DNA of 64,000 bases from Diphasiastrum complanatum (taxonomy: Eukaryota > Streptophyta > Lycopodiopsida > Lycopodiales > Lycopodiaceae). The notes beneath the pieces were generated by a model. That model was not told where the DNA came from. It did not search any database and saw nothing but the letters and a program-made list of their open reading frames with translations. The stretch lies in assembly GCA_029204225.1 (NCBI GenBank), contig CM055107.1, positions 15,682,900 through 15,746,899 of the forward strand, in the 5' to 3' direction. The position numbers and the translations under genes were made by a program. Position 1 is the stretch's first letter; each line of letters begins with the position of its first letter. Positions 1 to 64,000 of this stretch are shown in pieces.

Positions 1-109
1 TACCACCATTGGCCATGTTGATGACATTCTTCTCTCCTTCATAAGGCATTAAAGAAGTGAAGTACTCTTTGTGACATGTCACCATATTTAAGCCCTTTGT
101 CAACCATTT

Positions 110-297
110 GACATGCAATATAGGAAACAACATTATTTTATGTTTTGATTCATGTTTGATCAAGATCTATTAGAGTTTGCATGTCATCCATAGTGTAGAT
201 GTTGGTTTTTCTACATTGGCAAGATTGGTGATATGTTGTCTTTCTAACCCAAGATCATTTTGTAGATTTGGATCTTAATTGGTCTAAAATCTTCACA
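110..297 (-). mobile_element. 3' LTR remnant of copia element F (partial)
   Basis: Positions 110-297 repeat 3470-3660 in the same orientation, with many substitutions. Both copies carry a stretch around TTTTATGTTTTG, then 'ttagagtttgcat' and 'tttttctacattggca', and both end in CTTCACA (291-297 and 3654-3660). Read on the minus strand this is the start of an LTR (TGTGAAG). Since the gag of F lies between the copies on the minus strand, this should be its 3' LTR. The copy runs off the left edge or decays before 110. Confidence 0.5.
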
Positions 298-414
298 TGA
301 TATTAAAGCTTGTGTTTCAGGTTATGAGGGAAGCAATCACATCTATCAATGATTTGGAGAAGATATCAATGCTAGAGCATGCTAGATTGGATTCTACACC
401 AAAATTGAGTTTCT

Positions 415-1255
415 TGTCAATTTTCAGATAAAAAGGACAATTACGATTGTACAAAACAATCATTAAGAGTTATTAGTTGATAAAACCAATGATATATCAA
501 GTTCTATGTGTTAGATCTTGATCTAGATGTATTACACTGATTTTAGCAAGAGCAACGGATAAATGATTAAAAACTATGAAGAGCGGCCTCGCACGTGTGA
601 AGGACAGTACCAGTATGGACTAAAAATGAAGAGTGAAGTACATTTGCATACAAAAGCATTCCAATCATAAAAACTCAAGACAAATGTGAGAATTACAAGC
701 AAAGCTAGAAATTGCCAATGTCACATCAACTTCTCATTGATTTGGTTGATCCCTTTATAGATCAAGTACATCCACGAGATGAGTACTATCCATCAAGCCT
801 TCACACATGTGAAGAGTGCCTAGTCATCCAGATCCACCAATGGGAGCCATCTATGCTCATTTTTCAAAGTTGACTATTCTCATTAGCCAGAAACAAAAAA
901 ACTAGTCTTCCACAATTATAGGAATATCCCTATAAAATAGGATCTAATGGAATCTCTCTATCTTATCATCTACAATCTTATCACCACGTGTGAATAGCAT
1001 CTTGACATGTGGGAGCATTTACTCATTCACATGGAAGTGCAATCTATTTAAAAAAAGGTTGACCAAAATGACGTTTTTCTAGATTCTACTCAAAGGTCAA
1101 TTTTGCACTTGTGTAGATCCATCTTAAATCAATCTAACTTTATAATAGTAAGTTATGTACATCCTTTCACATGTGGGAACATGATCCACACGTGTGAGAT
1201 CCTATCATGATCAAATATCTCAAGATTAACCAAGTACATCAAGCTAGAAGTGACA
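415..1255 (-). mobile_element. Solo LTR of a copia family (841 bp), nested in element F
   Basis: The segment begins TGTCA and ends TGACA, a perfect 5-bp inverted terminal repeat with canonical TG...CA ends. It matches 59466-60282 along its full length in the same orientation. That second copy is followed by a polypurine tract and the end of a copia pol on the minus strand, which gives family and orientation. No coding sequence or primer-binding site flanks this copy, so it is a solo LTR or a remnant. It holds at least five CACGTG or CATGTG boxes (near 591, 811, 1003, 1159 and 1188). No convincing target-site duplication is visible. Confidence 0.75.
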
Positions 1256-1860
1256 TTTTTAACATTTCTTGCATATGTAGATCAAAACTCTAAATAGGAT
1301 TATATTCTTGATCAATTCCAATTTTACGACATACTTAAGATTGGATCTTGATTGGATCCTCTATTCCAATCACAGTTACCCAAGCCGCCTTTCCCCTAGC
1401 TATTTCATCAGAAACCTATGTAGATCAAATCTCTAAATAAGATTGGATCTTTTGCAAATCAAAACTCTAAATAGGGTTATATTCTTGATGAATTTTAATT
1501 TCACAACATACTTACTAGATTTGGCCAATTTTTAGAGTATTGGAAAAGCCGAAGTGGTGGCTACAAGATTGCATATCAAGTTTTAGGCAATTGCATGTAG
1601 AAATTGAAATAATCAATTTTTTTGTGATTTTGTAGAATCCCTAATTTTAATTGGATCTCAAGATTGTGAGGTTACTGAACTTCATTTTAGTGTGTTTCAA
1701 TCTTAGGAAGTGGCAAGAGTCATTAGATTGAGGATAGATCATAGGTTGATCAAGATTTCACAGTTCTATGTGTTGATTTGCTTGGTATAAGTGCTTTCAA
1801 TGTCCATAATTGTTGGAGGGTTTGTGGATCTTTTTTTGAAGCCTATTTCTAGTAATGTGA
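1256..1860. repeat. Non-coding internal remnant with a direct duplication
   Basis: No gene is visible. A block at about 1275-1335 ('gatcaaaactctaaatagg' then 'ttatattcttgat' and an 'acatactta' end) recurs at about 1457-1515, a spacing of ~181 bp. The stretch lies between the solo LTR and the gag of F and is probably decayed retroelement DNA. Confidence 0.45.
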
Positions 1861-2560
1861 ATTCCTAGCAAAGAATGGACAGCTCCTAAATCATTCATGT
1901 CAAATTAGAGTAGTCTTTCTTCTTGGTGTATAGAGCCATGGATTTTTCTTTGATAGACAGGCTGCTAGTCTTTCTCTGCATTTCTTCTTGAAGTAGGTGA
2001 CCAATCACTTTTTGAAGAGTGAGGTCAAGTTGTGTGGAGATCATCACCACAAAGTGTTCATACGACTTTGGAAGAGAAGAAAGCAAGGTCACTCATGACG
2101 ACATCATCATCTTGAATAGAACATCCTACAGTTGATAACTGATCCAATAAAGACTTGAAGCTGTTGATGTGAGAAGTGATGGTAGTAGAATCAGACATGC
2201 TAAGAGTAGAGAACTTCCTTCTAAGATGTAATCTAGTGGTTACATCATGAGTCTCATAGATATTTGATAACAAATCTAATGCATCCTTAGAGATTTTACA
2301 TGTGGTAACGTGGGATATTTGGGAGTCGACCAGATTGAGTGTGATACATGCTAAGGCCTTTTGATTTTTTATCTTCCATGTCTTTGCTTGATCACCATCT
2401 TTTGGTTTCAGGTCAGCATCTTCTACTACATCCCAAAGATCTCTATCTATCAACATTATTCAGAGTTTTAACTTCCAGATATAGAAGTTAGAACCATTGA
2501 ACTTTTCAATGATTCTAGCCTCATTGGATGATGACAAAGAGTTACCTATATGAGACATAC
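1861..2560 (-). pseudogene. Copia gag remnant (element F)
   Basis: Two overlapping minus-strand frames give a Ty1/copia gag of the UBN2 / retrotran_gag type. Recognisable blocks are DLWDVVE near the N-terminus (about 2440), a TWKIKNQKALACI-like block, TRLHLRRKFSTLSM with SHINSFKSLLDQL, and after a frame change TLLSSLPKSYEHFV and LTLQKVIGHLLQEE. This is the usual order: helix-rich capsid part, then the region before the zinc knuckle. The frame is broken near 2090, and the CCHC knuckle, protease, integrase and RT are missing. The same motifs occur in the gag of elements A, B and H in this window, so the family assignment is firm although the gene is dead. Confidence 0.85.
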
Positions 2561-2612
2561 TAATCAGTAATACAAATAGAACACACTTAATCTCTCGGTT
2601 TATATGAGCTAT

Positions 2613-2624
2613 GCTTTGATACCC
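2613..2624 (-). other. Primer-binding site of copia F
   Basis: On the minus strand the bases read GGGTATCAAAGC, differing at two of twelve positions from the initiator-Met tRNA complement TGGTATCAGAGC used by plant copia elements. It directly abuts the LTR that starts at 2625 and precedes gag, as expected. Confidence 0.7.
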
Positions 2625-3660
2625 TGATGGGACAAGGGAGATAGAAGAACGTGAATGGATGGAGACATATCAAGAAAGGACAAAGTTGGAGGAGACAAGC
2701 AAGCAAATGGTCATCACTCACATTTATTGTTTGGTGGCTGTGATTTTCTAGAGAGTTCAAAGTTTGAAACATGGAGGAATCATTTCATTCACATTCTATT
2801 TGGTTCTTCACGTTCTAGTTATATCTTGATGTGTAAAATTGATGTAAGAAACAGTGAAGCATCCAATTTGGGCACTATTCTCTATATCAATTATGAAAGA
2901 TACTTTAGAACCTTAGAAAGGAGAGCTATATTTAGGATGGAGATCATTCTTAAGTTGGATCAAAGTTCTATTGTCAAAACTATGCCAAAACTAGTTGAAG
3001 AGAGAGTGTGAGAGATTTCAACTAGTTTAGTCTAGTTTAGTCATATTTTGGTAAATTGTCAATAAGAGGCCAAAACTCATTTTAGACTTAGAGATAAACT
3101 TTTTGAAGTTATATTAGTTTAAAATACATTCAACAAACACTTTTTGAAAGTGTGGGGAAGTTGGTAGTCGAGTTTGAGAGAGATTCAAATTTGAACTTTG
3201 GGTACATTGAATCTAGACCCAAAAATAGTAGGGTTTACATTTTGGAGGGAAAGCCAAGTGGCCAAATAGGGTTTGGACACTCTATAAAAGGATGTAACTC
3301 GTAGAGAGACACATCTTCTCTCTTCTATCTCTCATTTCATCATTATACATGGTTCTCTTTGGGTTCTACTACTCATTGGTGCACTATCTTGGTGATATCT
3401 TGCAATCTTGTGTGTAGAATGCTCATGTTTTGTTATTTTCGGTTCCACACATGTGAAATACAGTAGGGTACTATAATTGTATGGAAAGCAAACATATTTT
3501 ATGTTTTGGTTCATGTTTGATCAATTTCTATTAGAGTTTGCATCTCATTTTGTATGTAGATGCTGATTTTTCTACATTGGCAGGATTGTTGGTTTGCTCT
3601 TTATTGTAACCAAAGATCAAAGACATGGATTGGATCTTGAATGATCTGAAATCCTTCACA
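2625..3660 (-). mobile_element. 5' LTR of copia F, inserted into the TNP2 transposase
   Basis: The left end (TGATGGG) abuts the primer-binding site, and the right end is CTTCACA, shared with the copy at 110-297. Length ~1036 bp. Immediately to the right (3661 on) is transposase coding sequence, and an open frame runs from the transposase straight into the LTR, so the element landed in the transposase gene. The plus strand, opposite to the element, carries a convincing promoter-like stretch: CTCTATAAAAGG at about 3280 followed by a CT-rich leader. Confidence 0.7.
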
Positions 3661-6600
3661 TCCTCTTCATCATCTGAGTTGTTGGAATCATGAGAATCAA
3701 TTTTTGGGTTTTCAATATTTATAAAACTCGAAGATATATGTACATCTTCATCAGATATATTTGTGTTGTCCAAATTTAGATCTTCCATTTCATTCTCAAC
3801 ATATGCATTTTCAAGTACATGTCTTGAGCGTGGCTTAATTTGAACAACATACCACCAATCTTTGTTTAGTCGATCTGGTTGAAAATGCATATTTAAACAT
3901 TTAGCAATGTTAGGATTAGATATTTGTTATGATCACATTTTAACTCACAATAAATAGATGTAATGCAAAAGTAGTGTAGATAATTAATATAACATTGATC
4001 ACAATAATTGACAAAAAGAAAAAATGTGAAATTCATGCACACCTGTTCACAATGATGAGGCAACACCAATGTGTCTGAAATGTCCATGCTTAATGTCTTG
4101 GTTGAATCGATAGCAAAAAATCCACTATGATCTGTTTTTACAGTTGCATTTGATCCTCTATAGTTGATTTTAAACCATTTCACGTCAAACAACAAATATT
4201 TACCCATTTCACCAAAACACACCTCATATATGGCTTGTATGGTTCCTACATACTCAAGCTCTCCAGAAATTGGACTTTGATCTCGTGCACTACTCCGACT
4301 TTCTTGATGGAAGGATGCCATCACACCACAATCATAAGTTCGTCGTTTCGTATCAATTGATTCAATGCGATAATGACAACCATATGCCCACATTGCACTA
4401 TACTTTCGATACTATCACATGTTGATTATAATCAAAACAATCATCAATCACCGTACAAATTTAAATTGTTCACTTAAAAAAATAGAGTTATAGACAAACT
4501 TTCCAATCACATCCTCTTGCAGATTCCCATTCTTGTCCCTTTGATCTTGCTTGTTGGAGTGTATGAACCATCCAGTCTATGGTGCAATTGTTGGGCAATG
4601 GCTCAAGATCATGTGAAGGTGCAGCTTGACCTCTAAGCCTATTGCATCGTCAATACCCTTTTTTCTTCTTCTTCATTATTCCAACCATTTATCCATTACT
4701 CCTAAATTATATAGCATGAAGGTTGAAATTTTTTCTCTTAAAATAGGTGTCATTTTCTTAAGACTACCCATACCTTGAGGTTTTTCACCTTTCACCTCAT
4801 TGCTTTCCTCATCATGCCATAGTCGTGGAGCAGATGGATCTATTTGAAACAAAACTTCGGTAACATAAAATAGAGATTCTTGTACTAACCATCCCTCTGA
4901 CATGCTATCCTCTGGCCTTGCCTTCTGACGCACAATATTTTTCAACACTTTCATGAATCTCTCCAAGAAAAACATCCACCTACAGAAAATTTTAACACGT
5001 CAATGAGAACATTCTGTTATTAATTTGAAAGAATCACACTACATTTATTGAAACCACTAAAATCAAATTCGAGTGTATTATACCTTGAGTGCACAACACC
5101 GGCAATACCAACTTCTTGGACCAAGTGCACAAGCAGATGCACCTACATGTCTAGGATAGAAGTTAGAAAATCCCTCTCAAGCATACATACAGCCTCCACC
5201 ATATCTTCTTGTTTTGTTTGCACGTCTATCTCACAAATCTCCTTGCCACACATCCATCTACATCATGTTTGTAGTATAACTAGATTTTAGTACGTTCACA
5301 TTATTTTATCAAACTTGTATTAGAAAAAAAAACACATTTAAGTACCTGACAATGGATGCTAATTTGTAAATGGCATCACGAAGTTGATCAGTTAGACAGC
5401 CACGAATGCACATTGGAAATATGTACTCGACCATCTTCAACCAATCAAGAGATTTTAGACCATGGAATTTTCCTTCAGCTGTGAATGATGTTCGTAGTGA
5501 ATGAGCAAAACCTATTGGGGTGACCGTACATACTTATACTCTTCTTTTCTAAGAATCCAAGGGGGTCTTGGAATACTATAGGTATTTCCATCAATACATA
5601 ATTTTGGCCAATACTCTTTTTTTTGTTTTTGATTCTTGTAGGTCATGCCTGGCAGAAATACTGTCTTTGTCGCCCACCAAGTGTTTCCATATTGATTCAC
5701 TCACATTTTGAATTTGTGCATAGGATCAAGCAAGTGATTGATCAAAAGGTTATTCCAATATGGTAAACAATGAAAGATGGATAGTCTTTTCATATCATTG
5801 ATTGGCTTAGTCTCGGATTCAATCCAAAGTTTGTGCCAATCTGCCACGAACATTCTCTTTGGAGGCATTCGTGTTTTTGATCTTTCTCAAAAGCCTCTTC
5901 TATGAACATTTCTAAGTGAATGATTTTCATCATGCAAGTACTTGCGATGATTTTCATACACAACTTTGTTTAAATGACGTGAGTGTCGAGCATCAATATT
6001 TGGTCCACAAATGAGAAACGCGTGATATCCAGAAGTTGTAAAACCTAAAAGAATCAAATCCACTTCATGTTATAAATAGAATTATTTTAAAGAATAAATA
6101 TTGCATGCATAAAAAATAAATATACAAAAATTACAAGTGATTTCATTTTATAGTCACCTGAACAATTGCCCAATCCTAGATAGTCATGCATAGTCCACAT
6201 TAAAATCGCACGCAACAAAAATGTATTGTCTTGAAGTGGACGTGAGATGTCATATGCTTGGACTCCCTTCCATAGTAGTTCTAGTTCTTCAATCAATGGT
6301 GCAAAGTAGATATCCATATTTTTTACTTTATGTTTTCCAGGAATTAGAAGTGCTAGCATGAAATGTCCTTTTTTAATGCTTAGCCAAGGTGGAATGTTAT
6401 AGTTGACCAACACCACTGGCCAAGTAGACCACGTGCTTGACATTTTTCCAAAGGGGTTAATCACGTCTGTTGCAAGTCCAAATCTTATATTTCTTGTTTC
6501 ACTTGCAAAACATGGATATTCTTTGTCAATGTGTTTCCATGCAAGAGAGTCCGAGGGTACTCTCATGATCTCATCCAAAGAACAATGACTAGCATGCCAA

Positions 6601-6889
6601 TTCACAAGTTCTACAAGAGACTTGCAACGAAACAATCGTGGGATTATTGGAAGTGTCGTAACACCTTGCATGGGATAGTGGTCCCTTGTAAGTCATCTCG
6701 ATATCGAGAGTATCGCATATAGGACAAGCTTTTCACACTCGATACTCACCATGATATAAGATGCAATCTTTTGGACAAGCATGATGCAATGTATAGTCCA
6801 TTTCCATTGCACTCAACATTTTTCGTGCCTCACCTCTTGTCTCTAACATAGTGTTTCCTTCTGGGAGTAGTTTGCGCAATAACCTGTAC
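3661..6889 (-). pseudogene. CACTA (En/Spm) TNP2-type transposase, broken
   Basis: Read from 6889 downward the domain order is that of TNP2 (Transposase_21 with DUF4218 and DUF4216). First comes a cysteine block (HACPKDCILY, then CPIC after an in-frame TGA), then the core with LATDVINPFGKMSSTWSTWPV, YNIPPWLSIKK and LIPGKHKVKNMDIYFAPLIEELELLW (6087-6671), then WTMHDYLGLGNCSG. ENHRKYL and LPYWNNLLINHLLDPMH follow (about 5720-5990), then the DUF4218 part (IRGCLTDQLRDAIY, VHLLVHLVQEVGIAG, ERFMKVLKNIVRQKARPE; 4680-5480) and DUF4216 (3780-4393). Exons are separated by AT-rich introns. Several stops and frame changes are present. The Asp of the DGFNPFG-like motif is kept. The C-terminus is cut by copia F at 3660. 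Confidence 0.88.
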
Positions 6890-8600
6890 ATAATGAAATG
6901 AATTTTCATAATATAAAATAAAAGATCATTTAGCCAACTAAAACATTTGACTTGAACAACACATCTATTAAATTCTTTAAAAAAAATCTCAATCTTATTT
7001 ACCCAAATAAGGATGTAACACTTGTATCACTCCATTTATATGTGATGGACAACTCTCTCCTATATAGAAATAGCTAAAAATAAATAAAGCCCAAACATCA
7101 TTGGGCTAATGCCCATAAGTAAAGTGCATAACCAAAAATAAGCCTAAAGTACTAAAGAGGACAAATTGTCCAATGGAAATTACAATGCAATTAGGTTTGT
7201 CAATGTTGGCAAACTCCATTGATGCCATTGCATGCTACTGTCATGCCTGAATAAAACACTATACACTCCAGGATGAAGTTCAAATGTTTCACAATCTCCA
7301 CAGACCAATTGCTTAGACAAAGCACTTTTTTTTTTTTTACTATGATCAAACAGACACCATACATGATTGAATAGATATGAAAGAAACTTGAAGCACATTC
7401 AAATCTATATTCTAACCCTTTGCATACAAGTTGTACAACACCTAAAACATTCTTACATCATTTATCATATGCATCAAAAGCTAGCTACGCCAACAATCTC
7501 CGGAACACATGTAAATATGATTCCAATTAATGATCTCCAATACAACAATGAATCACTCAACCCTTTTGTCTACACATTTTGATCTATTTATAGGCATAAG
7601 AGATGATTCTCTCTCCTCTTTCTAAAGCCATACAACCAAAGGGCAGCTATGAATTCTACACTACCAATAGTGGACCATATGGCCAATTTACATCAAAATA
7701 AAAGCTATCGATGAGACTCTAAGTCTATCAATTCTATGACCTATTTAAAAATAGTAAATAATACTACTTTAATCATCCACACGTGGAAAACATCTATTGA
7801 ATTATAGGTACAAGTTTGGCATTCATTTGGCCCAAAATAATCAAGCAATTAGTTGACAATTATCACAACTACATACGAGCAACTTCTAGAGCATAAGTTC
7901 TAATGTGAAGACTAGAATTTGAGCCTAGGTCTCCATTGCCACAAGTAGTTGTCCAACTTGCTATAGAGGGACTTGCTAAATAGGTTTCATTCTTAATCAC
8001 ATAGGAATGAAGACTATATAATGTCTCGCTCTTATGCAAAATAAATTTAAAATTAAGAGGCACATAAAACTTTGAATAATGGTCAAGATATGACCTTAAT
8101 TAACTAAATGTATGAACTTAAAGATCAATATTATTTTGCTTGCTAATGGTAAACCATAGTTTGATGCTATGTATGTCCCTCTTGAACATACCATCAAGCA
8201 TTAAATGCTAATGAGAATTAGCACGTTACAATGTCATGTATTATATTGAAAATGATCTAAAGAGCTTCAGTCATAGAAATAAATGAAAATACTTTAACCT
8301 TGTCATGACATTTGAGTATGAAGAAGCTTCACGTGATTGACAAGTGAAGCTTAGCCACAAAAGGATAATGACAACCATGTGGATATATACAATTATTTAT
8401 TTTTATGTATATATGAAAAAATTGTATACCAATTGTATAGTGTTTTTATTGTGTTAGTTGATGTGATACAAAAATGAGATATTTATATATAGCACTAAGA
8501 GTTGAAAGCAAAAGTTAACTGAAATATCTCATTGTGATGCTTAAATGTGCTCATGAGACAAATGTCAATACTTTATCTAAACAAAAGATTATTGGCACAT
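6890..8600. other. No gene seen; probable 5' part of the CACTA element
   Basis: AT-rich sequence upstream of the transposase remnant, with only short accidental open frames and a poly-T run at 7327-7340. I could not identify CACTA terminal inverted repeats or a clear boundary. Confidence 0.4.
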
Positions 8601-8606
8601 GTGCCA

Positions 8607-8607
<1 letters not shown>

Positions 8608-8659
<52 letters not shown>
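8608..8659. repeat. (CA)n dinucleotide microsatellite
   Basis: About 52 bases of uninterrupted CA repeat. Confidence 0.97.
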
Positions 8660-8661
<2 letters not shown>

Positions 8662-9125
8662 TTTTCTCTTGCCCCTATACTAAGCCAAGTTGTGGTGATC
8701 TTCTACTGAACACTAGTAACTGACTAGTGTCACTGCTTATCAAATATTGACTATGGGTTGTCAATTGTTTACAACTAAGTTGTGCAAAAAAAGGAGGAGA
8801 CTGGACTGCTTATGAAGTATTTGTATTTGCAGGAGCATGTTAAAAGTCACCAGTGGTTTAATTCAATTCAATTGCCTACTTGTCGTACATGAAACAATGG
8901 CAAATGGATTGTTTTAAGTAGTCTAAATAAGACATTGCAATCGTCCTTACTTTGTCATTTTAACTTCAGTTCATGACACTCGCTTAATTGTAAGTGGTTT
9001 TTTAGCTAGCCTATGGTTTCTAAGTGTTGATGAATACCATCACACTCAAAACATTGATAGATTGAGCTCTTTGCATTGGCCTACTTGATGTACAAGAAAA
9101 TTTGGCTTTTATATTGATTTAGTGG
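8660..9125. other. Anonymous sequence, no gene seen
   Basis: No open frame, repeat or motif that I recognise between the CA tract and the A-poor tract. Confidence 0.5.
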
Positions 9126-9830
9126 TTGCTTTTTGACTATCTCTGTACCTTTGACTTCTGGGTAAGTTTATGGCTTTCTTTTCTTTGGTTATTTTTACTC
9201 GTCGCTGGTTTTTTATATTTTAGGTTTTTTTTTGTGTGGCTGGTCCTTGCCTTTCTTGGTAGGCTTTGTGGTTCTTTTTGGGTAGTACCTTTGGTGGGCC
9301 TTGTTCCTTTTCGTGTGGGGCTAGGGTTTTGCGTGCTTCTTCCTGCTCGTCCTTTTCCTCCTTGGCGGCTGTCATTCTTTTTTCTTTTTTTGCTTTCTTT
9401 GGGTTGCTCTTGAATGATTTTTTCTGTTCGAATGGGTCTGCTGCTCGTTGATGGGTTTTGTTTTGGCCCCTTCTCCCTTTTCTTGAGAGCCTTGTTGGTG
9501 GTATCCCGAGTGTCTGTGGTGGTTTAGTTGGCCTCCTCTAGGTGGTGTTCTGGTTGGTGGCACGCTGTATGCTTTAGTATTTAGTGCTTGATTCGGTGGT
9601 TTGTAGTATGTCTTTGTTGTGCTTCTTGTTGGTGCTTCATTGCTGGGCTGATGGCTTCGTCTAAGGTATGTTTTTTGGTGTGTTTTTTGCTTCGGTTACT
9701 GTTGAGTTCCTGCTGTGCTTTCTTGTGTATAGGTTTATGTTGTTTCCTCCTTTTCATTGTTCTTCTTCTGTATTTTTGAATGGTGTGCTCCCTCTTCACC
9801 TGTTATGGTGGTGGTGGATTAGGTACTTTC
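9126..9830. other. Long tract nearly lacking A on the plus strand
   Basis: About 700 bases rich in T and G with very little A. Open frames on both strands here are compositional: a hydrophobic Phe/Leu/Trp-rich frame on the plus strand, and a Lys/Arg/Gln/His-rich frame on the minus strand. No domain is recognisable in any frame. It lies upstream of the Penelope-like coding remnant and could belong to it. Confidence 0.6.
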
Positions 9831-10900
9831 GTTACCTATGAATTGGTGGTTGTATACACTTTTTGACAATTTAACTTCTATGTTTTTACTTACTCTAAAG
9901 TGGTATGCACCTTTTTGTTTCTAGATTACTTGAACAGATCTTCTATTTGGCTTTGTTAAGCTATAGCTGGCTTTTAATGCTTATAACCTGCATTGACTTC
10001 TTATTGATTTGGACTTATTTGCTTTGTGGCTCTTAGTGATGTTTATAGTTCGGTTCCTTGGATAAGACTGATGGTCGGTTATGTGATTACAAGCTTTTTT
10101 ACTGTAATTAAATATTAAAGAGTTGAAGTAGAAACACTGATTGCTCAATTGGGGTTTTTTTTATCCCATTAATAATTGTGAGATAAAGGTCATATACACA
10201 CTGGTCAAAAAACTTTTTTTTGTTGTAGGCATAATAAAATGGGAGATAGGAAGCTCTTCTTTGTCAGTGATCAAATCCTACATTATACCACTTAAGCATG
10301 TGAGATGGTAGTGGATGTAATAGACGTTTTGATATAATGGAACTTGTACACATAGGGCAACATGACCCAAAACGTTTCGTACATGTACTTGTTCTATGGT
10401 GATGAGCATTAAACTATCACTTGGTGTCTTGTGCTGACCTTCACAGTAACAATATAAGATGTAACATACTTTATGCATTGGATAAAAGAAACCAGCTTTG
10501 ACAAAATTTAGCAGCCATTATTGAATTACCCAGTGACATGTATAACAACTGGGAGTATGCATTGATACCTGTAGTTCCCACAAAAAATACCTTGTGCTAA
10601 CTTAGCTTTCTTCTGTGGATGGATGCAGGTTAGTGTACCCTCTTCTGCGGTTTTTTCCATAATGGTCTGCTGCATTTTCTTTACTTCACATTTGTTGAAA
10701 ATATGACAGTATAATTTATTGTATACTGTAATTGTTTTGTCATTTTTTCTTTTTTTATAAAAAAGAAACTGGTTTTCTATGTAGTGTTATATGAGAATTT
10801 GTTTTTTGTAACACACACACCCCCTGAGTAATGGAGAGGATTCCCCTCCTATTCCTGCACTCATACTTTACTGTTTAATTAAATTCTCATATAAAACCTT
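9831..10900. other. Anonymous sequence, no gene seen
   Basis: AT-rich and T-biased. It contains intron-like stretches, including a possible acceptor 'ggatgcag' at about 10620, just upstream of the coding remnant at 10905. Nothing specific could be identified. Confidence 0.4.
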
Positions 10901-10904
10901 TTCT

Positions 10905-12866
10905 GTGATGGATGTGTTTCAGACTTATTCTTGGCATATGGATTTGACTAAGCTTGGGTATAATATCCCTTTGTCTGCTCCATCCCCTGCCTCACAAGCA
11001 TTTATAGCAATGCTATCATTATTAACAATCTTAGATTGGTGTAAATTATGGCAGCTTTCATGTAAGTATGAACGTGCTGCCATTGATAAAATTTCTAAAA
11101 TTCAAAATTCTCTTGAATTACTAGAAGAGAGTGATGCTAAAATATTGGAGGAGTTTGAAAGAATTTCCCCTACTATTTTGAAAAAATCTGCAGAGTATGG
11201 TTTTGAATCCAATACTCTGTATAAAACTCCTAGAAATTACTCCTTTGACATTACTTCCCCCTTCTCTAATAGTAAGCATAGTCTTATTTCTTTAGAAGGG
11301 TTCTCACAAGAAGAGGTGTTGAACATCACCCAATCCTTTTATTTGCCACCTCCTGCTGATGTCTCTCCTTTTAAACCATCTGATGCACCATATATGAGCC
11401 CCTTTATGCCAGAAAGGGCCTTTGAGGATATTCTGGCATTAGTTAATAACAAACCATGGTTATTGGGTAACTTTGCTATGCTTGCTTCCATTCCAATTGA
11501 CATGTGGATCATAATGAGAGATCTCGTTGAAGATGTAAAAAGAATCAAAGAAGAAGCAAGAAACTTGGCTATTAATGAACAATATTGCATTGAAACTCAT
11601 ACCAGAGTCCCTGCGTTTTTTACTATGAACTAGTTTGAAGCTTCTAGATGTCCTTACCCCCATGGTATTTTCACTCGTATAAAAATGTGCCATGGTGAAC
11701 ATGGAGAAAAATCCAAGAAAATTTTAGATGAGATTTGAAATTTTCTTAGACCATACATTAAATGTGATTGTGGGAAAGAATAATGTAAAATGCAATGGTC
11801 AAATTTTATGGTTTGATCATGCTATATGGTTTATTCTCAACCACTTGGCTCACATTTTACCTGGTGATTCATTGAAAAGCAAGCTCTTCACATATTTAAC
11901 ATGGATGTCCAATGTGGTGAAACTGATTATAAGATTTTCAATTACCTTTATCTTTTTTCATGAATTCATTTTGCAAGAAGTCAAAAGATTCACTCAAAAC
12001 CAAAACGTCACTTTGTTTCCTAGGGATAGTGAAAAAGGTTTAGCATTCATTGAGAGAGCTATAAAACCTGCTGCTATGCTAAAAAACTCTGAGGATAACC
12101 CACATAAAAAAACTAAGATTTTGGCTACTAGAGGACAGGCTGTTTGGAGAGTTAACTTTAGAGATAGAGGTGGAAGAAATATAAGAGGAACGTCTTATAA
12201 AGGATTTAGTTCCAGTGATCAGTCCTTTATTCCACATTATACTGATATTGGTTCTCCTCCAAAAAGTTCCTCTTTCAATTCTACAAGGGGATGGGCAAGG
12301 TCTGCTATTTCTCTCGCGAGCTCTTTGGCTACAACAGAATGCAACTTACCAATTTGACATTTGCTGTATGATGAATGATGTAGGTTCAAATTGATATTAA
12401 TGAGGTACGATCTACATACACTCTGCCTCATGGAAGGATGCGTCTTAGCAGAAACAAAATAAAGTTTGAGTTTTTGTTTCATGTACTATTTGTAAACATA
12501 TTAATGGATACCTTTTGTGTTAAGGATCTATTTATGGAAGTCACTGCATTGGTTAATTGTCATATTGAGCAAAATACATGGGAGAATATTATGTTTGGGT
12601 GGTATTTTACACATAACATGATCAAACTCCTTTACAAACCCAATGAAGTTTTTTGCAAATTTAAACTGAATTGTGGTGATGCATGTCATTGTGACAATGA
12701 TAAGCTGCTCCTGCCATTTATTTCTAGCAGGTGGGGTCACATGATATCTCCAAACACTGACATCATCAGGATAGAAGATGTGAAAAAAGAAGTTGACAAA
12801 GGATTGAATCATATCCCTACAAAACATGGGAATATTCAACAAGTGTTGAATGAACTTGAAAAAGTG
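10905..12866 (+). pseudogene. Probable Penelope-like retroelement, N-terminal part before the RT
   Basis: Three collinear open stretches: 10905-11633 (242 codons), then after a stop and frame change 11728-12357, then 12384-12866 entered through an AG acceptor at 12383. The first begins with an amphipathic and coiled-coil-like N-terminus. The second contains cysteine pairs at its start (a CDCGKE block), a long hydrophobic helix, and an EKGLAFIERAIKP block. The third ends with CHCDND, then GHMISPNTDIIR and DKGLNHIPTKHGNI. From memory, that closing order matches the segment before the RT of Penelope-like elements, which carry GHxxTxDLxII and a KG-containing block. The RT itself and the GIY-YIG nuclease are not seen; after 12870 only a short possible exon (12932-13020) remains. 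Alternative: an unrelated plant gene fragment. Family call uncertain. Confidence 0.45.
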
Positions 12867-12934
12867 TGAACTTCCTTTGCTTCCATTTTTAATCCTTATC
12901 TATAAGATAATTAAGTTATTTTACAATTCAGGGC

Positions 12935-13770
12935 TACGTTAGGCAAAAATGTGATGACAAGTTTCGCATTGATGACAAGTTTCACCTTCGCAAAACAGTC
13001 GCAAAAGCGAAACAACCATGACTCAATGCGATTTGGATGGAGTTCAGATGCGTTCCCTGGAAACTGCCAGCTGAATCACTCCTACAGTCCTCCAGAATGT
13101 AGTCAGGCACTGTTGATCTATGTTAATAAATTAATGCAACATTCAACAAATTCAACCAATGTGCGGAATTGAAATGAATAGGAGAATCAGACACACGAAT
13201 AATGGCAGACACATTTGCATTCAAGATCATACATCATAAATTGACATGTGCATAATTGCTACAAGATCATCTATTGATTTTTTCTGATCCTTTAAGCACT
13301 GCATGCAGATCCACGCAATGCGCTGGCGTGAGAGAAACACACTTCTCTCACGAGTGGATGTCTCGCTTACTAGTAGACATGTGGATCACTATGGATCCTG
13401 CTCACAGAATTCGTCTCGCACGCAGGCGGACTTCTTGTCTGTATTTCGTCTTGATTGCTTACTAGCATCAAACTACTTCATACATCTATCTATATGTTCT
13501 ATATATTCATATATGTGTCAAGTATCATCCAGTAAGTATATATTCGCTTTATGTAACTTTAAGATTAGAGTGATTAAGCATCTACAAATAATCAGGAAAT
13601 TACAAGAGTGGCAGATTAGCCACGACCTAGAGTGTATCTGCTGACGTCATGCCATCAGATCAGATCTATGTACCTCTGGGTACTTGCATGACCTTTGTTG
13701 GTACTCTTTGGAGTGTGAGGGCAGAAAAGGTTTCGTGACATTTTTTGTGTCACGTTGTTGGTTTCGTTTC
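12935..13770. other. Anonymous stretch, possibly decayed 3' LTR of copia E
   Basis: No convincing gene. The sequence is less AT-rich than its surroundings. The 3' LTR of the minus-strand copia E should lie here, but I could not align it to the 5' LTR at 17340-18344. Confidence 0.3.
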
Positions 13771-13772
13771 CA

Positions 13773-14757
13773 TCATCTGACTTTCTCATGTTGGACCGCA
13801 AAAGATTTTCGTTCGCAAATCTTTCGTGTTTGTGTCTTTTTTTCAGGTGTTTGCGTAACTTTCGTGTTTTGTGTGTCTTGACTTTCGTGTTCGCGAACAT
13901 CTTCATCAGGCAGAGGGCTAAAAGCTAGCAAGGCTTTGTAAATGGAAATGTTGTGTTTCTTCAGCTCCCTCTCAAAGCAAGATAGCTTTACGATCCCGAG
14001 ACTGCTCCTCTGTGTCTCAAAGAGTCCTTTGTCCAGGGCTTTGGTGAAGATGTCAGCAACCATGTCTTTCATTCTGATGAAGGTGGTCTGCAACATCTTC
14101 TCTTCAATTAGATCCCTGATCAAGTGATACTTGATCGCGATGTGTTTCGTTCTTGAATGGAACACAAAATCTTTTGTCAGGTGTGTTACAAACATGTTGT
14201 CTATATGCAAGACCAGAGGCTCATTCCTTGTTTTGCCCAATTCGTCCAGAAACTACCTTAGCCAGATTATCTCGTTGTCCATCTTTGCTGCTGCAACATA
14301 CTCTGCTTCGCAGGATGACTGGGCCACAATGGTCTGCTTCTTGTTGACCCAGAGAACTACTACTCCTAATGCGATGGTGCATCCTCCTGAGACGCTCTTA
14401 TAGTCGTCCTTGAGGGATGCCCAGCTAGCATCACTGTAGGAAAGCATCCTAAGACCTGCATCACGACAATAGCACAAGCCATAATCTCTCGTTGATTAAA
14501 GATACTACAAAATCCGTTTTGCAATCTTCCAATGTGTCGAGCTTAGATTCGTGTAGAATTGGCTCATCCTGAATACTACATAAGCAATATCAGAACATGT
14601 GTTGTCCGCAAGGTACATCAGTGATCCTATCAGCTTCCTGTAAGGTGTGAGCTCTCTCTTCCTCAGTCTTTGGATAGTCATCGTTTGTCAGCACCATCTC
14701 TGCGAGCATTGGAGTATTTGCTCCTTTGCAGTTCATCATCCCAAAGTCCTCTAGGAT
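13773..14757 (-). pseudogene. Copia E: end of RT domain, RNase H and pol C-terminus
   Basis: On the minus strand the sequence starts at NILEDFGMMNCKGANTPM, the standard copia block just after the RT core. After several breaks comes the RNase H: YSDASWASLKDDYKSVSGG, then SSCEAEYVAAAK, DNMFVTHLTKDFVFHSRTKHIAIKYH, and MVADIFTKALDKGLF (13773-14477). These are the typical copia RNase H motifs, including the D, E and D positions. An open tail rich in Lys, Thr and Glu follows. Stops and frame changes between 14480 and 14757 kill the gene. Immediately upstream in the coding sense lies the telomeric insert. Confidence 0.88.
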
Positions 14758-14765
14758 ATTTTGGG

Positions 14766-14807
14766 TTTAGGGTTTAGGGTTTAGGATTTAGGGTTTAGGG
14801 TTTAGGG
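14766..14807 (+). repeat. Interstitial telomeric repeat, six TTTAGGG units
   Basis: Six tandem 7-bp plant telomere units, five perfect and one with a final A (TTTAGGA, 14780-14786), preceded by a partial TTGGG (14761-14765). The array sits exactly where the copia E reverse transcriptase core is missing. It is followed by a filler-like stretch in which a 14-bp word is duplicated (14813-14826 and 14857-14870). Confidence 0.97.
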
Positions 14808-14859
14808 ATAATGATGATCAGCCCATTTGGGATCTATGAGGAGATAAGCCTATGAGGAT

Positions 14860-15225
14860 GATCAGCCCATCTGTAACTCTAACATATACATTGGAATCAG
14901 CCAATAGTGGCTTGAATCCTAATGATTTCAGGGCTTGATCTTTCTTCTTCTACCATTGTCGGACTGATTGTTTTAGACAGTAGATACTTCTATGCATTCT
15001 ACATGCATAGTCAAGAAGTGAATTCGAGACATATTCTGGGGGTTGATTCATATAGACCTCTTCATCTAGCTCGCCATGCAAGAAGGCTGTCTTCTCATTC
15101 ACAATGTGGATCCTGAGGTCATAAGCTACTGCATATGCAAATAATAGTCGTAGGGACGAATGCTTAACGACAGGAGAGATCCAATGACTTTCTAACACCT
15201 CTCTAGGTTCCATACCTCCATCCAA
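14860..15225 (-). pseudogene. Copia E: N-terminal half of reverse transcriptase
   Basis: Minus-strand blocks PVVKHSSLRLLFAYAVAYDLRIH, TAFLHGELDEEVYMNQP and SIYCLKQSVRQW are the first conserved parts of a copia RT (RVT_2). A decayed stretch corresponding to SLGFKPLLADSNVYV and then GLIIL follows. The YVDD catalytic block and the rest of the domain are absent; the coding sequence stops at the telomeric filler. The usual LVAKG block upstream is replaced by the insert at 15226-15450. Confidence 0.85.
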
Positions 15226-15450
15226 GACAAAGACACCTACCTGCCCTTAACCAAGGACACTAGTACCTTAATCTAAGACACCTACCCTTAATACTAAGGG
15301 TACCCCTTATCCAAGGGTCACGTGACTCCATACCTCTGACTAAGGTATAGTAACTTGTCTGTCCTTATTCAAGGTCACATACCCTTAATCCTAAAGGTAC
15401 CATGCCATTTAGCCCCCAACACTAAATGGACTATTAGGAGTCTGAAGTAC
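15226..15450. repeat. ~225-bp insert with short inverted CCTTA/GGTACC words
   Basis: Between integrase and RT of copia E lies a stretch made of repeated words such as ACACCTACC, CCCTTAAT, AAGGGTA and GGTACC in direct and inverted order (for example CCCTTAATACTAAGGG at 15282-15297). It has no coding potential and no similarity to copia. It looks like a small insertion, perhaps a MITE, or filler. Confidence 0.5.
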
Positions 15451-15456
15451 TACTAG

Positions 15457-15771
15457 TTACATAGGTATGTAATAGTAAGCTTTGCATTCGTTGGAAATGT
15501 ACTCACCTCCACGATCTGTGCGAATTTTCTTCAGCTTATTGCATGTGTGCTTCTCAGCCCAATTCGTATAATCAACAAATTTTTCGAAAGCTTCAGATTT
15601 GGTATGAATAAAGTATACTACAGCGAACTTGCTGAAGTCATCAATAAACGTTATGAAGTACTTTGCATCACCCAATGACAATACTTCAAATGGTCCACAA
15701 ATATTTGAATGAACAATTTCAAGTACCTTAGTTGCTTTATAAACATCCTTACTGAAAGGTGTTCTAGTCAT
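15457..15771 (-). pseudogene. Copia E: integrase N-terminal part
   Basis: The minus-strand frame carries LEIVHSNICGPFEVLSLGDAKYFITFIDDFSKFAVVYFI and KIRTDRGGEYISNE, the start of the copia integrase core. The first catalytic Asp (usually HSDxxGP) is changed to Asn. The second (TDRGGE) is kept. The third catalytic residue lies beyond the break at 15457. Upstream is a frame change separating it from the protease and pre-integrase part. Confidence 0.85.
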
Positions 15772-15789
15772 CTTGCCTTTAAGATAGGA

Positions 15790-16300
15790 TTCGCAGGTAG
15801 TTCAAATATATCTACTTTTGATTTCGACTCCTTTTATTGGCTTGGTACAAGGCTTCCATGTTCATGTGACATAGCCTCTTGTGCCACAGTACATCTGTTG
15901 ATTCCTGAGTTTGAATGACTTGTTCGATTCTTGTTTGAATGTTTAGGTGATATAAATTTTCTTCTTTGTTGTCTTTAGCAACCAGGTTGTCAGAATCTTC
16001 CTCAAATAGTTTACAAGAGTTTTTTGTGAAGGTTACTGACATGCCTGTATCGACTATCTTAGCAACAGATAGAAGATCTTTATCAAGAGGAGGGACATAG
16101 AGAACTTCCTCTAGTTTCTTGTCTCTTTGATTTGTGTCTAGCCATAATACACCTGTTCCATCAACCACGTGTTTAGAACCGTCTCCAAGTATAATGAATC
16201 TCGAATAGTTCGTCTTCATGTACTCAGACAAAATTTGTTTCGAGGAAACAAAATGTGAGGTGGCTCTCGAATCAAGTACTATTTCTCAAATTGAATTAGA
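15790..16300 (-). pseudogene. Copia E: protease and GAG-pre-integrase domain
   Basis: The frame covers the region after the protease active site: YSRFIILGDGSKHVVDGTG, KKLEEVLYVPPLDKDLLSV (the usual copia hydrophobic block), and the GAG-pre-integrase ending with VLWHKRLCHMNMEALY. The Asp-Ser-Gly active site would lie near 16280, where the sequence is degraded. A stop separates it from gag. Confidence 0.8.
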
Positions 16301-16479
16301 TGAACAACATAGATGAGTACTAACATAAGCTGTTGAATTCCTTGTTGCCATGTCTTCTGCTGCTCTGGAGCATTCTAAGGGTTTGCTTCGATTCTGCTCC
16401 TTTTTGTTTCTGGGATTCTAATAATAGCCTATTGTTGCATGACCCCGTTTATGACAATGAATGCATTCAATCTTTGGAT

Positions 16480-17259
16480 TTAGCCAACACTTTTCTTCTG
16501 TGTAACCTGAACTTCTGCATTTGTTGCAGATCTTCTTATCACCAGAATTCTTTTGTTGTTTTCCAGATTATTGTTCATTAGTCTTAGACTCATTCTCTTA
16601 AACTTAGACTTCTTAGAAGATTTATTCTTCTGAGTAAATAGAGCATTTTCTGAATCACCATTGTCGTCATAGTGTTCATGAGCTTCTACTTCCTCCTTCA
16701 CTCCGTCTATTGCCTTTTGAAGTGTCATTGTTGTATCTTTCGCCAATAAGGTTTGAGTTGTGTGGAATGACCTGGGTAGGGCTCGAAGAAAATAACTAAG
16801 CTGTTTTTTCTTAGAAATTGTATTTTCTATACCAAAATTTTGCAAGGAAATAAACAAATCTTTGATCTTTTGCACGAATGTGTTCAGGTCTTTGCTGTCC
16901 CATTGTAGATAAGTTAATTGGTCTTCCAAGAACATGATTTGATTACAAGATCGAGTCTCATTCTTGGTTTGTAATTCTTCCCATAAATCCTTTGAGTTTG
17001 AACTTGATGTAAGATCTAGCATTATATTATCATGCACTGAAGACGCAATAATTGCTATAGCTTTGTCATTTTTTAAACTCCATTCTCGAAGTTTTTTGCC
17101 AGGAGCAGCTTCTGGCTTCTCCTCAATTGGTTCTACCCATTGCCATAGACCTTCGCCCTTCAACAAGAGTGAAGTCTTTAATTTCCAAATCAAGTAGTTT
17201 GAACCTTCTGGGTCCAAGATTGTAGTGATCTTAGCTTGAATATTGGTGATTGATGACAT
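16480..17259 (-). pseudogene. Copia E: gag
   Basis: A 259-codon minus-strand frame starting at 17259, 65 bp inside the primer-binding site. It has the copia gag layout: LDPEGSNYLIWKLKTSLLLKGEGLW near the start, NDKAIAIIASSVHDNIM, and the UBN2 core (DLWEELQTKNET, LTYLQWDSKDLNTFVQKIKDL, QLSYFLRALPRSFHT). A basic tail follows. The tail, where the CCHC zinc knuckle should be, is frameshifted: cysteine codons lie in another frame at about 16440-16540. It is the longest intact gag in the window. Confidence 0.88.
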
Positions 17260-17323
17260 CTTTTAATTCTGAATAAGCTCCAGATAGCGGCTTACTGATG
17301 GATGTATGAAGAATGTTGAGAGA

Positions 17324-17339
17324 GATGTGAAGATACCAC
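17324..17339 (-). other. Primer-binding site of copia E
   Basis: The minus strand reads GTGGTATCTTCACATC, so TGGTATC, the conserved start of the tRNA-Met complement, lies one base inside the LTR end. Only the first seven bases match the canonical site well. Confidence 0.5.
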
Positions 17340-18344
17340 TGTATCAAACTTTAATTCCGTAAAACTAATACCACTATAGGAAAAATAGTAATTATTCTTC
17401 CACAGCGAACACGATGCAAGTTTGAATAAATCAAATTGATATCAGTGTCTTCAATCGGGTTTGTATCTGATCTATGTACTAATATTATAGTATTAGTTCT
17501 GATTGAATATGCGTGCAAAAATTATATGCGGAAGTAAGAGACAACTTAAGACAATTTAGATAATAAGAAACAATTGATCAAAAACGAATTTTTATAACTC
17601 TGAATCTGATTCATCATACATCGCTTGCTATCTTATCTCGATGTTGTGTCTCTGATTGAGTGAGTGTGTTACAACGAGCAATGCACATGTATTTATATTG
17701 CTACGGGACAGGTCTTTTGGTCTTTTATTTACATGTCTTTTGTTCTTTCAATGCTGTAACAGTAGATTTTTAACCATTTACAACAATCGATATTCAAATA
17801 GATGCTCTGTTTTCAGGGCCAAATAAATTCTGTTTGCAAATTATTTGCGATAGTCCATCTCTTTGTCTCAGCTTTGTGTTTTGCGAATTGTTCACGACAT
17901 TTTCTCTTTCTCGAATTGTTCGCGACAGATGACAATTCTTGAGCTTGACGAAAAAATCAAGAATATTTTGCAAATTGTTCGAGATAGTTTCACAACAGGT
18001 GAGCTTGAAGAAAAGTCCAAAAGATTTCGCGAATTGTTCACGACATCTGAGACTTGAACAAGAAATAGAATATTTTGTTACAGGATTTTGTTTGCAAATC
18101 TTTCGAGCTTCAACAAGAAAGCCACGAGCTTCTACAAGAAACTATGTCGCGAATCTTTCGAGTTGACTACAAGACAAATTTTGCAAATCCTTCGCAAACC
18201 TTTCGAGTTGACTACAAGACAAATTTTGTGAATCCTTCTCGAATCTTTTCGAGTTACTCACGAATCATTTCTTTCTCATCCTTTCTCAAGTAAACTGCGT
18301 GCCTTGTTAGTAGAATCAAGATCTGTCTGATCAGTTGTTCTACA
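17340..18344 (-). mobile_element. 5' LTR of copia E with internal 'GAATTGTTCGCGACA' repeats
   Basis: The left end TGTATCAAAC abuts the PBS and the right end is TTCTACA, giving TGTA/TACA termini and ~1005 bp. The right half (about 17830-18275) holds many degenerate copies of two words, 'gcgaattgttcacgaca' and 'gcgaatctttcgagtt', giving a tandem-repeat structure. The right end abuts gypsy RT coding sequence, so E probably inserted into a gypsy element. Confidence 0.55.
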
Positions 18345-19300
18345 GAGCTGATCAAGCAAGAGTTGTAGAAGTTGTTAGACGCTGATTTCATTTATGAAAT
18401 TGAGCACACTAAGTGGGTATTGCCTATAGTTATAGTACCCAAGAAGAACGGCAAAATGCGAATCTGTGTGAATGTGAAGGCACTAAATGCAGTCACCAAA
18501 AAGGACCATTTTCCTTTACCCTTTACGGAAAGTGTCCTTGACAGAGTAGCAGGAGCAGAAGCCTACAGTTTTTTGGACGGCTTCAGCGGTTACAATCAGG
18601 TGAAGATAGTGCCACAAGATCAACACAAGACAACATTCGCCATTGAATGGGGGACTTATGCCTATAAAGTGATGCCATTTGGTCTTTGCGATCCCCCAAG
18701 CACCTTCTAGTGAGTCATGCAGGCGACATTCAAAGAGTATTTGCAGAAAGTTCTAGAGCTTTTCTTGGACAATTTGTGCATGCACGGGCCTAACTCAGAG
18801 CATTTATCCAATCTGGAGAAGGTGCTGCAAAAGTGTCGTGAATTCCAAATCTCTTTGAATCCAGAAAAATGTCAATTTTGGGCTACACATGGCTTGATTC
18901 TTGGCCATATAATGACTAGACACGAGATCACCATGGACCTATCGAAAATCAATATCATTATTGATCTACCACCACCAGGAACGATCCGCGAGGTCTACAT
19001 CTTTATGGGTCACGCTAACTATTACAGATTTTTCAACCTAGATTTTGTAGTGTTAGCACGACCAATTTACAAACTTACAACGGGTCCACATTGGAGTGAG
19101 GAAGCCCTAAGGGCTTTTTAGAAGCTTAAGGATGAATTGGTCTCAGCACCAATCTTACGCCCACCCAATTGGTCCGTTGAGTTTCATGTGCATACATACG
19201 CATCAAAGTATGCAGTGGGAGCAGTCTTAACCCAGCCAAGAGAACACAAAAAAGATTTTCCAATCTAATTTGCAAGCCGACAGCTCAGTGACTTAACCAA
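18345..19300 (+). pseudogene. Ty3/gypsy reverse transcriptase and start of RNase H
   Basis: The plus-strand frame starts with KLLDADFIYEIEHTKWVLPIVIVPKKNGKMRIC, then KKDHFPLPFTESVLDRVAGAEAYSFLDGFSGYNQ, KTTFAIEWGTYAYKVMPFGLCDPPSTF, and after a TAG the palm end and thumb (NPEKCQFWATHGLILGHI, GHANYYRFF). RNase H start follows: PILRPPNWSVEFHVHTYASKYAVGAVLTQP. The catalytic YxDD is FLDN here, losing the second Asp. Stops occur at 18708 and 19119. Sequence features (FLDGFSGYNQ, KTTF) match the Athila/Tat side of plant gypsy elements. There is no integrase downstream. Confidence 0.88.
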
Positions 19301-19329
19301 CTGAAAGCTTCATCACGAGCGCTGAAAGC

Positions 19330-20620
19330 CAACCTGGCGCCACGCCAGACTGGACAGTCATAAACAGGTAACTTCCACCCAAGCAAGCCATCGAACTCAG
19401 CCGACAGGTTAGAGCTCGTTCCCCAAGAGCTACCCAAGTTCGATATATAATCATGGCCGCAGACTTATGAAAAGTTCATTTGCAAGGCCATCATAGCCAG
19501 ATCTAGAAAAATTTGAAAACAGATCATAAGAACTGCAAATAGCTCAACAACACGAGCTCAGTCGGCAACATGAGATCCAAAAGCTGTAGCTAAAGGAAGA
19601 TGGCCTAAGTAAGCATATTCAATGCCTCTTCAAAGTAGTGACGAACGTCTCCACAAAAGTGCAAGAGCTTCAATCAAAAGCTGCCCAAAGACTTGTCCCC
19701 CTTCAAGCACAACTGCAGATCTATGAAACGGAAAACACACGCTTGGAAACAGAGGTGCAGGGTTTATAGCAGGAAAAACTCCTCTAGTTAGCTCAACCCG
19801 CACCTGATTCAATGCCACTCTCTCAAGAAGAAATGAATCTTTGCAGGCATCAGGTGCAGGTATACAGTCAAACCTTGAACAACTACCAGATGGAGTTCGG
19901 GTCAGTGCAAATCAGGAGCTGGCCCAGGCAAAACAAGCTCTCAAAGCTTGTCAAAAGTTTATGGAACAGAATTCTCAGCTAGCCCTGGTAGTAATTCCAA
20001 TCCTCCCTTTGATGCTGCACAAGCAAGCATGAGCCAGGATCAAGACCAGGGGAAACCAATTAGGATCAGGGGCTAGGTGGACAAGACCAAGAGCCCTAAG
20101 ATATTGGAGCAGACACCCAGGGCCAAGGCCAAGACATGGACCCCAGCCAAAGCCAAGGAGAGGGTCAAGCCTCTTCATCACGAGGCTCGCAATCTATATC
20201 TGCTAGCCAGGCCTTCAGATGCCCAAAGTTTGTGGAGGAGAAGATCAATGAATTCATATATGAATATCTCTACGAATCTTCAAGAGACGCCTGACAGATC
20301 TCATTTTCGGTGCAAACCATCAAGGGACAAGAGCTGCAAGCATTCCCCGCCCTCCAACCACAACCAAAGTGGTGCCAGCAGCTATTTGAACGTGACCCTA
20401 TGGCCATCAGAGCGTATGTGACGAGTCCTCAGCAACTCCGGGTAAACGCCCATTTTCTGCCATGCTCACGACGAACCAAATGGACGGAATGTGGCATCCC
20501 ACTAGACAAAATCATGCTAAACAATTGCAATTGGCCAAAAATTCTCTTAGAGCATGTATGGACAACGGCCGTAGATGCCCAAAGGGCTAACAGTCCGTGC
20601 GACATCAACTTACGCCCGGG
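19330..20620 (+). pseudogene. Coiled-coil ORF remnant (gypsy gag-like or env-like?)
   Basis: A patchwork of plus-strand frames interrupted by stops. The first part is Gln/Leu-rich with heptad character (VQELQSKAAQRLVPLQAQL, YETENTRLETEVQGL). A Gln/Gly/Asp-rich linker follows, then QTIKGQELQAFPALQPQPKW with FERDPMAIRAYVTSPQQLRV and NCNWPKILLEHVW (20310-20620). I do not recognise the protein. The base composition is GC-richer than the neighbours. A TGGCGCC word at about 19337 resembles a gypsy primer-binding site, which would make this a gag, but no LTR was found to its left. It abuts TNP2 sequence at ~20620. Confidence 0.35.
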
Positions 20621-21032
20621 ACTTGGAGGCGCCCCTTACATGAGAGGGAGTTTACACTACATGCCATTGTAATGTTGTGGACAATGCATGACTATCTAGG
20701 ATTAAGTGAATGCTCAGGTAATCATTCAAACATTGTCTATCTTTTGTACATAGGAGTTTTTTTACAGTTACATACAACTAGTTTATGACATTTACATGAT
20801 ATACTACAATGGCTAGAATTATTCTTTGACATATACTTTTTTTTAATAGTGATTGATAGTATCCATTTGTTGGGAAGGCTTTTAAACGGCTGGAAAAAAT
20901 GCTTGTTTTTTGTGCGGGCCAAATCTTGTGGGAAGATACTCATAGTCTCAAAAAAGTTTATGAAAATCATCGTAAATACTTGCATGAAGGCCATCCATTC
21001 AAATACACTCATAGAAGAGGTTTTGGAGGAAG

Positions 21033-21112
<80 letters not shown>

Positions 21113-21190
21113 TCCAAAGAGGATGTCTGTGGAAGATTGGTGAAAACTATGGGAGGAATCTCAAGCAAAGACAACCGATGGTATGAAAAG
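20600..21190 (+). pseudogene. Second TNP2 transposase fragment with in-frame GA repeat
   Basis: The plus-strand blocks VMLWTMHDYLGLSECSGN (20660-20720) and VYENHRKYLHEGHPFKYTHRRGF (about 20955-21025) are the same as blocks in the minus-strand transposase at 3661-6889 (WTMHDYLGLGNCSG; ENHRKYL with HRRGF). This is therefore another copy of that family, in inverted orientation and reduced to the middle of the gene. An intron-like AT-rich stretch separates the two blocks. Coding sequence then runs into a GA microsatellite read as Arg-Glu repeats. No C-terminal DUF4218 part follows. Confidence 0.8.
21036..21108. repeat. (GA)n microsatellite inside TNP2 fragment
   Basis: 73 bases of perfect AG/GA repeat, open in the transposase frame as alternating Arg and Glu. 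Confidence 0.97.
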
Positions 21191-21680
21191 ATTATCTATA
21201 TTTCATCGTTTGATCTTTTGATTAATCACCTACTTGATCCCATGCAAAAATTTGCTAGATTATTAAGAAATTAAATTTTCTATGACATCATCGATTTGAC
21301 ATAATATTATGTCATAAAATCCTTAAAAACTTGTCAAATTAGTTGTTTAATAACAATATGTACTCTCTTTGTATCTCATGATTTTGTCTTGTATGTCAAA
21401 TCTCAAAAAAAATAAAATTTATGATAATATAAAACTAGTTTTAACAACTAAGTACTACCATAAGGATCCATGATTTGATTTTTTATATTCCATCATATTA
21501 AAAATATATTTTTATGTTTTTTTAATGTCAAATCTTACAATAAAATATTTTCATAAATTCTAGAAAAAATAATGACTTGCATTTAAAGCGTGCAAGCCCA
21601 TGTGGGGGACCCTCCCATGCATGAAGTGAAATTTTTTTTTCGCGTGGATACCTTTTGCGTGGATAATCCATGCCAAAACT
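21190..21680. other. AT-rich stretch, no gene seen
   Basis: Very AT-rich with no open frame of interest. It may contain the boundary between the TNP2 fragment and the next element, but no terminal repeat was recognised. Confidence 0.4.
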
Positions 21681-21683
21681 TGA

Positions 21684-22683
21684 ATGTCAATAAAACCAGA
21701 TTTCCACAAGCATTTTAGTCCTCTTCTTTTGCTTTCAAGTTTAGTGAATGTTCTGTTTAGTGCTCTTCCTAATTTATTGATCTTGCTTGTTATTGCTCTT
21801 CCAATGCATGGCAATGTAGTTCACGCCCGTTTGCGTGATTTAGTTGCTTTATATTTTGGTAAAGATTACGTGGCCGAATGGTCCTCCCAATCGCTTCAAG
21901 ATAAATTTAAAATAATATATACTTTATATTCTGAATTCCCTCAATCCAATGTTTTTAGTAGGACTTGGGCCTTGAACACAATGTGCCTTTGGATTTGAAA
22001 CAAAAGGCAATTGATGAGAAGAGTTGTGAAGAATCCCAAGAATCCCACGAAGCCTAGATGGTCCTCCAAACGGGATTTATGGATGGTGAAAGGGGAATTG
22101 TTGCAAAACAATCCCCAAGAATATGAACAACAACATAGAGCCGCCACTGAGAAGATCTTAAAACATGGCCAAAGTCACTTGGGATTGGGAGGAAGGGGCA
22201 ATCTAGAGGCCCAATTTGTAAGTGCAATATTTTTTACTATGATTCTATTTTTGTAGTGAGATTGTTTTGCTAAACAATATTGTATTGCTAAACTATGTTT
22301 TTTTTGCTGAATGTAGCTTAGTGATTTTGGAAAACACACGATCGTAGCCAAGTACAAACAAGGCTACGATCATTGGTATGTCGGCCTTAAAGCTTTTATG
22401 GAATCCCATGGATTGCATCCAATTGTAAACTCTTAACCTTTATTGTTTCGTGATTGTTTACTTTGTGGTTTACAAGTAAATTTAATCTCAATTTAATCGA
22501 ATCTTTGATTCTATTTTGTAGAGAGGCTCTACATCGTCAAGCGTTCATGATGTAGAGGAAAATATTGAGGAGGAAAATGTGGAAGAGAACGTGAATGAGA
22601 GCGAACGGGAGTTTGAAGATGTGGACACCAACGTAAACCTACAAGATGAAGGAAGCGAGAAGGGAGGAAGTGATGATGAGTAG
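21684..22683 (+). pseudogene. Unrecognised three-exon gene, one in-frame stop
   Basis: Exon 1 runs from ATG at 21684 (start not certain; the first ~40 residues are hydrophobic) to a GTAAGT donor at ~22218, with a single in-frame TGA at about 21996. Exon 2 starts after the AG at ~22316 (SDFGKHTIVAKYKQGYDHWY) and ends at GTAAAC (~22425). Exon 3 starts after TTTTGTAG at ~22521 and is highly acidic (VEENIEEENVEENVNESERE), ending at TAG 22681. The middle of exon 1 is basic (NPKNPTKPRWSSKRDLW), followed by LGLGGRGNLEAQF. I know no family with this sequence. The position next to transposase-like and methyltransferase genes suggests a transposon accessory protein. Confidence 0.45.
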
Positions 22684-22839
22684 AACTTTAAAATTGAATG
22701 TAAGGCCTTGTAGAAGGCAATGGATGAAGAGGGAATTCATTCCCTCATCAATGTCCTCTTTTTGAAATCAATATAATGTTCTGCCACTACGTCATTCTTC
22801 CAAAAATGTTGAATGCCTATATTTTTAATTCATATAGAG

Positions 22840-23977
22840 AACATTTTTTATTTTGGCAAACTCTTTGTACATCAAAAATATCTCTAATTTTGTAAAATTA
22901 TCCAACAAGTGAAAATATAAGGAATTAGCTCTCCATGCACATCTATGAAATGCTTTAGCCAACCAGTTGCATTCAAAGCATCTGGAGAAACAGTTCGACC
23001 CTGTAAGGATCCCCGTAATGTTGGATCTTTTTGAAGTCGTGCATGCATTCGTTGAAGCCGTGAGTTTCTGATTGCGTGAACTGCTTTGTAAGCTTTGCGA
23101 CAAACATCCAAAGCATTAAAAAAATATGAATAGGAGTTTTTGTCCATGCTCACTATTGTACACAAATAATAATTCCTTTCATCCTTACTTCGTAAAAAGA
23201 AGTTTGATCTTAACTGTTCAATTTCTCTGATACTAAGTTTTTGTAAGCAACAGGATGAGTAGTAAATAATATTCTGTACTTTACGAATCTCAAATTTTGT
23301 AATCAACTATTTTTGACAATTAGTTAAAACAGGTGAAGATCTCAAGTCTCTCTTGTATTTTCTCTTTTTGTTGGAGTCTGATCTGTAAATTGAACCTGTG
23401 ACACTTGTAGGTGCTTGAATTGGTTGAGAAGGTGTTGGAGTTTTTTGACTCCGAATTCTAGCTCCAATCTCAAGATGTTCTGGACCCTCAAAATGTTCTA
23501 AATTTTCTATAAGTATAGCCCTTTTAGATTTCACACGACGAACATCACTTTGAGTAGGTCTCCTACGAACATGTGAAAAGCTTGAACGTCGAGGATCAAT
23601 AGACTTAGCGGATCTGTTGATTTACTAAAATCAGTAACCAAGTGAATTGAAGCTTGTGAATTCTCACTCAGTGATTCAACTTGTTCAAAAGGACAATGTT
23701 CTAATTGTGCAGAGCCTGTATCTAAAGAGGAGGACGAGGTCAAAACACTTGACACAAGTTGAGTTATAGGTGTCATTTCTTGAAAAGTACTTACATGAGG
23801 AATTTCAAAAGATGAATGGAAAAATGATGATGATGCCACATCATTTACGGAAACATGTTGAGAATCAGGAGTGGCTTTATAAAAAAAGCTAACATTGGAA
23901 ATTTCAAATGAAGATGATGCACTTGCTGCAACATATTGAGTTACAACTACTGGAATGGAGGAGGTACTACTCGACAT
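22840..23977 (-). pseudogene. Degraded protein with Cys-rich N-terminal domain as in some eukaryotic DDE transposons
   Basis: Minus strand from ATG at 23977. The N-terminal ~150 residues are Ser/Thr-rich and disordered, with a frame change near 23605. A basic segment (SNKKRKYKRDLR) follows, then a TAG at ~23306, then a folded part: SCCLQKLSIREIEQLRSNFFLRSKDERNYYL and FFNALDVCRKAYKAVHAIRNSRLQRMH (22884-23270). From memory, the pattern CCxxxCL, then R..F, then ERN, then VCRKAF resembles the start of uncharacterised eukaryotic DDE-transposon proteins; no search was possible. The catalytic DDE part is not present: coding ends near 22884, converging with the preceding plus-strand gene. It is divergent from the ParB/methyltransferase gene, with the palindrome array between them. 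Confidence 0.42.
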
Positions 23978-24007
23978 CGTAACCTTAAAAAAAATTTAAC
24001 TAAGACT

Positions 24008-24584
24008 TATGCTAAGCATAGACTTAAAACTAAATGTGCTTCACAAACTTAACATTATCCTATGCTGGTCATAGAACAAATATGCGAACCTCAATAGACT
24101 TGAACAAAGAAAATAGCTAAACGCAAAAGAAACAAGCCTAGAAATAAAATGGTCAATTGGAATCGGAAACGACCATGTCTTAAATACTATATGGGCGCAT
24201 CCTTAGGGTTAGGCTCAACCTAGGATTAGGTCTAGATTAGGTTTAGGTTTAGGCAAGCAAGGTCCTGACATAGGCCCACGAGGTCGGCATGAGACAGATT
24301 GAGCCATGTTAACTCTGTTCCGGCAAACTCCAGGTTGGCCTGAGGCCTGAGGCCGAAGTCCAAGAAAAAAAAAAGCGCAAACTCCAGGTTGGCATGTGGC
24401 GTGAGGCGGGTGTCCTAGAAAAAAATTTATTTAAGGACCCTCGTCAGAGCATAACTCACCTCATTTGCGAATTCAAAAGCACACAAATCACGGATTCCTA
24501 TAGTTATTTGCATACGTCCCTTGCACACATTCCTTCACGATAAGATTCATGTCATTTCTAAACTCCTTTCTATGCTTAACATGG
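24008..24584. repeat. Scattered single copies of the CTATGCT/AGCATAG palindrome
   Basis: Imperfect single copies at 24008-24021, 24059-24075 and 24570-24584 precede the dense array. Between them are degenerate TTTAGG words (24202-24257) and a short tandem duplication of 'gcaaactccaggttggc' (about 24324 and 24378). Confidence 0.7.
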
Positions 24585-24652
24585 CTAACAAGGTATTGCA
24601 ACTACTGAATATTCATTTTTTTAAAAGAGTGCCACTTCTTATAACCTAGGTG

Positions 24653-25049
24653 ACCTATGCTCAGCATAGGTGGTCGCCTGAGTCTCCTCCTATTACCTAT
24701 GCTCAACATAGGATGTGTTCGAGTACTAAGCGCCCACCTATGCTTAGCATGGCATGTCCCCTTGATGTTTTGCTTCTTACTTCTTATCTGACCTATGTTG
24801 AGCATAGGTCGCCTCTTCGACTCTCTTCTCACCTATGCTCAGCATAGGTGGTCTCTCGGGTAATCTTGAACCACTATGCTCAACATAGGATGTCTTCGCG
24901 CCCCTGATTCTCACCTATGCTCAAGTGAGAGTCAGGGGCACGAAGACATCCTATGCTGAGCATAGGTGGTTCGAGATTACCTGAGAGACCACCTATGCTG
25001 AGCATAGGTGAGAAGAGGGTCGAAGAGGCGACCTATGCTCAGCATAGGT
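24653..25049. repeat. Array of ten ~19-bp palindromes at ~41-bp spacing
   Basis: Copies of ACCTATGCTNAGCATAGGT or close variants begin at 24653, 24695, 24736, 24791, 24831, 24871, 24913 (left half only), 24949, 24991 and 25031. Start-to-start distances are 42, 41, 55, 40, 40, 42, 36, 42 and 40 bp. Intervening sequences of ~22 bp differ from one another except where the large inverted repeat mirrors them. It lies between two divergently transcribed degraded genes. The layout resembles subterminal protein-binding arrays of plant DNA transposons or an array of dimer-binding operators; function is inferred. Confidence 0.93.
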
Positions 25050-25050
25050 C
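24790..25050. repeat. Large inverted repeat (~125-bp arms, ~9-bp loop)
   Basis: Left arm 24790-24914 and right arm 24924-25050 are reverse complements with about seven substitutions and one 1-base gap; the loop is 24915-24923. Three palindromes lie in each arm. As RNA it would make a long near-perfect hairpin. All substitutions between the arms are transitions. Confidence 0.92.
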
Positions 25051-26239
25051 AGGACTCGTATTCCACATAGTTGTTGCAAGCCTCAGCTTCTTAAAAGTGT
25101 AAATAATGAGACATTTTTGCGTGAATATGTGCTTCTCTTTGGTCTCAAATACTTGTAAATCATGTGAATTTATTATTAAATTTTACAAAAATTACGTACT
25201 TTTTAGTAATCTTTAGAGAATTTAGTCTAAAATTGCTTATCTTTTTTAAGTTTTCAATATTTTTATGAAGATCATGTTTGAGAGATTACTCAAGAATTTT
25301 TTTTCTTTGCAGATTGTCTCCTCTTTTTTTCTTTGCAGGTTGTCTCCAAAATGTCGAGGATTTCTTTCAAAATATCGGACAAACCTCAAGATATCCCATT
25401 GAAAGACAAGAAACAATTCATGTACTACTTTACTAGAGGAGTTAACAATGCAAAGCTCTTTGAGATTTTTATTCATTTAGCAGAGAAGTCTGGCAGGGGG
25501 AATTCACAATTTCCTATTCAAGGCAGATTGCTTGCTGATCAACCACATGAGGATCAGGAAGAAGGTTTTGTGAACGTCCTGGTAAAAGAGACAAATAAGT
25601 CTCATTCTATTTTCATTTTATGTAATCATAAATCATGTTTCGAATAATGTTTATTAACATGTGATGTATGCTTAGTATAGTGTTTAACTAATTTTAAAAT
25701 TCCTAGCACCTTGCAAGCAAAAGATCTCTTATTAGAATTGAGTAGTCCTATGCCGAGCATAGCTCATATAAACTTCTTTGCTCATTATGCTATAAACCTG
25801 TATTTTGTTTATGTTCAGAGCATGAAGCAATGCTTAAAATTGGTACTAGCTGCTATTGCAAAGGGGAAAGATCCGATATATTCATTACGAAGTGCTAAAT
25901 CTATAATTATGAGACCTCATAGCCCTGCTTATACCACTGCTCAGGTCACAAAACCCACTACTGAAAATGTTGAGGCCACCGTAGCTGCCCCTCACCCAAA
26001 ATAAAAAAGATTACACAATATTTCTAAATCCTCACCCATCAGACCCAAGTCCCGCCCAAAGACCATGGCTACACATCGCCATAAGGCCATTCCTTATGTT
26101 AAAAGCAAGAAAGATGTATCTAGACCCACTATGTCTTTACTTGGTGCTTCCATCCGCCCCCTTCAAGACACCTCTGAAATTGCTAAATCAAGAGATGAAA
26201 TTCATAAAACAAAAGAAAATTAGAAAAAAAAAACTTTTA

Positions 26240-26680
26240 TTTTGGATATAAACCAATGTGATAGGCTCCCTGTTGATCCAATAATTGGAGATAGGCCAAT
26301 GGAAGTACGAGAACCTAACGAAACACATGTACATAATCTTAAAATAAAATTTAAAGATATCCAGGCCATTGTAATGCCTTTCGTTGTTTTGGTTGACTCC
26401 TCGGAATGCAACGATGTTGCAAATTTTGATTTTTCTATTTTAGATTCTTATCATTTTTTTGTTCTTGGGGGCATACATAGTTTACAGGCCTGAAAACAGT
26501 TATCCCAAGAATATCCTCATACTCCCTCTTTCCGAACCGTTAGTGCCATTGCATTTGCTGGCCTGACAGTGGATGAAGCAAAATTGCTCGCTTGGGATCA
26601 TAATATTGATCAGGACTACAACATGAAAATGACCGTAATACAAAGAATTCGATTTTTCCATAAGGAAAATATGAGAGTCT
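26240..26680 (+). other. ParB-like (Spo0J/sulfiredoxin-type) domain of the fusion gene
   Basis: The translated stretch reads DRLPVDPIIGDRPM, then EPNETHVHNLKIKFKD, MPFVVLVD, then YHFFVLGGIHSLQA (26452-26490) and, after a TGA, KQLSQEYP with VSAIAFAGLTVDEAKLLAWDHN. This follows the ParB N-terminal pattern: an entry P..P..R, a helix choosing a subset of sites, a beta strand ending PxVV, the YxVLGGxH box equivalent to GERRxRA, then the helix with an Ala-rich segment. In phage and bacterial proteins this domain often precedes a DNA methyltransferase. The call rests on pattern recognition alone. Confidence 0.6.
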
Positions 26681-27454
26681 CCAAAGTTGGAGATGTGAAT
26701 CAATTGGAGTTGAAGGCACTTTGTGCAAAAGAGACATGCCTGTCGTTTGATTCAAAAAATCCTACGCAGGGCCTTACAAAACACGACAATTTTTTTCAAC
26801 TTGCTTTCCGTAGTGGCCATGTAATTTTTTCTCTATGCTTGGCTTGGAATGCTTTGTTCAAAATTTATGTTATTAGATTCAAATTTTGAAATTTATTTTC
26901 ATATTCCTTTAATTGCTTTCGAATAATTAAAATCTCTTTTGATTTTAGGTATGGGCCCTTGTCGATAAAATTTTTGACAAGTGGGAGAGTTTTCAAATAA
27001 AAGGCCAACCTGCTCAAAGTGCCTCAAAAGGAAAAAAGAAAGTTGTCATCTCTCAAACTCTGAAGCCAATCCCTACAGAAATGGGAATATCAGAGTGGAA
27101 GAACATGCAAGAGATTAGCTCGTCGGAGCTAATAATAAGTGTTCTTTCTAGAGTTGCAGATGGTCAACTCTCTCTTGCAAAAATGGGGAAGGAATTTTAG
27201 AGGTAATATTCATGATTTAAATGTTTATTTTCAAGTCTTTTTTTTTATAAAACAATTCTCAAGATTTAGAAAGATTTCTAACAATTACATTTTTTTAAAT
27301 GCGAACATAAATTGTTTATGAAAGTTTGAAGAAGTCTTTGTGATAGGGTTAGACTGTCAAGATTTTGAAGAGTGCCAAAGGCTCTATCCTTTGAGCAGCC
27401 GAAACGAGGATTTAAGTCAATTTTTTATTTTGTTTAGAGACATGGTATTTGCTT

Positions 27455-27660
27455 CACCCATGCTAAGCATAGCTTCTTCTTTATCTCTTTATGTTTTATC
27501 TCCTATGCTAAGCATAACTTCTTCTTTATCTCATTATGTTTTGTCTCCTATGCTTAGCATAGCTTATTCTTTTTCTTTTTATGTTTTATCTCCTATGCTA
27601 AGCATAGCTTCTTCTTTGTCTTTTTATGTTTTATCTTCCATGCTAAGCATAGCTTTTTCT
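27455..27660 (+). repeat. 45-bp minisatellite, five units carrying the same palindrome
   Basis: Units start near 27458, 27502, 27547, 27592 and 27637. Each has CCTATGCTAAGCATAGC or a near copy, followed by a T/C-rich ~28-bp spacer containing TTTATGTTTTATC. It lies in the probable intron between the ParB-domain exons and the methyltransferase exons. By chance it is open in one frame. Single copies at 25666-25680 and 25747-25763 lie in intron 1 of the same gene. Confidence 0.92.
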
Positions 27661-27735
27661 TTATCAGTCCCCTGAAGATAAAAAAAAAAAAACAAAGTCC
27701 TTCCAAAGCAATTCAATAGAAAAAAATGACAGGGA

Positions 27736-28620
27736 AAGACTAGCGGGATGAGACCATTGCGGAGGAGGATCCTTTAGAGATCTACCTCCCCAAAAATGTC
27801 GATGATCAACCATGCTTTTACATAGTTGAGGAGAGCAATTGTAGAGAAATTTCAAAATTCTTAAAAAAAAAAGGCCTTACACACTCTGCATTGCCGATAT
27901 ACCATATGGATTTCAGATGAAGGAATCATTAAATGATGATCCTCCTTTCAAATTCACTGAAATCCATAGTTGCATGCAAGGGTTTCTTGAAATCACAACA
28001 TCTCCTATTTGAAGAGTTGTTATTTTTCATTCCTCTTGGCAATCAGCTTCAATACAGAAAGCTTTATTAACTTTCTGTAACGTAGAAATAGAAAAGGTTG
28101 TGCGGTAAGTCTTTAAGTTCGCGAATTATTAAAAGTTTTATTTTAAATTTGGTATAAACAACAATGTTAACTTAAATAATTTGAAATTTTTTATTTATTC
28201 TAACTGTAATGTTCTTTTTCAGGTACAAGCCCAATGTCAGAAACTCGGGAGGAGCGTAACTTTGCAATAAAATAGAATATATAACCATTGGTTATTATTC
28301 TTTGGACGACAAGCGCTCGATGCTTCATTACAACACCTCTGGACTGACAAGTTTTGGCAACTTGTTCCAATATCCAGCCATGACAAAAAAACTTAAAAAT
28401 CCAATGGCAGGTTCCGTGGCTTGTCCCTACCAAAAGCTATAACAATCAATTAATCATTTAATTGATATTTTTTCTCACCCAGCTGATTGGATTTTGGACT
28501 TATTAAATGGTAGCGGCACTACGAGCGCATGTGTTGTTCGAAAAAGACAAGCATATTGCTGCAGTAGATTTAGATTCCAATTTAGTTGCTTTTGTAAAAA
28601 ATGAGAATAAAATCTCTTTC
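27736..28620 (+). other. N6_N4_Mtase-type catalytic domain of the fusion gene
   Basis: Two exons. Motif IV is DIPYG at 27896-27910 (D-[IP]-P-Y-G, third position Ile). A beta-strand RVVIFHS precedes a helix (28014-28080). KPNVRNSG and IEYITIGYYS follow the intron. CPYQKL, then ADWILDLLNGSGTTSACV, is the SAM-binding motif I, and VDLDSN (28564-28581) is the acidic loop after it. Motif IV before motif I is the beta-class order of PF01555. One -1/+1 frameshift separates NGSGTT from VDLDSN. Whether the intact relative made 4mC or 6mA cannot be told. Confidence 0.7.
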
Positions 28621-28879
28621 AATTTTGCTAGATGAACTGGTTGAGGTAGGAAAGAGTTCAGACAACGAAAACTCACTAATTTCCTTGTCCAAAGAACCCC
28701 AACCTTCTACTAGTGGAAAAGTGGATGATACAGGGGAGTTTGTTGATGTCTTAGTTTAGGACTATAATGTGATTACAGTTGTTGATGAAATTGTGGAAGA
28801 TGTGTCAATTGACATTGTAGTGGCTCCTCAAAAAAAAAAGAAAGATGTAAATGACCTTGATGATTTCTGGGAGTAATAA

Positions 28880-29690
28880 ATTCTCTTTTATTTTAAGAAA
28901 CAATTGCGTTTATATTTCTTGAAATATTGTGTATTGAAATCTTTTTGATTAATTTAATGTATTTAAATTTATTTGTATTAAAAAGATAGATTTAGCAATT
29001 TTTTAATGATTTGAATATTAGCAAAACTAAAATTGCAACGAATTGTCAATTTTAAATATTTTAATTTTTTGTTGTGTTTTTATAGTAAGTTTTTGAGAAT
29101 AATTTCATTTGCAATCATTTAATGTTTAAATATAAGTAAAGATTAAAAAAATGATTAAAATTTTTGTCAGAATTTAAAAAATATTTTTCTTGATACAAAA
29201 ATTGTAATTTAAAAAACTTTTAAATTTTACAAAAAATTAAAAACTTTTGTTTTTAATAAGCAAAAAGTTTTATTTGAGTTATTCTAGTGGTTGTGTGTCT
29301 AATGATTTTATTTTGAATAGTATTATTATTTCATATAAGCTAATTTACAGTTATTAATAAAAATCTATTAACAAAATTTTAGTAGCTTGATTAATTTTCT
29401 TGCAAAATACAACATTTTTTTAGCATTACAATATCTTTATTTAAGGCATTTTAAATATGAATAATTTAAAAAAAAATAAAAAAAATCGATAAAAATGGGT
29501 CTACTTGTCATTTCTCTTGTTTTTGACCATCGTGTTTCAAGTCTTGTTTCAATCAAGACGACGTTCTAGCAAGCGCGCAGCCAACAATATCACGAAATCG
29601 TTGTTTCTACAAATGATTTCGCTCAACCAGAATGGATCCATCTTGTTGAATTTCACACTTGTGGACTGTCCACAACATGTACTTGTGATC
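28880..29690. other. Extremely AT-rich 3' flank, no gene seen
   Basis: Mostly A/T runs to about 29490. A 63-codon plus-strand frame at 29505-29696 has a hydrophobic start and is followed by LTR-like DNA; I do not recognise it. Confidence 0.5.
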
Positions 29691-29696
29691 TCCTAA

Positions 29697-30474
29697 GGTG
29701 TGTAGATGCACCAAGATCAAGATTAGATTGAGATTCAAGATCTATCTTTGATTCTATGGCAAAAACACACTACTACATGCATACATTCACTTCCAACTCT
29801 CACTCACACGTGTGGGAAGTGTTCCAAAAGTATTCTAAGTAAAAACAAGCTGCTCTCTTCGAGTAGAGAGAGAAAAACCATCATGAGCTCTCGGGTAGAG
29901 AGAGAAAACTAGAAATTCAATGACACTCAAAATCCACTCAATCTCAAAATCAATTAGATCCAAAATGAGGAGTACAATGATACTAATAGATTCATGAGCT
30001 ACCACTATGCTTAACTATGATTGGATCACACTTTGCCACCTCTTAATCCTATTGGACCATTGATCCATGCACCTCTGAATTCTATTGGACTATATTCAAG
30101 CACACCTCAAATTCCTATTGGACCACACATGGTTCCACCTCTAAATCCTATTGGACCTCTTAAACTTCATCAAACAAAAGCATTACACTTGTCTACACTC
30201 TAATTGGCACAAGTTTGGCCTCCTACTTTATTTTGGCTCAAATAGTGGCATTACAAGTGGAAATGGATAATTTGCCATCTATGCCAAATTTGACCCTATC
30301 AACATCCTACACCTAAATGCTTGACTATGAAATTCTATGAGACTCCTATATCAAACATTTTGATTTACTTTACAATTCTCCACACGTGGGAACATCCTCC
30401 ACACATGTGAGATTCACTTACAAACTTCTATCATAAAAAATACCAAGCTAGATTTTTGTCAATTTCTCACACAT
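29697..30474 (+). mobile_element. LTR-like region upstream of copia H gag
   Basis: The block directly precedes a plus-strand copia gag. It carries CACACGTGTG-type boxes (29809, 30385, 30402), a 33-36-bp degenerate tandem repeat (30025-30170, word CCTATTGGACC with CACCTCT), and its last ~190 bp recur in inverted orientation at 54459-54648. That is what an LTR plus leader would look like. The left boundary is a guess, and no good tRNA primer site was found near 30475, so extent is uncertain. Confidence 0.45.
30025..30170. repeat. Degenerate 33-36-bp tandem repeat, four units
   Basis: Four copies of 'cacctc...cctattggacc' in a row (about 30029, 30070, 30105 and 30139). A similar 'cctctt...gattggacc' series occurs in the LTR of copia C (52350-52550). 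Confidence 0.7.
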
Positions 30475-30499
30475 CTACTAGTTCTCCTCTGATCGACAT

Positions 30500-31690
30500 A
30501 CTCGATGGGAGTAACTACCATCTCTAGAATTTCAAAATGAAGGTCATGCTACTAGCCAAGAAACTGTGGGACATCGTTGATGGCACAAAAGTTAAACTTG
30601 AAGGTGATGTAGCCATTATCACTAAGTGGAGACTGAAAGATGACAAGGCTTTTGCCATAATTAATCTCAACATCAGGGATACCCAAACCATTCACATAAG
30701 TGTTGTTCAGACTGCTAAGGATGCATGAAACATCCTAGCAACTCTCTACAAAATCAGGAATACCTCATCTAAATTACATTTGAGAAAGAAATTCTTCACC
30801 CTAAATATGTTCGAAGCAGAAAGTGTTTCAAGTCACCTAAACACTTTCAAAACCCAAAACTCTTATGGAGAAGATGGCTATAATTGGCTCAGTCATTGAA
30901 GATTATGATGCTGTTACAATCCTATTATCGAATTTTTCTTAAGCCTTTAAAAATTGGGTCTTAGCAATTTCAACCCAGGAGCACCTCAATCTTTCAAGAA
31001 TAATTTCGATGCTTCTACAAGAGAAAGTCAGAAAATCTACAACCTCCTTAGGCTCAGGGTCAGATCCTCAACTTCTATATTCCAAAAATCAGAAGTTTAG
31101 ATCAAACAGATCTACACAACCAGAATATCCGGACAAAAAGAGCAACATGCAATTTGGGTCAGATTTTCACTCTAGGTCAAATTTTGGCTCAGGGTCGAAT
31201 TTTGGTCCATAGTCAAATTCAGATTCATCATTCTAGCCAAAGCATTACCTATTTTGCAAATATTGTAAGAGAACTAGACATCTTATCAAGGACTACAAAA
31301 CTTTAAAATTCAACAATGAGAAGAAGAAGCAGTTTCAACAACAGGCAAATTTTGTTTGAGCCAGTTACTTGATCCAACAACAAGATGAAGACGAAGTAGC
31401 CTTCTTGACAAAAGTCGAAGAACAACATGATATTGATTCATGATATCTAGATTTGGGAGCAACTCAACATATGACTCAAAACAAAGATTGGTTCAAAGAC
31501 TACAAATCATACACTCACTCTAAAAAAGTGCAACTTGGAGACAATTCAAAGCATACTATTGAGCGTGAAGGAATAGTCAGGGTCGAATTTCAGAGAGAAA
31601 AAATCAAGTTGCTGACCAACGTTCTCTACATTCCAAATCTGACCAAAAATCTGCTCTCAGTTAGCAAAATCACAGATTTGTTGATTCAAG
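30500..31690 (+). pseudogene. Copia H: gag, degenerate zinc knuckle and protease
   Basis: Plus-strand gag: LLAKKLWDIVDGTK, WRLKDDKAFAIINLNIRDTQ, then after stops LHLRKKFFTLNM and ISMLLQEKVRKS (30537-31212). A zinc knuckle, CKYCKRTRHLIKDY (~31255), has its last Cys changed to Tyr. The protease follows (YLDLGATQHMTQNKDWF; the active-site DSGAT is DLGAT) with VQLGDNSKHTIEREG and NVLYIPNLTKNLLSVSKITDL. Coding stops abruptly at ~31690, where an LTR fragment of the A/B family begins. At least six stops break the frame. Confidence 0.88.
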
Positions 31691-31950
31691 GACACTATCG
31701 GATTTTTTGCAAAATGTCGACACTGTCGCTTTTTTGCGACACCTTCACCTATGGCAGTTAGAAGTTCATTTTTGCAGAGTGACAGTTTTGGTTCATTTAT
31801 GCAAATAGACTGTTTACGGCCAATTTCCACCGCTTATCTGCAATCACTGAGAAGGAACTGGATGGATGCCAACAAACACCAGCCGACTGGCAAATGTATT
31901 TGATGACCTAATTGCTTAGTATATATAGCTATTCATATTCTACTTTTGAG
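31691..31950 (+). mobile_element. LTR fragment of copia family A/B, inverted relative to A and B
   Basis: The sequence is the reverse complement of 46530-46745 in the 3' LTR of element B. Shared words include ATGGATGCCAACA with CACCAGCC, and TGACCTAATTGCTTAGTATAT. It interrupts copia H at its left end and stops at gypsy-like gag sequence at ~31950. Confidence 0.75.
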
Positions 31951-32730
31951 ATTATCCAGCAAAGGTATGCTAAGCTTCAGTATCGGGAACCTACCTATTC
32001 AAAAGGTCCTTATGGAAAGCCTTTCAATTTTGCCCTTGGATTTCTAGAATGACTAGCTCTATCAGCTCCAACGGGACAGAGTGCTCCTCCTACTAATCTA
32101 ATGGACCTAGAACCTTATCATGGCAATGAGCAATGGAACTATACCAATGATCACGAGAGTGGTCCTTCAGAGCGGTATGCTATCTATGTTGCCGCGCAAC
32201 AACAAGCAGCCAGACAATAGACCAGAGCGTCACTTGGATGTTTTGCATGTGGAGAGAATCACAGAGTTGTTGAATGTCCAAAGAAAGGGAAGTTTATTCC
32301 ATTCTGTAGAGAATGTGGTTATGGATTCTATTATAAAGAATGTCCTGCAAGACCCAAACCACCATCGGTTACTGCTCCAATGAATATGATTACATTCAAG
32401 AAAAGACTAGTAGTTCAACGTGAACCAACTATACCTTTGATGGTTGTTACCAGAGCTCAGAAATGAAAAGAAGTTCTAGTACCTGCTGAATTAGCACCAA
32501 CTACAGATATACCTACCACATCAGGAGTGTATCCAAATCTAAAAACAGAAAAGAAAAGATATCAAGATATGAGGCAATGGACTAAATAGTTGCAAGAAGA
32601 AGAAGCCCAAGAAGCCGCTAAAGCAACAGCCAAAGTCCATTCTTCATCTATGCCACAAGCGGATCCAAGAACAGATGTTAATACACAGTTGCACCATCAT
32701 GAAGAACTATGAAAGTACTGTACTTTAGGA
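31950..32730 (+). pseudogene. Gypsy-like gag C-terminus with two zinc knuckles
   Basis: The plus-strand frame, with TAG stops, includes YQRYAKLQYREPTY-like sequence. Around 32237-32350 come two CCHC knuckles: CFACGENHRVVEC (intact C-x2-C-x4-H-x4-C) and CRECGYGFYYKEC (His replaced by Tyr). A basic Pro-rich segment (RPKPPSVTAP) and a Glu/Ala-rich segment follow. Two knuckles in tandem are found in plant Ty3/gypsy gag proteins. No protease or RT follows, so the element is truncated. Confidence 0.6.
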
Positions 32731-32997
32731 CCATAAATGGATCTACAAAAGATCCACAAGGGTGATTGGATGCTTGCTTAACACTAGAGTTGTTTTCGGT
32801 ACATTTTTGTGTGCATGTGCACAAAAATGTGCATAAAACCCTTGGTCACTTGACAAAGATATAACATGCCATCAAATGACTGAAATTCCAATCTTTCAAT
32901 TGTATGTCAAACTAGACTTGATTCTTTAGTGTGGTATTGGAAGACTTAATTTTTTTTTCACTCAATTGATGGCAATTTGCCCCCAAAAAACTTCAAT
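32730..32997. other. Non-coding stretch with a 30-bp imperfect palindrome
   Basis: No gene. An imperfect palindrome lies at about 32803-32832 (arms ACATTTTTGTG and CACAAAAATGT). Confidence 0.55.
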
Positions 32998-33418
32998 TTT
33001 CAGCACTTTTTAGCACTTCACATGGGTAACTTTAGGTGGACATATATATCTCTATAGGATTCCAAATTTGAATTTTTTTTTATAGACATGTTTTTATGGT
33101 CATAAAGGATTTTTGAAAGTAGATAGCTAAAGAAAGAGTTCTAAGAAGCATCTCCAAAAGAGCTGAACCTTTCTAGCCCCATTCAATACTTTTCAGCACT
33201 TGACGTGGGTAACTTTAGATGTGCATATCTATCTCTACATAACTTCAAATTGAAAAAAAAAATTGAAAGACATGTTTCTATGGTCATATAATACTTTTTA
33301 AAGTAGACAAACCAAAAAAATATTGTTAAAATTATGGTATTATACACTCATATATGATATTTCCAATTGTGGTGATTTTTATCAGCACTTAAAAAGGTAA
33401 CTTTGAGTGCACTTATTT
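32998..33418. repeat. ~180-bp tandem repeat, 2.3 copies
   Basis: Unit 1 starts near 33001 and unit 2 near 33180, sharing 'ttttcagcactt', 'gggtaactttag', 'atatctctat', 'agacatgtttttatggtcata' (split by substitutions) and 'aaagtaga'. A third partial unit begins near 33370 ('tttatcagcactt...ggtaacttt'). Satellite-like, no coding. Confidence 0.8.
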
Positions 33419-33763
33419 ACAGGTGACACTGTCTGGCTTTTCGCAAAAAAGGAGAAAAGGGAGAAAGTGCTCTTAAATCTCATTTAGGGTTGCCCCACAC
33501 TTTGCCAAATCTATTTCCTTAACATTTGAGGCTCTTCTAAAAAAGGAAAAAATGCAACACTGTATTTTTACACGAGATTTTTGTCAGGCAAAAAATACGA
33601 AAAAGAGACACTGTCACAAACTCCGTGTAATTCTACAGACTGTGAAAAACACTTGTAATTCTACAGACTGTGTAAACACATGAGCAAATCCGCAAAACTG
33701 GATAAACAATGGATGAAGATTAAAACTGAATAGTCGATTGGTAAGAAGGAGAATAATCCAACA
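33419..33763 (-). mobile_element. 3' LTR of copia A (left part lost)
   Basis: It matches the right part of the LTR of element B (46690-47039): 'atttagggttgccccacactttgccaaa', 'ttccttaacatttgaggc' and the terminal GGAGAATAATCCAACA. The outer end on the minus strand is TGTTGGATT, next to the polypurine tract AAGGGGGAG (33764-33772). The left part of the LTR is missing. Confidence 0.8.
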
Positions 33764-34440
33764 CTCCCCCTTAATCTGAATTCTTGAATGCCTTGACCTT
33801 CAAACTTAGTTCTACACATAATCTTCTGTGTGACTCCAAACTTAATGCTTTAGCAAAAACATCTGCTGTCATATCTTGCATTCTACAATACTGCAATCTG
33901 AACTCTTCGTTCAAAACTTTGCTTCTGACGAAATGATACTTCAGTTCAATGTGCTTACTCCTAGAATGAAATCTAGGGTTGGCTGATAAAGCGATGGCAC
34001 TTTGATTATCACAAATAGACAAACGTCAGTTCCTGAACAAAATAAGCTACAGACTCGTTGATATATCGGTTAGGTGGTCTGCTAGTCCTTGAAGATCTTC
34101 TGGGTAATATAGGAAGTTGACTATTTCCATCATACTGTAGTTGTTGATCTGCAACATCATCATCTTCGGATTCATCGTCGATTTGTTGTTCGTCAAGAGT
34201 ATAAGAGCTTGGACCTTCAATAGGAATAGTCGACTAAGGAACTGGAAAGTTCAAAGCGTTAGAAGAATCTGATAGGTCAGCTACATGGGGACTGCCCTTT
34301 CCTTTGAGGTCTTGAAACTGATCTTCGATGAAGATGACATCCCGGCTAGTGAATATCTTCGACTCGATGGGGTCGAACAACTTGTAGGCTTGATCTGAAG
34401 TAGTGTAGCTGATGAAAACACACTTGATACTCTAGAAGTC
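33764..34440 (-). pseudogene. Copia A: integrase-RT linker fused to RNase H end (RT deleted)
   Basis: Minus strand: VFISYTTSDQAYKLFDPIESKIF and SRDVIFIEDQF (the post-integrase block), a Ser/Pro/Asp-rich linker, then NRYINESVAYFVQEL, and directly CDNQSAIALSANPRFHSRSKHIELKYHFVR with MTADVFAKALSLESH (33771-34022). The last block is the end of copia RNase H. The whole RT and most of RNase H that should lie between are missing; the junction is at about 34022-34030. Confidence 0.87.
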
Positions 34441-35557
34441 GAGCTTCTTCCTGAGATCACGAGGAATCTGCGCAAAAGTAGTACATCCAAAAACTTGTAA
34501 GTTTGATAAAGAAGGTTTGGTACCTGTCCAAACTTCAAATGGTATTTTGTCTGAGAGGCCTTTAGTAGAACATATGTTTTGAATATAGGTTGTTGTTGAA
34601 ACAACTTCAGCCCAGAAGCACTTTGAAAGTGTCGCATGTGATAACATGCACTTTGCCGATTCGACTAAGGTTCTGTTCTTTCTCTCAGCAAGACCATTTG
34701 ACTGAGGCAAATATGAAGTGATGTATTGTTGCTCAATGTCGTTGTTAAGGCAATAATCCTTGAATTCGTTGGAGATGTATTTTCCCCCTTTATCTGACCT
34801 TAGTGCTTTGATTCGTTTGCTAGTTTGATTCTCAGCATGCTCTTTGAATTGTCTAAATTTGATGAAAGCCTCTGATTTTTGTTTAATGAAATAAACAACT
34901 ATTCTTCTAGAGAATTCATCAAAAGGTAATGAAGTACTTTGCACTTAGCAATGAGGGAGTTTGCATAGGTCCACATATATCTGTATGAACACCATCTAAC
35001 AGATCTTTTGCTGCATGCATATGGTTTGATCTAAAAGGAATCCTAGCCTGCTTTCCAAAGATGTAGCTATGATATACAGAAAGATCGACCTTACCAAAAG
35101 GATAGTCGAGATCAAGAACCATAAATTGTCTGGACATGCTCATAACAGATGCATGATTCAAGTGTCCTAAGCAATGATGCCATAGTAATGTTTTATTGAC
35201 TAGAACAGAGGTTTTCAAGGCTTGACTAGACTCAGAATAACAGTGTGCCAATCTATATAAGTAACCATGTCTCTTGCCGAGTGCAAGGATCTTATTACTC
35301 CTATCAACTATTTTGCATTGATCAGATTCAAATTCTACCTTATGATCTAAATCTGTAATCCTACTCAATGATAATAGATTTGTAGAGAGTTTAGGAACAT
35401 ATAAGATCTTTGATAGTAATTTGAATTGATCATGCTGGAACTGCAATCTTACAGTACTTCCACCTTCAATAGAGTGAGTACTATTGTCACCAAGATGAAC
35501 AAATTTTTTCGTGCTATAAGGTGAGTAGGAGTTGAAGATCTCACGTTGATTGGTCAT
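34432..35557 (-). pseudogene. Copia A: protease end, GAG-pre-integrase and integrase
   Basis: From 35557: MTNQREIFNSY, VHLGDNSTHSIEGG, KILYVPKLSTNLLSLSRIT, pre-integrase with LLWHHCLGHLNHASV, HSYIFGKQARIPF, then the core: GVHTDICGPM (first Asp), FITF, a frame change near 34935, IDEFSRRIVVYFI, LRSDKGGKYISNEF (second Asp), SYLPQSNGLAERKNRTLVESA (third, Glu), and the C-terminal VFGCTTFAQIP. All three catalytic residues are still present. Pre-integrase Cys/His residues are partly changed (CxxC of the zinc finger reads SYIFGK). Confidence 0.9.
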
Positions 35558-36510
35558 ATGTTGAGTTGCTCTAGAATCCAGAAACTATGAGTCATCCAAA
35601 AATGCACTTGGATCTTTGACCCTGAATGCGCCTTCATCCACTTCGACGTGGGGAGATGATGCGTTTGCTTGTTGATCAGGTTGCTTGGCTGCATTCTTCA
35701 CTTGGAGAATTCGGAAATCCTTGATCTCATGATTATTGTGCTTGCAATACCTGCAAAACATCTTCTTCATTGATTGTGGATTTGATGATTGTTCTTGACC
35801 TTGAGTTGGCTTCTGATTCGTTGCAGCCTTCTTTGAGCTTTTCTGCTTTTGTCGCTTTGAGCCTTTGTTGACATATAGAGCCTTACAGGAGGAAGTAGAT
35901 AAAGTGTCTTGACTTCTTCGATTATCTTCTTGCAGCAACATAGTGATAACTTTAGTAAGAGTTAAATCTGAGTGTGTCGATATGATCATCACCCAGTTCT
36001 CATATGTAGAGGGCAAGCTTGAAAGCAATGTCATAATTGTGCCTTGATCGTCTATGACTGATCCGATAGTGGCCATCTATTGCAAGAGATTCTTAAATTG
36101 GTTAATGTGACTCTGGAGAGAATCACCAATAGACATGTTGAATGTGAGAAATTTCTTTTGTAGATGTAACTTAGTAGTTACGTCCCTCACGTCATATAGT
36201 GAGTTCAAGATGTCCTAAATGTCTTTTGACATTTTAGCTTCAGCTATGTGTCCAATTTGTGTATCTGATATATTGAGGATAATAAGCGCAAAAGCTTTAC
36301 CGTCCTTTGATTTCCACTTTGAGTCATCATCTTCAATTTTTACTTCTGTACCTGTAACATCTCATAAGTCACTGCCAATTAGCATTCATCTTAAATTTCC
36401 ACAAATGATAATTGGATCCATTCAGCTTGTCTACGATAAGACCAACTTTACTTTGAGAATCCATCTGGAACTTAGTTTGTCGCTTGTATCGATGATGCTA
36501 AGATGAGGTA
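35558..36510 (-). pseudogene. Copia A: gag with zinc knuckle
   Basis: Minus-strand gag in several frames: LNGSNYHLWKF (~36410), INQFKNLLQQM-like block, TLLSSLPSTYENWVMIISTHSDLTLTKVITMLLQED (36076 downward), a basic linker, the zinc knuckle CRYCKHNNHEIKDF (last Cys replaced by Phe), and the acidic stretch before the protease (FLDDS). The same order and near-identical words occur in copia B at 49488-50262. Confidence 0.88.
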
Positions 36511-36660
36511 ATGCCAATAATAGGAAATTCATTCTCTGATACTAAAAGATTGAAAACAAATTGAAGAGTATGATATCAATTTGATATCGCGAAAGATATC
36601 AAGTCTTAGAGCTTTCACTCTGATATCATGTTGGAATTAGATAAAGAAGTAGTGAAATTT

Positions 36661-36672
36661 GCTCTGATATCA
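36661..36672 (-). other. Primer-binding site of copia A
   Basis: The minus strand reads TGATATCAGAGC, one base off the tRNA-iMet complement TGGTATCAGAGC, directly inside the LTR end at 36673. A second, similar ATGATATCAGAG lies nearby at 36619-36630. Confidence 0.8.
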
Positions 36673-37370
<698 letters not shown>

Positions 37371-37559
37371 ATATTTTGGTACATAACTTGGTATTTTAAA
37401 AGTTGCTTATGGTACTTAATTTGGAAGTATAGCTTATTTTGGTACTTAATTTGGTTATTTGGTACTTTTTATGTGAAGAAATATTTATAGTGAACAATTT
37501 GTGCTAAAATTAACACTATCTGTTTTGCAAGAAAAAAACAAAATGGATGAGTATCCGCG

Positions 37560-38390
37560 ATCCTACGGAAGTTTTGTTACTCAGCCAAAGAGTTTCATGA
37601 AGAGTATGGCTTGAGCCTAGAGGGCAAACTTGCAAAAGACCTACTAGACACTGATCTGCCAGACAGTCAGTGGCTAACGGTCTTCAGGCAGAGATATAAA
37701 AAAAAACGTTAAAATATATCTTAACCAACTGCATCCACAATTTGTGGATGATTGCCATCTATTGTTCTACAAGGTTACCAAGCTCCTCTCTCCGACGGCG
37801 AAATCACAGCCAGATTTGCCAAATGCTATGCATTTGAGCGCTACAAGGCTACCAAATTGGACCCTGCCTATCACAAGATAGCATGGGCTAGATTTCACGA
37901 AAATGTGATTGCAATGTGCAGCAGCAAGAAGGATGACCTACAAAAAAAGCTGAAAATTTGGAGCAGAGCTAATGGGCCCCCTTAGAGTGGGCAACCAAGA
38001 GTTGCAGTCAAGAGGGAGTACTCCAATAGGTTCAGAGGTGAGGACAGTGAGTCTCACGCTGCTTTGTCCACTCCAGAGTATATGCTTGAGGTGCAGGCTA
38101 TGAATCAGAGAGTCGCAAATATATCAGAGAGGATGCTTGCAAGGCTGTCGGAATTAAAGGACATCATTTAGAAGAAGAAAGAAAAATTGCTGGTCAAACA
38201 GGGAGAAAACATGGTCGTCCAAGTGATCAAGGATGAGATTCATGAGCTCTGGAGAAGCTGCGAACATAGGCTTCTCCCAATGAAGAGAAGATAAAAGAAG
38301 TGAATGATGAGCTCAATTTAACCATGCTAAAAAAGGTGGAAGTGCAAGCGGATGCCTAGTCTCTCACAAGGGAGGTTGCAGAGGAGGAGG
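37560..38390 (+). pseudogene. Unrecognised coding remnant with coiled-coil tail
   Basis: Plus-strand frames in sequence: AKEFHEEYGLSLEGKLAKDLLDTDLPDSQW (37590-37680), then after a frame change LSDGEITARFAKCYAFERYKATKLDPAYHKIAWARFHENVIAMCSSKKDDLQKKLKIW (37752-37985), a TAG, then a Lys/Glu-rich stretch (VANISERMLARLSELKDII, EKLLVKQGENMVVQVIKDEI) with heptad character. I do not know the family. It may encode the DNA-binding accessory protein of the surrounding repeat. Confidence 0.4.
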
Positions 38391-38679
38391 TAAATTTTTT
38401 GGTGGTCCTCTTTTTTCAATTTGGTACTTTTTGTTCTTTTAAAGCTTGTGAACGCGATGTGGTCATTTTAATGAAACATTTGAAAATTTTAGTAATTTAT
38501 ATATTGTTTGAAACTTTTTTACTTTTGGTACTTTGAGATTTTATTTTTGTTGCTTTTGGTTGTCTTGCACTTTTATAAAACTCGTTCTTTCGAAACTTTT
38601 GCACCTACAACACTTTTGTAGTTTGGTACTTTTGACACTTCTGTAAGTAATGGTACTTTTGCATTTGGTAGATTTTTAA

Positions 38680-39245
38680 ATAAAAATGAGACACTTACTA
38701 TGTAAGAATTTAATTTGGTAGTCAGGAGGATCAGAATTGGTACACAATAAGATCTTGTAGTACCATTCTTTTGTATTCAATAGTTTTAATTTACCAACAC
38801 AAAAATAGTACCAAAATAGTACAAAATTTGTAAAATTAGTACCCGACTATTGGAGTAATACTACCAATTGGTGTAACAACACTAAAGCAATACCAAAAAG
38901 ACCGAATCAGGTCGTGTGCAAACTGCAAATACGACGAAATTTTAAAAAAATAGAACCAAATGCTGTAGATTTCACACTATGAATCTCAGTAGACCAATTT
39001 GGATGATTTTAGAATGAAAAGGAGACACGAGGTATTAAAGAACCTATTTTGGTAGTCTGGAATATTAAAATTGTTACACGATAAGTTCCAGTAGTACCAA
39101 TCTTTGGTATTCGAGAGTTTCACCAACACGACAACACGACCCAAATAGTACAAAAATTGTAAAATTATCAACTAATGCTTAAAGCCTTAAACACTACCAA
39201 TCTGGTAACAATACTGAAATAGTTCCATATAGGCCGAAACTAGTA
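38680..39245. repeat. ~335-bp tandem duplication (diverged)
   Basis: 38680-38915 and 39013-39245 share an ordered set of words: 'atgagacac', 'ttggtagtc', 'gtacac..ataag', 'agtaccat/aatctttggtatt', 'aatagtac', 'ttgtaaaatta', 'actaccaat', 'gaaatag/aagcaatacc', 'gaccgaa'. Confidence 0.65.
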
Positions 39246-39425
39246 TCAATGTTGAGCACTATCTATGTTTGAACGGCACACGACTAGGATGCTTCTTTCG
39301 TATACAAACATTAAATACAAATATTGTTTCATTAGTATGAATCAATGGCAAACGACTTCGAGGCTTCAATCTTAAAACAAAAAAAGCAAACCAACATGTA
39401 CCAATAGTATCAAAACTTAAACATG

Positions 39426-41225
39426 TGATTTCCAATCAAGATTAACACTTTCCCAAGGAAGCATTCCAACTTAATGTGCATGTCAACAACCAATGACAGT
39501 GTTACTTTTTGAAAGGAATGGTGGGCCTTAGCCATTGGCATCTAAATAATAAATTTAGTAAAAGAGATAAACAACAAACAAAAGGTGAAGGGTCTGTGTT
39601 GTCACTCAACTGGCGTGACTGACTTTAAAGATCAGTACAATGCTCACTGCAGTTGTATGAGGGAAGGGAAGAGAATTGTTAGTTGTCAAATCATGAGAAG
39701 TCTCCTCATTCATGCACTCACACTATTTTGATGGCATGCAGCTGCTGCATTCAAATATCACGCTGGCGGCTGCACAGTATTGAGCTGGACTCTGGAGGAG
39801 CGTGGAAGTATATAGGTGAAGTTTGAACCGTGAGCTGGTGGATAACCAAGCGTGTTAGTTGCAAGCATGACAGGAGGCTCTAGGGATTATCGCCCACCTG
39901 ACAATGGGCAACGCAATGTGATCAGGGCTGTACCGATCATTTGTAAAGTAGGTAGAAGGTATGAGTGGTGTTGTAGTAACTTGTAAGCTTTATTTCTACT
40001 TCTTGCGCTTTTTGGGCAGCCGTGCTAACATAGTTAATGGATCAGACAGAAACTCTGAACTCGGACTCCATGCTACATAGCAGTGAGAAAAGGTTCAGCT
40101 TCCACTGAGAATGGCTGCATATTCTACATCTGTGATGCAGGGAGTTTTCGCTTAACAGTGACGGGATCTTTGTTGCTCGCTGGGGTCTCCAATCCATTAC
40201 TCCAGCTTTGGAATTCCCCTATATATATACATAATGCGGTTTTAATAAGCTGCTGGTGCTGCTTCTTTCTTCTTTTGCAAGCATGAATGATTGATTGTAA
40301 GCCTTGTGAGAAGTGGCTAAAAGCAAAGGACAAATTCAAGGATAATAATTTTGGGTCAGTCCTGGCTGGTAGGGGCTGCTCTTAGCAGATTGCCCAAACC
40401 CACCAAGATTAGAGTACCCATATGCAAGTGTGACCATATCTTGCAAAAAACTTTGTAAGCACCCTTTTCTAGTTCACCTTGCAAGCCCTTCGAAATATTG
40501 GCCTTGGAGCCTCGATAATCAATCATTGTAAATGTTGTTCATGGTCTCCTAGTTTTGGGCAAGTCATGTCTCCCACGGGTTTCGAAGTTGATTGCCCAAA
40601 CCCACCCACCCACCCAAGTTCAGGCAAATGTGAGTATATATCCGAACAAAGTTTGAAGGCTTCTTCTCCGAGGCCCTAGTCTCCCCTTTGAAGTGTTCAG
40701 GTTGCCCTTTGAGAATGTTGTACTAGGCCTAAGGACCCTACTTGTAATGATTGTAAATGTTGCTCATAGTTTTGCTAGTTTTGGCTCAAACCAATCCCTA
40801 CTCTTCCAAACCGATCGTCAAAACCCACTTAGGTTGAGGTTTGAATATGTGGGCATCAAAATATCTTGGACAAAGTTTGAAGGTTGATGTATTGGGCCGT
40901 GAGCCCTTAATTGTTATTTTGCGTTGTCCATTGCATGCAAATCTTTGAGGCCATTTTTGTCTCATAGGGGCCAATCCTACACCAATCAGGTTGTCACAAA
41001 ATCAAAGGTAAAGGACAAGGTGACTACCACCCCAAGAGGGAAAACCATTATATTATAAGTTTTCTTTTTTGATGTTTTTTTCATGGGCAAAGGTGAGAAG
41101 TTTTTGCGGCCATGTGATCTAGCCTAGTATAAAAAGGTATGGGAATGATAAATACATTATGGCATTCTATCATTTGAATGGAATAGCTTCTTTTCTTACA
41201 TGTTCTTATATGTGTAGCGTATTGG
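39426..41225. other. Anonymous sequence, no gene seen
   Basis: Moderate GC with only short frames. 'cccaaacccacc' and 'gattgtaaatgttg' words recur between 40385 and 40870, suggesting a diverged direct duplication (for example 'aatcattgtaaatgttgttcatggt' at ~40515 and the similar stretch at ~40745). No domain seen. Confidence 0.45.
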
Positions 41226-41226
41226 G

Positions 41227-41228
<2 letters not shown>

Positions 41229-41293
<65 letters not shown>
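41229..41293. repeat. (GA)n microsatellite, 65 bp
   Basis: Perfect GA repeat preceded by GGGGG. The flanks do not match the GA-containing LTRs of A and B. Confidence 0.97.
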
Positions 41294-41296
<3 letters not shown>

Positions 41297-41334
41297 ACCA
41301 ACTGACCCACACTAAGTGAATCCCTCGAGGGTAG

Positions 41335-41655
41335 TCAGCTCCCTGAGACCAAAAAGCTTAAATTGTCTGGTACGTCGTAAGAAAGCCTCGGAAAACTCTC
41401 ATGTTTAAGTAGTTTACTGATAATGAGACATAGCTTGCTCCTCAAAAAACCGTTCCTCTGAAAAGCATCGATAAGCGAAGGTAAGTTGTTTGATGAATTG
41501 CCTCTCATAAAAAGATAAATACCAGTTACACCATTAAGGTGAACAAGAGAAGCCCATAGGACTGCCTCGGATTTGTCGCCAGTATGGTTCCCAAGTCTAA
41601 CTATACAATTGTCGATCAAAAAGGAGTTCCAGAGGCATATATCATTTATGTCCAT
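41335..41655 (-). CDS. Hypothetical open frame, 106 codons
   Basis: Longest open frame in a poor region, minus strand from ATG 41655. It encodes a neutral protein with WASLVHLNGVTGIYLFM and a Ser/Leu-rich end. No motif, no neighbours of similar kind. It may be chance or part of a decayed element; I have no function for it. Confidence 0.2.
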   Translation of the reverse strand: MDINDICLWNSFLIDNCIVRLGNHTGDKSEAVLWASLVHLNGVTGIYLFMRGNSSNNLPSLIDAFQRNGFLRSKLCLIISKLLKHESFPRLSYDVPDNLSFLVSGS

Positions 41656-41659
41656 AATT

Positions 41660-42955
41660 TTCCAATATTTTTTAGACTAGGTGTAAATACCACTAGGGAA
41701 AACCCCTAAGATAAGAATAGGAAAACACAAAAGAGACTATGGAGCACAACCACCCAACCAAACCTAGATCCCTCTTGGAGTTCCCTCTTGGATCTAGCCC
41801 CCAAGCCATGTGATAGCAAGAGGAAAAGAGCTCAATTGGTAACCTAGACCAAAGTCGTCGACGGAATAATCACTACCTCAAATATATAGAGAGTAGGATT
41901 CTATGCATGAACCCATGCAATCCCCATGCACGTCAACTATAAATAGGTCACAACTCTTCATGCATTTTTCTTGCCTATATCAGTCACATGTACATACACT
42001 ACTCCATATGTGTCAATTAAAGTGTCTGGGTCCTCTCAAGGTCATTAGTCACCAACAGGCCTCGACATGGAATAAAATCTAGGTGTGACCAATAATCTCG
42101 AAAACTGGAGGGCTGGTCTACCATATTAGGACTATTTCATGTCCTTTGCTGAATATGGCCGTAACACTAGGACCAATTGAAGGTTTTCTTTTCTGATTGG
42201 AGAAGCTAGGTCTTTTTAGGAGACGTTCGATTTTCCCAATATTATCAACGTTTCCTAGATTGGCAAGTAACTTGGCATTTGGATCTTTATATAGTTCAAT
42301 GGAAGAATCAAGCATGTTTGGCGAATGAACAAAAAAGTAAGGTGAACTTTGACAACATCTCTAACCGAAAAGAGACATATGAAGAGCTTTTAACCTTGCT
42401 ATACTGTGAGACGTATGTAGTAAAATGTTTCCAATGAGCCAGTATACTAGATTGTTGCATTTTGTAAATAGATAAAGAATGAATCCAATCCCAATACACG
42501 TTACGTAAATAAAATAAACTTTACATGGAAAACTCAACAATGAATGGACTAAGTGAATGCTAGACATGTTAGATGATAGGAACCACAATTAGAGCTTATC
42601 CACCAACCAGCCATCACATTCTCTCTTATAGAGAATGCCTCTCCTAGTCCACTGTAAGATTGATAGCATGCACAGTGACACTGTAACTGACAATGTTACG
42701 TGACATCTAACTACTTGTGTGCATGACTGTACCTAACTCAAGCCATATGGGCTCCATTGTAGTGGGCTATTTCCTAGTCTAGCCTCAAACCTAGATCCAA
42801 GCACACAAGCATCAAGGAGACGAGGTTAGTTGTCATGCTGGTGTTCGTTCCCATGAGAGCGATAACATATTCCAAAATCTAGCATGTACATACTAACATT
42901 AAGATCCATTAACACTAAGCATTAGCACTAGATCCATTAACACTACAACCATTCA
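41660..42955. other. Anonymous sequence, no gene seen
   Basis: No coding, repeat or RNA feature recognised. Confidence 0.45.
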
Positions 42956-42957
42956 CC

Positions 42958-44565
42958 CTATTCCACAATGATAGAAACTCGCCCCTCCCTCTCCTCTTCT
43001 CTCTCATCAAAAGCATAAAAATGACCGATCCCAAATCCAACAATTAGCAAACACAAAGAAAGCATGACAAATGGAGGAAAAGTCTCATGCAGATATTGTT
43101 GTAGAAAGGTTTGAATCTGGTCCTTGGTGGTGATTGGCTTTTGAAATAATGGCCTGGTCTTGGAAGTCGATGGACCCACTTCCATGGCCATAGTATCTGG
43201 GACTTCTTCAACATCCCCCCCTTGATCCGTTCTTGTATCTTGTTACCCTGGTGAGAATTGCGGCATAAGTGAAACTGGAATATGGGGATTCGACTCTAAG
43301 ACTTGAGCGGCTGCTTTTTTATAATCTTTGATTGTGGACTTTGCCTTGGTCAACTCAGTCGACGTTGTGCATTTGAACTTATTGAAGCGCTCTTGGAATT
43401 CTATCAGTGAAGTTTGATAAGTCTCAACCTTTTTAAACAAGTAACTGATCTTCTCTGATGAGACAAGACATTCTAGAACTTGCATCTGAAGATATGTGTC
43501 TCGTTCAAGGGTGGTCGCATCCAATTCAACTTGAAGGCACTCTTGATCAAGCGCGGCCATGTCCAATTGTCCCTATAGCAGTAAAACTTGTTGTTTAGCA
43601 TCTTGGACGACTTTGTCCACTTGATCTTGCACTGTTCTGAGTGTGTTTTGAAGCATAGCCACGTAGCCTTCCAATTGTTCGATAGCTTGTTGGGCTTTTT
43701 TCATTTATGCTTTGGACTTTGCTTCATGTTGTTTGGCGATCTTCACTTCTCGATTCAGCTAAATCACCTTATGGATGATCAAACTGTTTTCAGATCCCAA
43801 TTCAAATATTCTTTTTCCATGTCCTTTTTCTCATTGACATGGTTTGGATCACGCGCGCAAGGTTAGAAACTAAACCAAGAGTGTCACCAGAGTCCATGGT
43901 TGTAGCAGCAACAACAGGAATAGCAACTTCAGGTGTTGTTCAGGTCTAGCATTGAGGTTGTGTCTGTGGCTCTTCTTCCTTGAAGAGGTCTTCTTCTTCA
44001 AATCCATCGGGCATCGTGGCATTGAACTGCTTCGGAGATTTAACTGCATGAACAATCCTGATGATGTCTTGTGCTTGATTAGCTTCATTGTCTTGTTGAT
44101 CTGTCTGAAAAATGGAATAAAAAACATTCATAGTATCGTGTACTTGTTCGAATCCTCTTCCGCGAGATTGGAGTTCAAAGGGTGTTGGGCTTTGAGGCAT
44201 GACAAAAATTTCATCTACCCCTAAGGGAGCGGAATCATCAAACATATCCATGAGATTTGTGTAAATAGCGCAAGAGTGTATCGGAAGGTTGTATGAAAGT
44301 TTGGTCACTGGAAAATTTTGCAAGAGCTTCGCTAGCACAAGTGAGAAATGACATCGAATTCAATCCTTCTATAGGTGAATTTGGAGGGTCCATTAGACAA
44401 AGTGCTAGTTTGGCTCATCAGTTCTAGACAAAAATTTGTAGGCAGCCTCAATACTGTGAAAATAGCTTTCAGAATTCTCAACGAAGGTTCTGAAGGTCTG
44501 GTGAATGTTAATCGTTCGTCTAAAAACATCCTTCGCCTAGGTATTGTAATTAATAATTTCAAGAT
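42958..44565 (-). pseudogene. Coiled-coil protein with C-terminal membrane segment (env-like third ORF?)
   Basis: Minus-strand reading from ~44562: RLTFTRPSEPSLRILKAIF and YRRIEFDVISHL, then a frame change near 44340, KLLQNFPVTKLSYNLPIH, an acidic middle (GFEEEDLFKEEEPQTQ), a broken stretch 43570-43945, a coiled coil (LDQECLQVELDATTLERD, FKKVETYQTSLIEFQERF; 43243-43566) and, after a stop, a tail with QTFLQQYLHETFPPF and one hydrophobic segment (VMLSLCLLIVGFGIGHFY). Some plant gypsy elements carry an env-like third ORF of this shape; no direct similarity is claimed. Confidence 0.35.
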
Positions 44566-45102
44566 TTGAACCTATATACAACCTAATTTTGACATTCTGA
44601 ATCCATCTGAAGGTTCCTAAGTACTGTAACATGCTCGACAAAGGTTCCCAAAATGAAAAGCTTTTGAACATTTGTCTAACTTCAAAACAGGCATTTGTAC
44701 TACAAAATAACCTACGCCCAACTTAGTGTGAGTAAATTAGGTGGATTTATGATCTGGCAACTCGACGAAGGTTTCTAAGATAGATTGTTCAAGATTTGAC
44801 TCAAAAACTAATTTTATAAGTCATTTTTCATCAAAAATCAACTTCTGAAAATACTTTCCTTCAACGTCTTCTAATCCGATGACTTTTTTGACTTTTGCTC
44901 ATCATTGTTTTTTCTACTATCTTTTCCAAAAAGAATCAACAAGTAATGTAAAACAAAAAAATTGTAAAACAACTAAAGTAAAAATAACAAGGTGTCGGAT
45001 CATGCTGGTTGAACTGGCTACCAAAATTTGGGTAGTCGGCCACCATTCATTGGAGTATCAAATTGTTTTCCATCCAAGTGCTATAAAATAACTACTCCAT
45101 AG
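44566..45102. other. Anonymous sequence, no gene seen
   Basis: Contains recurring 'gaaggttc' words (44483, 44491, 44611 and others); nothing else recognised. Confidence 0.4.
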
Positions 45103-45936
45103 TGTTAGAAATCGATGGTATTTGCAGTGGAAGACTGAGCGAACATGGTGCATGGATCGGAAGCACAATAGGTAGCAGCAAAATAATTCAAACGAAGTAT
45201 TCAACAAATGCAGCAAATGCAACAAATGCACAAATGAACAATGCAATAGTGAGACTGAAATTGCACTCTAATTAATATCAACAATGAGTACAATTGCATG
45301 AAGTGATAACTTCAGCTGGTTGAGCATGATAACGCTGGCTACAGAATGAGAAATTTGATCATTGTGTGTGATAACACATGCAACAGATCTATCTGAATAG
45401 ATACAATTATCATAAATTTTTGGATATCAGAAGATCAGAAAAAGTTTTCTGATGAAGATACTTATCTTGATATACTAATCAAAATATCTATAACTACTTC
45501 TTCTACAATTATTACAACTGTCTCATAACTATAATTGTATGTACAATGTAGGCAAACTGTCAACGCAAATTCTTTGGTTCGGATCTCAGACTGACAGTAT
45601 CGAATTTACAAAGTATCAAAAAATATACATAGGGTTGGAATTTTACATTGGGTCGAAAATATAGCTAGGGTCAAGATTTTCCAAAGTCAAAAAAATCAGA
45701 CCCGATTCAATCTAATTCAGGGTCGAAGACGTCCGGATAATTTTTGCCTCGATCTGATCCAATCCGATCCAAGGTCGAAAAACCTCTGCTTGTTAGGCTT
45801 GACAATGGGTCGGAAAAAACTGATACCGGATTTTTTGATCTTCTAAAAAACTTGGGCCTTTCGTTTTTTGGGTTTTGTAAAGTTTTCAAGATGCTCATTG
45901 ATAAATGGATTTGAGGCTGAGCATTGAATTCCAATA
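45103..45936 (-). mobile_element. 3' LTR of copia G (834 bp)
   Basis: The left end is TGTTAGAA and the right end TTCCAATA, near-inverse termini (TGTTRGAA; the outer CA has decayed to TA). To its right lies a polypurine tract (minus strand ACGGGGAG, 45937-45946) and then a copia pol C-terminus, so the orientation is minus. Confidence 0.6.
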
Positions 45937-46045
45937 CTCCCCGTTAATGTGGATCCTAAAAAACTTTGATCTTCAGATTTAACATATCGTTGAATCTAAA
46001 CTGGTGCTCTTTTGCCAGAGCCGTTGTGAAGTAATCTGTTGCCAT
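45937..46045 (-). pseudogene. Copia G: pol C-terminus and polypurine tract
   Basis: Minus-strand TDYFTTALAKEHQFRFNDMLNLKIK is the copia pol end (usual form A-D-x-F-T-K-A-L), followed by a stop and AACGGGGAG. The rest of G is missing: upstream at 46046 the sequence switches to the LTR of copia B within the same open frame. Confidence 0.75.
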
Positions 46046-47039
46046 CATGATAGAAATCACGTTTGATCTTATAGTAACTAACTTTGAAATCATCAGTACT
46101 ACAGTGATTACGTAGCCAAACATTAAGCATTGAATTATCAGACAGATAATTTGTCGCGAATCACAAGACAAATAATTAGTCGCAAAACACTAGACAAATA
46201 ATTAGTCGCGAAGAACTACAGAAACGCTTACATTCTGAGATGAAGTTGACCGCAATAAAAGATAGTATTGATTCAGTATGAAAATGTAACAAAAGTAAAT
46301 GAGTACAATAAGTTGCGGATTGAAGCCGCGTACTCTATGTTATCTTTGAGCGACTAAAATGAAAGGCTGAATTAAGCGCAATGCTGATAAGAAGTAAGCG
46401 CAATAGCAATCTCTAAAACAAGTCTAAGAAGTGAGCTAGAATGCTCAGGAGTGCTCAAGCTCGCAGGCTTGAGAGAGAGAGAGAGAGAGAGAGAGCTAAC
46501 TATTCAAATGCTTCTTTATTGAAACTGTATGAATATGAACAGCTACATATACTAAGCAATTAGGTCGTCAAATGCGATCGCCAGTTGGCTGGTGTCTGTT
46601 GGCATCCATCCAGTTCCTTCTCAATGATTGTGGCCGTCTGCATAAATGAACCAAAATTGTCACTCTGTAGAAATGAACTAAAACTGTCACAGGTGAAGGT
46701 GTCGCAAAAAAACGACAGTGTCGGCATTTTGCAAAAAACTCGACAGTGTTTTTAAATCTGATTTAGGGTTGCCCCACACTTTGCCAAAGTCGTTTCCTTA
46801 ACATTTGAGGCACTTTGAAAAAGGTGAAAAATGCGACTCTGAATATTTACTCGCAATTCCCGACAGGTGAAAAAAAAGACGACATTGTTGTCAAACTCCG
46901 TGTATTTCTGCAGACTGTGTAAAAGCACTTGTAATTCTGCAAACTGTATAAACACACCGAAAAATCCACAGAATTGGATAAAGAATGGATGAAGATTAAA
47001 ACCAATTAGTTGATTAGTAAGAAGGAGAATAATCCAACA
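46046..47039 (-). mobile_element. 3' LTR of copia B (left end lost)
   Basis: It matches the A 5' LTR (36846-37370) and the A 3' LTR (33419-33763), so this copy bridges both halves and defines the family LTR. The outer end on the minus strand is TGTTGGATT at 47039, next to the PPT. About 170 bp at the left, corresponding to 36673-36845, are missing. A 41-bp-period duplication of 'gacaaataattagtcgc' is visible at 46140-46210. Confidence 0.85.
46471..46495. repeat. (GA)n tract in the B LTR, 25 bp
   Basis: Homologous to the 125-bp tract at 37225-37349. Confidence 0.95.
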
Positions 47040-48600
47040 CACCCCCTTAATCTGAATCCTTGAATGCCTTGACCTTCAAACTTAGTTCTACATAGAATCT
47101 GTGTGCTTCCAAATTTAATGCTTTGGTAAATCTATCTTTTGTCATATCTTGTGTTCTACAGTACTGCAATATGACCTCTTCGTTGAGAACTTTGCTTCTG
47201 ACGAAATGATATTCAGTTCAATGTGCTTACTCCTAGAATGAAATCTAGGGTTGGCTGATAAAGCAATGGCACTTTGATTATCACAAAACAATGTCGTCGG
47301 AGCATATTGATTCACACAGATATCTGAGAGTAAGTTCCTCAACTAGATTGCTTCCTTTGTAGCTTGAGAGACTGCGATATACTCTGATTCAGTGGAAGAT
47401 AGAGCTATTGAAGATTGCTTGCGACTGTTCCAGGAAATTGGACCATTGTTGAGGAAGAATGTAAATCCGGAAGTGGATTTATGAGTGTCTACATCTCCTG
47501 TCCAACTTGCATCTATGTAACCATTGAGTAAATTGAGTTTGTCGTTGCCGACTACTCCATGACAAATGCAAAAGTCCATAGTAGCTCAAAGATATCTCAT
47601 GACTCTAATAAGAGCCATCCAATGTGTTACACCAAGATTAGTCATAAACTGATTGAGAGAGCTGATTGCAAAAGCTATGTCTGGCCTGGTACAGATCATG
47701 GCATACATAAGAGATCCTATAATAGAATGGCAAGGATACTCACACATCTGCTGCTTCTCGTGAATTGTTTGGAGACACTGGTCCTTTGAACAATTTGAGA
47801 CCTAGTTCCATTGGTGAGAGAGCTAATTTGCAATTAATCAGATTATATCTGACTAACATGTTGTAGATGTACCTCTGTTGTGTAAAAAACCCAACTTTTG
47901 TTTTTTGTCTCTATGGATTTGTATACCAAGGCAGAAATCATGTCAAATTTGGAAGATATCATTATCTTGGCCTCTTTTATCAGATCGGTATTGTTGTTGA
48001 AAAGCAATGTATCATCCGCGTATAAAGTGATAATGATGAAAGATTGTTGCACTACTTTGAAGTAAAATTTGAATTTGAAGAGCTAGGTGTGTAGTCGTGA
48101 TCAATAAGGAAAGTATTGATCTTTTGAAACCATGCTCGAGCAAATTGCTTCAAGTCATAAAGCGTCTTATGGAGTTTACACACATGATTGTGTTTACCCT
48201 TGATAATATAACCTTCGGGTTGCACCATGTAAATGTCTTCTTCGATAACTCCATTGAGATATGTTGTCTGTACATCCATTTGATGTATTTCCAAATCTGC
48301 TGTAGAGGCAAATGGTAGCAAAAGTCGAATAGAAAATGCTTGACTACTGGACTGAAGGTCTCAATGTAATCGACATTGTATACCTGAGAAAATCCTCTGG
48401 TGACAAGTCATGCTTTTCTCCTGTTGATGATTCCATCTGCATTGAATTTGACTTTGAAAATCCATTTGCAATCAACTACGTTTCTACTGGCAGGTAATGC
48501 GACAATTGTCCATGTTTGGTTCTTGATAAGAGATGAATACTTTTTATCCAGAGCTTCTTTTCAGATATCTGAATCAGGCTGACTGAGTGCCTCTTGGATA
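47040..48600 (-). pseudogene. Copia B: reverse transcriptase and RNase H
   Basis: Read downward from 48600: SRNVVDCKWIFKVKFNADG, VTRGFSQVYNVDY, TFSPVV, a frame change, then ADLEIHQMDVQTTYLNGVIEEDIYMVQPEGY, KLHKTLYDLKQFARAWF (48052-48321), then IITLYADDTLLF with the YADD catalytic block (~48010-48025). RNase H: LLNGYIDASWTGDVDTHKSTSGFTF, ALSSTESEYIAVSQATKEAI (47343-47579), CDNQSAIALSANPRFHSRSKHIEL (47220-47290). At least four frame changes or stops. The polypurine tract (minus AAGGGGGTG) precedes the LTR. Confidence 0.9.
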
Positions 48601-49165
48601 GATGTCGGTTCCCGAACAGGGTAGGCTGCATACACGTCGATATACCTCTCAGGTGGTCTGCTAGTCCTTGATGATCTTCTGGGTAATACAGGAAGTTGAT
48701 TATTTCCAACATACTATAGTTGCTGATCTGCAACATCATCATCTTCTGATTTGCCGTTGATTTGTTGTTTGTCAAAAGTAGAAGAGCTTGGACCCTCAAT
48801 GAGAATAGTCGACTGAGGAACTAGAAAGTTCAATGTGTCAAGAGAATCTGACAGGTCGGCTACATGGGGACTGCCTTTTTCTTTGAAGTCTTAAAACTGA
48901 TCTTCGATGAAGATGACATCTTGGCTAGTTTAATGAAATAAACAACTATTCTTCTGGAGAATTCGTCAATAAAGGTAATGAAATATTTTGCATCTAGCAA
49001 TGAAGGAGTTTGCATAGGTCCATATATATTTGTATGAACAACATCTAACAGATCTTTTGCTGCATGCCTATGGTTTGATCTAAAAGGAATCCTAGCCTGC
49101 TTTCCACAGATGCAGCTATGACAGACAGGGAGATCGACCTTACCAGAAGGAGTCGATATCAAGAA
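48601..49165 (-). pseudogene. Copia B: integrase start fused to the post-integrase linker (core deleted)
   Basis: From 49162: GKVDLPVCHSCICGKQARIPFRSNHRHAAKDLLDVVHTNIYGPM, DAKYFITFIDEFSRRIVVYFIK, and then directly the linker seen in A (DVIFIEDQF in the next frame, then SPHVADLSDS). The region with the second catalytic Asp and the Glu, ~500 bp in A, is gone; the junction is near 48930. The first catalytic Asp is Asn. Confidence 0.88.
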
Positions 49166-50262
49166 TTATGGATTGTCTAGACATGTTCAAAACAGATGCA
49201 TAATTCAAGTGTCCTAAGCGATGATGCCATAGTAATGCTTTATTGACTAGAACAGAGGTTTTCAAGGCTTGACTAGACTCAGAATAACAATGTGCCAATC
49301 TATATAAGTAACTTTGCCTCTTCCCGAGTGCAAGGATCTTATTACTCCTATCAATAATTTTGCATTGATCAGATTGAAATTCTAGCTTATGACATAAATC
49401 TGTATTTCTACTTACTGATAACATATTTGTAGAGATTTTAGGAACATATAAGACCTTTGATAGTAATTTGAATTGATCATGCTGGAATCACAATCTTACA
49501 GTACCTTCACCTTCAATAGTGTGAGTACTATTGTCACCAAGATGAACAAATTTCTTTGTGTTGTAAGGCATGTAGAAGTTGAAGATCTCACGTTGATTGG
49601 TCATATGTTGAGTTGCTCTAGAATCAAGAAACCATGAATCATCCAAAAATGCGCTTTGATCTTTGACCATGAATGCGCCTTTGTCCACTTTGACCTGAGG
49701 AGATAATGAAACTGTGTTTGCTTGTTGATCAGGTTGTTTGGCTGCATTCTTCGCTTGGAGAATTTGGCAATTCTTGATCTCATGGTTATTGCGCTTGCAA
49801 TACTTACAAAACATCTTCTTCTTCGATTGTGGAGTTGATGATTGTTCTTGACTTTGAGTCTGTTTTTGATTTGTTGCAGCCTTCTTGGAGCTTTTATGCT
49901 TGTCACTTAGAGCCTTTGTTGACATATAGAGCCTGAGAGGAGAAAGTAGACAAAGGGTCTTGACTTCTTCTATTGTCTTCTTGCAGCAACAAGAGTTAAA
50001 TCTGAGTGTGTCGATATGATCATCACCTAGTCCTCATATGTAGAGAGCAAGCTTGAAAGCAATGTCATAATTTCGTCTTGATCGTCTGTGATTGATCCGA
50101 CAGCGGCCATCTGTTGCAAGAGATTCTTAAACTGGTTAATGTGACTCTGAAGAGAATCACCACTAGACATCTTGAATGTGAAGAATTTTCTTCGTAGATG
50201 TAACTTAGTAGCTACGTCCCTCACGTCATATAGTGAGTTCAGGATGTCCCAAACGTCTTTTG
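49140..50262 (-). pseudogene. Copia B: gag, zinc knuckle, protease and pre-integrase
   Basis: gag: VRDVATKLHLRRKFF and HINQFKNLLQQM (50224 downward), a basic linker, zinc knuckle CKYCKRNNHEIKNC (intact C-x2-C-x4-H-x4-C), then the protease block SWFLDSRATQHMTNQREIF (active-site Gly replaced by Arg) and VHLGDNSTHTIEGEG (49488-49925), then SDQCKIIDRSNKIL and LLWHHRLGHLNYASV (49140-49424). The gag N-terminus is lost at 50262, where another copia fragment begins. Confidence 0.9.
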
Positions 50263-50945
50263 AAGTGTGATCTCCTCCTTTGCCAAGCTCACATTCTCAA
50301 AAGCAACACTAGCTTCCAACTTAAACAATCTTCAATGTTTAGATCCCTTTGCAATGCAAACATCATTCTTCAAAATGAAACAAACACCATGCTTAAAGTG
50401 GACATCAAAATCACTTTCCAAGAATTGACCAACACTTAGCACATTCTTGGTGATTGATGGTATATAAAGGATATTTTTTAAATCCATACTTATTGAGGAT
50501 TCTAGATACAAAGAGATGGTATCAACACCATCTATTCTACACTCTTCATCACTTGCAGTAAAAACAAACTTTTTAGCATCATTGAATGAGTGTAAGGCTG
50601 AGAAAAAGTCCTTTTCTCAAGACATGTGAGAGCTAGCCCCACTATCAATCCACCATGTATCTCTTGAATTGCCATTGCTTGTTGGTGAGGATGTAGATGC
50701 CATCAAGAATACATCTACTTCATCCTCCTCCTCCTCATGTGCAAGGTTTCCTTGTTTGTCCTCCTCCTCTTGTGCTCTTAGCCTCTTGTAGCATTTGGAT
50801 GCATAATGCCCCTTCTTTCCACAAAAGAAGCATTTTTGCTTTGACTTGTCCTTTGATCTTGATGCATCATCCTCTTCTTTGGCCTCCTTTGGATGTTTCT
50901 TCTCTCCATTGGTCTTCTTTTTGCCCTTGAATGACTAAGCTTGCT
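50263..50945 (-). pseudogene. Copia C: zinc knuckle and protease fragment
   Basis: Minus strand from ~50940: Lys-rich linker, zinc knuckle CFFCGKKGHYASKC (intact), an acidic stretch, then WWIDSGASSHMS (protease active site DSGAS intact) followed by a TGA, then FFSALHSFNDAKKFVFTASDEECRIDGVD, and LKNILYIPSITKNVLSVGQFLES. It belongs to a different copia family from B (DSGASSHM, GKKGHYA), and its LTR and PBS at 51932-52673 fit. The left end is joined to copia B gag at 50262. Confidence 0.85.
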
Positions 50946-51931
50946 AAGGCTTACCCAACTAGCAAGGTGATTAAACAGAGTCCTATCTAACACCCAAAGG
51001 GAGATAAAATGATGATTGCAGCTAATTAAGAAATAAGCAATAAGAGCATGCCACAATAAAATCCTATGAAAGGAGGCAAGAGGAGGCCCGAGCACCTTTC
51101 CTCAAGCTATGTACCTTCCAAAGGGAACACAATGGAATGGAAAGATAATCTCAAGAGAGCAAATTAGCATAATCTTACAGTGTTATTTACAAGGGAAATG
51201 CCTCTCTTCTTATAGCAAGAAGGGCCTTCTATAAGTTTCCACTAACTTATGGGATTAGTCTTCTAAACTTGCCATTCTAAGGCTCTCTACTTCTAAGTTA
51301 GAAAGCTTGAGTATTTAAACTAAGAACTTAAGATAACTTAGAATCTTTTATTTCTAAGCTTAAGTTTCTTAAGCTTAAGTTTTAAGTTTAAGTTTCTAAC
51401 TTAGAAGTTTAGAATTTATTTAAGCTTCTACCCATGGGCTTACAAAACACATGGCATAGTAGAAGTTTATCAACATTTACTCATACATGGACTTACAATA
51501 CACATGCCACAGAGTTTTGTTTCTCTTTCTTTCTACTTTGTTGCAAACAAAATCCAAACTGGATGATATTCTTTTATTTCTCAGCTTAAGTTTCTTAAGC
51601 TTAAGTTTTAAGTTTAAGTTTCTAACTTAGAAGTTTAGAATTTATTTATGCTTTTACCCATGGGCTTACAAAAGACGTCATAGTAGAAGTTTATTAAAAT
51701 TTACTCATACATAGACTTACACATGCCACTTATTTCTCTTCTTTTCTACTTTGTTGCTAACAAAATCCAAACTGGATGATATTCACATGTGGCTAGTACT
51801 TTCAACACATTAAATGCTCATTAATGATCCAAAGAAACAACCAAAACTAGCAATCATTAGCCAATTTAAAGCTAGGAGACACTCAAGATCCAAAATCACT
51901 CTCAAACCTAGAATTTTCGTGCATGGATCTA
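50946..51931. repeat. Non-coding internal part of copia C with a 226-bp duplication
   Basis: The gag of C is not recognisable here. 51346-51571 is repeated at 51572-51784 with few changes. Both copies start TTTTATTTCT, include 'aagtttcttaagcttaag', 'cccatgggcttacaaaa' and end 'ccaaactggatgatattc'. Confidence 0.85.
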
Positions 51932-51943
51932 GCTCTAATACCA
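51932..51943 (-). other. Primer-binding site of copia C
   Basis: The minus strand reads TGGTATTAGAGC, one base from the tRNA-iMet complement, directly abutting the LTR end TGTTAAAATT. Confidence 0.88.
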
Positions 51944-52673
51944 TGTTAAAATTGCACATTTGAGGATCTTGCAATGATCTACCACAACCTACCTACATGT
52001 GAGATTGCAAATCTACAAAGATGGATGGATCAACTCGAATTTTGAAGAGCTATCTATCACACTTTAAATCTAGGAAGAGCTCAATCACACACAAAGCTGG
52101 AATCATCCAAAGACAAGCAAGTTTCTTACATCCACACATTGAAAAAACTAATTAAAATTCACTATGAGACACGAATCCAAGCACCTTGCTCTCATGTAGA
52201 GAGAGAAAAAAAATGCTAACTCTCGATTAGGGACAAAATAGACCAAAGAGAATTCAAGTCAAAAATTGCGTTATCTCTCAAAAAAGATGTACATAGAGAG
52301 TCGACTTCCATATAGCAGTGACTCAAGTTCTTGCATATCACACCCTCTAAATTGATTTGACCCCATGGATTCCACCTCTCATATTAATTGGACCTCAAGA
52401 TTTGCAACTCTCTCCATGATTGGACCACAAGATTTTTACCTCTTGATGTGATTGGCCAAGTGATTTGCACCTCTTGATATGATTGGACCAAATAATATAC
52501 ACCTCTTAATGTGATTGGTCTCATAATCTACACCTCTTAACTTGATTGGGCCAGACTTGGCATTGAGATGTAGAGTTGGAAGCCTTTTGACACATCAAAG
52601 TCAACATAATAATATGTACAAGCTGGTGGTGAATTCAACCCCATGATGACATCTAGCAAGGAGAATTTTAATG
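51944..52673 (-). mobile_element. 5' LTR of copia C (730 bp)
   Basis: The left end TGTTAAAATT abuts the PBS. The right end AATTTTAATG (52664-52673) is its inverse except for the last two bases (expected CA). Inside are five or six degenerate copies of a ~35-bp unit with GATTGGACC and CACCTCTT (52350-52550). Confidence 0.75.
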
Positions 52674-54458
52674 TGTTATAATGGCTCAAATGAATTAGTT
52701 ATTAACCAATGACAACTAGTTATTAGTTGTCAAGATAGATGAATCAAAAGTAATAAGGCTTGAAAATTTGAAAGGGGTAGTATTCCAGTCATGAATGGAG
52801 CATCTTTAGCAATGCAACAAACTTAGAGGTTCTCAATTTTAGTGTGCAATCAAAAAAGACATATGGTGGGTTAGTAGAATTATAAAGAAGAGATAAATTC
52901 CTATTTTTATAATATAAATAGAATTCTTTTAGCAATATTAACCTATTGTATGTAAATACAGTTCCTAGTTGTTTGTTTTGAACAAATTTTGTAAGAAAAC
53001 CATGATGCTCTCTTTTGGATTTTTAGCAAAGTAATTTATCTGAATCTACTTAAGGATCATATCACTTAATGTTCCCAAAAGAGATGATTTCAATGTGGAT
53101 TGCATCTGGCCAAAAACTTGAGACATTGAAATGTGTGCTCAATGTCTCTCATGGAGCAAACTCAAAACATCCATATTTATAATGTATAAAATCAGCAAAG
53201 ACTTGTCGAGGAGTACTCAAGTTTCAAGAGACACATGAGACAAAAATTGGACAACAGTGCTACCAATTCCTTTTTAAAATGCTCACATTTGCACACATTA
53301 TGGAGAAGTAAGGATCACAAAAAATATAGTATACCTTCATATTAAATCTGCTTGATATGCCAAAGTCATAACCAAAACATGCAATAGCTTAATTAGAAGA
53401 AGTTTTATCAACGGGGCCTTTTTTAGGAGACATGTTAGAATACAAAGAGATGAATTCAAAAGCTTTCATGCAAAACAAAAGCTCTTCCTTGCAAACCAAG
53501 CATAGGAGGAACCAAAGCTAGCCTTTGTTATTAAATCAGATTATTCTTAGAATTTGACTAAGATCCAATACTCAGTTTAAAAATTTGTTGCTTCTATGGC
53601 ATGAGATTTTCAAAAAACAAATAGATAACAAGGCTTTAAAAACTTGAAATTTGAAGAAGAGAAAAATCAATAACATGGTCAAACTGCTCAAAAAATAATA
53701 TCAATGTACTATTAAATGAGAAATCGAATACCAAGTTTGTGGATGTAGTTCGAGATGCTTGGGGCATAGATCACCCACACAACATGGTAAAACCTTCTCA
53801 ATGCATATCTCATAATTACAATTTTATTTCAAGCTTAATGAATTCACTTGGTCAATATGTTAATGCATGTAATGTTGTTACGTTGCTGCACATTTTACGA
53901 TATCATGCAAAAATCTTTGCAATAACTTATGGTACCATCAAGACTCACCTATGATGAAAAGGGTGAGCAAGTTGAAGGTACTAGCTTTGCTTTTCTCTCA
54001 TCTTTTGATAAATCTTCTTGTGTAGAAGATGCAATAAAAAAAGAGGAATGTATTTATATAATAAATTGGAATCTTAAATCTAGAATTCTTTTTTCGAGTA
54101 AGGATTATAATGTTCTTATTAAAGATCAAGAGGTTGATCTTATTGTGCTTCTTCAACACCAAGTGGAAATTGGCAATATGGAGTTAGAAAAAGGCATCGA
54201 GATGGAACCTAATGTTCAAGGCACCAAGGATATATAGTTTTGCAGGATATTGAAGACTTAAGTAAGGTCAAAGGGATAGCAAGGAAGTGTGTTTCTATCC
54301 TACCTTTATATCTTACTTCACGTTTGAGCAATGTCATGTTGGCACGGTGGAACTTTAAAAAATAGTATCATCCTCCAAGCATCTCAATGTTCTACAAATG
54401 TGCTCAAATCCAATACACAATTAAATCAACATATTATCAAAATTTTAAAAAGGCATGT
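52674..54458. other. Anonymous AT-rich sequence, short frames only
   Basis: The best frame is 53929-54237 (plus, ~102 codons: FAFLSSFDKSSCVEDAIKKEE, DYNVLIKDQEVDLIVLLQHQVE), preceded by a related frame at 53739-53954. No family recognised; it could be a decayed gene or element. Confidence 0.4.
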
Positions 54459-54648
54459 AAATGTGAGAAATTTGCAAAAATCTAGCTTGGTATTTTTTAT
54501 GATAGAAGTTTGTAAGTGAATCTCACATGTGTGGAGGATGTTCCCACGTGTGGAGAATTCTAAAGTAAATAAAAAATGTTTGATATAGGGGTCATAGAAT
54601 CTCATAGTCAACCATCTAGGTGTAGGATGTTGATAGGGTCAAATTTGG
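54459..54648 (-). mobile_element. Inverted copy of the end of the copia H LTR
   Basis: This is the reverse complement of 30284-30474 with few changes, including 'aaaaatctagcttggtattttttatgat', the CACATGTGTGGAGG and CACGTGTGG boxes, and 'ctaggtgtaggatgttgat'. Its right end cuts gypsy D inside RNase H. Confidence 0.85.
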
Positions 54649-55562
54649 CATCCTTCTTCTGGTCATCCTTCTGGCTCAGACAGACGCCAATAGCAAATGC
54701 AGAAACATCAACATAACTATGAAATAAAATAGCCCAGTTGGGTGGTCTCAGAATAGGAGCATTGATCAACCTTTGCTTAAGTTACTTTCTGTTGTTCATT
54801 CGTCCACAAGTATTCCATTTGTTTCTTCAGTAGATGTGTAAGAGAGGCAGCAATAGAAGCATGATTTTGAATAAATCTTCGATAATAGCCGACATGTCCT
54901 AATAAAGCTCTTAGTTCACGTAAATTGGTTGGTATCTGGAGATTCTTTATAAGCTCGACTTTATCTTTGTCGACTTCTATTCCTCTGTTAGATATCCTGT
55001 GTCCGAGTAATATTCTTTCTTTCATACCAAAAAAGGATTTCTCTGGATGAAGGGATAAACAAGTATCTCGACACCGTTGCAATGTTAATTTCAGCTTCTG
55101 TAGGTGTGTCTTGATATCACTGTATACACAGAAATCATCAATAAATATTTTCAGAAAGGTTCTTAGGAAGGCAGCGAAAATTAACATCATGATTCGCCGA
55201 AAAGTAGTTGGTGCGTTACAAAGACCAAAGGGCATTTTGTTGTAGGCATAAGTGCCCCAATCCGTAGTGAATGTGGTCTTTGAACGATCCTCCTTTCGGA
55301 CTCCAACCTGATTATATCCAGAAAATCCATCACAGAAATTGTAACGCTCTTGACCAGCAACCTGATCTAAGATGAAATCAGTGAAGGGCAGAGGATGATA
55401 GTCCTTCCTTGTGACAGCATTGAGTTTGCGAAAATTCTGGCATATTCGTATTTTGCCAGTCTTCTTCTTTGGGACGACAACAATGGGTGAAACCCATTCA
55501 TTGCTTAAGACGGGATAGATAATACATGTCTTAAGGTGCTTGTTGAGTTCGTCCTTAACCAT
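54649..55562 (-). pseudogene. Gypsy D: reverse transcriptase and start of RNase H
   Basis: The minus-strand 261-codon frame has all RT blocks: WVSPIVVVPKKKTGKIRICQNFRKLNAVTRKDYHPLPF, FCDGFSGYNQVGV, KTTFTTDWGTYAYNKMPFGLCNAPTTF, the catalytic FIDD (LKIFIDDFCVYS), LHPEKSFFGMKERILLGH, and the thumb LRALLGHVGYYRRFI. RNase H begins after a stop (NAPILRPPNW) and is cut by the H-LTR fragment at 54648. Integrase is missing. The RT looks functional. The sequence is of the Athila/Tat-like side (KTTF, NAPTTFRR). Confidence 0.93.
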
Positions 55563-57169
55563 GAGAGAGTACTTGGGATTGAGAAGATATTGTCTCTGTC
55601 GAACATTACAGCATCTTCCTTAAGATCAATACGGTGCACTCCGAATTTTGCAGGTATACCTTTCAAATCGTTGAGCAACGAGGCAAAAACATCTTGATAC
55701 TCCTTCAATAATTCAGTGAATTCCGCCAACTCCAATTCTCCAAGTGACTTTGAAACATGCACAAATCTGCCAGGTGCAAGTTCAATTATTTCAGTAAAAT
55801 CTGGAAATATGATACCTTCTGTCATATTGGCCTTGGTATGGCCATGAATTTCACGCATGGTTGACTCAATAGATGTATTCTTGTTGTCAACCTGGTTCTC
55901 GTTACTAAATTCGTGTTCAGATTCGTCACTCGAATCATCAGACTCTTTCGAGTTCGTGTCTGCAACTTCAATTTCTTCATATGAAACATCCGCTTCATCG
56001 TTGCAGGCATCGAAGAATTCTTCTTCGTCAGCATTCTCATAACATTCAAAGTACTGCACTTCGATGTCAGATGCATTGAAAAAAATATTTAATGCATAAG
56101 AAGATCCTTCTGAGGTAAAACTGGTGTCAGACAAAGGAGTTTCACCTTCATATTTGTCATGACTCCAGGTGATTATTTGCTCTGCTGGCTTACCTCGATT
56201 ATTGGTCTCACCAGTCTGAAATCTCAACTCTCTGGATTTCCAATGAACACTTGCGTTTAATTGATAAAGCCAGGGCCGTCCAATTAGCATAGAATAAGAT
56301 GACAAACCGAGTGGTTTGATAACTATGAGATTCATTGTGAATGGCTTGGCTTGAATGCAAACAGTGACATCCTTCAGTTCTCCAACAGGTTTTCGTCGCG
56401 TCAAATCAGCTAACTTGATGTTTCGCTGTGTCGGTTGAATGTCAGTCAGCCCCAAAGCATGAGCTATGTCTTCTGTTATTATGTTTACACTGGAACCAGA
56501 ATCAATTGGCACTTTTTCGATCATGCATCCCGCAATGGTAACATCAATTTCAGGTGCACCAAGATCACCTAAATCAATAGACAAATCACCAGCATCTGGC
56601 AAAGAAACTTTTTTCTTCTTTTTAGGGACAGAATGACCTTTCAGTTGCTTTTTGTAATAAGTGTTATCTGCCAAAAGCTGTTCAAAAGTGATGTTCGGAC
56701 GAAGAGATCCAATATCAGTCACGATGTCATAGTCCTTCATCTTTGATTTTGTGATTGGCTTGTTGATAACAGCACTAGACAATTTAATCTTCGCGATTTC
56801 TTCGTCCCCTTCCTCGAAAGTGACCACCTTCTCTGCAACAACTGACTGAAGTCCAGTATTGATAATTTCTTTCGCTTCTACTGAGATATCTTTTGCAAAT
56901 AACTTTGCAGCATCGCGGTCATAGTCGGGGTCATCTATATGATCTTCTTTAGTCATAGACTTGTTTGTTGACTTGCTAGAAGATTTCTTCTTTGAGGATT
57001 TTCTGCGCTTCGTCGAAGATTTCTGTTCAAGTTTCGAGGAGCCTTTGCTTCTCGTTGTGACTTTGAAAATCTTCTCCACGTCACTTGGCCAGGACTGGTC
57101 TTCTGTCTTCGCCAATTTTCCTTCAATAACGTCAATTCTCTGCACAACAGCATCAGTCGAAGCTTTCAC
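55505..57169 (-). pseudogene. Gypsy D: linker, aspartic protease and pre-RT region
   Basis: A 554-codon frame. The N-terminus continues gag: Ser/Lys-rich (SSTKRRKSSKKKSSSKSTNKS). The retropepsin active site is VPIDSGSSVNIITEDIAHALGL, with the downstream SSYSMLIGRPWLYQLNAS flap and ILGRPW-type block. Then comes a very acidic spacer (DEEEFFDACNDEADVSYEE, NSKESDDSSDESEHE) and a pre-RT segment (FTELLKEYQDVFASLLNDLKGI). The frame shifts into the RT frame around 55505-55562. Protease residues D-S-G are intact. Confidence 0.92.
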
Positions 57170-58460
57170 TTTCGTGTCTATAGCAGCTGGTTATGCTACA
57201 TACTGATATTTGGGTCGCAGCTTCTGTGGCTGAGAGCAGTCAGGATACTTGTGGCCAGGCTCTCTACAATTCGGGCATAACAGTACATAACCAATCGGCT
57301 TTCGTGGTTGAGGACAGTCAGGAGAAAAATGTCTCGGCTCTCCATAGTTGTAACAGCTGTCCGAAACTGGTTTAGTCGCGGTTTGAGATTTCGCTGGTCC
57401 AACAAATTCAGGAGGATTATGTCTTCTTGGTGTGAACTTGGATCTGTCCTACTGGGCTGATGTTGTAGTAGTCGCATCATTCTGAAAAATAAAAAGTACC
57501 TCCTGGGCAGGATCTTCAATATATTTGACATTCACAGTGGTGCAATCCTCCTTAGTGTGTCCAGAAGTTCCACATTTCATACACCACATTCCTAAGTTGG
57601 AAGAAGACGCTTTTGGTCTTTTGTCTGCAACTTCAGAGATCTGCACTTTCAAGTCATTAAACTTTTTACTAAGGTCAGCCATATTACTCTTCCAAAGCTT
57701 TTCAACTTTAGAAGTTGATGACTTATCCTCGACAACTTTCGTGTCGTCCTTTCATTTGGTTCGTCGTTTATTCTTTCTTTCTCCTTTATCAGCTTCTGAT
57801 TTTGATAAATCGTTGCTTTCTGATTTCGAGCTTGAAGAACTGGTACTTGAGTCAGAATCTGAATCATCATCGCTATCACTGGAATCAGTTTTAGACTTTC
57901 GAGATCTTTTAGTTGAGCGTCTCTTTCGTGCTAGTTTTGAGGTCTTGAAATTTTCTGCACTAGTTATTACTGCTGCTAAGGAGGTCATGTCCCATTGTTT
58001 GCAATACCGATCAATCTTTGGTGGTAAACCAGCCAAAAACCATTCGATCTGCATATCAACGGATATACACCGGTTAGTTTTCCTATAAGATTTTTAACCT
58101 TTCGTGTATATTTGCGAAGGGATTCTTTACTCTTCTTCTGAACATTGTTCAGACGTCCGAGAATTCTAGATTTGTAACCGATTTCTCTGAACTGGTTCAG
58201 AAACGCATCTTTCAACAGGTATCAGGTTCCTACACGGCCTGGTTCAACCTGACTGTACCATATGCACTCCTGCTTTCTTAGCAGACTAGGGAAGATTCGT
58301 AGTTTATCTACGTTAGTTCCTTCGTTATCTGCATTAGCGAATGACTCGAATTGCGAGACATGGCTATCTGCATCATCGGAAGAAGTCCCTTTAAAATAAT
58401 CGTACTTAATTTTTGAGATAGAAGTGAAACGTGCAGCAGGACCCTCCATACCGAAGCTAA
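57170..58460 (-). pseudogene. Gypsy D: gag with three tandem zinc knuckles
   Basis: From 58449: YDYFKGTSSDDADSHVSQFESFA, LRKQECIWYSQVE, then (frame change) LKDAFLNQFREIGYKSRILGRLNNVQKKSKESLRKYTRKVKNLIGKL, the Retrotrans_gag domain; then a Ser/Asp-rich stretch (DSSDSDDDSDSDSSTSSSS). Zinc knuckles: CMKCGTSGHTKEDC (~57560-57600, intact), CYNYGEPRHFSPDC (second Cys replaced by Tyr, ~57310-57355) and CPNCREPGHKYPDC (~57235-57280, intact). Three knuckles in one gag is more than the usual one or two. Stops split it into four frames. Confidence 0.88.
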
Positions 58461-58640
58461 TTAGGAGTTCAAGTAACTGAGCAATTTCGCCTAGTTTTTT
58501 TCGACTAGTACTCTCACTCTATCTTCGTAAAAATTCCTCTCTAAGCTTACGATATCATTCTAATCGAGATTCTCTATCTGACATACACTAGAGATGGAGA
58601 TGGATGTGTCAGATTTCTTATAACTTTCCTAAACTATTCT

Positions 58641-58654
58641 CGGCAATGGCGCCA
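58641..58654 (-). other. Primer-binding site of gypsy D
   Basis: The minus strand reads TGGCGCCATTGCCG, close to the TGGCGCCGTTGCCGGG site of plant Athila/Tat elements. It lies five bases from the presumed LTR end (ACCA|ATTTT). Confidence 0.82.
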
Positions 58655-58659
58655 AAAAT

Positions 58660-59465
58660 TGGTATATGTCGTACTATATCAACAAGGTTAATATAGATTT
58701 TGTAGTAAATAGTATCGTTCCCACAGAGGACAACATTAGAAAGTTATGTTTTTGGTACAATTTATGATAAGTGGTTTTGGGCATTATTCTGGTTGTCGAC
58801 AGACATTAAAAGGTAACCAGTATTACTTGTTTGGGGAATGTAATGTTAATAATTTTCAGAACAACAATCTGGCCTCTATCAAATCGAATGAAACGCGTTC
58901 TACAGATGAGATGCTATCTAAAATATAGAACTAAATTCAAATTGAATCATATTCAAAGACAACAATATTTTATTACCAAATCATGCTTATCAGCTTGAAG
59001 AAGTACTCTCTCATATAGATCATGATTAGCAATGACACTTTCGTCATCAACTGCTTAGAAATAATATATGTTGATTTTGGAGGATTTCCCTCATATTTAT
59101 TTTGTGATGGATTAGAATGTCTTCTCACCAACTATATCTGTAAACTAGACGCTTCCAAGACATTTCACAAGATGATAGGATATTTCCCTCATGTACCATG
59201 CGCGAGGTGGAAACATATGAACACTTCATTTTTATGTCTTGTATACTATGAGGTTAGAAAGAGATACCAATGTCTCCTCTTTCGTGATCACCCAATTACA
59301 CTATGTACGTTGATCTCATATGAGGATCCAAGTTGTGTTGCTTTGATGATACGAGAGATGTTATGGCATCGAAGAGATCTATGTTAGGAGTATCAGCATA
59401 GCAGGAGGGAAAGTTAGCTTCACATCACCTCCTTGGTACCAAATGATGACCTAGGATGTCCATGG
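58660..59465 (-). mobile_element. 5' LTR of gypsy D (right end uncertain)
   Basis: It starts TGGTATATG next to the PBS and contains 'agtatcgttcccacagaggac' (58706-58726), a stretch I associate with the 3' end of Tat-like LTRs. The right boundary is not visible; the copia LTR at 59466 is the outer limit. Open frames inside (for example 59022-59387) look accidental. Confidence 0.5.
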
Positions 59466-60282
59466 TGTCAACTTTCAGATAAAAAGGACAATTATGATTG
59501 TACAAAACAATCATTAAGAGTTATTGATTGCTAAATCTAATGATCTATCAAGTTCTATGTGTTAGATCTTGATCTAGATGCATTACACTATAATTTTAGC
59601 AAGAGCAATGGATCAAATGATTAAAAGCTATGAAGAGCGGCCTCACACATGTGGAGGAAAGTACCAGTACGGACTGTAAACAAAGAGTGAAGTACATTAG
59701 CATACAAAAACATTCCAATCATAAAAACTCAAGACAAATGTGAGAAATACAAGCAAAGCTAGAAATTGCCAATGTCACATCAACTTCTCATTCATTTGGT
59801 TAATCCCTTTATAGATCAAGTACATCCACGAGCTGAGTACTGTCTAGCAAGCCTTCACACGTGTGAAGAGTGCCTAGTCATCTAGATCCACCAATGGGAG
59901 CCATATATGCTCATTTTCCAAAGTTGACTATTCTCATTAGCTAGAAACAAAAAAGCTAGTCTTCCACATTTATAAGAATATTCCCTATAAAAAAGGATCT
60001 AATGGAATCTCTCTATCTTATCATCTACAATATTATCCACACGTGTGAATAGCATCTTGACATGTGGGAGCATTTACTCATTCACATGGAAGTGCATTCT
60101 ATTTTTCTAGATTCTACTCAAAGGTCAATTTCACACTTGTGTAGATCCATCTAAAATCAATCTAACTTTATAAAAGTAAGTTATGTACATCCTTTCACAC
60201 GTGGGAATAGGCTCCACACATGTGAGATCCAATCATGATCAAATATCTCAAGGTTAACCAAGTACATCAAGTTGGAAGTGAC
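59466..60282 (-). mobile_element. 3' LTR of a copia element, same family as 415-1255
   Basis: 817 bp, ends TGTCA...TGACA as in the first copy and collinear with it throughout. To the right lie the sequence GGAGGAGCATTAAAAA (minus strand, polypurine-like) and then the pol end, which proves LTR identity and orientation. CACACGTGTG-type boxes occur at ~59859, 60037, 60199 and 60216. Confidence 0.85.
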
Positions 60283-60349
60283 ATTTTTAATGCTCCTCCT
60301 CACTTCTAACTTGGTAAGTCTAATACATCTATCTACAATTCCAAGAGCA

Positions 60350-60430
60350 CATCTTAACTTAAAGATCTTTAGGCAATGGCTTGGTTAAGATATCAGCTTT
60401 GCACTGATGATGGCACATGATGAAGTTGTA
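60350..60430 (-). pseudogene. Copia pol C-terminal end
   Basis: The minus-strand stretch reads ADILTKPLPKDL and a stop, the standard end of a copia pol (RNase H tail), 70 bp from the polypurine tract and LTR. It fades out near 60430; the rest of the element is gone. Confidence 0.85.
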
Positions 60431-61900
60431 CCTCCTTGAGGAAGCAAATGCGATAAGGAAAAAGGTTATTTTCTGAGATGGTCGACATTTTCTGATCACC
60501 CCATCCGAAACTGATCACTCAGTGATGCTTCCTACGTGAGAGCCTTTTAGTCAAGAGAGAATTTTCAAACTGTATTTGAAGTTGCCTCCTGCATGAGAGC
60601 CTTTCATTGACACTTGTTAGAGATTGCTCAGAGTTAGGTTGAGAGTTAGAGCACTGAAGAGATTTTTTTTTCTTCTTAGTTAGTTTGGTTTTAGTTATGT
60701 TGTTTTGATGACATGCTCCGTCTTGGTGCCATCCATTTTGATGTACTTGTTTGTCTAATATGACTTTTGGCATGGGAAAAGACGTTAATGAAACTTCTTC
60801 TTCTCTTTTCATGCACACACACGTGTGCATGTGTAATTAAACAACGCCGAGGAATTAGAGAGAGGCCTTCCACTTTATGCAGGCTAATTAAAGAAAGTGT
60901 AGTAAAGGTTAGTTCAGCATGAGCAACCTATAAAAGTAAAGGTGAAGTAATGTAGGTAGTACAGAAGGAAGTCCCATCCAGAAAAAGTTTGTTTCAATTA
61001 GTGTTTTCTGGCAGTTCAGAATCAAAAAAATTCTAAAACGAGGTCAGCCACTGCTGGTTCAAATCAGAAAGAATCAGCCCTATCCAAAAATATGCCAAAG
61101 AAATTTTAAATATAATGTTAAAAACCTAGAAAATAGTGGACTCTTTTGCATTCATACATTTGATATTGGCGAACCTCCAATGATCATTGCTGTGAAAAAT
61201 TGTTGAGTGTTAAGGTTAAATAGTGGACTTCTTTGCATTCGGCAAACGTTCAATGATCATTGATGTAGGGCTCATAAAATTAGTAAAGCAGCTCCACAGG
61301 AATTGCAGTTTGAATGAGACAAGCAAGTTTGAACGAATCACAATGCAGTAAAACTATGATATGAATCAAAGAGCAGAACTATCAGATTGTTGGAGAAAGC
61401 ATTTAAACTCATTTGCAACCTACAACTCCTGAAAAGCTTTTGACTTCTGTTACTTTTGTTCAGCCCGTCATAAAGATCCAACAGAATGCAAGCCTTTAAA
61501 AAAACATTCACAATCCGCTCAAAAAAAGTCAGTAATTACAGCATAAAAGAAACATTTAATGACCCCATCTCATATACAAGAGCATGCACAATGTAAAACT
61601 GTTGCATTCTTTGTCATTTTCAAGATGACCAAGTTAAAAAATCCGCATTCTATTTGAGTAATCATCTTCCAAGAAATGTGTGGCACACGGTCCAGTTCAA
61701 ACCTAGAGCTCATAGACCCACTTTGATGGTAGTGGGCAAAACTATTACCTGCTTTTCTAGATCTCCAATAGTATCATATAGTATTGCATAGCTTTGGATA
61801 CTAATCTAAGGGTTATTTATTTCAATCCAGAACGGAAAAAACAAACATCACTTTTTAAAAGGATTACTACTAGAAAAATCACATTCTTGAAAGGACAAAC
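60431..61900. other. Flanking sequence, probable 3' flank of the RRM gene
   Basis: No gene. A ~85-bp direct duplication is visible: 'aaatagtggact..tttgcattc' and 'ccaatgatcattg' at 61134-61190 and again at 61221-61266. The last few hundred bases before 61901 are likely the 3' UTR of the minus-strand gene. Confidence 0.5.
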
Positions 61901-62995
61901 TTATAAAGCAGGATCATCAGCAAGCAGAATCTCTTCTGCCCGACGAAGGTATCCGGCTTTCTGCTCATGCACAATGTTTGGGGCTTCACTTGGACTATCT
62001 TGTGCACTCCTTACATAAGAAAGAGAACGTTTGAGGCGCATGGGACTGATGAATGCATTCATGGAAAGTGTATGATCTGGAGGACAAGCTGGCCTTATAG
62101 ACAAACCATCAAGGTGATTTGCTGCTGCCTGAATTGTATTGACTGCCCCTGGAGAGCATGATTCACGTTTCCACTGCAAATGATGTGTAGCTGGGAAAGA
62201 CCTAAATAACCTCAGAGGTCTCCTTGGTGCGAGCGAAGGTTGTCCGAACGTGCTGCCTCTTGCCACATTTTGTACAGGGATATGTAAAGTGGGTATCAAA
62301 GAAGGGCGAGCAACTGACGATAGCTCCAAAGAAGTTTGATCCTTCCGTACAACCTGCCATAGTTTCACCATAAAGTGTGAAACATTTCATTAAAAAAATC
62401 AAGCAGCCCTTTGGCTGTTTATCATTGAACATGGGTGGGTAGGCCCATCCCAACACTACAGCACCACACAATGCACAGGCTGACTCACAATGTGACACAT
62501 TGAACATGATGGAACCAAGCGTTCCATAAGACAAGGCAAGAAAATTTATAAGGTTTTCAGCACAAAATTCAACCTTCAAAGGTCTGGAGAGAAAATTTGA
62601 GTCATTGAGGTTAAGAGCCTTTTCCACTCCCTCTTTAGAAGTAAATTCAACAATGGCAGACCTGCAGAAAGAGGAATGGAATAACTTATATGAGAATCAA
62701 ACTGGATACACAAAGAATAGATCAAAAGCTTGATGCAATTTCTAATCAAAATGGAGCTCTAACATGAGAACAAAGAAGGCTCCTGAAACAAGTAAACAGA
62801 ACAATGAGAACAGGCAAACTATAATGGTAATAATCAAGAGCATTCAAGATGAAGACTCTATGACATCAATTCCTTGGATAAGACTCACCCTTTTGGTTTT
62901 CCTGTCACTTCATCAGTCAACATTGTCACTCGAGAAATGTCTCCACAATTTGCAAAATGAACAGATAGTGCATCCTTGGTTGCAGCAAAGTGCAC
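61901..62995 (-). CDS. RRM RNA-binding protein, last three exons
   Basis: Three exons on the minus strand with clean GT-AG junctions in phase: 62889-62995 (VHFAATKDALSVHFANCGDISRVTMLTDEVTGKPK), 62574-62661 (SAIVEFTSKEGVEKALNLNDSNFLSRPLK) and 61901-62353 (VVRKDQTS to the TAA stop). Together they form an RRM: RNP1 is KGSAIVEF across the first junction, with the beta4 LKVVRK end. The RNP2 strand is in an upstream exon outside the visible coding. The tail is Arg/Pro/Ser-rich (SLAPRRPLRLFRSF, HLQWKRE) with SLSYVRSAQ near the end. It resembles, from memory, the plant RRM family of Arabidopsis At3g12640 (nuclear poly(A)/RNA-binding type). No stops: the only apparently functional gene here. Confidence 0.82.
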
Positions 62996-64000
62996 CTATA
63001 ATAAAAATACAGACACCTGTAAATTGGATCAGTTGATAATTCAAAGAAGAAAATAGCATACAAAACAAGGCTGAAAAAACCGTCTCGGTAATAAAAACAA
63101 TGTTAGTTCGAAATGAAACAAAACTAGACAGTAGAAAGTGCAATCAATGAAGATTAAAACACAAATAAACAAGAACTGGCAGCTCTTTATGAAGCTACCT
63201 CATCGTCAATTTTTGTATATTAAAGAGCAAAGAGCCACATGGTAAAATTTAAACCGAGCTGACTTCCATTTGTAGCTTTGGTCAACTTTGTGTGCAAATT
63301 TGATTCAAGTTTGAGCATAAAAGAACAAAAGATTTCAGATCCAGGTAAAGGCACATCTGATCCTACTTACGATAGTCGCCTATCAAGGGAATCTGGAATT
63401 AGAAGGTCTGATAACTTATTTCAGTTGTTTTTTGCATAAAACTAGATTATTTTGGATCTTTTTCAATGTACTGAGGTTTGATAAGGGAAATGGACTGAGC
63501 TCGTAATCTCCCTACCTCCGTTTATGCTTCCGAAAAGATTTACAAGAAATAAGAACACTCAACCTTGCACAAAAGACCACACCCAATGTGCCACTCTAAC
63601 ACTATTCCTCCCCCCCCCACAATGCAACCTATTTCTAGATGCAAATACAACAATGCTTTGATGCACTTAACCACAACTAACACCAAAGAAAACGCTAAAC
63701 ATAGAAGGGAAGTGCTAAAACTCTCCGGCAATTGTGCCAAATTTGTACTCACCAAAGGCACCCTTCTTCGAAGGTTACACCTTCGGCTCGCCTGTTGCGT
63801 GGGTGCAAATGCTTCCTACAATTAGCAAATTGGGTTGGGCTTATACTCGCAGGATGCCATTGCCCTCGCACTTATTAACCTAACTGTACAGTGTTTTAGT
63901 GGTGGGACCCAGTAAACGTCAACACAATTTGTCACATACTATTTGTGACAGCACAGTTTGAATATTGGAAATGTTTAGGTGGCATCATGTCTTGTTTACC
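62996..64000. other. Upstream intron of the RRM gene or anonymous sequence
   Basis: No further RRM exon could be recognised up to the window edge, so the upstream intron is at least ~1 kb. A C9 run lies at 63611-63619. Nothing else seen. Confidence 0.45.

Follow-up and report, generated by a model that had tools for sequence, protein, structure and literature searches.

Plant transposons of the En/Spm (CACTA) type have CACTA termini, generate a 3-bp target duplication and carry arrays of TnpA sites near the promoter. In brown, green and red algae, ParB-methylase proteins of transposons have been reported in the main-text section that deals with them (PMC12477816); the example set out there, Sola1-1_Ec32 from Ectocarpus, is 21.5 kb in length and has an accessory ParB-like/DNA methyltransferase protein of 1104 aa, and the same section suggests that such proteins may bind and modify their own transposon. 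A further point of reference is provided by the VANC proteins of Arabidopsis VANDAL elements, described in the relevant passages of PMC5735166 as anti-silencing proteins that cause loss of methylation; they carry DUF1985/DUF287, the motif of VANC21 is a 9-mer, and both motif and protein diverge between related VANDAL elements.

The locus described here lies within a 64,000-nucleotide stretch of the Diphasiastrum complanatum genome (the window, to which all unqualified coordinates refer), and is a decayed, dead copy of a plant DNA transposon family of the cut-and-paste type. As judged from its sequence, the intact family element is a DNA transposon of ~8.8 kb with AACAYGRTGA-type termini, comprising a divergent DUF7869 gene and a gene in which a ParB-like region is fused to an N6/N4 DNA methylase, with an array of palindromes in the intergenic stretch. 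Aligning copies to find the element ends, a check proposed in an earlier, sequence-only reading of this DNA, revealed left ends of AACACGATGAC (AATACG in L020) and right ends of AACATGATGAC or AACATGGTGA, along with 4-bp target duplications, read by eye, that are exact in five of seven copies (L015, L020, L026, L034 and L002), contain one mismatch in L039 and are missing from L007. Such a combination of inverted termini and target-site duplication is that of a TIR DNA transposon; its presence in other copies bears out the proposal that both genes and the palindromes belong to a single element. Sola1 elements also make a 4-bp target duplication, matched by the exact cases here, with duplication length being the sole Sola1 feature compared. 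The window copy itself is truncated (22818..29536), with homology in an all-against-all DNA comparison with genome copies ending at ~22818 and 29536; its left part has gone, including the DUF7869 domain and left terminus, and its right terminus (29526..29536, minus strand; inward reading AACACGATGGT) is a breakpoint common to seven other genome copies.

What survives of the divergent gene in the window is an open reading frame at 22884..23306 (minus strand) matching the N-terminal part of DUF7869 proteins, which confirms the divergent gene of the sequence-only reading. Compared directly with the DUF7869 protein of L008 (blastp among 4 sequences, E 3e-10) it is 24% identical, and with copies elsewhere in the D. 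complanatum genome 63-82%; a second open frame in the ORF list, at 23531..23995 (minus strand), is probably the start of the same gene. Neither tblastn of the window (E 0.01) nor a database search with the window's divergent gene picked up this relationship. The DUF7869 identity of the window's gene was recognised solely via loci on contigs presumed to be from the fern Azolla, where all four divergent proteins scanned match PF25273 (DUF7869) with E-values of 1.8e-52 to 3.7e-51. The D. complanatum copies L034, L037 and L039 match a protein of this kind across the domain, and the DUF7869 protein is probably the transposase.

The opposing gene begins with an approximate exon at 25352..25583 (plus strand, as are all its parts), whose reading frame recurs in genome copies and whose splice sites, like the first intron, were placed by eye. 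It continues through a ParB-like core at 26224..26823 (C16:15709123-15709722 of the genome; relative P0001), which has one in-frame TGA stop, and a further coding stretch at 26949..27185 (38% identical to the L008 protein by tblastn), to a methylase motif IV region (ADIPYGF) at 27869..28084, found by tblastn with L001 and L008 exons at 44-49% identity, and a motif I region (LDLLNGSGTT) at 28221..28529, where tblastn gives 37% identity and Pfam PF01555 is matched. For the window this match has an E-value of 6.2e-6, exactly the curated cut-off, and for the L001 exon 2e-8; ADIPYGF is present in five of five aligned methylase exons, and LDLFSGT in four of five methylase slices, the fifth stopping at LDLFS. 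Going by profile and motifs IV and I together, the methylase part is of the N6/N4 amino-methylase type. The window's gene is disrupted by stops and frameshifts, and stops are also carried by 133 of the 150 core copies scored in the D. complanatum genome.

The gene that the sequence-only reading proposed, ParB-like plus amino-methyltransferase, is thus present and its methylase half holds, but the ParB half has no significant profile match in Pfam, PHROGs, NCBIfam or PDB. The best Pfam match in this stretch is DUF6551 (E 0.025, in 6 of 14 members), and the PDB sequence matches were judged to be low-complexity or chance; motif-level resemblance, rather than a ParB family profile, suggests the assignment. 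An origin of the ParB-like protein in phages or plasmids was considered and rejected, the Ceratopteris protein P0011 as query having found 0 matches in 50,697 phage and 72,556 plasmid records, and IMG/VR scans no relative.

At up to 3 mismatches, the palindrome CTATGCTNAGCATAG is matched 22 times in the window, compared with a mean of 2.49 and a maximum of 8 in 100 dinucleotide shuffles, and 20 of the 22 matches are confined to 24007-27652. The arrays near the gene are therefore real, and the earlier remark that none were noticed elsewhere in the 64 kb requires amendment only for two matches at 8675 and 41706, each with 3 mismatches. From left to right, three sparse, degenerate sites (24007, 24060 and 24570; 24007..24584) come first, with sites in like positions in L039 (3538, 3607) and L043 (22, 92). 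The main array of nine (24655..25047) lies between the divergent genes, with six of its eight spacings at 40-42 bp and the other two at 55 and 77, and six of its palindromes are held in a large inverted repeat (24788..25052) that is 91.7% self-complementary. Two single palindromes (25666 and 25748; 25666..25762) sit in the first intron, one weak match is at 26833, and five (27458-27652) occupy a minisatellite with a 45-bp unit (27458..27665; TRF row 27460-27665) between the coding stretches for the ParB-like part and the methylase. Palindromes between these two stretches recur in several copies, among them L039 (6713-6850), L038 (8013) and L020 (6445, 6490). All four groups noted in the sequence-only reading, namely a few degenerate copies at 24.0-24.6 kb, about ten upstream at ~41 bp, two first-intron singles and five in the minisatellite, were recovered by the search.

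Across the whole D. complanatum genome there are 4012 exact CTATGCTNAGCATAG sites, a ~570-fold excess over the 6.7-7.2 that base composition and a first-order Markov model built on 106 kb of that genome would predict, and 0 sites for the reversed control pattern. That the palindromes are an artefact of chance or composition is thus vanishingly improbable, and we reject it on the shuffled-window counts, the genome-wide excess and the reversed-pattern control.

The association between arrays and gene is strong but imperfect. Taken palindrome-first, 11 of 15 clusters (C1:1-14.94 Mb) fall inside element DNA, and nine of the 15 have coding pieces within the 10 kb, as against none of five control stretches; the remaining four (L014, L019, L024 and L027) have no element homology, and sites therefore also occur apart from recognisable copies. 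Candidate copies of the gene number 2521 in the genome. Taken gene-first, with 1.3 kb examined upstream of each, 2-14 sites accompany seven of eight rank-spread gene copies, against 0 in 50 kb of control DNA; the eighth, L044, has none over this distance, nor is there an upstream palindrome in L046 and L047, both selected for having no exact site listed nearby. Arrays spread genome-wide independently of the gene, or gene copies lacking palindromes, had been named in advance as what would refute the link; a minority of both kinds exists, and the bulk of clusters and copies follows the association.

Nine relatives lie on the contigs presumed to be Azolla DNA. Upstream of the ParB-like match, at a distance of 0.4-1.1 kb, six of these have 2-15 copies of a second palindrome, TCGATGCNNNGCATCGA, and in four of the six (L002, L003, L005 and L008) the divergent DUF7869 gene is on the far side of the array on the same contig; L009 has no upstream palindrome within ~0.6 kb. 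Both CTATGCTNAGCATAG and TCGATGCNNNGCATCGA are symmetric at informative positions and share the core ATGCNNNGCAT; the outer letters differ between lineages and the place does not. The palindromes accordingly accompany the gene in D. complanatum, as had been envisaged, and also in an apparently fern lineage. The presumed Azolla genes are under purifying selection, and 28 of the 41 gene-pair comparisons show synonymous divergence too great to be corrected, yet protein, catalytic motifs and palindromes have been retained. Perfect symmetric sites exceed shuffles in L001, L002, L003 (18 against a mean of 0.5) and L005 (11 against 0.5), and only equal the shuffle maximum in L006 and L008. The presumed Azolla spacings fit the helical repeat (R 0.74 at 10.4 bp, 19 distinct gaps); we do not claim helical phasing, because the D. 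complanatum spacings are best fitted by a period of ~14 bp.

These observations bear on the notion that the gene link is passive, with a host factor binding the palindromes, or with self-propagating tandem repeats or hairpins having been acquired. Arrays do expand through tandem and inverted duplication, and three of the four clusters outside element DNA are spaced mostly at 26-32 bp, as such a scenario might predict; we nonetheless find it improbable, given that the presumed Azolla palindrome differs and yet retains the same core, place and a similar spacing where synonymous sites are largely saturated, and given the symmetric sites in excess of shuffles. Since distant, apparently fern relatives have the same layout with a changed site, the element may serve to mark its own DNA or to switch it.

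We suggest that a functional member of the family would specify a divergent pair of proteins, namely the DUF7869 protein and one in which a DNA methylase of the N6-adenine/N4-cytosine type is fused to the ParB-like region, and that the intergenic and intronic palindromes are most likely recognition sites for a dimer of the latter. Whether by occupying or by methylating the array, this dimer would then mark and regulate the shared promoter, such that the element either stays active against host silencing or curbs its own expression. We regard this explanation, with the palindromes as regulatory sites of the ParB-like/methylase dimer, as poised evenly between right and wrong. More tentatively, we speculate that the whole might amount to a bacterial-type epigenetic system directed at the element itself, in which the ParB-like/amino-methylase would recognise its own promoter and intron arrays, acting through 6mA/4mC or protein assembly, and enzyme and palindrome would co-diverge, restricting each family's marks to its own members.

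The palindromes could instead be sites for the DUF7869 transposase, serving a transposition complex or self-repression of the promoter, with the methylase protein acting elsewhere; TnpA of En/Spm acts at its short repeats in a comparable way. The array is indeed also just upstream of the transposase gene, both genes diverging from it, and L037 keeps the array and the transposase side with no ParB core or methylase match in its 10 kb. We consider this reading unlikely: the array is internal rather than subterminal (in L039 the left end is ~3.5-4.4 kb away and the right end >4 kb), additional palindromes lie inside the methylase gene, and L034, which is internally deleted, has both ends and a 4-bp duplication with 0 palindromes, so that the sites are seemingly dispensable in cis.

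Returning to sites of the ParB-like/methylase dimer, bacterial and phage ParB-parS systems and ParB-methylase fusions offer the same pairing of palindromic sites with a ParB-like region and an N6/N4 methylase, a resemblance pointed out in the sequence-only reading; the sequence here matches no ParB family significantly, and the element's palindrome presumably differs from the parS consensus. As in En/Spm, arrays of short sites stand near a promoter, in this case as candidate sites of an element protein; because the AACAYGRTGA-type termini, the 4-bp duplication and the array's internal position all differ, as does the second protein, membership of CACTA was rejected and the CACTA parallel drawn by the sequence-only reading is unsupported. 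For the algal transposons, Sola1-1_Ec32 and those of green and red algae, the main-text section likewise describes a ParB-like plus N4C/N6A methylase protein on the strand opposite the transposase (PMC12477816); unlike Sola1-1_Ec32, for which that section describes no palindrome array, the present element has one, and a vascular-plant host. With ParB-methylase proteins already reported in algal transposons there, the earlier suggestion of a new mobile system finds no support, and what is new is the vascular-plant element with its co-varying arrays. The same section of PMC12477816 names no target site for the algal proteins; a concrete candidate, which accompanies the gene and differs between lineages, is given here, and the self-marking idea thereby becomes testable. 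If true, a bacterial-type DNA-marking system would reside inside vascular-plant nuclear genomes. Finally, the likeness to VANC and VANDAL is one of layout, not kinship: in the VANC passages (PMC5735166), a protein of the element acts at short, tandemly repeated motifs that lie upstream of an element gene and in introns of such genes, its own included, and here upstream and intronic repeats are the putative targets. A long palindrome takes the place of the 9-mer of VANC21 (PMC5735166), and DUF1985/DUF287 do not figure in the 10 families to which 14 ParB-like relatives, aligned over their ParB-like part, gave matches at up to E 1. Self-marking, if true, would be a parallel to VANC anti-silencing and might yield sequence-specific tools for the epigenome.

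Allowing up to three mismatches, the palindrome matches the window 22 times against a shuffle mean of 2.49, with 20 of these matches lying at 24007-27652. The layout described in the sequence-only reading is recovered by pattern scan: a sparse start precedes an array of nine members (24655-25047), two palindromes sit in the first intron of the ParB-like/methylase gene, and five more occupy a 45-bp minisatellite that is also returned by the tandem-repeat scan. Part of the array forms a 265-bp inverted repeat. Across the genome (1.74 Gb in 5176 contigs, with the window at G000:C16:15682900-15746899) there are 4012 exact sites where 6.7-7.2 are expected; the reversed pattern, serving as control, has 0 exact sites against 0.9-7.2 expected.

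The claim that these palindromes are linked to the gene within one transposon stands for most of the copies, but not for all. Working from the palindromes, we took the first 50 exact sites listed of the 4012, all on contig C1, which form 15 clusters, and considered 10 kb around each, together with five control stretches of the same contig. Coding pieces of the element were found at 9/15 clusters and 0/5 controls, and DNA matching a set of four element copies (three of them drawn from the 15 clusters themselves) over 520 bp or more at 11/15 and 0/5. The remaining four clusters (L014, L019, L024 and L027) show no such homology within their 10 kb, and count against a strict link; in three of them the palindromes are mostly spaced at 26-32 bp. 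Dense arrays of this closely spaced kind lie at L014 4930-5340, L019 4500-5330 and L024 4900-5080, and in L019 similar stretches repeat along the array.

Working from the gene, we read 1.3 kb (-2.2 to -0.9 kb of the ParB-like core) in eight rank-spread copies, all on the plus strand; at up to three mismatches, seven of the eight have 2-14 palindromes upstream (L040 2, L041 3, L042 8, L043 14, L044 0, L045 4, L048 9 and L049 11). Two further core copies on C1, picked for having no exact site listed nearby, have 0 upstream, giving 7/10 copies with palindromes and three without. The left terminus has 40 scored matches among 916 candidates in the genome, and palindromes were present in 3/6 stretches starting there; one of the other three is internally deleted, and no gene piece was found in the remaining two.

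Alignment of copies, proposed earlier as a route to the ends of the element, placed both by shared breakpoints: the right end at window 29536, with the sequence AACATGATGAC or AACATGGTGA, and the left end, AACACGATGACATTTG, in other copies. One copy, L039, has all parts in 8824 bp. Judged by eye, flanking 4-bp duplications are exact in five copies (L015, L020, L026, L034 and the presumed Azolla copy L002), have one mismatch in L039, and are absent from L007. The window copy extends left only to ~22818, and therefore lacks the DUF7869 domain and the left end; directly beyond this cut-off, at 20737-22700, lie apparent fragments of a different gene or element, on the plus strand. The window looks plant-like, with TTTAGGG and GA repeats (tandem-repeat scan), and has ORFs resembling Copia and Gypsy elements (read from the ORF list). 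Seven TTTAGGG units make up an interstitial plant-type telomere repeat at 14759-14807, and an AT-rich 226-bp tandem repeat in two copies, with TTAAGCTTAAG-like palindromic stretches, occupies 51344-51784.

The ParB-like/methylase gene of the window is broken by stops and frameshifts. Its methylase part matches PF01555; profile searches with the ParB-like region gave ParB homology below significance, and we base its putative identity on motifs and on published proteins of like build. A protein search with the window piece returned one relative only, P0001, and a profile built from the two reached 123 proteins; the 120 listed are mostly from ENA with some from JGI, and the one named protein among them is from Ceratopteris richardii. 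A second ParB-like group (P0041, P0042 and P0081; 37-46% identity to P0001) comes from unnamed contigs. The core has 150 scored matches among 2521 candidates in the genome, including pairs of equal score (e.g. C8:3040649 and C8:3117879), which may reflect recent duplication or haplotypes in the assembly.

When bacterial and archaeal genomes were scanned, nine relatives turned up, every one of them in a single 'uncultured Trichormus' assembly (L001-L009, on CAKZGI01 contigs). Trichormus azollae is a cyanobacterium (database look-up) that lives in the fern Azolla. The coding sequence at these loci is interrupted as if by introns, and DUF7869 genes and fragments resembling retrotransposons are present as well; we therefore infer that at least nine contigs of the assembly are Azolla nuclear DNA with transposons, binned with the cyanobiont as contamination. 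Within the reach of the contigs, they are organised like the window: L002, L003, L005 and L008 each have a divergent ORF (873-898 aa; PF25273 present in 4/4 scanned), followed by palindromes, the ParB-like reading frame and some or all of the methylase exons. By eye, the divergent gene is broken in L007, the contigs of L001, L004, L006 and L009 start too near the gene to show one, and methylase exons are present in 8/9 loci, L009 being the exception.

At up to three mismatches, TCGATGCNNNGCATCGA palindromes lie upstream in L001 (4), L002 (5), L003 (15), L005 (10), L006 (9) and L008 (2), with none upstream in L004 (~0.3 kb there), L009 (~0.6 kb, gene broken) or L007 (gene start missing); 35/39 spacings are 40-43 or 50-54 bp. 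The palindromes of both lineages are symmetric and have ATGCNNNGCAT in common, with differing letters outside it. Perfect dyads in intergenic DNA exceed all 100 shuffles in L001, L002, L003 and L005, equal the shuffle maximum in L006 and L008, and number 0 in L004 and L009. The genes of these loci are conserved (dN 0.03-0.24), with dS beyond correction in 28/41 pairs and dN/dS at or below 0.12 in all 13 pairs where it is computable. The arrangement of palindromes and gene is real, ordered and common to two lineages.

ParB-methylase proteins have been reported from transposons of brown, green and red algae (PMC12477816). Among the open-licence papers listed by our searches, judged by title and abstract start, we found no further account of such proteins in land plants, nor any of palindrome arrays with ParB-methylase genes; DUF7869 has no mention in the open-licence literature searched. 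The kind of transposon is already known, and what we describe is a variant with a candidate target site, which renders testable the published idea that such proteins may bind and modify their own transposon (PMC12477816).

The array occupies the divergent promoter region between the two genes, and extra palindromes lie inside the ParB-like/methylase gene, before the methylase exons in the window and likewise in L039, L038 and L020. Because L034 has kept both ends and its duplication with the array absent, the array seems dispensable for movement in trans, and this would point to a role in regulation. With a methylase on board, the natural reading of the sequence is that the element may mark its own DNA, the palindromes being the candidate binding or methylation target; we speculate that the ParB-like/methylase protein would recognise and mark these candidate sites within its own element. 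The VANC anti-silencing proteins of Arabidopsis VANDAL transposons have as targets tandem repeats that lie upstream and in introns and that change between related elements (PMC5735166), much like the palindromes here, and this likeness suggests that the element may be a self-recognition system.
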